From: Acidithrix ferrooxidans | GTDB taxonomy: Bacteria > Actinomycetota > Acidimicrobiia > Acidimicrobiales > Acidimicrobiaceae | Reading direction: 5' to 3' | Length of the DNA stretch: 37,795 nt | Assembly: GCF_000949295.1 (NCBI RefSeq) | Contig: NZ_JXYS01000067.1 | Span: forward strand, 1-37,795 | Part shown: positions 1 to 37,795 of the stretch, piece by piece | Layout: each line of letters starts with the position of its first letter | Position numbering within the stretch: position 1 is the stretch's first letter | Notes under the pieces: model-generated | What the model was told of the DNA's origin: nothing | Seen by the model: only the letters and a program-made list of their open reading frames with translations | Databases searched by the model: none | Translations under genes and position numbers: made by a program

Positions 1-618
1 CCGGCCTTTACCGAAAAGGTCCGCGACATAACTGGGATCTATCTCAATCCCCCTGATGCTGCACTGGTACTATGTATTGACGAAAAGACACAGATCCAGG
101 CGTTGGATAGAACCCAGCCACTGCTTCCCATGAGACCTTTTGTTCCAGAGCGGCAAACACATGACTACAAACGCAACGGCACAACAAATCTCTTTGCAGC
201 ACTTGATGTTGCCTCTGGCAAGGTGATCACCAACACCACAAAGGCTCATCGGGCGATCGAGTTCATAGCCTTTTTGGATCAGGTGAAAAAAGAAGTTCCA
301 AAAGAACTCGAAGTCCATATCATCCTGGACAATTATGCAACGCATAAAACCGATGCTGTACGGGCCTGGCTCATAAAAAACCCGAGATTCCACTTCCATT
401 TTACACCCACCTACTCCTCGTGGATGAACCTGGTTGAGAGATGGTTCTCGGAACTGACTACCAAAATGCTCCACACATCCACCCATAAGTCACAAAAGCA
501 ACTCGTTGCTTCGATCAACACCTGGGCAGAGCGCTGGAACCAAGACCCAACACCATTTAGGTGGGTAAAGACAGCTGACGAGATATTCGCATCGATGGCA
601 AAGTATCTGGGGAACTAG
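1..618 (+). CDS. IS630-family transposase, 5' end cut by window edge
   Basis: This is the catalytic C-terminal part of a DDE transposase of the IS630/Tc1-mariner superfamily, which moves DNA by cut and paste into TA dinucleotides. The reading frame is open from base 1, so the N-terminal helix-turn-helix region lies outside the window. The three DDE positions are visible: the first Asp in CIDEKTQ (codon 27, bases 79-81), the second in IILDNYATHKT, and the Glu in NLVERWFSELT. The frame closes with TAG at 616-618 and shows no internal stop, so the visible part looks intact. It is followed by a possible terminal repeat and then by a second mobile-element remnant, so the left edge is an insertion-prone spot. 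Family assignment is from recognised motifs. Confidence 0.9.
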   Translation, partial: PAFTEKVRDITGIYLNPPDAALVLCIDEKTQIQALDRTQPLLPMRPFVPERQTHDYKRNGTTNLFAALDVASGKVITNTTKAHRAIEFIAFLDQVKKEVPKELEVHIILDNYATHKTDAVRAWLIKNPRFHFHFTPTYSSWMNLVERWFSELTTKMLHTSTHKSQKQLVASINTWAERWNQDPTPFRWVKTADEIFASMAKYLGN

Positions 619-648
619 AACTCAGGGAACTTATGAGAGGGGACACTA
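619..648 (+). repeat. Possible right end of the IS630 element
   Basis: Just after the transposase stop comes a short stretch ending in GGGGACACTA. It resembles the terminal inverted repeats I know from actinobacterial IS630-type elements, which end at a TA target dinucleotide (here 647-648). The matching left end is outside the window, so the inverted repeat cannot be confirmed. Confidence 0.3.
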
Positions 649-1004
649 GAAGGTCCCTTAATTAATGCCTAAATGGCTCGTTTTCTGATATTTATTTGTC
701 CATAGTCCTCCCGCTGTTGGATTAGAAAGTTGTCTTTCGCTTTTCTGAGGATTACGGACCACTCTAAGCCAGGAGTAGCACAAAGGGTAACTGGTTCCTA
801 AACTACGTATTGGAATCAAACCCCTTTAGTTCGAATTCAATGGAGCTAAGAACACAACTTTCAGATCCAATTACCGGACTGCTTATTTCTTTGGATCCAA
901 AGAAACGCTCGAGGGGAGTTCTTGAATTCTAAGCAACCATTTTGAGTAAATGCGTTGCTGTCGAATACGCCAAAACGGTTATTTCGCAATGACCCCTGTG
1001 GTAA
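649..1004. other. Gene-free stretch between two mobile-element remnants
   Basis: I see no coding sequence with a ribosome binding site here. Stop codons break all forward frames and no TnpB motif is recognisable, although the N-terminal half of the neighbouring TnpB would be expected in this place. It may be that half, decayed beyond recognition, or the original flanking DNA. Confidence 0.4.
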
Positions 1005-1528
1005 AGGACTGGTAAAGAGTTTTGGAATGCTCAGGTGTCCAAAAAGCCGGCCAATCACGTCATCAACCACAACACCGCCACACTCATAGTTGGTGACGTA
1101 AGAGGGATAGAAAAACATAGTAAAGCCAAACGATCCATGGGTCGCCACGGTCGCCAGCAACTATCCCAGTGGTCAAGAGGCCCTCAAGAGCAATACCTCA
1201 ATTAGAAAACTAACTTAGAGATACAACCCCTAAACGAGTCATACTCTAGCCAAACTTGCCCTGCGTGCTTAAGACGCAAGCGACCATCAGGTCGGCACTA
1301 CCGATGCAAGAACCCTATCTGTGGGTTCAGCTGTCATCGAGACGCCCTAGGAGCAATAAACATTCTCCAGAAGGCGATATACGCAGAGTGCTCTTCAATT
1401 GGACTAGATACAACAATCTTAGTCACGTATCTTCGAGCTGAAAAACATTGGTCACCCGATCAACGCAAGACACACCAAAAGGTGCAGTGCCCTAAGGCCA
1501 GAGCCCGAAGTAGTGCCCAGAACCGGGC

Positions 1529-1552
1529 CTTGTCTGAGATATCTCAGACAAG
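1529..1552. repeat. 24-bp perfect palindrome inside the tnpB remnant
   Basis: The top strand from 1529 to 1552 equals its own reverse complement: a 12-base arm starting CTTGTCTGAGAT followed directly by its complement, with no spacer. It lies in the tail of the TnpB frame, about 140 bp before the right-end hairpin, so it may belong to the structured 3' RNA of such elements. It could also form a cruciform. Confidence 0.75.
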
Positions 1553-1580
1553 CAAGCCGAAACTAGCAAACTCATCTACC

Positions 1581-1600
1581 AGTGCTAATTCATTAGCACT
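1581..1600. repeat. 9-bp hairpin in the tnpB tail
   Basis: The arms AGTGCTAAT (1581-1589) and ATTAGCACT (1592-1600) are perfect complements around a 2-base spacer. Together with the palindrome at 1529-1552 and the hairpin at 1671-1690 this makes three strong stems in 160 bp at the 3' end of the element. Confidence 0.65.
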
Positions 1601-1670
1601 AGACCAGTCGGTAGCGGTGGCATGATGCAAGCGATGTCAGGTGACTCCAACCAAACGGCGAGGTCAGAAG

Positions 1671-1690
1671 CCCCGTCTGTAAGGGCGGGG
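1671..1690 (+). ncRNA. Right-end hairpin / putative omega-RNA 3' stem of the TnpB element
   Basis: CCCCGTC (1671-1677) pairs with GGCGGGG (1684-1690) through one G-T pair, with a short loop. A GC-rich hairpin just downstream of tnpB, followed by AGGCTCACT, is how the right end of many IS200/IS605-type elements looks. In those elements this stem is the recognition hairpin and the 3' end of the guide RNA scaffold. The element should end within the next few tens of bases, close to the stop codon of the PHP gene that is read from the other strand. Confidence 0.5.
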
Positions 1691-1720
1691 AGGCTCACTG
1701 TCTCGAATGTGTCGTGGGTG

Positions 1721-2365
1721 CTAATGGCTCGATGGTACTATTCGCGACTTCCACTTTCGCGGCGGATCAAACCAATCGATTGTAAGGCTTGCGCCGCTCA
1801 GTGCTAATAGGAATTGGCTTGAATCGTTCCAGGGAGCATCGCCAAGGTCGCAATAAGATGAGCCGATGGCGGTCTCGACATGTGAATCACTACCAGCTCC
1901 CGTGGAAACTGAGGTTTTGGTGGCAATGCTTTGAGCTTTTTGGTTGAACCCGTTAGGACTCCACCTAGAGTTGCCGATTTCAATAATGTCAATCATTTTC
2001 TCGTTGGCAAGCATAAATAGTGTTTCATAGGTGAGAGAGGTTCTTCCTTGATCACCTGGGTGAGGAACGTAAACTAGTCCACCTTGGTCCCTAATCATCT
2101 TGGATGCGGTTCTGGCATCTAGGCCCGGAGGTATTTTTTTTTCGATGAAGAGGCCAATAAGCTCGCCTTCCTTGACCCGAAATTCTTGACCTATGATGAT
2201 CGTGTCCCCGAGGCGTTCTCGAAGGTTCAATGCGCCCTCAATGGTAAGGTGGTCGGTTACGGCCACCTTATCCAAATTTGAGGATTGGAAGGCCTCTATA
2301 TATTCTTCGTAGGTGGTGGTTGAATCCCCGGAACGATGAGTATGTGTGTGGAGGTCTATCTTCAA
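1721..2365 (-). CDS. PHP-domain metal-dependent phosphoesterase
   Basis: A 214-residue protein of the PHP family, phosphatases or phosphodiesterases that hold two or three metal ions with His, Asp and Glu. The ligand motifs are in order: HTHTH at 6-10, TDH at 37-39, QEF with Glu61, PHP at 101-103 and SDSH at 159-162. Substrates in this subgroup range from nucleoside phosphates to small RNAs, so the substrate here cannot be named. It has no membrane segment and is probably cytosolic. The only start allowed is TTG at 2365, because an in-frame TAG lies two codons upstream. The start is 9 bp after the tldE-like stop, so it is probably the last gene of that operon. Its stop lies close to the right end of the TnpB element, so a few C-terminal residues may be insertion-derived. 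Confidence 0.85.
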   Translation of the reverse strand: MKIDLHTHTHRSGDSTTTYEEYIEAFQSSNLDKVAVTDHLTIEGALNLRERLGDTIIIGQEFRVKEGELIGLFIEKKIPPGLDARTASKMIRDQGGLVYVPHPGDQGRTSLTYETLFMLANEKMIDIIEIGNSRWSPNGFNQKAQSIATKTSVSTGAGSDSHVETAIGSSYCDLGDAPWNDSSQFLLALSGASLTIDWFDPPRKWKSRIVPSSH

Positions 2366-2374
2366 CGGCTAAAC

Positions 2375-3718
2375 CTAGGAGCCGCTTAGGTTTATGTTGC
2401 CAATTGCTAAAGTTACTCCAGCAGCACCACTCGGTCGTATCGTTAAATCTGAGCCAATCGATCGAATATCAAGGAGCATCTTTTGTAGGTTGGATGCAAT
2501 CGTAAACTCTTTGATCGGCTCCTTTAATTCGCCGTCGTGGATTCTAATTCCCTCTGCACCAACTGAGAAATCTCCGCTTACTGGGTTGACGCCAGAATGA
2601 ATTCCTGATACCGATTGAATTAGGACACCATCGGTTATTTCAGAGACGATCTCTTCCTTGGATCTTTCTCCGGGCTCTATGTAGGGAGCTCTGGGGCCCG
2701 GAGAGCAGGAGCCCGCGATGCCACCTCGAATAGCAGAGCCAGTGGGCGCCACGCCTTCTTTGCGAGCGGTATAGCTATCGTAGAGGTATCCCTTGAGACT
2801 TCCATTTTTGATCAGAAGGTTTTGCCTGGATGCGAGACCTTCGTCGTCGTAATTTGCCGATGAAAAGAATCGTGGATCCGAAGGATCGTCGATTAGGTTC
2901 AATCTGCTATTTGCAACATTTTCGCCAACTCTTCCTGAAAAGATTGATCGACCTTTTTGAACTGCCTCGGCGGAGAGGGTGCTGGAGATGATGCCAATAA
3001 ACGAGGATGAGATATCTGGTTCGAAGACCGCAATCAGATTCGAAGACTTGGGCTTTTTCGCGCCAAGCATTCGTGTGGATTTATAAGCTGCCTCTTGGGC
3101 TGCGTATTCTAAGTCGATACCCGCAAAGTCCCTCGAGGCGTGGAGGCCAAAGCCAGTCTGGGTCTCGTCGTCCTGCATAGCTAGGGCGTATGCCCAAAGC
3201 CAACAGTAGGTTTGTTGGGTGTAGCTTGCTATGCCTTTTGAATTTACGATAGCGCTCTCTACACTAACGTCTCCGTAGTTCGATGAATTGAGGGATTTGA
3301 TGCGACGATCTTTGGAAAGCGTTACCTTCTCAAGCTCAAGGGCAAGGGATATCTTATTTTCAGTTGGTGTATTTGTGATGTCGACCGACCATAGGTTGAG
3401 CTTGGGCCCATCGACTCCGTCGGGTTCGGCGATCCCAGCGAAAGGATCTTGTGAAGCAAACCGGGAATTATCCCGGGCCTCTTCTAGGGCTCTTTTGAGG
3501 TCGTCGTCTTCGAGGGTTCCAGCATATGAAATTCCGACTCTTTTATCCCGGATGACACGTATACCGATTCCTGATGATTCAGATGTGGTGAGCGATTCAA
3601 TCTCTGAGTTGTAGACGCGTATGGAGGTCTCACGCTCCCAGATAGCATATGCCTCTATCTCTTCGCCGCCAGAGGCCATATCGGCAATTCGTTGGCCAAT
3701 TTTAATTAGATCAGGCAC
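2375..3718 (-). CDS. tldE: TldE/PmbA-type metalloprotease partner
   Basis: 447 residues matching the TldD/PmbA family along its whole length: the N-terminal IEAYAIWERETSIRVYNSEIE strand region, a C-terminal ANYDDEGLASR segment and a GAEGIRIHDGEL end. It lacks the HExxxH motif of TldD, as expected for the TldE subunit, which in Escherichia coli pairs with TldD to build a peptide-degrading heterodimer. The start is GTG at 3718, preceded by AGGAGG eight bases upstream; it lies inside the tldD 3' end with an 8-nt overlap, so the two are translationally coupled. Known roles of the pair are microcin B17 maturation and degradation of unfolded or modified peptides. No precursor peptide is visible nearby, so the role here is general or unknown. 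Confidence 0.9.
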   Translation of the reverse strand: MPDLIKIGQRIADMASGGEEIEAYAIWERETSIRVYNSEIESLTTSESSGIGIRVIRDKRVGISYAGTLEDDDLKRALEEARDNSRFASQDPFAGIAEPDGVDGPKLNLWSVDITNTPTENKISLALELEKVTLSKDRRIKSLNSSNYGDVSVESAIVNSKGIASYTQQTYCWLWAYALAMQDDETQTGFGLHASRDFAGIDLEYAAQEAAYKSTRMLGAKKPKSSNLIAVFEPDISSSFIGIISSTLSAEAVQKGRSIFSGRVGENVANSRLNLIDDPSDPRFFSSANYDDEGLASRQNLLIKNGSLKGYLYDSYTARKEGVAPTGSAIRGGIAGSCSPGPRAPYIEPGERSKEEIVSEITDGVLIQSVSGIHSGVNPVSGDFSVGAEGIRIHDGELKEPIKEFTIASNLQKMLLDIRSIGSDLTIRPSGAAGVTLAIGNINLSGS

Positions 3719-5102
3719 CCGCGGTTCCTCCTACTGTAACAGCTTTAATCCTTAGTGTTGGCTGTCCGCAGCCAACCGGGACACTTTGCCCATCTTTTCC
3801 ACAGGTTCCAGGTACTATCGAGAAATCGTTGGCAACGGCATCGATGTTCGCCAGAACTTCTGGTCCGTTTCCAATTAAATTCGCCTCTCGCAACGGGGCG
3901 GTTATGCGACCATCTTCAATTAGGTATGCCTCTGTCATTCCAAAGACGAAGTCTCCAGTGGCGGTATTTACTTGGCCGCCACCTAGTTGCGAGACGTAGA
4001 TGCCGTATTCAGTATCGGCTATGATCTCTTGCGGTGTTGACTCGCCAGGCATGAGATAAGTATTTGTCATTCTAACCATTGGTAGATGGGCGTAACTTTG
4101 ACGGCGTCCGTTTCCTGAAGAGTCTCGCTTGGTTCTGTCGCCTTGGGTTTGATCCCACATGTAATCGACCAAGACGCCATCTTGGATCAAGGTGTTCTTT
4201 GAGGAGATATGACCTTCGTCGTCGTGATGGAAGGTACCCCATTGATCGGTTACGGTTCCATCGTCTAGGAGCGTTACCAATGGACTTGCAACGCTACGAC
4301 CTATTTTTCCTGCATATACAGATGACTCTTTGAGAACGTGGTCAGCCTCAAGACCGTGACCACACGCTTCGTGGAAGAGGACTCCGCCACCTAAGCCATT
4401 TAGGACGACTGGTACTTGTCCGGATGGTGCGGGCCGTGCGGAAAGTTTTAAGATCGCTCGATTAGCAGCTTTGAGCGCCATCTGCTCGATATCTAGATCT
4501 TGAAAGATTTCGAACCCCTTGGTCATGGCAACGGTTTCATAACCCCCCTGCATCCCTGTGTCTCCTAATGCAATTGCGGAGATTGAGATTCGAGTTCTTA
4601 TCTGCTCTTCTTCAACGAAGACGCCATCTGAATTGGCGACCAAAAATCTCCTTAACGAGTCGGAGTATGACGCCCCAACTTGTCGAATGGCCGAACCTGC
4701 TGAACGAGCTGCATCATTGAGGTGTTTTAGAAGTTCGATTTTGCGATCTTTTGCTATCGTCATAGGAAGGTTTTTGAGCGGATCGATTGGTGAAAAGACT
4801 CGCTCTTGCAGTGCCATTATTTGTCTTGACTTCGAGCTATTTTGCGCAAGCGAAGATGCTGCTTGCGCGGCGCGTAATAGGCCATTCTCGCTTAGATCTG
4901 CTGTATGAGCAAAGCCGGTTGTGTCACCATAGCGAACTCTAATTCCGGCTCCTCGAGCTGTACCGGATGAAAGTTCTTCGACGATCGCGTCATCAAGGGA
5001 AGCCGAAAAGGTGGTCTTTTCTTCTACGAAGATCTCTGCGAAGTCACCACCTCGACTTAGCGCGGATCGGATAACCTTTTCCACGAGATTGGACTCAATC
5101 AT
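3711..5102 (-). CDS. tldD: TldD metalloprotease, catalytic subunit
   Basis: The zinc-protease subunit of the TldD/TldE complex. The metal motif HEACGH lies in VLFHEACGHGLEADH, a little past the middle of the protein, and a late Cys in PGTCGKDGQ matches the third ligand position of TldD. A longer reading from TTG at 5117 adds five residues (MGVWF). I prefer ATG at 5102 because GGAG stands eight bases in front of it, giving 463 residues and a start MIESNLVEKV, the usual length for the family. It is the first gene of the tldD-tldE-PHP run and ends inside the tldE start. The neighbourhood does not tell which peptide is cut. Confidence 0.93.
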   Translation of the reverse strand: MIESNLVEKVIRSALSRGGDFAEIFVEEKTTFSASLDDAIVEELSSGTARGAGIRVRYGDTTGFAHTADLSENGLLRAAQAASSLAQNSSKSRQIMALQERVFSPIDPLKNLPMTIAKDRKIELLKHLNDAARSAGSAIRQVGASYSDSLRRFLVANSDGVFVEEEQIRTRISISAIALGDTGMQGGYETVAMTKGFEIFQDLDIEQMALKAANRAILKLSARPAPSGQVPVVLNGLGGGVLFHEACGHGLEADHVLKESSVYAGKIGRSVASPLVTLLDDGTVTDQWGTFHHDDEGHISSKNTLIQDGVLVDYMWDQTQGDRTKRDSSGNGRRQSYAHLPMVRMTNTYLMPGESTPQEIIADTEYGIYVSQLGGGQVNTATGDFVFGMTEAYLIEDGRITAPLREANLIGNGPEVLANIDAVANDFSIVPGTCGKDGQSVPVGCGQPTLRIKAVTVGGTAGA

Positions 5103-5429
5103 GAACCATACTCCCAATTTGTTTCGACTATTAATTTAACTTAATCTAGGCGATCTATAGATTAAAACGCTGTTCTAAAGTGGTATCTTGCCATTGCTGG
5201 TCTATGGCTGTCGATCGACGATTACTTGGACACTCGCTAAACAATGGTTTTGGCATATACTTCAAGTAAGGTTAACTCAACTAAGCTTGCGACGATTTTC
5301 GAGCTAATTGATTGAAGGGGATCAGTAGGGTTGGAGTTTCCCGTCGGTGAATCGAGAGGCGTCTGTAGATTCCAATCAGCCTAAACGATAGAATAAGTCA
5401 GTTCTCAACTCCTAAAGTGCGGAAATCTA
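5103..5429. promoter_or_regulatory. Divergent intergenic region, tldD and flippase-like gene
   Basis: The 327 bp between the divergent tldD and flippase-like genes must hold the promoters of both. Short palindromes are present (ATCTATAGAT and GTCGATCGAC) but I cannot fix a -35/-10 pair or an operator. No small gene with a ribosome site is seen. Confidence 0.4.
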
Positions 5430-6443
5430 ATGGGTGAAGACCATCTCGAGGGAAAAAATTCAGCAGTTTCAACTATCTCGCAAACATCCATAAAGCGGGC
5501 ATTCCCTTATCTTCGTTACGTATCGACCTTGATAATGTTTTATGTTTTGGTTACAAAAGTGGACTGGAACCGAATTGAGCAGATTGGCAGGCGCGGCTTT
5601 AGCCTCATAGCCTTTGCCTTTGTTGTTACGCTCGTGGGAATTGCCGTCTCTGTGGTCCGCTGGCACCGAGTTCTAGCCGCACTGGATGTAAAGTCGCGAT
5701 TTAGGGATCTGATTGAGTTGCAGCTTGCAGGAATGTTCGCTGGCAATTTTTTGCCCTCCACTGTTGGTGGCGACGTGATCCGTGCGAAGTGGCTTGGGTC
5801 GGTTTCCAAGGCATCCTCTGACTCTGTGGCATCGGTGGTTCTGGAAAGATTAACTGGTTGGTTGGTGTTGCCGCTACTGGTTCTTTTTGGCGTAGCTAGC
5901 GACCCTAGTATGCTACAACTTGGTTCAGTCTCTCAAATGATTATGGTTATAGCATTTGTTACTTTGGTGGCTCTTTTTGTTTTGGTTAGGCTATCCATAT
6001 TAAAGTGGCAGTTCCCCGTCGCTTCTAAGTTGCGTTTTTTAAATGGTGTAATGTCTTCGATATCCAAGGGTCTCGGAAGGTTTCGCGAGAATCCCACAGA
6101 GTTTTTACGCCTTATTGGATGGGCATTTTTATATCAAATATGTGTCGTTGCTGCTAGTATCTTCGCGGCTTCGGCGCTTTCTATCTCCATTGGATGGCGG
6201 GCACTATTTGTTTTGGTACCCACCATTGCCATGTTGCAAGTTCTACCACTAACTATTGGCGGCCTTGGCGTTCGAGAGGGTGCTTTGGTTCTTATGCTGC
6301 ACCCACTGGGAATTCGATCGGCCCCTGCTATTGAGTTTGGTCTTTTGGTCTACGCTATAAATATCGCTGCTTCGCTCTTTGGGGCTCCTAGCTTCGCAAT
6401 GGGTTCAAAGCGACTCGTACAAAGGCGAGCAGACAACCCTTAG
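5430..6443 (+). CDS. Flippase-like membrane protein (lysylphosphatidylglycerol synthase TM-domain family)
   Basis: 337 residues with eight or so hydrophobic helices and the family signature AGMFAGNFLPSTVGGDVIRA (about residues 93-112) and LPLTIGGLGVREGALVLML near the C-terminus. This domain is the membrane part of the MprF lipid synthase/flippase. As a stand-alone protein it is usually annotated as a putative lipid or glycolipid flippase. No aminoacyl-transferase domain is attached, so lysyl-lipid synthesis is not implied. The start ATG at 5430 has only a weak purine run (GCGGAAA) in front. It stands alone between tldD and the carotenoid genes; a link to the glycosyltransferase genes further on is possible but unproven. 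Confidence 0.85.
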   Translation: MGEDHLEGKNSAVSTISQTSIKRAFPYLRYVSTLIMFYVLVTKVDWNRIEQIGRRGFSLIAFAFVVTLVGIAVSVVRWHRVLAALDVKSRFRDLIELQLAGMFAGNFLPSTVGGDVIRAKWLGSVSKASSDSVASVVLERLTGWLVLPLLVLFGVASDPSMLQLGSVSQMIMVIAFVTLVALFVLVRLSILKWQFPVASKLRFLNGVMSSISKGLGRFRENPTEFLRLIGWAFLYQICVVAASIFAASALSISIGWRALFVLVPTIAMLQVLPLTIGGLGVREGALVLMLHPLGIRSAPAIEFGLLVYAINIAASLFGAPSFAMGSKRLVQRRADNP

Positions 6444-7133
6444 CTGCTCGTTCTCGGATTCGATAGCGTTGTATTGAGATTTGCGTTAGACTTGGTCAGC
6501 CCATCTGGCTCTTTCGAATGAATCAAATGCAAAAGATTACTGTCTTTGATGGTCCGGCCTTATGATCCATTTAGCTGTGGGTCTAGGATGGCTCGCGTTT
6601 TACCGCTGAACCAAGGGTGATTACCTGAGCCTTTAAAATCGACTTTGAATAAGATTAGGTGTGCATTTACTTAGACCGATATCTTGGACGTTTTCGATAA
6701 GTTCTAATAAAAGAGCTTTCCGGCCCTGAAATGAGACCACTTTGGAAGTTTAGAACATTCTTTAGTGTTATCTATGTCTGTAAATCTATCGACTGGCTCT
6801 TGCTTTTTCAATTGTGTAGGTTAGGCGAGTTCAGATTTTGATCGTGATAGCTGTCGAAGTATTTCGATAGTTTGATTGAAAGGTCGATGATTCGTTGCGT
6901 TTTTCTTGATCTTTAACTTTGGCATGCGAAGGTTTAGATGCTAATTTTGGGAATTTTTGGATTTAGTGATAATTATTCTGATTTTAGAAATAATTTATGG
7001 GTGTTTGTTGGCTCAATAAGATGCGATTTATGTTCGGTCTATTTTTGCAGGTTCCTGCTGTGTATTTGCACATGTTGTTAGGTGGTCGATTCGAAGTGAA
7101 AGAAAAAACTAAACTAGGCGCTAGGAAAGTGTT
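6444..7133. other. 690-bp region before crtE, no certain gene
   Basis: This must contain the crtE promoter. It becomes AT-rich towards the gene. An inverted repeat, AATTATT (6971-6977) and AATAATT (6989-6995) with an 11-base spacer, is the best operator candidate. A 46-codon frame starts with ATG at 6997 and stops with TGA at 7135-7137, overlapping the crtE TTG start by four bases; its ATG has no Shine-Dalgarno sequence, so I do not call it a gene. The remaining 500 bp show no recognisable feature. Confidence 0.4.
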
Positions 7134-8207
7134 TTGACTAAGGAGATGCAGTTGGATCGAGCTCCGGCAGGTTTGCGAACAATTGCCCAATTGGTTGATC
7201 GACGCTTGACAAAACTTTTTGACGACGAAAAGCCAAGGTGGGAGCGCGTTGACGACGGATTGATCGTTCCTTTTGAAGCACTTGAGAAGATGGTTGCCTC
7301 GGGCGGGAAGAGGCTTCGACCTGCTTTTTGTTACTACGGATACTTGGGCTCCGGAGGATATGGAGACGCTCCTATTCTAGTGGATCTTTTAACTTCTCTT
7401 GAGTTGCTACATACTTTTGCCCTATTGCACGACGATATTATGGACGGCTCTTCTACTAGACGTGGCTCATCGACTGTTCATGAGCGATTTATCGAAGAGC
7501 ATAGGATATCTTCTTACAGAGGTGAGAGTCGACGCTTCGGCGAGGGTATCGGGATCTTGATAGGTGATTTAGCATTTGTCTATGCAGATATGATGATGGA
7601 AGCCGCGCCACTTGCGACCCGCAAGATCTACTCTGAACTCCGACTTGAAGTAAATATTGGACAGTACCTTGACCTTATTGGAACTGCCAAAGGTAGGCCG
7701 ACTGTCGAATCGGCGCAGAAGGTAAGCATCTATAAATCCGGGAAATACACGATCGAGCGACCACTTCAGATAGGCGCCTCTTTGGCCGGGGCATCTTTAG
7801 ACCAGATGGAGGAACTGTCACGTTTTGGGCTTCCTCTCGGTGAAGCTTTCCAACTCAAAGACGACCTATTGGGTATCTTTGGCGATAGCACCATAACTGG
7901 TAAGCCTGTCGGTGATGACTTGAGGGAAGGTAAGCCAACCACCCTGGTCGCGATGACCATGGACCGCCTGACTGGTCTCGCAAAATCAGAGTTTGAAAGA
8001 CTGTTTGCCCTTGATCTACCGAATGAGAGCCAGATCCTCGCGATGATGGAGATGATTGAGGATTGCGGATCAAAGGCGATGGTTGAGGATCGAGTCGAGA
8101 TGCTTGTTGAATCGTCTTTGTTGGCTTTAGACGAGTGCTACCTTTTGGATTCGGCAAAGGCTGACCTAAGAGACCTCGCCGTCTTTATCGCCTCGCGAGC
8201 TCTCTAG
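7134..8207 (+). CDS. crtE: Geranylgeranyl diphosphate synthase (polyprenyl synthetase)
   Basis: Condenses isopentenyl diphosphate with allylic diphosphates to give the C20 precursor of carotenoids. The 357-residue protein carries GGKRLRP near residue 57, the first aspartate-rich motif DDIMD (100-104) with the TRRG that follows, and the second as DDLLG (243-247) after FQLK. All are hallmarks of trans-prenyl synthases. I start it at TTG 7134, seven bases after AGGAAAG; the in-frame ATG at 7146 has its AGGAG with no spacing and is less likely. It is followed 21 bp on by crtI, which fixes its role as the carotenoid GGPP synthase rather than a general quinone-chain enzyme. The product chain length is inferred from context. 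Confidence 0.9.
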   Translation: MTKEMQLDRAPAGLRTIAQLVDRRLTKLFDDEKPRWERVDDGLIVPFEALEKMVASGGKRLRPAFCYYGYLGSGGYGDAPILVDLLTSLELLHTFALLHDDIMDGSSTRRGSSTVHERFIEEHRISSYRGESRRFGEGIGILIGDLAFVYADMMMEAAPLATRKIYSELRLEVNIGQYLDLIGTAKGRPTVESAQKVSIYKSGKYTIERPLQIGASLAGASLDQMEELSRFGLPLGEAFQLKDDLLGIFGDSTITGKPVGDDLREGKPTTLVAMTMDRLTGLAKSEFERLFALDLPNESQILAMMEMIEDCGSKAMVEDRVEMLVESSLLALDECYLLDSAKADLRDLAVFIASRAL

Positions 8208-8228
8208 TCTAAGATTAAGGATAGCGAT

Positions 8229-9734
8229 ATGAGAATTGCCGTAATTGGCGCAGGATTAGGGGGCCTATCCGCTGCAAGTTATCTTAGGCGTGACGGCTAT
8301 GAGGTAACTGTTTTTGATAGTGCGGATCGAGTGGGGGGCCGCAGTGGCCTCTTTGCCTCTAATGGTTTCTCTATTGACACCGGACCTTCTGTTCTTACGA
8401 TGTTAAATCTTTTATCAGATGTCTTCAATGCCAATGGCGCTAACTTATCTGATGAACTTGAACTCATCAAGCTTGACCCAATGTATCGTGCAAATTTTGA
8501 GGACGAAGCGGGGCCATCCGGTGGCGGCGTGATATCGGTACGTGCTGGCCAGGAGGCGATGAGACAAGAGATTCGAAGTGTTGCTGGTTCTAAGGATGCA
8601 GCTGCATTCGATAGGTTTTGCGCCTATCTAAGAAAGCTATATGCTCTTGAGGTCGAGAACTTTATTGACCGTAATTTTGATTCACCTCTAGATTTCTTGA
8701 ACCCACTTATGCCAGGGCTGCGCCTTATTCAAATGGGGGCCTTTGGACGACTTGCTCCGCTCGTTGAACGGTATTTTGACGATCCTAGACTTCAGAAGCT
8801 CTTTTCTTTTCAGTCTCTTTATGCAGGTCTTTCTCCTTATGATGCCCTGGCCGTCTATGCGGTAATTACTTATATGGATACGATCGAGGGTGTGTACTTT
8901 CCTAAAGGAGGAATGAGTGCGATTCCTCAAGCCCTCGCGAAGGTTGCTAAGGCGAATGGAGTGGAGTTTCGTCTCAATTCAAAGGTTTCGCGCATTCTGA
9001 GATCAATGGGATCGCGTGGAAGTGTTGTTGGGATTGAACTTGAAGATGGCGAGCGCTTTAGCGCTGATGCGGTAGTGGCCAACGGTGAATTGCCGGGTGT
9101 CTACAGAGATTTATTGGGCGGGGAGCAGGCCCCACGCGTATCACGCAAGGGGGAGTATTCACCATCTGCTCTTTTACTTTTGATGGGTATCGATGGTAAA
9201 CCGAGCGTGGAGCACGCTCATCATAATATCTATTTTGGTAAAAAGTGGAAAGAGTCCTTTGATTCGCTTCTCAAGAGTGGAACGAGAATGGAGAGCCCAT
9301 CTATTCTGGTGACAATTCCTACTCACAGTGATCCAACTTTAGCACCGGACGGTTCCTCGATAGTCTACGCCTTAGAACCCGTCCCGAATCTTGATGGCAA
9401 GATTGATTGGCGATATGAGCGAGACATAGCAATTTCCGACTTTAAAGCGCGTTTAGCTCACAGAGGTATTCTTGGAGCAGGGACCTCGAATATTGTGCTT
9501 GAGAAGGCGATAGACCCTCTGGATTGGCAAGCTATGGGAATGGAGAGAGGAACCCCATTTTCTCTTTCGCATCGTTTCTTTCAAACTGGACCGTTTCGTC
9601 CGAATAATTACGACAAGAGAATCCCCGGCCTTTATTTTGTTGGATCGTCTACTGTGCCCGGGGTGGGTGTTCCTATGGTTTTGATCTCTGGAAAGTTAGT
9701 TGCTCAAAGAATCGGCAAGGCAACTAGATGGTGA
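8229..9734 (+). CDS. crtI: Phytoene desaturase
   Basis: FAD-dependent oxidoreductase that desaturates phytoene, normally to lycopene. The 501-residue protein starts with the dinucleotide-binding motif GAGLGGLSAASYL (about 7-19) and VGGRSG, and ends with the CrtI signature GLYFVGSSTVPGVGVPMVLI. Length is right for bacterial CrtI. ATG at 8229 is preceded by AAGGA. The lycopene cyclase genes in the same locus suggest that the product is lycopene. The 3' end overlaps crtB by seven bases. Related enzymes can use diapophytoene or make neurosporene; a crtE and a phytoene synthase next to it argue for the C40 route. Confidence 0.93.
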   Translation: MRIAVIGAGLGGLSAASYLRRDGYEVTVFDSADRVGGRSGLFASNGFSIDTGPSVLTMLNLLSDVFNANGANLSDELELIKLDPMYRANFEDEAGPSGGGVISVRAGQEAMRQEIRSVAGSKDAAAFDRFCAYLRKLYALEVENFIDRNFDSPLDFLNPLMPGLRLIQMGAFGRLAPLVERYFDDPRLQKLFSFQSLYAGLSPYDALAVYAVITYMDTIEGVYFPKGGMSAIPQALAKVAKANGVEFRLNSKVSRILRSMGSRGSVVGIELEDGERFSADAVVANGELPGVYRDLLGGEQAPRVSRKGEYSPSALLLLMGIDGKPSVEHAHHNIYFGKKWKESFDSLLKSGTRMESPSILVTIPTHSDPTLAPDGSSIVYALEPVPNLDGKIDWRYERDIAISDFKARLAHRGILGAGTSNIVLEKAIDPLDWQAMGMERGTPFSLSHRFFQTGPFRPNNYDKRIPGLYFVGSSTVPGVGVPMVLISGKLVAQRIGKATRW

Positions 9735-10585
9735 CCCAACGGGAACTAGATGGCTCCTATGAGCGATGCAGATCTCTAAATATGCGCTTTGGTAAGTCTT
9801 ATTACTATTCCACTTTTCTACTTCCTCAGGCGATGAGGCGACATATACATGCGCTTTATGGCTTTTGTCGATATGCAGACGATATCGTTGACGATCTCGG
9901 AGATGTCCCAATTTCTGACCGGGAGAGTGCCCTGGGGGCCTTCGTAGGGCGCTTTTTCACCGATGTAAAGGTTGGTTTTTCAAATGATCCAATATTGATG
10001 GCTGTCGTAGACACGGTTCTTCGTTTTGAAATCGATCTTGATCTTTTTAGTAAATTTGCCGAATCGATGAGGCTGGACTTTTCCAAATTCAGATACGAGA
10101 CTTATGAAGACCTTTTGACCTACATGGAAGGCTCTGCTGCCGTTATAGGTGAGATGACATTACCAGTTTTGGAGCCATCGTCTAAATACGCCCGAAAGCC
10201 GGCTAGGGATCTAGGCTTTGCTTTTCAGCTGACAAACTTTTTGAGAGATGTCTCAGAGGACTTACAGCGTGGAAGAATCTATATTCCGCTTGAAGATATT
10301 GAGCAGTTTAAGGCCATGAGCGCTTTTGAGACCAGACGATCTGATTTTGAATTTAGAGAATTGATGCAATTTGAGATCGCCCGAAATAGGGAAATCTATG
10401 AGCAGTCCCGTCTGGGGGATCGTTTTTTGCCGCCTCGTTCTGCGGCCTGCGTAGCTGGCGCACGAGAACTTTATTCAGGAATCTTAGAAGAGATTGAATT
10501 AGTCAACTTCGATGTATTTGGGAGTCGTGTGAGTGTTGCCCCATGGAAGAAGTTCAGAGTAGCCATTGGCGCGATTGTTGGCTAG
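9728..10585 (+). CDS. crtB: Phytoene synthase
   Basis: Joins two geranylgeranyl diphosphates head to head to phytoene. The 285-residue squalene/phytoene synthase has both Mg-diphosphate motifs: YADDIVDDLGD with Asp51/52 and Asp55, and LTNFLRDVSEDLQRGRIYIP with Asp174 and Asp178. The end, DVFGSRVSVAPWKKFRVAI, matches the normal CrtB C-terminus, so the stop at 10585 is credible. ATG at 9728 lies inside the crtI stop region (7-nt overlap), indicating translational coupling. The last 87 bases also encode, on the other strand, the C-terminus of the crtZ-like gene, an unusual tail-to-tail overlap. Confidence 0.93.
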   Translation: MVTQRELDGSYERCRSLNMRFGKSYYYSTFLLPQAMRRHIHALYGFCRYADDIVDDLGDVPISDRESALGAFVGRFFTDVKVGFSNDPILMAVVDTVLRFEIDLDLFSKFAESMRLDFSKFRYETYEDLLTYMEGSAAVIGEMTLPVLEPSSKYARKPARDLGFAFQLTNFLRDVSEDLQRGRIYIPLEDIEQFKAMSAFETRRSDFEFRELMQFEIARNREIYEQSRLGDRFLPPRSAACVAGARELYSGILEEIELVNFDVFGSRVSVAPWKKFRVAIGAIVG

Positions 10586-11026
10586 TACCGCATCCGCCCT
10601 TGCTCGAACTGACTTTGGGACTATTGGGAATAGCATTCCGTAGGGTTCGCCATTGTAGAGGTGGTGGATCTGGTGGGCGTATCTTAGGGGTTCTAGGAAT
10701 GAAATGGTGGGCACATTGAAGAGCCTCTTATGGATGTAGATGTCATGCATGAATGCATAAGCCGCTCCATAGATGGTAATTCCAATGCCAACTGGAACAA
10801 GGATTGAAAATTTTGACGTTGTTGTTCCAAGCGCTATAGCTGCGATGGTAAAAGCGGCAAAGGCTACGGGATAAGCGTCGTTTGCCTCGATCTTTTTAAG
10901 GCGAGTTTGATGATGGCTGGCGTGAAGAATCCAACCAAAGCCATGCATTATTAGCCGATGGGCCAAATATGCGATCGGCTCCATCAGAAAGAATGTTGCG
11001 ATTACAATTGAAACTTTGAAGAGCAT
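10499..11026 (-). CDS. crtZ: Beta-carotene hydroxylase (fatty-acid-hydroxylase superfamily)
   Basis: Membrane di-iron hydroxylase that adds 3/3'-hydroxyls to beta-ionone rings, giving zeaxanthin. The 175-residue protein holds the complete histidine set: HRLIMH (23-28), HASHH (35-39), HDIYIH (94-99) and HQIHH (118-122), between hydrophobic helices. ATG at 11026 has AGAGGT a few bases upstream. It lies 112 bp downstream of crtYd on the same strand, so it is probably the last gene of crtYc-crtYd-crtZ. Its last 29 codons overlap crtB on the opposite strand. Other members of the superfamily desaturate or hydroxylate lipids, but the CrtZ-like His spacing and the locus make the carotenoid role likely. 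Confidence 0.88.
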   Translation of the reverse strand: MLFKVSIVIATFFLMEPIAYLAHRLIMHGFGWILHASHHQTRLKKIEANDAYPVAFAAFTIAAIALGTTTSKFSILVPVGIGITIYGAAYAFMHDIYIHKRLFNVPTISFLEPLRYAHQIHHLYNGEPYGMLFPIVPKSVRARADAVLANNRANGYSELLPWGNTHTTPKYIEVD

Positions 11027-11138
11027 GTGGACCTCTTTAGGTTATCTCTAATATATCAGTATAGAGAATCTAAAGATCTAGTTGGAGCAATGCCAGCTAG
11101 AGAGTGGTTCTAGAGCACTTATATCTCAAGGTCAGCAG

Positions 11139-11450
11139 CTATCTGTCTTCTCTTTGTCTTAGGCGTTCCCAAATGCTCAAGACCGCTGAGACAAGCGCAA
11201 AGCCGTAGAGGAAGTCCTCGATGGGGATGGAAAATGGTATTCGTAAGCCGGAGAAGTGGTTGGGATTATATATGACAATTGGGGCTGAGGTTTTTGTGAG
11301 CCAGCCATCGGTCGGGATTTGAAATAGTACGATAATTAAAATTGTGATCCAGAATTCTTTTTTGAAGTAGATCCGGCCTTTCATAACAAAGAGTTCAAAG
11401 ATTATCGAAAGAGCCACGGCGGCCAGTGCGCCAATGGTGTATGCATGCAT
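11139..11450 (-). CDS. crtYd: Lycopene cyclase subunit, C-terminal half type
   Basis: 103-residue, three-helix membrane protein of the small lycopene cyclase domain family. It carries the conserved IPIEDFLYGF (P-x-E-D/E-x-x-x-G/F) motif at about 75-84, the catalytic loop of this family. Two such domains from separate genes form the heterodimeric beta-cyclase CrtYc/CrtYd of actinobacteria (CrtYe/Yf in the C50 pathway). It starts with ATG at 11450, four bases after the crtYc stop. With a crtZ and no lycopene elongase (UbiA-type) gene beside it, beta-carotene is a more likely product than a C50 carotenoid. Confidence 0.9.
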   Translation of the reverse strand: MHAYTIGALAAVALSIIFELFVMKGRIYFKKEFWITILIIVLFQIPTDGWLTKTSAPIVIYNPNHFSGLRIPFSIPIEDFLYGFALVSAVLSIWERLRQREDR

Positions 11451-11454
11451 GGAT

Positions 11455-11799
11455 CTAGCGCCTCGTTGGTCTTTTTTGTCTTGGCTCTAGCAGCACGTGG
11501 ACGGCCTCATATGTCAAAAGTGCGCAAATTGGTATGATCAAGAAAAATAGGAGCTCCTCCAGGGGAAGTTTGCCTGGAAGGGTGACGCCGCTTACGTAGC
11601 GCTTGGCATAATACCACCAATTGGCATGGATGGAGTAGATGTCGAAAAGCGAGAAAAGTAGCGCGATAGGTATTAATGAGATTGCCAGTCTGAGCGGCTT
11701 GCGGTAGACCTTAGCCCCAATGACGAGTTCCAGTGGCAACGTACCTATGAGGCAGAGCGCTAACACGATTAAGTATTGTAGGTGGTTGATCGACTTCAT
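11455..11799 (-). CDS. crtYc: Lycopene cyclase subunit, N-terminal half type
   Basis: Partner of crtYd. The conserved part begins MKSINHLQYLIVLALCL and contains the motif LPLEELLFF in the last third, equivalent to the PxE(E/D) motif of its partner. The frame is open further, to a TTG at 11886, which would add 29 hydrophilic residues. I prefer ATG at 11799 because the family starts with a HLQYL-like segment immediately after the Met and is about 105-115 residues long. Neither start has a strong ribosome site. It is the first gene of the minus-strand carotenoid operon, read towards crtE-I-B. Confidence 0.87.
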   Translation of the reverse strand: MKSINHLQYLIVLALCLIGTLPLELVIGAKVYRKPLRLAISLIPIALLFSLFDIYSIHANWWYYAKRYVSGVTLPGKLPLEELLFFLIIPICALLTYEAVHVLLEPRQKRPTRR

Positions 11800-11886
11800 C
11801 TCGAGTCTGTTTTCTGATTCGAAGGCACGCGGGTTTGTCAAATTCCTTATAAAAGCTAACCCAATCTTACTAATGGTAGTGCTCAA

Positions 11887-12265
11887 TGTGACTTGATATT
11901 GATAAGGTTGGCCCCTATGGCTAAAGCATGTCTATAGCAAGTCAAACTTTGCGCGTCAAGGCGAGCGAAATGGGAAGACCTTTCAACTAGAAATTTGTAG
12001 GTGGCCAAGTGTTACCTAGTTCAAGTATTACCCAGTTAAAGCGATCTCACCTCTTATTTGAATCCGAGTTAGGAAAGGTGAGGCATGGTCCAAAGCAGGA
12101 ACCTTGTCGATTGCTTGTGAGGAAGTTTTGTGCTTTCGTATTTCAAGGGGAGGGATAAAGTCGAACGATCCCATGAGTACTGCTAGCGGCGTTTGGATTA
12201 AAGAAGTAAAGTGGCTTTAGTCTAATGATTAATGAATGACCATAAAGCGAAGGTAATAGTTCGAT
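11887..12265. promoter_or_regulatory. Divergent region between crtYc and a membrane-protein gene
   Basis: About 380 bp (470 bp if crtYc starts at 11799) between divergent genes, so promoters for both are expected. I see no convincing -35/-10 pair, inverted repeat or small gene. Confidence 0.35.
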
Positions 12266-13969
12266 TTGTTTGCTAAATCACGCCAATTGATCCTCGCGCC
12301 TCTGATAACGGGCTTAGTTGCGGTTGTTTTGGTAGCATTGGTCCGTTTTGGAAATGATACTGCAGCGCATCTCTACCTAACCGCTCTTTTTGCAAAGTAC
12401 CATCGCCTTATTTTTTGGGATAATTTTTGGTATTTTGGCAAGTTCCAATTTCTTGGCTACTCCTACATCTACTACCCCCTAGCGGCATTTACGACCACAT
12501 GGCTACCACCAATCCTTGGTTTGATGGCGATCTCTGGAGTGGTCTCCTCTTTTTGTTTAAAGCTAAGGGCGATCTCTTGGAATGGAGTAGATTCTGATCG
12601 ACCTGGCTTCCTTGGTAGTTACTTTGGCACGATCTCCACTGCCGTGGCTATTGGTGTTCCGGCGGGTGCGTTAATTCTTACTGGGGCATACCCGTTTTTG
12701 ACATCGCTGGCTTTTGCGTCATTTGCTATAGTCGCCATGAATAAGCGCTCCTGGGTCTCATATTGTCTTTTTTTGATTTTGGCTGGTGCTACTTCGCCAT
12801 TGGTTCTTGTTTGGATTTTGGTTGGCGTCACTTTTAGTGCCGTTAGATTCCTCACTAAGGAGTCGGCAAATTATCATCCAATAAAAGTTGCCGGTTTGGG
12901 GTCAGCTTGGCTCCGTGCCAAGAAGGCCTTGGGGGTCTTACTTGGTTCGTCAATCACTCGCATTGGCATGGGGCTACCACTTTTAGGGCTTTTTGGCGAC
13001 TATGAGATTTCAAAGTACTTTGGGATCGGTGGCAAGTATCCATTTTTTGGCTCTGACTTAGGGCTGGTTCTTGGTTTTTCCCTGATTCTCTTGGTTGTTG
13101 TGAACGTGTTTGTGGACGATGGAGAGCGCGCCCCCATTGTCATCCCTACCCTTTTGTACATGGCGGGTTCGCTTATTTTGTTCACCGTGTCGACAACGTT
13201 AGGTGGGAATATTGCTCGTGTGGGTGAAATCTCACCGATTTTGATTGCCGTCTTGTATCTTTTCTCAAAGGGTTCCACAAGGGGTCCTAAAAGCAGGAAA
13301 GTACGATTGGCGGTTTTTGCGCTCCTATATCTTTTGGGCGTTGGGTGGGAATTTATCTCAATCGAAGCTCCGATCTTTGATCCAAGTGCCGCTTGGCTGA
13401 CAAATAGCTCCAACTGGAGTGGCCTTGTTCGTGTGCTCAAAGCTTCGTACCCTGGGCAAAGGGTAGAATATGTCGACTCTCTTTTGCATGAGGGCTCATA
13501 TTTTCTAGCTAATAGTCAGATTCCCCTGGCACGGGGGTGGTTCCGGCAAAGCGACTTCAATCAGAATGAGATTTTTTATGGTGTGAGATTGACTTCACGA
13601 GAGTACAAAGATTGGCTTTGTAGCAATCAAGTTCGGGCGGTGATTTTGCCTCCGGCCCCCTATGACTATAGTTCGCAACGGGAGGCTCAGATCGTAGCAT
13701 CACCTTCTACTTACCTTGTTAATCCAATAAAAATTGGAGAGTTCAAGGTCTTTGAAGTGGCTGGTTGTCCTTCGGCGCCACTTCAAATTCGCTCAATCGG
13801 AGTAACTACAATTTCAGTCTCTATTGCTAAAGCTGGATCGTATCTATTGCCAATAAATTTCTCGCCATTTGAATCAGCGGTCGGCGCAAAGATTGCAAGA
13901 GCAAAGGGAGGTAGGGCCGAGATCTCGGTATCAAAGGGAGGCAATTACCTCATTATGACTGGTTATTGA
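12266..13969 (+). CDS. Large polytopic membrane protein, function unknown
   Basis: 567 residues. The first two thirds hold roughly ten hydrophobic helices; a largely soluble tail of about 190 residues follows, with two late segments of beta-sheet type. The first loop has GNDTAAHLYLTALF followed by an aromatic-rich stretch (FWDNFWYFGKFQFLGYSY). An acidic residue plus a following His in the first extracytoplasmic loop, many helices and a soluble C-terminal domain resemble GT-C-fold glycosyltransferases and related uncharacterised proteins, but I cannot assign a family. The start is TTG at 12266 with only a distant GAAGG. It is alone on the plus strand, followed by a hairpin. If it is a GT-C enzyme it would use a polyprenyl-phosphate sugar, which would suit this isoprenoid-rich region; that is speculation. 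Confidence 0.75.
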   Translation: MFAKSRQLILAPLITGLVAVVLVALVRFGNDTAAHLYLTALFAKYHRLIFWDNFWYFGKFQFLGYSYIYYPLAAFTTTWLPPILGLMAISGVVSSFCLKLRAISWNGVDSDRPGFLGSYFGTISTAVAIGVPAGALILTGAYPFLTSLAFASFAIVAMNKRSWVSYCLFLILAGATSPLVLVWILVGVTFSAVRFLTKESANYHPIKVAGLGSAWLRAKKALGVLLGSSITRIGMGLPLLGLFGDYEISKYFGIGGKYPFFGSDLGLVLGFSLILLVVVNVFVDDGERAPIVIPTLLYMAGSLILFTVSTTLGGNIARVGEISPILIAVLYLFSKGSTRGPKSRKVRLAVFALLYLLGVGWEFISIEAPIFDPSAAWLTNSSNWSGLVRVLKASYPGQRVEYVDSLLHEGSYFLANSQIPLARGWFRQSDFNQNEIFYGVRLTSREYKDWLCSNQVRAVILPPAPYDYSSQREAQIVASPSTYLVNPIKIGEFKVFEVAGCPSAPLQIRSIGVTTISVSIAKAGSYLLPINFSPFESAVGAKIARAKGGRAEISVSKGGNYLIMTGY

Positions 13970-14650
13970 GAGACTGCGTTGAAATTTCCGTGATAACTAA
14001 ACGAAAGTTTCCATTTCGAGATGGACTTGCACCAGGCCAGCTTCGACTTGAATCGCCTTTGGTAACCACCATCATCTGATGGAGATGATGGTGGTAGATG
14101 CTCTTTAGTAGATTTGATATCTCTGATTACCAGGGGTTTTGGGTCCTTTGAAAGAGCGCTCTATGGCGATCCGGCGGAGGATGGCAATGGGATTGTCTTT
14201 TTAGCGGCTTGTTTTCTGGCGACGAAGTCGTCTATTCGTTGGTTTGGGGCGAGATCTTCGCTAGGGATTTTTCCTCATCGTATGAGTGCATTTCGATAAA
14301 CTGTCTTCAAAGACGGACTGGCCGCTAGCGCTAACTGAATTGGTTCTGCGGTCTTAGGCACGAGATTCTGGCTCTTTGGGTTTGCGTGGCGGTTAGGCGC
14401 CGGTCGTTCGCGTGAACCCAAAGCGCCGTAATGCAAGGATTGCAAGGAGGACCGACAAGGGCTTTGCTCCTTACAATCTAACAAGCAATCTGAGGGATCG
14501 AATCTTGATCTGCCTTGGGAGAGTTTTGCTCTTTTGAGGGCTCTATTTCTAACTCTTTCTGTCTATATGACAACCCACTCTGGAACTCCACTCTGCATGG
14601 TTTCAATTCATAGTCTCATTTTTGGCCATTGTTTGAAAGATTTGATTTTT
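13970..14650. other. 680-bp gap with one strong hairpin and no certain gene
   Basis: Between the stops of two convergent genes. Besides the 13-bp hairpin listed separately, there is an imperfect inverted repeat: CTTTGGGTT (14374-14382) and AACCCAAAG (14415-14423) around a GC-rich centre. Short frames exist on both strands but none has a ribosome site or recognisable protein. Confidence 0.4.
14065..14095 (+). terminator. 13-bp perfect hairpin, possible terminator
   Basis: ACCACCATCATCT pairs perfectly with AGATGATGGTGGT around the loop GATGG. It stands about 95 bp after the membrane-protein stop, a place where a terminator is expected. There is no T-run after it on either strand (on + it is followed by AGATGCTCTTTAG), so intrinsic termination is uncertain. 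It may act with Rho or as an mRNA-stabilising stem. Confidence 0.4.
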
Positions 14651-17173
14651 TTACGCCTTCTTATCGTGCTCTGGGCTAGTTTGCCATGGGTACCACTGTC
14701 TGGCGGTCGAGCGGATCATCCATCGGCTATCTTCGTTTTCGCGGGCAACTAGGTGGACCCATGCTCCATTGAAGAGTTGCTGAAGGATTTGGTTGGCATC
14801 GATGACTTGTTCGATTCGTTCAATGGGCGCCTCTACCAAGGTGAGAAGACGCATCGGTTCGTGGTAGGCCATGTCTTGATCAAAGAGTGATTGACGTGTT
14901 AGGCCAACCAACAAGTCGCCGCCCGCACCAAGTATAACTCCCGTGTCTCCAACGACGTTGTGGGCTACCTTGTCTCCTGCGGAGAAGGTGGCTGCATCGA
15001 CACTAGAGAAGTAGTATTGCGCATTTATCCAGTGCGCAACCACCATTGGGGCCGTGAGAATCGCTGTGAGTAAAGTACCGTCGGGGTCGATGCTTGCATT
15101 GTAGGAGTGAAGAAAGGTACGGCGATTTAGATCCAGACCCGCAGTCGTCGATCGAGGTCCTATAATCATTGCGGCATTACGAGCTAAGCCCCACTCCGGA
15201 GTAATCTGTGCCCAATCGCTAGCCCGACGTGCTACGTGGGCCGTACCTCCTCCGGCCGGTGCCCCAGGTAAGGATCTAACACGTTCTTGAGCTAGTTTTT
15301 CTCCTGCTTGGATGAGCGCCTGTTTCAGCGACTCTATCTCGCTCTTGTGCGTTAGTGTCGCATTTTGGGTGTCGAGTAGAGTTACCAAATCGATCGATGT
15401 GTCGTGCTCGCCTGCGATGAATATGGTTGAATCTGGGATTGCAATGCCGCGTCCAGTCAATCCTGTACGCACGTCGCTGGTGTTTAGGATAGTAGCAAAG
15501 ATACGAGCGCTGTTGGCTCCGCGGTTACCACCGCACGCACCACAGTGAAAAGCTGAGAAGAATGCGTTGTTTTCGGTGCTACTTCCATGGCCACATACCA
15601 GCACTATCGGAGCGAAGTTGCCTATTAGACCTATTGCTCTAAGGGTATTTTCGGCCATATTGACTTGTTCGTCGATCGTAAAACTTTCGTTTCTATCGCC
15701 TATTTCTATGTGAGTTGAGATCGGTCCCGAACGTTGTCCTCTAGCAAACGAGCGAATAGATGCATACCCTCTTGGGCTAATAGTACGTGCAATTGCGATT
15801 GCACCGGCTGCAACTCCTGTTGCTTCCGCAAGTACGTAGGCCGAGGTGGCTCCATGGCGAGTCCTCTCAAAAGCGGAATAACTCGCCCTTTCGACCTCTG
15901 ATATTGCCATTCTTCTTTTTAGAGAACTGTCATTATCTTGATTGGGAACTTCGTAGCTTGAGATAGTCGGCTGCAACAGAACAGGGCTTAATGGGATCGG
16001 TGTGGATTCTCCAAATGCGGCGAAGTTGGCTGGGATGCCAAAGAAACCTGCAAAGCCATATGTTTCGATTTCTCCGGCTATATCAGTTGCTTCAAGCTGG
16101 CGACGGATTCCTTCTGATCTGACGTCAATACAGAAGATAGCCTGTACGCTCGCCGTCGTGGGTTCATTGGAGAATTCTGAGGAGCTTTCGCAGCTCGATT
16201 TCGATTCGATGATCGTCAAAAGCTCATCGCGGTAGTGGTTCTCATAAGCACGTAAGATGACAGCGCTCTGGCGGTCCGGTGAAAGTTGGGATAGGGCTTC
16301 CCAGCCGGATCTGTTTGAATTATCCTTCGTCGTCGCTCTTTTCCTCTTTGGTTCATGGGTCAGAGGAGGGCAAGATGCGTTGGTTTTTACCGAGGTGATC
16401 TCTGTGGTTTTCAAGGCATTAGCCACAACCGCTTCGTAGACAAGTCCTACGGCAAGCAGGCTATCCAAGTAGAGTTTCGGCCCCGGATGTGATGGATCGG
16501 CCCATTGTGAGCGCCACTTTGCATGTCCTGCCCAACCCAATAGCCGAGTTAGGGTGAGCCGAAATAACTGTATGTGTAGCTCTTGAGGAGCCTTGAGATC
16601 TTCTAGCGCTTTTGTAATTGCTATTAGTGGAGTCTCTCCGAAGGCTCCTAAGGATTTGTGTTCCTTTTTCCCTACGATTTTTCGCGCTGCCGGATCGATA
16701 ACGACGTGTCGCCTCCAATAGTCGTAGAAGCCATTTTCGGCATTTTTATCGGAGGCAGTTAAAAAAGAAGCACACCACTTTGCCATCTCTTCTTCTATCA
16801 TTGTGGAAAGTTGAGTGCCGTGGATGTGATCGATGAGTTGACTCGGAAGGACCATTTCGAGGGGTTCAATCTCTTTCTGGTATTGTTCGGCCAAGATATT
16901 CGCCTCTATAGTTGCTTCGTCGATATCCTTCGAGATGAGACGAGACTGCTTTATTGCTAAGTCAGCCAGACTCTCGGGGAGGTACCCGTCAATACCGAGG
17001 TATTGACGGGCGTAGCGAATGGCGCCATGAAACCCCAGGTCGCGAAGGTCCCATAGGGGATTTACGGCGACGAAATTCGTCAATGGCCATATGGGTGCGA
17101 GTACTTCTGCGGCTTGTTCTATCTCTTTGATAAGCGAGAGGGGCTTGGAATTTTGAACACGCTCTTTTTTCAT
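14651..17173 (-). CDS. dabA: DabA, inorganic-carbon transporter subunit (DUF2309)
   Basis: 840-residue protein of the DUF2309 family. In Halothiobacillus neapolitanus DabA joins DabB to form an energy-coupled, carbonic-anhydrase-like pump that accumulates bicarbonate. The zinc ligands are retained with the right spacing: CID (Cys348, Asp350) and CGHGSSTENNAFFSAFHCGA, giving His529 and Cys544; in the reference protein they are C351, D353, H524 and C539. The N-terminal FVAVNPLWDL segment is also typical. It starts at ATG 17173, overlapping the dabB stop by four bases (ATGA). Cytoplasmic and peripheral to the membrane by analogy. The pair indicates active CO2/bicarbonate uptake, in an autotroph or to feed carboxylases of a heterotroph; no Rubisco gene is in the window. 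Confidence 0.93.
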   Translation of the reverse strand: MKKERVQNSKPLSLIKEIEQAAEVLAPIWPLTNFVAVNPLWDLRDLGFHGAIRYARQYLGIDGYLPESLADLAIKQSRLISKDIDEATIEANILAEQYQKEIEPLEMVLPSQLIDHIHGTQLSTMIEEEMAKWCASFLTASDKNAENGFYDYWRRHVVIDPAARKIVGKKEHKSLGAFGETPLIAITKALEDLKAPQELHIQLFRLTLTRLLGWAGHAKWRSQWADPSHPGPKLYLDSLLAVGLVYEAVVANALKTTEITSVKTNASCPPLTHEPKRKRATTKDNSNRSGWEALSQLSPDRQSAVILRAYENHYRDELLTIIESKSSCESSSEFSNEPTTASVQAIFCIDVRSEGIRRQLEATDIAGEIETYGFAGFFGIPANFAAFGESTPIPLSPVLLQPTISSYEVPNQDNDSSLKRRMAISEVERASYSAFERTRHGATSAYVLAEATGVAAGAIAIARTISPRGYASIRSFARGQRSGPISTHIEIGDRNESFTIDEQVNMAENTLRAIGLIGNFAPIVLVCGHGSSTENNAFFSAFHCGACGGNRGANSARIFATILNTSDVRTGLTGRGIAIPDSTIFIAGEHDTSIDLVTLLDTQNATLTHKSEIESLKQALIQAGEKLAQERVRSLPGAPAGGGTAHVARRASDWAQITPEWGLARNAAMIIGPRSTTAGLDLNRRTFLHSYNASIDPDGTLLTAILTAPMVVAHWINAQYYFSSVDAATFSAGDKVAHNVVGDTGVILGAGGDLLVGLTRQSLFDQDMAYHEPMRLLTLVEAPIERIEQVIDANQILQQLFNGAWVHLVARENEDSRWMIRSTARQWYPWQTSPEHDKKA

Positions 17174-18786
17174 GCTGCTGCTTCTTCTTTTTCGATGGAA
17201 CTTTCGGATTGCATCAAGATTCGTTGGTATTGTCGTCGGCTTGTCTTTGGCGGCGAAACTTTGGCCCAGGTATTTGGGATGTGGTAAAAGCCATGGCGGC
17301 TAATACTGCCGAAGTTTATTGACCACACTCGAAGGTGACGTTCGAGTGTGGGTATTGTGCTAAGGCGTTCCAATCCCAAGGCCACTCCGAGGGCGACTAT
17401 GAGCCACCATGGTGAAAGCGCTCCAGAGGGAACAACCGCCAAAGAGGATGACATCCAACGATCAAGACCACCGAGGATCGCTCCATAGGCCGCTGAACCA
17501 AGGAGAGTCGCCCCTGCAATGGTCACAATGAGTTTTGGTTGGCCAGCTAGGTTCCGGGCAGCGTTTGATATAGCAACGTAGATGGTGCAAGCAACGAATC
17601 CGAGCAAAATGAGACCTCCTCGATGACCCGATGCTCCGGGATAAGCAGCCGAAACTGCGACCAAGGCACCCAGAGCTGCGATGGCTTTTGTCTTTATGGG
17701 CGGGTGATTTGCTTTGGCTGGCGCGTTGTGGCCGCTAGGCTTTCCAATCGCTGAAGGTGAATTTAGAAATCGAGAAGCTTTGTATGTGCCATGTCCCAGG
17801 AGATGCATGAGTGTGGCTAGGTTTGCACCGATAGTCGCTTCACTAATCATAAATCCCATCTGGGAGATGGTAGAGATGGTGAGTTCGCCTTTTATGTCGC
17901 TGCGAAAGCGGATCGCTAGAGCTGCAACTATTGCGGTTATGGTGACGATGGCAAAGGCGAGAGCGGTTACCAAGTTCGATGACTCTGCGAGTACACCTAT
18001 TCGTAGTAGTAAGATGCCACCTCCATTTACCACTCCAGCGTGAAGTAGAGCGCTGACAGGCGTGGGTGCGTTGACTGTTGGTGGCATCCAACGAGCCGCT
18101 GGACCTTGAGCGCTTCGAATGAGGATGGCCACCATCAAAAGCGCGCCAACTGGCAGAGCCTCGCCTCCGAGCGCAGTTAGGGCCTCGTGTTGTGCGCCAA
18201 GGCTTGTGATGTTGAGATTTCCTACACGGTTGAGCACAAGAAGCACAGCACCCACCATAGCGATCGCCCCTATGGAAAAGTAAGTCAAAGTGCGTCGAAG
18301 GGCTTCAGCTACTCCAGGAAGTTCTCGACGGTAAAAGAGCAGGGCAAGAAAGGATGCATCCGCTATGATCCATGCACAAGATAGTACCGCGAGAGTGGTT
18401 GCCGTTGCAACGGCTATCGAGGAGGCAATTAGCACCTGGGACGCGACAAAGTACCGTCTATTGAGCAGGTCTTGCTGGAGAAAGCGCAATGAAAATGTTG
18501 ATACGATAGCGCCGATCGTAGCGATGAAGATCATCAGGACGGCACTAAGACGATTTGATGCGAAGTAAGGGTGCTTTGTTATAGGAATCAGAGAGATGTG
18601 AGAGAATATATTAGCGCCAGTGGATACCTTGACCATAACCAATAGGGCACACGCTACAACTAACCAGGCGGCCCATACGCTCAATCGCGCTACCCAACGA
18701 CGAGGTACGAGACACAGCACGCCTGCGGCGAAAAGTGGTAACACGACAGTGGCTGTTGAGCCATTTAGAGCTATTCCAGTATCCAA
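17170..18786 (-). CDS. dabB: DabB, proton-coupled membrane subunit (ND5/MrpA-like)
   Basis: 538-residue hydrophobic protein of the proton-conducting antiporter family (Proton_antipo_M), shorter than respiratory NuoL. It contains the ALLHAGVVNGGGILLLR segment on the central helix and a GHGTYKASRFL segment, both typical of the NuoL-like DabB group. It should use the proton or cation gradient to drive CO2 hydration by DabA. The start is TTG at 18786; GGAGG stands eight bases before it, which makes the TTG convincing. It is first in the two-gene dabB-dabA operon. The upstream 100 bp are very AT-rich (around TATATATAATC), a plausible promoter site. Confidence 0.92.
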   Translation of the reverse strand: MDTGIALNGSTATVVLPLFAAGVLCLVPRRWVARLSVWAAWLVVACALLVMVKVSTGANIFSHISLIPITKHPYFASNRLSAVLMIFIATIGAIVSTFSLRFLQQDLLNRRYFVASQVLIASSIAVATATTLAVLSCAWIIADASFLALLFYRRELPGVAEALRRTLTYFSIGAIAMVGAVLLVLNRVGNLNITSLGAQHEALTALGGEALPVGALLMVAILIRSAQGPAARWMPPTVNAPTPVSALLHAGVVNGGGILLLRIGVLAESSNLVTALAFAIVTITAIVAALAIRFRSDIKGELTISTISQMGFMISEATIGANLATLMHLLGHGTYKASRFLNSPSAIGKPSGHNAPAKANHPPIKTKAIAALGALVAVSAAYPGASGHRGGLILLGFVACTIYVAISNAARNLAGQPKLIVTIAGATLLGSAAYGAILGGLDRWMSSSLAVVPSGALSPWWLIVALGVALGLERLSTIPTLERHLRVWSINFGSISRHGFYHIPNTWAKVSPPKTSRRQYQRILMQSESSIEKEEAAA

Positions 18787-19672
18787 CTCTTTAACCTCCG
18801 TTTGTGGCGATATTTAATCAATTACATAGATTATATATACGAAAAGTAATTCATGAAACAAATATCGTATAATTTCAATAAACCCTTGTATTGACGTAGG
18901 TGGTTACCTGTTCAGCGTCGACGAGCGCGTTGGTGACGATGGTAAAAATGCTGAGAGGTTGGATTTCGATCCGTGTTGATTGCTACTTCCTGCGCATGAG
19001 TTAGTCTCACCTTGGCAAGGGTCTACGGAGCAGAACTGCTATTGTGCTTCTGACCTTATTTATTGGCACGTCAGCGCATTTGTCCGAGTGATTTTTGCCT
19101 GGATTAATTTGTAGCAGATTGATCTGTGGTGTCAAATTCGCAACGGAAGGATATGGGCTAGATGGTCTAGTGTTGGAATGGCTGAAGCCTGAAGCTGCTG
19201 GCTTTAGTCTTCGTAGTTTTGTTCGTCTTTACCATCAGACAAAGGAGATCCAGGCCCACCAAAATTGCGGGTTTAGCATGGGCATAAGTTTTTGGCCGAC
19301 TGAAATTGCCCAAGATTCATCCCTGATGCCGGTTTCATCGTTCGGAGATCGAGCAAGCGGTTGGAGTTTGCTTAAATTTTTACTGACTTGGCTGGTGTTT
19401 ATCGAGTCGTCGCTATTTTTATTTCGTCAAAAGACGTGTCAAGAATCACTATATGTGGCTAATTACTACAAATAATTCCATATGGTTCCGCATAACTTCT
19501 AGACTTGGTTTATCGTTGATAGCAATGTTCATCTACATGAGAATCGCAGGAATGTCGGTTTGTTGCATGATGTTCAATAATGCGAAACACCGTTGAAATT
19601 GGAAACTGTTTCAACTATGGGGTTTAGCTAAGGTGCAGCGTCGACGATCGACGACGACTGCGGAGGTGAGCT
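18787..19672. other. 886-bp divergent gap between dabB and dxs
   Basis: It holds the promoters of both operons. The dabB side is very AT-rich, with several TA-rich boxes. The 12-mer CAGCGTCGACGA occurs twice in direct orientation, at 18913-18924 and 19636-19647, the second just before the dxs ribosome site. A 126-codon frame at 19095-19475 has no ribosome site and no recognisable family; I do not call it. Confidence 0.4.
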
Positions 19673-21586
19673 TTGACAGTTCTTGAGAATATAGATGGTC
19701 CTTCAGATCTGAAACGCTTGACAAGCGGTGAACTGATTAGACTTTGCGCGGAGATTCGAGAGTTTATAGTTGATAAGGTCAAGGTAACAGGTGGCCATCT
19801 CGGTTCGAACCTTGGAGCGGTTGAACTAACCGTAGCAATTCATTTATCCTTTGAATCCCCAAAGGACGTCGTTCTCTTTGACACGGGCCATCAGGCATAC
19901 GTCCATAAGATCCTCACAGGTCGACGTGACATGTTCGACACTTTGAGACAGGAGGGTGGTCTTTCTGGATATCCAAGCCGAAGTGAATCAGAGCATGATT
20001 GGATTGAGAATTCACATGCATCTACGGCTCTTAGCTACGCTCATGGTTTAGCATGTGCCATGAATTTAGGTCGCGGTCCACTGGTTGGAACCTCCGATGC
20101 TCAAGTCGCTTCGGATCCAACTCGTTATGTGGTCGCTGTCGTTGGTGATGGCGCTCTTACGGGAGGACTAGCGTATGAGGCGCTAAATAATATTGGCCAC
20201 GGAAATAAGAAAGTGATCATAATCTGGAACGATAATGGTCGAAGTTATGCACCAACCATCTCAAGGTTATCTTCATCAATTACAAAGATACGACTCAACC
20301 CAACCTATATTCAAGCTAGAGGTCGCATTCGCCAGATCCTTAGCGAATTCCCACGGGTGGGCTCTATAGCATCCTCTGGCATAGTTGGCTTGACTACGGC
20401 GCTTCGTGAGGCAATTGAGCCTCGCGTCTTTTTTGAAGCTTTGGGAGTCCGCTATACTGGGCCGATCGATGGCCACGATATCTCTGCGATGGGGTATGCC
20501 TTAGCTGGTGCCAAGGAGTGGGATGGCCCAATCGTAGTTCACGTCATGACACACAAGGGCCATGGATATGGCCCAGCCGAGCAGGATGAAGTGCAGTGTC
20601 TGCACGATCTCAAGGTTGCCCCTCTCATCGCGATAAAGAATCGAGAGTCTTTTACCGATGCCTTTTCTGAGAAATTGATTGAGATCGCATCGCATCGTTC
20701 AGAGATCGTTGCGATTACGGCTGCCATGCCAGGGCCAACCGGTTTATTGAAATTTGAAGCTAACTTTCCAGAGCGTTTTTTTGATGTTGGTATAGCTGAA
20801 GCGCATGCGGTTACTAGTGCGGCCGGGATGGCGATGGGTGGGCTACGTCCAGTGGTAGCGATTTATTCGACTTTTATAGCTCGCGCCTTCGATCAAGTAA
20901 ATCTTGACGTCTCGCTCCACAATCTTCCAGTCGTCTTTATCTTAGATAGGGCTGGCATCACAGGCGATGATGGCCCAAGTCATCATGGTCTGTTGGACAT
21001 GGTAGAGATGTTGGCAATACCAAATCTAACGATCTTTGCGCCATCGGGTACAGATGCACTTCGGAGTGCCCTTGAAGCGTCTTTGAACCTTTCGGGACCT
21101 GCGGTTATTCGATTTCCAAAGACTACTGGAGTCACGACGCTCGATGGTTTGCTTCCTCCCTTAGATCCGTTTGCAGCTCATAAATTACGCGGCGGCAATG
21201 GCTCTATTGCGATTGTTGGGGTTGGAAAGATGGCGGAGTTTGCGCTTGAAGCTGCGAACCTTCTTGAGGACCAAGGTCTAGATGTGACAGCTTGGGATCC
21301 TCGCATCATTAAGCCTCTGTGCTCTAAAATGATGCGAGAACTTACTAGTATGACCCATGTATTTGTTGTTGAAGACGGATTTGTTCCTGGTGGAGTGGGC
21401 TCTCATCTCTCGTATCAACTCAACCAGAGCCAACTAGTAGATCCGACCGAGGTGGTCCAATTGGGCGTCCCGATTGGATTCATAAAGCAGGGGAAACCCA
21501 ACGATATACTAGCTCGCTTAGGGCTGGATGGTATTGGCATCGCAAAGAGTGTTATGGCGCATCTAAACCACAACCAAATCGCATAG
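19673..21586 (+). CDS. dxs: 1-deoxy-D-xylulose-5-phosphate synthase
   Basis: Thiamine-diphosphate enzyme that condenses pyruvate and glyceraldehyde-3-phosphate, the first and often limiting step of the MEP isoprenoid pathway. The 637-residue protein shows TGGHLGSNLG (39-48), DTGHQAYVHK (70-79), the ThDP/Mg motif GDGALTGG (158-165) with LNN and NDNG, GIAEAHAV with the catalytic Glu, and DRAGITGDDGPSHHG. TTG at 19673 is preceded by GGAGGTGA, so this start is well supported. It is not in a tight operon. Its place 9 kb from the carotenoid genes and beside dab makes sense if isoprenoid supply matters here. Several bacteria carry more than one dxs, so this may not be the only copy. Confidence 0.95.
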   Translation: MTVLENIDGPSDLKRLTSGELIRLCAEIREFIVDKVKVTGGHLGSNLGAVELTVAIHLSFESPKDVVLFDTGHQAYVHKILTGRRDMFDTLRQEGGLSGYPSRSESEHDWIENSHASTALSYAHGLACAMNLGRGPLVGTSDAQVASDPTRYVVAVVGDGALTGGLAYEALNNIGHGNKKVIIIWNDNGRSYAPTISRLSSSITKIRLNPTYIQARGRIRQILSEFPRVGSIASSGIVGLTTALREAIEPRVFFEALGVRYTGPIDGHDISAMGYALAGAKEWDGPIVVHVMTHKGHGYGPAEQDEVQCLHDLKVAPLIAIKNRESFTDAFSEKLIEIASHRSEIVAITAAMPGPTGLLKFEANFPERFFDVGIAEAHAVTSAAGMAMGGLRPVVAIYSTFIARAFDQVNLDVSLHNLPVVFILDRAGITGDDGPSHHGLLDMVEMLAIPNLTIFAPSGTDALRSALEASLNLSGPAVIRFPKTTGVTTLDGLLPPLDPFAAHKLRGGNGSIAIVGVGKMAEFALEAANLLEDQGLDVTAWDPRIIKPLCSKMMRELTSMTHVFVVEDGFVPGGVGSHLSYQLNQSQLVDPTEVVQLGVPIGFIKQGKPNDILARLGLDGIGIAKSVMAHLNHNQIA

Positions 21587-21640
21587 TTACTTTAGATTTG
21601 AGCTATAGATGAACTTCGAGGTGCTCTTGGCTTTCGGCAA

Positions 21641-22369
21641 TCAAGCTACTTCTGCACTTATTTTTTCAGCGGTTAGCGGCTCGATAGCCTTTGCACCTTT
21701 GAAGCTCGGGGAAGCTACTGCCTTTGATACTTCAAAGAAGGTCGGCTTTGAAGCCAAGGTGTAGGTAGAGATTTCACTTAGGAGTTTATCTGACTCGCCT
21801 TTGGAATCTATTTCCCCGTTGATCCACTCCCCAAGGAGATCTTGCGGGACAAAGCAGGGCATTCTGTCGTGGATACCAGAGATGGTTTCATTTGCATCGC
21901 GAGTTAAAATAACGAATGAGAGCAACCCAGTGGTTCTATCTGGAACCTCGAGGCCTGCCAGTAAAGAGATGTCATTCGAATCGAGACGAATGAAGAATGG
22001 GATCTTTTTGCCATTTGAGGTCTGCCATTCGAAATAGCCATTTATAGGTATCGCAATTCGGCGATTTCGAAGCGCTTTTGAAAAGGAAGCCTTTTCATTG
22101 GCAGTTTCAGAGCGCGCATTGATTATTAGTTTTGTTCTAGCTGGAGTTCCAAAGGTGAAATTGGCTCCAAACGTTTCAAAACCAAGATAGGACACTTCGG
22201 TTTTTGCGCCCTTTATAACAATAGCCCGCTCGCTTGGTGCGAGGTTAAAGTTCTCATTTGCCGCGATTTCGACGAGAGATTCGTCTTTGACTATTTTGCC
22301 AATTTGTGGACTTTGATATTTTGAGATAATTTCTGAGATGGATATATTCTGAGTAAACCTGCCGCACAT
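21641..22369 (-). CDS. SRAP (YedK/HMCES) abasic-site DNA-protein crosslink protein
   Basis: 242-residue SOS-response-associated peptidase domain. Cys2 follows directly after the initiator Met (MCGRF) and becomes the N-terminal nucleophile that crosslinks to abasic sites in single-stranded DNA. The other active-site positions are present: Asn in IINARSE (84), Glu in GYFEW (114) and His in GIHDRMP (167). ATG at 22369 is forced by the need for Cys2. No strong ribosome site is seen. It converges with dxs, with 54 bp between the stops. It stands alone, without SOS genes. Function is known from the family, not from context. Confidence 0.93.
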   Translation of the reverse strand: MCGRFTQNISISEIISKYQSPQIGKIVKDESLVEIAANENFNLAPSERAIVIKGAKTEVSYLGFETFGANFTFGTPARTKLIINARSETANEKASFSKALRNRRIAIPINGYFEWQTSNGKKIPFFIRLDSNDISLLAGLEVPDRTTGLLSFVILTRDANETISGIHDRMPCFVPQDLLGEWINGEIDSKGESDKLLSEISTYTLASKPTFFEVSKAVASPSFKGAKAIEPLTAEKISAEVA

Positions 22370-22520
22370 TTAAAAAGCCACCTTAGATTCTAATACCCTA
22401 ACCCTAGCCGTAATAGTTGGAGTTTGGTGGGAAATCGTATCATTAGCTGACTTTGGAAGAATTATTCCCGGTTTTTGGGCTGTAGTCTGTCGAGATTGAG
22501 GCTATCCATGCGGAGAATGT

Positions 22521-23243
22521 TCAGGTTTTGATGGCGTAGAGAACTAATGACTTTCCAATTGATGGATCAAGAACCCTTTTCTCGAAGGTATCTAAGCGCT
22601 CGAGTCGGCCAGACATTTGCTTGATCAATAGATCTTGGTATCTTCGAATCGGCGATAAATTGGTTTTTTCTAACCCCAGCAGTGTCTTTAGCCACCAGTA
22701 AGGTGAGTGAAGACCATGTGCATATGAGACCACAACTACATCCAAGTTAGCTTGTGCGATTCGTTGGAGAAGTTGGCGTTTTCGGTAGATCCTTATGTGT
22801 CCACCCTTGACGCTATGGTACTCCTTGGAGAAGATCCAGTTTAATAATTCCGGCATCGCTCGAGGTACTGAGATCGCGATCATTCCGCCGGCCTTTGTGA
22901 CCCGATTTATCTCTCTTAGGACGACATGGTCTTCTTGAATGTGCTCGAGGATCTCCGAGACGATCACTATATCAAATGAGTTGTCATGGAAGGGGAGACC
23001 CCTGGCGTCACTCACAGCCAGTGAGAGCATCTTGGGTGATGTGTCGTCTTTGATGTCTAGATAAGCCAACGTCTCGTCCAGGGTCGCTGGAATTGTTTGA
23101 AGTGGAGTTGGGTCGATTTCAACACTTACTACGCTGGCTCCGCGAATTATGGCTTCGATACTGTGTCGACCCGCTCCAGCACCTAGGTCGAGGACCGATT
23201 TTTTACGCAGATCGCCAAAACGATCAAAGTCGAATGTCTTCAT
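22521..23243 (-). CDS. Class I SAM-dependent methyltransferase, partner of GT4
   Basis: 240-residue Rossmann methyltransferase starting MKTFDFDRFGDL, with the SAM motif LDLGAGAGRHSIEA (19-32), an acidic end of strand 2 (EIDP) and FDIVIVSEILEHI as motif post-I/II. The start overlaps the end of the GT4 gene by four bases (ATGA), so the two are co-translated and probably act in one pathway. From memory, a methyltransferase beginning DFDRLG next to this type of GT4 is a conserved pair in many actinobacteria, usually with a prenyltransferase-fold protein and a second methyltransferase. Those last two lie at 32985-34641 in this window. The substrate is unknown. Confidence 0.88.
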   Translation of the reverse strand: MKTFDFDRFGDLRKKSVLDLGAGAGRHSIEAIIRGASVVSVEIDPTPLQTIPATLDETLAYLDIKDDTSPKMLSLAVSDARGLPFHDNSFDIVIVSEILEHIQEDHVVLREINRVTKAGGMIAISVPRAMPELLNWIFSKEYHSVKGGHIRIYRKRQLLQRIAQANLDVVVVSYAHGLHSPYWWLKTLLGLEKTNLSPIRRYQDLLIKQMSGRLERLDTFEKRVLDPSIGKSLVLYAIKT

Positions 23244-24583
23244 GAAATTTCGCCTGTCGCATCCTCAAGATGTAATGGTTCATTGAAGTTGACCTTTACA
23301 ACATTGGGCGATGGTATGGGATCTTTGCTTCTTGCAATAGCGAGATTATATTGTTCAACGGTGGCAATAGCTGCGCTCTTCCAGGAGTAGTTTGCTAGAA
23401 CCCGAAGACGACCATGGTGTGAAAGTGATGCCCCAAGTTCGCTTGAGTCAAAGATCATCGAGATTGAGTCTGCTAGTGATTCTGGATTCCTGGCCTTGGC
23501 AATTAGGCCTGCTACCCCATTTTCACCTACCACTTCTGGTAAGGCGCCGCCATCGGTGGTGACAAGGGGTGTTCCACAGGCCATGGCCTCAACGGCCGGG
23601 AGAGAAAATCCTTCATACACGCTTGGTACACACGCCACCTGGGAGCTGGAATAGCACCGCACCATCTCCTCGTGAGTCACCTTGCCGACAAATTCTACAT
23701 GACCGCCAATGCCAAGCTCTTTTACGAGTTGATGTACTTCGCTATTGGATTTGCGTGCTCCCAGTACCTTTAGAGTCACGTCAGGATAGTTAATACTTAG
23801 GATTTTTACAGCTTCCACAAGGTATTTGAGCCCTTTTAGTACGACGTCCGCACTAGCTGTGGTTACGATTTGGTGTGGTATCGGTGTTATTCCATCAATA
23901 GGTCTAAAGACTGTGGTGTCTACGCCTATCGGAATAACGGTAATCTTTTCGGGATCTAGTTTCATCCCTGTCACCATGTCATTTTTTGATGCCGTGGAAA
24001 CTGTAATTATTGATTCATATCGTCTTGCGACTTCGCATTGAAAGCGAACGAAACCGTACCAGCGCCTCGCTCCTAACTTGGCAAGCATTCCCTTGGCACC
24101 TTTTATATCAAGTGTGCGGTCCACCGTGATTGGATGGTGGATAGAAGTCACGCTAGGAACATTGTCAAAGGACAGTCCCAGTAACGACCAGTTTAGGGAC
24201 TGGTTATCGTGGATGACGTCAAATTCCCCAATGCGTCGACGAATCTGACGGGCTGCTCTGTAGCCAAAGACTCTTGGTTCGGGAAATGAGCCAGTTGACA
24301 TCAATGCAAACTCTATTAAGTCGAACATGGACTTGAACTCCGTGAGTTTGGGAACTCTAAAAGGATCTGGCTCACGATAAAGGTCGAGAGAGGGGAGCTT
24401 GACGAGCTCAACCCGTTCGTCTAGATGAGGATATGGAGGTCCTGAAAATACTGTAACTTTGTGGCCCAAGTCGCAGAGCGCCGCCGTTATATATTTTGTG
24501 TAGACACCTTGACCACCTGAGAAAGGATTTCCTCGATATACGCAGAATGCAATTCGTAGAGATCGCGATAGATCATCCGCCAA
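23240..24583 (-). CDS. GT4-family glycosyltransferase
   Basis: 447-residue GT-B glycosyltransferase. The N-terminal acceptor domain has the glycine-rich loop NPFSGGQGVYTKYI; the C-terminal domain has VFGKV-like EFVGKV and the nucleotide-sugar signature EGFSLPAVEAMACGTP (E-x7-E), typical of retaining GT4 enzymes. The donor is probably a nucleoside-diphospho sugar; the acceptor is unknown. Start at TTG 24583 overlaps the NRAMP-like gene by 11 bases; no ATG lies close to the conserved LRIAFCVYRG strand, so TTG is kept. Its stop overlaps the next methyltransferase. It thus sits in the middle of a four-gene minus-strand run, MgtE-like, NRAMP-like, GT4 and methyltransferase. Confidence 0.9.
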   Translation of the reverse strand: MADDLSRSLRIAFCVYRGNPFSGGQGVYTKYITAALCDLGHKVTVFSGPPYPHLDERVELVKLPSLDLYREPDPFRVPKLTEFKSMFDLIEFALMSTGSFPEPRVFGYRAARQIRRRIGEFDVIHDNQSLNWSLLGLSFDNVPSVTSIHHPITVDRTLDIKGAKGMLAKLGARRWYGFVRFQCEVARRYESIITVSTASKNDMVTGMKLDPEKITVIPIGVDTTVFRPIDGITPIPHQIVTTASADVVLKGLKYLVEAVKILSINYPDVTLKVLGARKSNSEVHQLVKELGIGGHVEFVGKVTHEEMVRCYSSSQVACVPSVYEGFSLPAVEAMACGTPLVTTDGGALPEVVGENGVAGLIAKARNPESLADSISMIFDSSELGASLSHHGRLRVLANYSWKSAAIATVEQYNLAIARSKDPIPSPNVVKVNFNEPLHLEDATGEIS

Positions 24584-25859
24584 TGTGAAACCAACCTAAA
24601 ACTGTCTGCCCCATAAGTACTAAAGACAGACTAGACACGCCAACAACCGTGGCAGTCGCAACACCTCTGAATATACGGCCATTAGCCGCGTCTCCGAGTA
24701 TGGACCGCTTGTTTGCTAACTTTAATATGAATACCAAGATAACTGGAGTCACTAAACCTTGGAGCACTTGGGAAAAGACTAGAAGTTTGATTAGACTGCC
24801 CGGGACTAGGGCTACAGCTGCTCCAATTGCAATTTGAACTGTGAAGATACCGAGAAAGACGGGGGCGTCCTTGAACGATCGAGAGACCGAACGTTCAAAT
24901 CCAGCTGCCTCTGCGATGGCGTAGGAGGTGGATAGGGGAACTACAGCAGCAGCAAGGGCCGAAGCACCAAAGAGGCCAGCTGCAAAGATGTAAATATCTG
25001 CGGCCCCTGCTACAGGACGAAGGGCCCGTGCCGCTTGAGAGGCAGAGGTGAGTGGTCCACTGCCCCCAATTGCAGCAGCTGTAGCAATGATCATAAACAT
25101 GGAGATGATATTCGCGAAGATTGCCCCGCCGACGGCATCAAAACGCTCCAATGGATAGTCGTCCGGGCTTACCCCTCGGTCGACCACTCCCGATGCAGCA
25201 TATAGCTGCATATAGGGCGAGATGGTGGTGCCAATGAGAGCTACTGCTAGGTAGATGTAATTCTTGGAAAGGACGAAATGTGGAATTACTAGATTGGTGG
25301 CTATTTGGCCAAATTTAGGGTGACTAAGGAAGGCCGCAATTGGGTATGCAAGAAATGCGAGCGACATAAACAGAAAGATTCTCTCAGCGTATCGATATGA
25401 ACCTAGAAGTACCAGCGACCAGACACCGACTGCTGCGATTGGAACTGAGATATATCGAGAGACCCCAAATAGCTCCAGAGATGCGCCAATCCCAGCAAAT
25501 TCTGAGACTACAAGGCCGAGATTGGTTACAACTAAGGCGACAATGGCCAGAAAGGTGAGACGGATTGAGAACTGTTCCCGAATGAGGCTTGCTAATCCCT
25601 TGCCCGAAAATGTGCCAAGGCGTGCCGACATCTCTTGGACCACAACAAGGCCGACTGTTACCAATAACATAAAGAAGAGGGTCTTGTAGGCAAATTGAGA
25701 GCCAGCCGATGCGTAGGTGATAACTCCGCCGGCGTCGTTTCCAGCGTTTGCAGCGATTAATCCGGGGCCAGCAGCTCCGAGGTAGGCGATAATTCCAAAC
25801 TTTTTCTTGGTGCTGAACCGAGGCTCCTCACCAGAATCATTCTTTCGTGGCTCTTGCAT
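24573..25859 (-). CDS. NRAMP (SLC11)-related divalent cation carrier, probably Mg-type
   Basis: 428-residue LeuT-fold carrier with about eleven helices, starting GPGLIAANAGNDAGG. In classical NRAMP the unwound helix 1 reads DPGN; counting from GPG, the same place here reads Asp42-Ala-Gly-Gly, so the Asp is kept and the Asn lost. In helix 6 the A/C-x-x-M-P-H motif is TTISPY, so the Met that selects transition metals is Ser214. Loss of that Met is a feature of NRAMP-related Mg transporters (NRMTs) as I remember the SLC11 literature. The gene follows the MgtE-N/CBS gene by 156 bp on the same strand, which supports a Mg-type role. Import of Mn or Fe is less likely. Exact substrate is an inference. 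Confidence 0.87.
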   Translation of the reverse strand: MQEPRKNDSGEEPRFSTKKKFGIIAYLGAAGPGLIAANAGNDAGGVITYASAGSQFAYKTLFFMLLVTVGLVVVQEMSARLGTFSGKGLASLIREQFSIRLTFLAIVALVVTNLGLVVSEFAGIGASLELFGVSRYISVPIAAVGVWSLVLLGSYRYAERIFLFMSLAFLAYPIAAFLSHPKFGQIATNLVIPHFVLSKNYIYLAVALIGTTISPYMQLYAASGVVDRGVSPDDYPLERFDAVGGAIFANIISMFMIIATAAAIGGSGPLTSASQAARALRPVAGAADIYIFAAGLFGASALAAAVVPLSTSYAIAEAAGFERSVSRSFKDAPVFLGIFTVQIAIGAAVALVPGSLIKLLVFSQVLQGLVTPVILVFILKLANKRSILGDAANGRIFRGVATATVVGVSSLSLVLMGQTVLGWFHIGG

Positions 25860-26015
25860 TTAATTAACTCATATTCAATTGTGTGAATACTCACGGCTAT
25901 CAAATAACAAATGCACAGAATGTCTCCTTGTGATATCGGTTAGTGCCGATCTTCTAGTAATCATGTGTTTAAGGGGTAATTTAGAGCATTGGAATGGTTT
26001 TATGGGTGCAAGCAA

Positions 26016-27362
26016 TTAAGAGAGTAACCGAGGGAAGCGTCCTTTGGATCGATCTGGCAAAATCGCATCAACCAGATCATCCGCTAGGATTCGACCCAAA
26101 GTTTTCCCCTCCTCGACTACGACCACAGAGGAGCGCCTAGTCTCAATTAGTGCTTCAGCAATCGCATCAAGGTCGTCGTTAGGGTCGACAGTCACGCATT
26201 TTGATTCGCGAACTAGCGTAGCAATCTGGTCGTTTCTATTTGAGACCATAAGCAGCTCGAAGATCGATACGTCGGCGCAGAAGTTTCCATCTTCGTCAAA
26301 TACTACAACGCCATCTAGGTCGCCACCGTGGTCTGAAAGGTCGCGCAATTGGTCGATTACCTCGCTTATGGTGGCCGCTTCGTGGACCTCAAGAACCAGA
26401 CTGGTCATGATTCCGCCAGCGGTCTTTTCGTCGTAGGAAATAAGCTCTTTCAAATCCGCGGCTACGTCAGGTTCGAGGAGGTCGAGCAGTTCATCTCGTT
26501 CATCTTCGTCAAGATCTCGAAGAACATCAACCGCTTCGTCTGGCTCCATATTTGCCACGAGGTCGGCGGCTATATCTGGTTCGGTATTTCGAATGAAGGA
26601 TTCGATCTGTTCAGCATCCATCTCCTCAAGGGCATCTGCGATCGCTTCAACACCAAGTGCCTCGATTAACCCACTGCGCTCTCTTCGTCCTAAATCTTCT
26701 AGCAGGTCTGCTAGTTCGGCCGGGCGCAGCCGCTTTATTCCTCCGTTGGCTCGGGCTGCACGTAACTTCATCTCGCCACTAGTTTCATCGAAAGCTGCGA
26801 CATCGGACCAATCGATTACTCGTATTGGGTTGGCCCTTGCTCGAATTCTCTGAGGCGCCATACGTCGAAAGAGAGCATTCACTCCAACTTCGACACCAAC
26901 CAGCCTAAGTTTCCCCAGTGCGTTTGCTAGATAGAGTTCGCTTGCGCGAATAACTTGGATTCCTTCTACGTCGACCAGCTGGTGGTCTAGGATCTCCTCC
27001 ATCAGAAGTACTTCGTTGTTGCGCTTTGAAAAATCCCGCAGATCTACTTTAGAGCTTCGAAGCGCTATGGATTTGGTTTCAAAGATCTCCACTTTGTCAA
27101 TATCAACGAAGGTACGTTGACGTCCCACCCTAACGATTAGACCCGTAATTGGTGGATAGTCAATTTCTGGAGACCATCGAGCGACGATGTCGACCAAAAC
27201 GCCAATATCACCACCACTTTGATTGCGAACGGTAATTCCAAGCAACCCAGATAGCGGCATTATTGCTGCGCGTATTTCCGAAATGGCAAGGATTCTTCGA
27301 GCTCTTGAAACTCTGATTCTTGAAATCCGAACCGGCGAAGGAATCTGTACCTTGTAGGCCAT
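26016..27362 (-). CDS. Soluble MgtE N-domain plus CBS-pair protein without membrane domain
   Basis: 448 residues with no transmembrane helices. An N-terminal region with PRC-barrel-like strands (about 35-95, repeated less clearly 118-185) is followed by a highly acidic MgtE_N superhelix (213-310, LLEDLGRRERSGLIEALG and repeats DIAADLVANMEPDEAVDVL), then a CBS pair starting at EKTAGGIMT (312-320). In true MgtE these two domains sense Mg and gate the C-terminal pore. Here the pore is absent, so this looks like a stand-alone Mg sensor, probably regulating the NRAMP-like carrier downstream. ATG at 27362 has AAGGGG seven bases upstream. A 22-codon leader ORF precedes it. In actinobacteria this gene next to an NRAMP homologue is, as I recall, a recurring pair. 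Confidence 0.88.
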   Translation of the reverse strand: MAYKVQIPSPVRISRIRVSRARRILAISEIRAAIMPLSGLLGITVRNQSGGDIGVLVDIVARWSPEIDYPPITGLIVRVGRQRTFVDIDKVEIFETKSIALRSSKVDLRDFSKRNNEVLLMEEILDHQLVDVEGIQVIRASELYLANALGKLRLVGVEVGVNALFRRMAPQRIRARANPIRVIDWSDVAAFDETSGEMKLRAARANGGIKRLRPAELADLLEDLGRRERSGLIEALGVEAIADALEEMDAEQIESFIRNTEPDIAADLVANMEPDEAVDVLRDLDEDERDELLDLLEPDVAADLKELISYDEKTAGGIMTSLVLEVHEAATISEVIDQLRDLSDHGGDLDGVVVFDEDGNFCADVSIFELLMVSNRNDQIATLVRESKCVTVDPNDDLDAIAEALIETRRSSVVVVEEGKTLGRILADDLVDAILPDRSKGRFPRLLS

Positions 27363-27453
27363 GATTTAACCCCTTATACTAGAAATATCTAATAGATAGG
27401 GACGTCATCACCGCTCCGATGTGGCTCGTAACCTTAGTGGGTTGTAACTAGCG

Positions 27454-27522
27454 CTACCAGACCGACAGTGACGTCATAAAGACGAATTTTTCTCCGGTAC
27501 TCGGGGGTTCACTAGAATTCAT
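27454..27522 (-). CDS. Putative 22-residue leader peptide upstream of the Mg-sensor gene
   Basis: A short frame, MNSSEPPSTGEKFVFMTSL followed by SVW and TAG, starts with ATG at 27522 behind a near-perfect ribosome site (GGAGG, seven bases spacing), one of the strongest in the window. The stop is 91 bp before the start of the MgtE-N/CBS gene. Its early acidic and proline residues (SSEPPST) recall MgtL of enterobacteria, whose acidic/proline N-terminus makes ribosomes fall apart when Mg is low and so signals to the Mg transporter mRNA. That this peptide does the same is an inference from position, ribosome site and composition. Confidence 0.55.
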   Translation of the reverse strand: MNSSEPPSTGEKFVFMTSLSVW

Positions 27523-27760
27523 GACATCACCTCCATATTTCAAACAGATCAACTACGCAGAGTCAGACCTCGGTGGAGGCCCGTGCTTACCCACCGTTAA
27601 CTTCTATGCCAAAGAAAACCTTGTGGCGTTATGCCAAACTAAACGATAGGGCGTAAATTACTACTCCTTAAAGCGTAGCTGTATAATCGCAGCTCTTGGT
27701 GTTGAAAAAGCGAATTGTCTCAACAATTTACTCTTAATTTACGCAATATTATCTTTACCA
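27523..27760 (-). promoter_or_regulatory. 5' leader and promoter region of the cation-transport operon
   Basis: The leader can form alternative stems. CGGTGG (27571-27576) can pair with CCACCG (27591-27596), while CCTC (27568-27571) can pair with GAGG (27576-27579), and these share bases. Downstream, inside and after the leader ORF, GACGTCAC can pair with a later GTGATGACGTC through a small bulge. I looked for the M-box (ykoK) Mg riboswitch and do not recognise its conserved core. An inverted repeat, TGTTGA (27700-27705) and TCAACA (27720-27725), lies further upstream. The exact promoter is not resolved. Confidence 0.35.
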
Positions 27761-28468
27761 CTATGGTTTTTTAGCGCGAATTATTCCAGCTTCGGAAACA
27801 ATCCTGATCGCCTCGATCTCAACGAATCCAGCGTTTGAAAGGAGGGTTACCCAAGAAGCTTGGCTTATAGGTTTTTCTTGAAAACGAAAGAGGTACCTGA
27901 ATCCGTTCTTTGCAATTCTCCAGTATCCGCCGGGGCCTTTGGACATCATTGTTTTGACTTTGTCCATTATTACCGCGCGGTCTTCTGCGGTAGCACCACG
28001 TCCGAACATCATGTCGCCGAAGATAAGCTCTCCGCCAGAGTGGAGCCATCGGAATGCATCGTGGACAAAACTCTGTTTCTCTTTGTCACTTAAGTGGTGC
28101 AGCACGTAATTTGAACAGACTAGACCAACGGTACCGTTAGTAACTCCATATTGCTGAACAGAGCCAACCACTGCTTGTACGTTTTTGATCTTTTGACTTT
28201 CGAGTTTTTCATTCAAGAGGTCGATCATCTTCGGTGCGATATCGAGTGCAAGAACTGATTTTGTCTTTGTTGCTAGGGGTATGGAAAGCTGACCCGAACC
28301 GCATCCAAGATCGATCGCAAACTCTAAAGGTCGATCTCCAATGAGTTCAATCATCTCGTCAACTACCCGTTGTAGTCCAGGATTTTGCATTTCGTCCCAG
28401 CTGGTGGCGCGTCGTGACCAGACGACCCGCTGAAGATAAAGACCTGCCTTTTGCATAATTGAAGACAA
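27761..28468 (-). CDS. Class I SAM-dependent methyltransferase
   Basis: 235 residues with FAIDLGCGSGQLSIPLA as the SAM-binding motif (about 50-66), LALDIAP at the end of strand 2, and VGLVCSNYVLHHLSDKEK as the strand-4 motif; this is the Methyltransf_11/25 type. No catalytic feature identifies the substrate (small molecule, lipid or quinone are all possible). Start is TTG 28468 or, four codons later, ATG 28456; AAGAG before the TTG fits it slightly better. It lies upstream of the cation-transport operon on the same strand but separated by about 400 bp with its own leader, so it is probably a separate unit. Confidence 0.85.
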   Translation of the reverse strand: MSSIMQKAGLYLQRVVWSRRATSWDEMQNPGLQRVVDEMIELIGDRPLEFAIDLGCGSGQLSIPLATKTKSVLALDIAPKMIDLLNEKLESQKIKNVQAVVGSVQQYGVTNGTVGLVCSNYVLHHLSDKEKQSFVHDAFRWLHSGGELIFGDMMFGRGATAEDRAVIMDKVKTMMSKGPGGYWRIAKNGFRYLFRFQEKPISQASWVTLLSNAGFVEIEAIRIVSEAGIIRAKKP

Positions 28469-29312
28469 TTTTTACTCTTTCAAACTTGGCACGAACATAA
28501 GACAATCGCCGTAAAACGTATCTTTGTTGGGCTCAAGTGGAAGTCTCTTTAGCGCCAACAGCATTAACGGCTTATGACATATTAGTTGGAGGGAGTGAAA
28601 ACGAAGTGAGAAATAGATTCTAGTCAAACCCTAAGGTCAAATTATTACAGTTTTGCCCCATCGAGGTGGAGGTTTATCGTCCTGGCTTATTTTGATTACG
28701 AAGTAGGTGGGACAGTTTGAAGTCGAATATCGATTATCGGTAGCGACAATGAGATATTGTATGAAAATTTCGGAAATAAAATTTCAGAAAGGATGAATTT
28801 GGTTATAGTTTTACGGTAGTGGCGACTTTTGAACGATAATTCATGACCTATTTACGCCAATTTATGGTTGGCGTAGCACGTAGAAAGTTTTTATATAGAT
28901 ATTATTTAGTGCTATATTCATATATTTGATCCGGTAATTGATGAGAATAATATTCGATATATTGCCTTAATTTTTTATTTGGACCGCTGATTGTTCCTGA
29001 CGAATTTTTATGGTTACTTTTTGCTTTCACCTTCTGATCTAGGTAAGCAACTCGCCTTGGCGGTGCTGGTTACGAATATAGATGGTATTTTGGCCACAAA
29101 TAACCTGGTGTAGCGAGTAGTTTAGAGCGCTAAAGAGCGGGGCATGTACCTTATAATTTTGCTCGTGGCTACTTGTCGAAGGATGATTTTATAGTTGGGC
29201 TTTATTATCTAATTATCTGCGGATGGGCTATAATATTTTGCTAAATAAAAATTAGCTTGCTCATATAAATTTTTAAAAATGTAATACCCGCCATTTATTA
29301 GTGAACTCGCTT
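28469..29312. other. 844-bp AT-rich gap without a gene
   Basis: The longest clearly AT-rich stretch in the window, with runs such as TTTTTATATAGATATTATTTAG. It has no frame with a ribosome site longer than about ten codons. It contains one perfect 8-bp hairpin, TACGCCAA (28853-28860) and TTGGCGTA (28868-28875), with a 7-base loop, followed within 20 bases by GTTTTTATAT. It must include the promoter of the methyltransferase on one side and the 3' end of the MFS operon on the other. It could hide a small RNA or be foreign DNA. Confidence 0.4.
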
Positions 29313-30698
29313 TTAGATGCGGGTGGCGTTTGCTTTGTGGCGATGATATATAACAGCCAAGAGTCCCGCCGTTAGGGTTGCTACCCCTCCAACTAAGATC
29401 CCCGAGCGCCCTCCAAAATGACCAGAGATATAGCCGATCAATGGAGCTCCGATTGGTGTTGATCCAAGGAATGCGACGCCATAAAGTGACATGACCCTAC
29501 CTCTCATCTCAGGAAGTGATGTCATCTGCAAGAGCGAATTTGCGGTTGAGAGAAAGACGATCGACGCGGCACCAGTAAGAGCTGTTGCAATCAGTGCCAA
29601 TGGGAATGATGGCATTTCGGACATCAATATCATTAGCAACCCGAAAGCCAACGTTGCAGCCACTAGGAGCTTTTGTGAGACCTTGGCATAAGTTGCCGCT
29701 CCTAATCCTCCTACCACTGCGCCTAGACCAAGACTCGCCGTTATAAGTGCATATGAGCCTGCTCCGAGGTGAAAGGTATCCGTGGTGAAAAGCGGCAGGG
29801 ACACTTGAAATTCATACGCGAGAGTTCCGACGATCACCATCATCAAAAGGGGGATCGCAAGTGAGGGTGTTTTGGCGACGTAGGAAAATCCTTCTCGCAG
29901 CTGGCCGGATTTTGAGGTGGCTCGTGTGGCTGGCATAAGTTCTGATGTGCGCAACATGATCAACATTGCAATTACCGCGAGAAAGCTAATGGCGTTTAGG
30001 ATGAAGTTTGGTCCGACTCCTAAGCTGTAGATGACAGCCCCAGCAATCGATGGTCCGATTACGCGGGCGGAGTTCATGACCACTGAGTTGAGGCTTACCG
30101 CATTTGGAAGATCTTTGGGTCCTACCATTTCGATGACGAAAGTCTGTCGAGCGGGCATATCGAGTGTATTTACCAGTCCAACAAGGGCTGCTGCTACAAA
30201 GATCATCCAGAGTTGCACCAGGCGAAACTCTACCAATAGGCCAAGAGCAAGCGCGAGGAGCGCAAAAGCGCTCTGGGTTCCAATTAGGAGTTTGCGCTTG
30301 TTGGCACGGTCAACGTATACTCCAGCAAGGGGACCTAGCAGTAGCGTTGGAAGGAAGTTGGCCGCTGAAACTAGGCCAAGAACCACCCCTGACTTTGACA
30401 GTTGAAGAACCAACCACGATTGCGCGATCATCTGCATCCACGTGCCGGAGTTTGAGACTACTTGACCTATGAAATAGAGGCGATAGTTGCGGTTTGAGAG
30501 TGCAGAGAAAGTAGCGAGTTTGGCTCGAGGAGGTTTTTGTTTTATAGCATCGTCTTCTGTATGGGTTTTATGGTCTTCTGGGTCAGAGTTATCTGACGCC
30601 TTGGAATATTTTTTAGATATCTGGCTCATTATAAAATCTTTTCGTAATATTAATTTATCTCTTAGGGGCGGGGTGGATGATTCTTTGGTGAAACTCAT
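29313..30698 (-). CDS. MFS transporter, 12-helix drug/siderophore-exporter type (MFS_3)
   Basis: 461 residues. After a hydrophilic N-terminal extension of about 60 residues come the helices, starting FSALSNRNYRLYFIGQVVSNSG, with the loop 2-3 motif GVYVDRANKRKLL. This segment pattern is that of the DHA3/enterobactin-exporter-like group (MFS_3), proton-driven exporters. The start is unclear: ATG 30698 with GGA just before it, or ATG 30629 (MSQISKKYSK), which gives a more normal length. Neither has a strong ribosome site. It follows the second MFS gene by about 100 bp on the same strand, so the two are probably co-transcribed. Substrate unknown. Confidence 0.88.
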   Translation of the reverse strand: MSFTKESSTPPLRDKLILRKDFIMSQISKKYSKASDNSDPEDHKTHTEDDAIKQKPPRAKLATFSALSNRNYRLYFIGQVVSNSGTWMQMIAQSWLVLQLSKSGVVLGLVSAANFLPTLLLGPLAGVYVDRANKRKLLIGTQSAFALLALALGLLVEFRLVQLWMIFVAAALVGLVNTLDMPARQTFVIEMVGPKDLPNAVSLNSVVMNSARVIGPSIAGAVIYSLGVGPNFILNAISFLAVIAMLIMLRTSELMPATRATSKSGQLREGFSYVAKTPSLAIPLLMMVIVGTLAYEFQVSLPLFTTDTFHLGAGSYALITASLGLGAVVGGLGAATYAKVSQKLLVAATLAFGLLMILMSEMPSFPLALIATALTGAASIVFLSTANSLLQMTSLPEMRGRVMSLYGVAFLGSTPIGAPLIGYISGHFGGRSGILVGGVATLTAGLLAVIYHRHKANATRI

Positions 30699-30796
30699 TC
30701 CAAGATTGAGAGTCCCTAGTGTCTCTTTCTCCTACGTGAGTTCCGACCACGATATCTTGTTGGTGACTAGTCGATTTGAACTTTTGTTTGATATCA

Positions 30797-32434
<1,638 letters not shown>

Positions 32435-32452
32435 TCAACTTCTCTGCAGAAC

Positions 32453-32483
32453 TTGATAGTTGCATGCAACACACAACTATCAA
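32453..32483 (-). promoter_or_regulatory. Operator-like inverted repeat upstream of the DHA2 exporter
   Basis: TTGATAGTTG (32453-32462) and CAACTATCAA (32474-32483) are perfect 10-bp arms with an 11-base spacer. A second, overlapping 12-bp palindrome, GTTGCATGCAAC, covers 32459-32470, so the site holds three or more copies of the half-site AGTTG/CAACT. Overlapping palindromes of this type before a drug exporter are usual for MarR- or TetR-family repressors. No regulator gene adjoins it. Confidence 0.6.
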
Positions 32484-32984
32484 CTCTACTTCGGGCATTA
32501 GCTATTCCGGGTTTAGTATCGCCTCATCAAAAACTTCGATTTCGATGAATGCCCATAGCTTTGCTAGGATTCTTTGTCCATAAGATTGCATGGACGTCGA
32601 CGCTTTACTATTAGCAGCGTCTGGTTTTGCGTCAACTCTATTTGGGTTGAGGTTCGCTGGAGCTGTGCAATAAATTTTCAAAGATGCCAGGCAAAGATTT
32701 AGGTGAATATAGATGCGAGAACCTCTAGAGCGGGCAGGTGCCGAAAGTTCAAAGAAGTTGCTGCTTTATGTTCAGCGATTCATGGCTGTATTCTCAGGGT
32801 TTGGTAGCAAATCTCTCCCAATCTAGGGCTTTTAGGTCGCTCCCTTCCCCTTCCACCTTTGGTGTCTTTCGCTCTTTGTTTAGAAATCGTCTCTAAAACC
32901 TTGTATCTATTGACTGGTGTATAGAGTCGTTCCGAAGGCATCTGGTAGGTTTTTCGTATTTCTACTAGACTATTTTATTTAATA
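32484..32984. promoter_or_regulatory. 500-bp divergent region between DHA2 exporter and prenyltransferase-fold gene
   Basis: I looked here for a MarR/TetR regulator and found none on either strand; short frames lack ribosome sites and motifs. The plus-strand gene start at 32985 is preceded by a very AT-rich run (ACTATTTTATTTAATA) with no Shine-Dalgarno sequence, consistent with a leaderless mRNA or a -10 region close to the start. Confidence 0.35.
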
Positions 32985-34004
32985 ATGCTTACAGATCTAG
33001 AAATCAAAACTACTGCGAAATGGATAAGTGAAGTTCAACTTCGTAACGGTTTAATCCCTTGGTATTCCGGGGGTCATATCGATCCGTGGAATCATATTGA
33101 AGCTGTGATCGCCCTAGGCATGGCGGGTTTTGATGAAAGTGCAATAAAGGGTGTTGACTCACTTTTTTCACTCCAAAATCGTGATGGCTCCTTTTGTCAC
33201 TATTACCTAACCAATGGCGTAAAGGAGCCAAATCGCGATCCAAATGTGATCAGCTACTGTGCCCTGGGGTTACTTGCGCTACATTCGTGCATTGAAAACC
33301 TCGATGTAGAGCGGTACTTTCCATTCGTTGAGCGTGCACTTGACTATGTCGTCATGTACCAACGTGATGATGGAAGTTTCCCGATGATGATTACTCCTGA
33401 GGGGCTATGTCATCCCAAGTCGCTTTTGGCTGGCAGTTGTTCGATTCTCAACTCTCTCGAGGCAGGAAGTTTTTTGGCAGGAATAGTCGATATCGAAAAG
33501 CCTGAGTGGAAACGTGCTCACGAGAGTCTTGGTGATTTTATATATTCGAGCGACTCACGTGTCGTGGCAGACAAATCATCCTGGGCGATGGATTGGTACT
33601 ATCCCTACTTGGCAAATATTCCGCGATTTGGAGGCCAAGGCTTAGGGCTCGGCCCTCATCGTGAAATCGGTCGATTTTTCGTGTCTGGCTCAGGAGTTAG
33701 ATGCATCTCTGGGCGAGATTGGTTTACGGCTGCCGAGACCGCCGAGGCCTCGATCGCATTTTCACTCAGCGGAATGAATGAGGCGGCAACGGAGATTTTC
33801 TGGACAACAAATCGTTTCAGAGGCGAGGATGGCTCCTACTTAACCGGACTGGTGTATCCTAGTCAAGCTAGTTATCCTCATGAAGAGAGGTCCACATATA
33901 CCGCGGCAGCGGTGATAATCGCAAACGATGTCATATCTAGCGGTATCTTTGGAAGCCTAGGAGAATTCTTTATAGAGCGTTGGCTCAAGCGCCATCATCG
34001 ATGA
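32985..34004 (+). CDS. Prenyltransferase / terpene-cyclase-like alpha-toroid protein
   Basis: 339 residues with the repeats of the squalene-cyclase/prenyltransferase (alpha/alpha)6 barrel: SLQNRDGSFCHYY at about 63-75 and MYQRDDGSFPMMI at about 125, both of QW-like type (Q-x-x-DGS). The conserved opening is IPWYSGGHIDPWNHIEAVIAL. No DxDD cyclase motif is visible, so catalysis as a terpene cyclase is doubtful. Genes annotated simply as prenyltransferase with this GGHxDPWNHxEA opening recur in actinobacteria beside the GT4 and methyltransferases seen elsewhere in this window (from memory). ATG at 32985 lacks a ribosome site. Its 3' end overlaps the convergent methyltransferase by 20 bp. Confidence 0.8.
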   Translation: MLTDLEIKTTAKWISEVQLRNGLIPWYSGGHIDPWNHIEAVIALGMAGFDESAIKGVDSLFSLQNRDGSFCHYYLTNGVKEPNRDPNVISYCALGLLALHSCIENLDVERYFPFVERALDYVVMYQRDDGSFPMMITPEGLCHPKSLLAGSCSILNSLEAGSFLAGIVDIEKPEWKRAHESLGDFIYSSDSRVVADKSSWAMDWYYPYLANIPRFGGQGLGLGPHREIGRFFVSGSGVRCISGRDWFTAAETAEASIAFSLSGMNEAATEIFWTTNRFRGEDGSYLTGLVYPSQASYPHEERSTYTAAAVIIANDVISSGIFGSLGEFFIERWLKRHHR

Positions 34005-34641
34005 TCTTTTTCAGGATTCTAAGCGATCCCTCGGACGAGATCTCTTGGTAGGTAGCGCTCTCTAAGGCATGTTGAAAGATCTCAAATGGTGGTCTTCCCC
34101 CATCCTTTGGGTCAGGGAATACATCATGGATTGCCAACGTGCCACCTAGTCCCAACAGAGGTGAATAACTTTGAAAGTCACTCCATTGGGTTTTTTCGTC
34201 GTGCCCTCCGTCTAGAAAGATAAAGTCCACAGGGTGCTTTATAAATTTGGCGGCGTTGCGCGAATCCCCCAAAACTGCCATTACATATTTATTTAGGTTA
34301 GTTACTCGCATCGCGGCCCGAAATCTTCCAAGGGTGTCTAGATCGTTCGAGACTGGATCCACTAAAGTCCAGTCGTGGCTCTCCCAATCCGGGCCATTTT
34401 CAATGGACCCTTTATGGTGATCGATTGTAACCACTAAGGACTTAGATAGTGAAGCCGCGTACCCAAGATAGATGGTCGATAGGCCACAATAGGTCCCAAT
34501 CTCGATTCCTAGGCTGTTTGGCGATGCTAACGCCTTGCTAGCCCAGTAGCACAGTGCCTCACCCTCTGAAGTTGGCATAAAGCCTTTTACCCATAGAGCA
34601 AGATCTAAAAGTTCGGCGGGAAGGCTCAATCGATACTTCAT
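33985..34641 (-). CDS. Class I SAM-dependent methyltransferase (Methyltransf_24/CmcI-like)
   Basis: 218 residues. The SAM site reads GIEIGTYCGLSTIYLG (about 45-60); then come VVTIDHHKGS and DFIFLDGGHDEKT, the conserved region after strand 4, and IHDVFPDPKDGGRPPFEIF near the end. This is the type found in CmcI and in O-methyltransferases acting on sugars or antibiotics. The ATG at 34641 follows AAAAGGAG with four bases spacing. It faces the prenyltransferase-fold gene and overlaps it by 20 bp at the 3' ends. A methyltransferase with the DHHxGS and FPDPxDGGRPP segments is, as I remember, part of the same actinobacterial gene set as that protein. Substrate unknown. Confidence 0.87.
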   Translation of the reverse strand: MKYRLSLPAELLDLALWVKGFMPTSEGEALCYWASKALASPNSLGIEIGTYCGLSTIYLGYAASLSKSLVVTIDHHKGSIENGPDWESHDWTLVDPVSNDLDTLGRFRAAMRVTNLNKYVMAVLGDSRNAAKFIKHPVDFIFLDGGHDEKTQWSDFQSYSPLLGLGGTLAIHDVFPDPKDGGRPPFEIFQHALESATYQEISSEGSLRILKKIIDDGA

Positions 34642-34867
34642 TTGGCTCCTTTTAGTGCGGAGTAAGTTTTTATGCTGTATGTAAATATATAAGGACCGCT
34701 GTGCTTCGGTGTTTTGAGAATGAATAATTGCCTTGTTCCTTATTCTTGGAATCGAAATTGGTTTGACCTTCTTGGCGTCTTTGGCCGCCAGTGCGACTCT
34801 AGGGATCCATGTCCATCAAATTGGAGTCATCACTGACTATCTGATGGTTCAAATTAGACAACCTGCT

Positions 34868-34881
34868 AGGGTTGCAACCCT
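34868..34881. repeat. 14-bp perfect palindrome at the SDR truncation point
   Basis: AGGGTTGCAACCCT reads the same on both strands. It ends exactly where recognisable SDR coding sequence begins (TTG at 34882), so it may mark the deletion or insertion joint that removed the 5' part of that gene. It could also be an operator. Confidence 0.55.
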
Positions 34882-35340
34882 TTGCATGAGGTCACTGATG
34901 AAGTGTGGGAGCGGGTGTTTGCTGTCAATGTTGATGGCATGTTCCGCCTGACCCGCGCCGTGATTGCGCTCATGCTCGGCGCCGGCGCCGGATCGATAGT
35001 TAATATCCCATCAGAGGCTGGTCTGCGAGGGTTTGCCGCTGGCCTTGCCTATACCGCCTCAAAACACGCTGTAGTTGGCCTGACCCGTAGTTGCGCTTTT
35101 ATGTATTGGCCATCGGGTCTTCGTTTCAACGCGGTCGCACCTGGGCCGGTTGCGACGAACATAGAGGCTTCGTTCGCATCTGAGCTTGGTCAATCCCGCA
35201 TCGCTAATGCAATGGCTGCGATGCCTCCGATTGCGCAAGCGACGCAGTTTGCTGCCTTGATTACCTTTTTGCTGAGCGATGATGCTACGAATGTAAATGG
35301 TGCAATTGTACCCTCAGATGGGGGATGGCCAAGCCTTTAA
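34882..35340 (+). pseudogene. 5'-truncated short-chain dehydrogenase/reductase (SDR)
   Basis: The C-terminal 152 residues of a classical SDR. Present are the structural Asn in AVNVDG (16), the catalytic Ser in NIPSE (44), Tyr57 and Lys61 in YTASK, and the NAVAPGPVATNI region that closes the active site. The NAD(P)-binding first third with its TGxxxGIG motif is missing: the frame upstream ends in TAG at 34867-34869 and the sequence there shows no SDR homology. Without that part the enzyme cannot bind cofactor. The stretch around CTCGGCGCCGGCGCCGG is more GC-rich than its neighbours, hinting at a foreign origin. No ribosome site precedes the TTG. Probably a dead remnant, though read into a proper terminator. 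Confidence 0.8.
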
Positions 35341-35426
35341 AGACCACCTCCTTCCGATCTTTTTTAGCGTCAAGTCGTGCGCGCGATTTTGGTTTTATGG
35401 GCTATTTGAACGGCAGATTCCTAAAT

Positions 35427-35469
35427 AGATTCCTAAAAGGGTCTCTCCGGTACATCCCTTTTAGGAATC
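35427..35469 (+). terminator. Strong intrinsic terminator, 15-bp stem and T-run
   Basis: AGATTCCTAAAAGGG (35427-35441) pairs perfectly with CCCTTTTAGGAATCT (35455-35469) or to within a base of these limits, with a loop of about 14 bases, followed by GTTTTTCGCTTTTG. The T-run is on the plus strand, so it ends transcription coming from the SDR remnant. An extra direct copy of GATTCCTAAA lies just before the stem. The sensor kinase gene converges from the other side; the reverse orientation lacks a T-run. Confidence 0.75.
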
Positions 35470-35545
35470 TGTTTTTCGCTTTTGTATGTCAAGTTTAGGG
35501 TCACCTTTGAGGTGACTCAATATGGGTTCGCAACTGGTCGAACGA

Positions 35546-36895
35546 CTATCTCTTTTGATTGGCGGAGAGTTTTTCTGGTTTACTCTGGTGATCTAGCTCT
35601 GGCTCGTTGATTGTGATTGGAAAAGTCAAGGTGAACTTGGAGCCAACTTGATATCTTGATTCAACATCGATACGCCCACCTATGTTGAGGGCGGCTTGCC
35701 TGGCTATAGAGAGGCCAAGTCCGGAACCACCACTGGCGCGATCTCTTGCGTTGTCTATTCGGTAGAGACGATCAAATATTTTATGGATATTCTCTTTCTT
35801 GATTCCGATTCCATTATCTGTTACCGAGATCGAGTATTCGTTTTGCGAGGCGCGCTTCCCCTCGATTACTACAGCTTTTTTAGTGGTTGAATATCTGATT
35901 GCATTGCTGGTGAAGTTGTCGATTATCATCTCGATTAATCGTTTGTCCTGGGCAATCTCACACGGATGATAGGATATCTCAAGCGAAATTTCTTTTTCTT
36001 TAGCGCGATTTTGGAACCGCCGTTTTAGATTATGCGAGAGTTCAATCGAATTGAAGTGCGTCTGGGTTGCCGCTTTCGTCACCTCCAAATGATCTAAGGA
36101 GCGTAGGTCTTCTAGTAAAAAATGTATCCTCTTTACCTCGTCGGTAATTACCTCGATGGCTTCAGTCTGTTCTTTTGGTTCTGATATGGTTTTATCGGCA
36201 ATTGCTATGGCCAAACCTGTAACAGCATTGATAGGAGTCGCAATTTCGTGGGCTAGGTCCGAAAGAAATCGACGCTGTTCTTGGTCGGAGCGCTCTAGTG
36301 ATTTTGCCATTTGATCGAAGGCGCTTACTAAGGCGTCGAACTCAGACGGCAGGGTGTTTTGAAGGCGCGCGGACAGGTCCCCAGATTCAATTCTTTGGGC
36401 AACTCTTGATGTCTCTTTGACTGATCCACCTATCGCTCTTTCGATAATAGAGGTGACCCAGAATGCGCCAATGAGTACTCCAACGATTACTATCGCTGAC
36501 ACTGTGGTTAATTCAACCGACAGGGGTGTAGGGTTTGACTTTGGCGCGATGACTGTGACGTCTAAAGAGGGTCCTATTCTGGCGAAAGAGACCCTTGAAC
36601 CATAATTCATTGATCCAGGGGTTGCAAATAATCGAACTCCATCTCGGTAGATTGAGAAATCAAATCCGGGTGAGGCCCGATAAATTTCATTGAATGCGTG
36701 AGAGTTCAAGCCGTTAGTGGCAAGTTCATATACCGATCGTGAGATTGAGCGAGCCGCGTTCTTTAGGTAGAGGCGTTGGTCGCTTCGTTCGAGTTGCATT
36801 GCCAAGATGAAGCTTCCAATGATGCCAATTGCGCCAGTTAAAAAGAGTACTGCCAACACTCTGGACCTAATTGACTTTACTTTATATTTGGGCAA
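35546..36895 (-). CDS. Membrane sensor histidine kinase (two-component system)
   Basis: 449 residues. TM1 at about 13-34, an extracytoplasmic sensor loop of about 95 residues, TM2 at about 129-150, HAMP to about 203, then the kinase core: H-box FLSDLAHEIATPINA with His216, N-box IDNFTSNAIRYS (Asn327/331), G1 DNGIGI (360-365), F-box and G2 GGSGLGL (389-395). All catalytic boxes are complete. The start is TTG at 36895 with AGGAG six bases upstream. It follows the OmpR-type regulator remnant by about 50 bp in the usual regulator-kinase order. Since that regulator is broken, the kinase is probably orphaned or signals to another partner. The signal is unknown; the sensor loop has no recognisable domain. 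Confidence 0.93.
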   Translation of the reverse strand: MPKYKVKSIRSRVLAVLFLTGAIGIIGSFILAMQLERSDQRLYLKNAARSISRSVYELATNGLNSHAFNEIYRASPGFDFSIYRDGVRLFATPGSMNYGSRVSFARIGPSLDVTVIAPKSNPTPLSVELTTVSAIVIVGVLIGAFWVTSIIERAIGGSVKETSRVAQRIESGDLSARLQNTLPSEFDALVSAFDQMAKSLERSDQEQRRFLSDLAHEIATPINAVTGLAIAIADKTISEPKEQTEAIEVITDEVKRIHFLLEDLRSLDHLEVTKAATQTHFNSIELSHNLKRRFQNRAKEKEISLEISYHPCEIAQDKRLIEMIIDNFTSNAIRYSTTKKAVVIEGKRASQNEYSISVTDNGIGIKKENIHKIFDRLYRIDNARDRASGGSGLGLSIARQAALNIGGRIDVESRYQVGSKFTLTFPITINEPELDHQSKPEKLSANQKR

Positions 36896-36944
36896 AGCTG
36901 CTCCTATGGATTACTTTATCGAATCGAATCTCAGTATCTTGGGT

Positions 36945-37091
36945 TCATCTCTCATCAAGTCGGTAACCAACGCCTCGCAGTGATGTGATGTTCGCGGCTC
37001 CATTTAGTTTCTTCCTGAGAGAGGCGACATACACATCGATGGTTTTTTCCGTGATGAAGGTAGTTCCGCTCCGAAATACATATACATTCAT
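36945..37091 (-). pseudogene. C-terminal stump of an OmpR-family response regulator
   Basis: Reading from 37091 to the TGA at 36945-36947 gives 48 codons that include GTTFITEKTIDVYVASLRKK and ITSLRGVGYRLDER. This is the recognition helix and wing of an OmpR/PhoB DNA-binding domain. The receiver domain and first part of the winged helix are missing; homology stops at about 37080, right before the TnpB element's right-end region. The obvious cause is insertion of that element. An in-frame ATG at 37091 has GAGG five bases upstream, so a 48-residue peptide could still be made. The sensor kinase follows on the same strand, so this was its partner. Confidence 0.85.
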
Positions 37092-37131
37092 ATGCACCTC
37101 TTTTGTTTTCGCTCTCCAGACGCCTTTGCGT

Positions 37132-37273
37132 GTTCTGCCCCATCCACGGGGGCAGAACTAGGGCGAGTCGGTGGTTGCACACCTCCCACGTCCAACTCGC
37201 GTTGTCGTGGTATCCTTGGAGTCCTGCCGTGAGCGCTATCCTTGGCATCTTCGAGGATGTTCCGGCTTTCCAT
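37132..37273 (-). ncRNA. Right-end hairpins / putative omega-RNA of the TnpB element
   Basis: Downstream of the tnpB stop the transcript could fold into a perfect 10-bp hairpin, GTTCTGCCCC (37132-37141) and GGGGCAGAAC (37149-37158) with a 7-base loop, and a second stem with outer pairs CGAGT/ACTCG (37164-37168, 37195-37199) and inner GGTG/CACC (37170-37173, 37180-37183). This is the place and form of the guide-RNA scaffold (omega or reRNA) of TnpB elements, whose guide would be read from the flank, here the regulator remnant. No T-run terminator is seen. Confidence 0.5.
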
Positions 37274-37795
37274 TTAGCGTAGGAACCTCGCGTCAAGAAT
37301 CTTTCTCACTTCCGTGTAGGGAGTGAACCGGTCGATCTGGTGATCTTGGATCCTTGATTTGATGTTCATGGAGGCTACGTGATCTGCATCGCCCTGCCAA
37401 TTGCAATCCCAATAAGGGTTACGACAGTGAAACACATCCCCGCTTCGGTTGTCGAAAGAGACATACCCACACGTTGGATTAGGAGATGTTTGGCTGGTGT
37501 AGGCCGCGTTGACCGTTTTAATGCCGGAGGTTCCGACATGCGCATGTACCATAATGCGTTCTTGGTTCTCGTCCCTTGCCCACGATGAGCAGAGTCGAGA
37601 TATCTTCTTAGACTTAGCCTTACCCCCTAGGTGAGACAGATCTTCGGTGATGATTTCTTTTGGCCGTTGTGATGGATGTTGGGGAGCTCGTCCATTAGCT
37701 CTGGTGCGATTGCCCTCTCCGTAGACCACTTCTTTGATTGCAGCGCCCGAAATTGTCTGTAGTTGTGCCTTTGCACGCCTGAGTCGAGCTTTTTG
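37274..37795 (-). CDS. tnpB: TnpB RNA-guided nuclease, C-terminal part, cut by window edge
   Basis: The frame is open from the window edge and reads QTISGAAIKEVVYGEG, then IITEDLSHLGGKAKSKK with the RuvC Glu, an AAYTSQT zinc-ribbon approach, and FHCRNPYWDCNWQGDADHVA with the last RuvC Asp, ending in TAA at 37274-37276. GTG at 37729 is only an internal codon; the true start lies beyond the window. The first zinc-ribbon Cys is replaced: TSQT-SPNPTC instead of TSQT-CPNPTC, by a single-base change (TCT for TGT, near 37485), leaving three of four ligands. The RuvC residues that can be seen are intact. It differs clearly from the remnant at 1005-1625, so the two are separate arrivals. Confidence 0.88.
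   Translation of the reverse strand, partial: QKARLRRAKAQLQTISGAAIKEVVYGEGNRTRANGRAPQHPSQRPKEIITEDLSHLGGKAKSKKISRLCSSWARDENQERIMVHAHVGTSGIKTVNAAYTSQTSPNPTCGYVSFDNRSGDVFHCRNPYWDCNWQGDADHVASMNIKSRIQDHQIDRFTPYTEVRKILDARFLR

Follow-up and report, generated by a model that had tools for sequence, protein, structure and literature searches.

In the 37,795-nucleotide stretch of Acidithrix ferrooxidans DNA analysed here (the window), the gene of a candidate Mg2+ sensor lies 156 nt upstream of the gene of an NRAMP-related carrier, both on the minus strand as checked on the sequence. The features are as follows.

24573-25859, minus strand: carrier, NRAMP-related Mg transporter (NRMT), 428 aa (Pfam Nramp 271 bits; EleNRMT 7qia 324 bits; EleNRMT clade)
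25725-25736, minus strand: metal-site motif of helix 1, D42-A-G-G45 (aligned with 7qia and 8e6n)
25218-25229, minus strand: metal-site motif of helix 6, T211-T-I-S214 (aligned with 7qia and 8e6n)
25860-26015, minus strand: spacer between sensor and carrier, 156 nt (simple site scan)
26016-27362, minus strand: putative soluble sensor, 448 aa, with a tandem PRC barrel, MgtE_N and a CBS pair (Pfam, hydropathy, model)
26754-27266, minus strand: tandem PRC barrel spanning residues 33-203, a putative docking module (structure model, fold match to 8qzo_F)
26424-26729, minus strand: MgtE_N domain, residues 212-313, with D243, D275 and D279 (Pfam; mapping on TtMgtE)
26058-26423, minus strand: CBS-pair part, residues 314-435, with D429 (Pfam; mapping on TtMgtE)

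Mapped on EleNRMT (7qia) and on the classical chain 8e6n, the metal-site residues of the carrier are D42, G45, E120, T211, S214 and Q364. Helix 1 carries D42xxG45, whereas 8e6n has DxxN, and helix 6 carries T211xxS214, compared with TxxA in EleNRMT and AxxM in 8e6n. G45 and S214 occupy the places of the Asn and the Met, so that the Met of the NRAMP metal site is absent, and the classical NRAMP/MntH signature (DxxN with A/CxxM) is not found. In the NRMT motif, helix 1 has DxxG and helix 6 has TxxA/T (PMC8806188); the carrier has the DxxG and keeps the Thr as T211, with Ser214 at the Ala/Thr place, likewise in its close relatives. Its score against the NCBIfam MntH model is 124.8 bits (cut-off 430), and the best classical NRAMP chain in the PDB reaches 66 bits, compared with 324 for EleNRMT. 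The FastTree phylogeny comprises 146 tips: 150 of 183 carrier matches passed the length and duplicate filters, the window protein and two reference proteins were added, and seven duplicate loci were taken out. In this tree the carrier groups with EleNRMT in a clade of 53 tips with support 1.0, and the carriers with DPGN/MPH motifs (Mn/Fe-type) lie outside. The initial annotation, which had described a Mg-type NRAMP without the transition-metal Met and had proposed a phylogeny as a check, is borne out on the motifs, the type and the grouping. The carrier and EleNRMT, from Eggerthella lenta, share 43% identity over 405 aligned positions and identical D, G, E, T and Q site residues; they differ at S214, where EleNRMT has A227, and after the helix 6 proline, where the window carrier has Tyr and EleNRMT has Trp. 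Judged from the sequence, a Tyr rather than a His at this place is consistent with transport without proton coupling.

The neighbouring protein matches Pfam MgtE_N at residues 212-313, as well as CBS, and the MgtE membrane domain PF01769, which defines the Mg2+ channel, is not matched at E values up to 10; a simple hydropathy scan finds no hydrophobic segment. Its N-terminus is modelled as a tandem (double) PRC barrel (residues 1-205, pLDDT 81), and this model matches the tandem barrels of CdpB1/CdpB2 (8qzo_F, Z 13.7, 132 aligned residues). The likeness to CdpB1/CdpB2 is one of fold over residues 33-203; identity is only 14%, the matched chain of 152 residues is too short to include an MgtE or a CBS part, and nothing suggests a shared function. 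Pfam PRC is not detected in the window sensor itself but is found in most of the relatives scanned, and D126, Q128, D131, R139, R166, R167 and W185 of the PRC part are invariant in 41 sequences. The C-terminal half is modelled with the fold of the MgtE cytosolic domain (TtMgtE 2yvy/2zy9; 2oux), with Z about 21; the fold-match lists mainly span residues 310-441 for the whole model and 34-116 for the N-terminal model, and a missing match does not mean absence. The initial annotation was thus right about a co-directional, pore-less MgtE_N and CBS-pair protein upstream of the carrier, and its PRC-like N-terminal part is more precisely a double barrel. Relatives occur with membrane helices or as PRC alone. 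Those with a five-helix tail give an E value of 1e-5 against Pfam MgtE (just under the cut-off) in one case, 0.65 in a second and no match in a third. The sensors nearest EleNRMT bear a predicted C-terminal membrane helix, unlike that of the window.

Mapping on TtMgtE places E59 at D243, D91 at D275, D95 at D279 and D247 at D429 of the sensor. In TtMgtE these residues belong to the sites Mg4 (D91/D247), Mg6 (D95) and Mg7 (E59) (PMC5882242). Each of the four acids is retained by 73-75 of the 75 distinct sensors (86 rows with near-duplicates, 75 after a 95% identity filter), and all four rank among the top six of 60 acidic columns of the alignment. One half of Mg5 is lost, TtMgtE D226 being R409 in the window sensor. 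R187 and F227 are ATP-site residues of TtMgtE (PMC5529423). In the window sensor they are replaced by F368 and R410. Y170, another ATP-binding residue of TtMgtE, is replaced by G351. Across the family the ATP-site positions are variable, unlike the Mg-site acids. The protein therefore has the MgtE_N and CBS fold and the Mg2+-site acids of an MgtE sensor module, with half of Mg5, and differs from the channel in its missing pore, its N-terminal tandem barrel and its lost ATP-site residues.

The neighbourhood of the two genes was followed among relatives with 117 carrier rows (three second halves of split matches left out) and 105 sensor rows (the ten weakest, below 50 bits and covering the MgtE_N part only, left out). 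Among the tips of the tree, a sensor-family neighbour adjoins 85 of the 89 NRMT-clade carriers whose loci were examined, the window included, and 12 of 20 carriers in clades D and E, the two intermediate ones; in the classical and outer groups that remain, it adjoins 1 of 35; for 85/89 against 1/35 Fisher's p is 7e-25, which is indicative only, as the tips are related. The arrangement is thus not rare, a point on which the initial annotation had made its reading depend. All 76 tips of clades A-C with an MgtE_N-type neighbour have the sensor upstream of the carrier and in the same orientation. Immediately downstream of the carrier, 12 of 37 tips in clade C have a stand-alone PRC protein, an indication that it is the PRC part that faces the carrier. 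It could be argued that the sensor is no subunit at all, but binds Mg2+ in the cytosol and acts elsewhere, as a metal chaperone or buffer or by regulating several membrane proteins, adjacency reflecting one pathway. Strand and gene order, which differ between clade E loci, would fit this, and a metal chaperone was named as an alternative role by Shin et al. 2014 (PMC4072509). The constant order in clades A-C speaks against it, and the predicted membrane helix of the sensors near EleNRMT suits a membrane partner; we regard this explanation as improbable.

The view that the sensor is no subunit draws further support from a second neighbour and from six full sensors that lie apart from a carrier. 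Among 198 actinobacterial genomes, the 67 full sensors (matches of at least 1080 nt, 67 of the 105 rows) lie by a carrier in 35 cases, by a DUF1003 gene in 26, by both in none and by neither in six; counts are the same with 37 or with all 65 DUF1003 rows. Two of the 38 shorter rows lie close to a carrier, and DUF1003 is close to none of them. A cluster of small ORFs beside the orphan sensors was rejected as shadow frames, and those of them that were scanned match nothing in Pfam or NCBIfam; the true neighbour is DUF1003. It is conceivable, if doubtful, that the MgtE cytosolic half and its tandem PRC docking piece form a portable Mg2+-sensing subunit, which different lineages join to unrelated membrane proteins, NRMT carriers or DUF1003, and that DUF1003 would itself be a Mg2+ transporter or channel so far unrecognised, or would regulate one. 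This is weakened because CorA is also present in 22 of the 26 genomes with a DUF1003-sensor pair, because such pairs are not enriched where CorA and MgtE are both lacking (2/14 vs 24/184, p 1.0), and because 39 of the 65 DUF1003 matches listed have no listed sensor within 2.5 kb. In the literature searched, DUF1003 is mentioned only in streptococcal work, as judged by titles.

The initial annotation had taken a two-component pair of this kind to be new, which does not hold. Shin et al. 2014 gave such carriers the name NrmT, found an MgtE-N gene next to most of them and put forward regulation by feedback (PMC4072509). The same pair, an NRMT-type carrier adjoining a gene for the MgtE cytosolic domain, is present in the window and kept in relatives. 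What is added here are the neighbour counts, the kept Mg-site acids, the PRC part and DUF1003; the tandem PRC barrel, the membrane-helix forms and the DUF1003 partner were not found in the accessible parts of Shin et al. 2014 (PMC4072509), nor does the literature, as far as it was available, appear to describe the full build of the sensor or its second partner in other bacteria. Their single test of such a pair, that of Acidobacterium capsulatum, was negative: Mg rescue was no better when the fragment was co-expressed, and the NrmT encoded downstream of it fully rescued a Mn-uptake mutant but restored Mg uptake only at low-millimolar Mg; Clostridium carriers were functional without the fragment (PMC4072509). 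The authors suggested that the A. capsulatum fragment may respond to Mn, and the role of the MgtE fragment beside NrmT in general was left open in 2014 (PMC4072509).

These results raise the alternative that the window carrier is physiologically a Mn2+ importer whose sensor answers Mn2+ instead of Mg2+. Neither an M-box nor any other Rfam family is matched at gathering score across the window, and between 25700 and 28000 no relevant match appears even at E up to 5; the missing Mg riboswitch is in line with a Mn2+ importer. Some published pairs have an M-box upstream and at least one lacks it (PMC4072509), so the missing M-box does not set the window pair apart from the NrmT pairs. A simple scan of the spacer finds no terminator-like or promoter-like site, which says little, as such sites are fewer than in shuffled sequences. 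Against a Mn2+ importer stands the grouping with EleNRMT, a structurally solved carrier of both Mg2+ and Mn2+ without H+ coupling, whose Mg2+ transport is no longer detectable when T224, the residue aligned to T211, is changed to Ala (PMC8806188). Since EleNRMT carries both ions (PMC8806188), rescue by Mn does not rule out Mg as substrate. The A. ferrooxidans genome (98% complete) also has no CorA match, no PF01769 at E up to 0.001 and no MgtA above the cut-off, although one CNNM homologue is present. This alternative seems unlikely to us.

Among the 198 genomes, with the carrier counted as present at 250 bits or more, the idea that NRMT replaces CorA was dropped, CorA occurring in 29 of 39 genomes with the carrier and in 122 of 159 without it (p 0.83). 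MgtE is rarer with NRMT (15/39 vs 98/159, p 0.011, kinship being ignored). Carrier-sensor pairs are enriched where CorA and MgtE are both missing (8/14 vs 29/184 genomes), and 4 of these 14 genomes have no sensor pair either.

The model that we favour, and hold to be probable with some reserve, has the NRMT-type carrier taking up Mg2+, and probably Mn2+ as well, with no coupling to protons; its neighbour would be a cytosolic Mg2+ sensor descended from that half of an MgtE channel which regulates it. The tandem PRC barrel would tether the sensor to the membrane or to the carrier. At high cytosolic Mg2+, the ion would bridge D243, D275, D279 and D429, and the N and CBS domains would close up as in MgtE, whose cytosolic domain is driven to closure by Mg2+, so that transport is restrained. 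Binding of sensor and carrier, the sign of the effect and PRC docking are the steps that we infer. This gated-carrier model is favoured because of the NRMT motif and site, the EleNRMT clade, the 85 of 89 neighbours, the MgtE fold and the kept acids, because no CorA, no MgtE channel and no MgtA above the cut-off is found in the A. ferrooxidans genome and pairs are enriched where CorA and MgtE are missing, and because of the lone PRC protein downstream of clade-C carriers. It is weakened because the A. capsulatum fragment had no effect on Mg rescue, Mn uptake being rescued, and the Clostridium carriers are active alone (PMC4072509); because the sensor has lost its ATP site and half of Mg5 and no M-box is found; because CorA is equally common with or without the carrier and some genomes lacking CorA and MgtE have no pair; and because the same sensor adjoins DUF1003 with no carrier next to it. 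The overall interpretation of the initial annotation, a sensing module reused as a putative regulatory subunit of an unrelated carrier, is thus supported in part, by the NRMT type, the kept acids and the conserved neighbourhood, and loses its claim to novelty.

With the neighbour counts, the conserved Mg-site acids and the PRC part, the role of the fragment becomes directly testable in a carrier family with a solved structure. That the sensor adjoins either an NRAMP-family carrier or DUF1003 also offers a hint at what DUF1003 does. Should the sensor prove to be a separable Mg2+ gate, the regulatory half of a channel would have moved onto a carrier of a different fold.

The two genes that the initial annotation placed at 24573-27362 are both true open frames on the minus strand, with the sensor ahead of the carrier:

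26016-27362, minus strand: sensor, soluble, with PRC barrel, MgtE_N domain and CBS pair
24573-25859, minus strand: carrier, NRMT-type protein assigned to the NRAMP family

The end of the carrier gene shares 11 nt with a glycosyltransferase frame (23240-24583, TTG start), which could thus be co-transcribed with the carrier. Elsewhere in the window, reading of the frames suggests a carotenoid-type gene cluster (7134-11886) and a DUF2309-like plus NADH-dehydrogenase-like pair (14651-18786), which we take to recall DabA/DabB inorganic-carbon uptake.

Among solved structures, the carrier matches best the Eggerthella lenta carrier EleNRMT (7qia) at 324 bits, against 66 bits for the highest-scoring classical NRAMP chain (8e6n, annotated as MntH and presumably DraNramp). 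Residue mapping pairs EleNRMT Asp55, Gly58, Glu133, Thr224, Ala227 and Gln379 with carrier D42, G45, E120, T211, S214 and Q364, and the annotation was right on both motifs, DAGG for DPGN in helix 1 and TTISPY for A/C-x-x-M-P-H in helix 6. Following the Pro of helix 6, a Tyr occupies the position of the first His. The NRMT signature, as given in PMC8806188, is DxxG-TxxA/T, from which the window carrier departs by a Ser at the last place, a residue common there to its close relatives. In a FastTree phylogeny of 146 tips, the carrier and EleNRMT share a clade of 53 tips (support 1.0) that leaves the DPGN- and MPH-motif carriers outside, so that the proposed separation from the Mn/Fe NRAMPs holds. 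According to PMC8806188, EleNRMT carries Mg2+ and Mn2+, not Ca2+, without coupling to protons, and Mg2+ transport by its T224A mutant is undetectable.

In 198 actinobacterial genomes, a sensor adjoins 30 of the 39 carriers of 250 bits or more, upstream and on the same strand in all 30 cases; the other nine genomes hold a sensor-type match elsewhere. Weaker carrier rows have an adjoining sensor in 7/78. Counts by tree clade combine the 198-genome loci with added named contigs.

Carriers with a sensor-type neighbour, by clade (A-F) of the carrier tree
Clade A (window carrier): 37/38, the exception truncated at a contig end
Clade B (EleNRMT): 14/14
Clade C: 34/37, nine with only a stand-alone PRC protein downstream, three with both kinds; one miss at a contig end
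Clade D: 4/6
Clade E: 8/14, order and strand vary
Clade F: 0/13
Remaining carriers: 1/22, a weak PRC match

The stand-alone PRC-type protein lies directly 3' of an NRMT carrier in the fetched stretches L015, L016, L020, L022, L031, L033 and L064-L069, and 9/12 of these loci are without an adjoining MgtE_N-type gene. The second NRAMP-family carrier of the window's genome (contig C18, about 60992-62191, in L002 and L094; motifs GDNDAGAF and VGTTVAPWQ) belongs to clade E, and no sensor gene occurs by it within the fetched stretch. L141:2543-9206 carries two carrier-sensor pairs in tandem, the full pair first, then a short PRC plus MgtE_N protein and another NRAMP-family carrier, which bears a DDDPAG motif and runs off the end of the stretch; the same short sensor appears in L152 and L173, near the end of their stretch.

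In the predicted whole-sensor model (pLDDT 84, pTM 0.57), residues about 207-441 match the MgtE cytosolic domain (Z about 21), and a separate model of residues 1-205 matches the CdpB1/CdpB2 tandem PRC barrels (8qzo_F, Z 13.7, rmsd 2.3, 132 aligned). Residues E59, D91, D247 and D95 of the reference channel TtMgtE, assigned to Mg7 (E59), Mg4 (D91 and D247) and Mg6 (D95) in PMC5882242, map to sensor D243, D275, D429 and D279. These places are acidic in 73/75, 73/75, 75/75 and 73/75 distinct sensors, and all four rank sixth or higher among 60 acidic columns (the same on 86 rows); the chance of all four falling within the top seven is 7e-5, ancestry ignored. D226 (Mg5) is R409 in the window sensor and acidic in only 10/75, and the TtMgtE ATP residues are not kept in the window sensor or across the 75. 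Kept acids together with unconserved ATP residues suit a Mg2+-closed module lacking ATP modulation; the acids may also reflect mere descent from MgtE.

Forms of the sensor module beside NRMT-type carriers
PRC alone: stop-to-stop frames, 192-232 aa long except for one of 300
PRC plus weak MgtE_N but no CBS: about 300 aa
Full soluble form: as in the window
Full form with a single predicted helix at the C-terminus: in the relatives nearest EleNRMT
Full form with four or five predicted membrane segments added: 610-681 aa

The four/five-segment tail scores as MgtE just below the cut-off in one of three tested. We read the series as an MgtE-derived subunit that would have lost its pore stepwise, the direction of change being inferred. 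The most likely reading is that the carrier would act as a Mg2+/Mn2+ uniporter restrained by the Mg2+-bound sensor, which would be docked through its PRC part.

In the window's genome (97.98% complete), neither CorA nor the MgtE membrane domain finds a match, MgtA-model matches stay far below cut-off (53 vs 611 bits) and one CNNM homologue is present. Across the 198 genomes, carrier-sensor pairs are commoner where CorA and MgtE are both absent (8/14 vs 29/184, p 0.0009, kinship uncorrected); 4/14 of such genomes have no pair of any kind, and genomes with NRMT show no overall depletion of CorA.

Of the 67 full sensors (match of 1080 nt or more) in these genomes, 35 have an NRAMP-family carrier within 2.5 kb and 26, spanning seven families, have DUF1003 (PF06210) directly 3' on the same strand (one a below-cut-off fragment at a contig end), that is, 26/32 of those without an adjoining carrier. 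None has both partners; the six with neither belong to genomes whose NRMT is elsewhere. L001-L179, the stretches that surround carriers with their sensors, yielded no DUF1003. L189:3440-5234 exemplifies the sensor-DUF1003 loci (L189-L208), in 10/20 of which an Mrp/ParA-type NTPase follows. The presence of CorA in 22/26 genomes with a DUF1003-partnered sensor, and of 39/65 listed DUF1003 matches away from any listed sensor, argues against a simple reading. In 7/20 stretches (L189, L190, L191, L192, L200, L201, L202), the sensor shares its strand with a CorA gene 1.5-8 kb away; this is no rate, since stretches are of unequal length and some were chosen to reach an already listed CorA.

The annotation had regarded the pairing as new; Shin et al. 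2014 already describe the pair and how widespread it is, along with the feedback idea and one test that came out negative. Searches of a collection of open-access papers returned nothing on PRC-barrel with MgtE and magnesium or on DUF1003 with magnesium, and the 20 listed of 25 papers for MgtE_N deal, by title, with flagella or unrelated matters. The carrier-sensor finding is real and well conserved, and belongs to an already published pair; new here are the build of the sensor, the retention of its acids and DUF1003 as an alternative partner, whose neighbourhood with the sensor is a functional lead for DUF1003.
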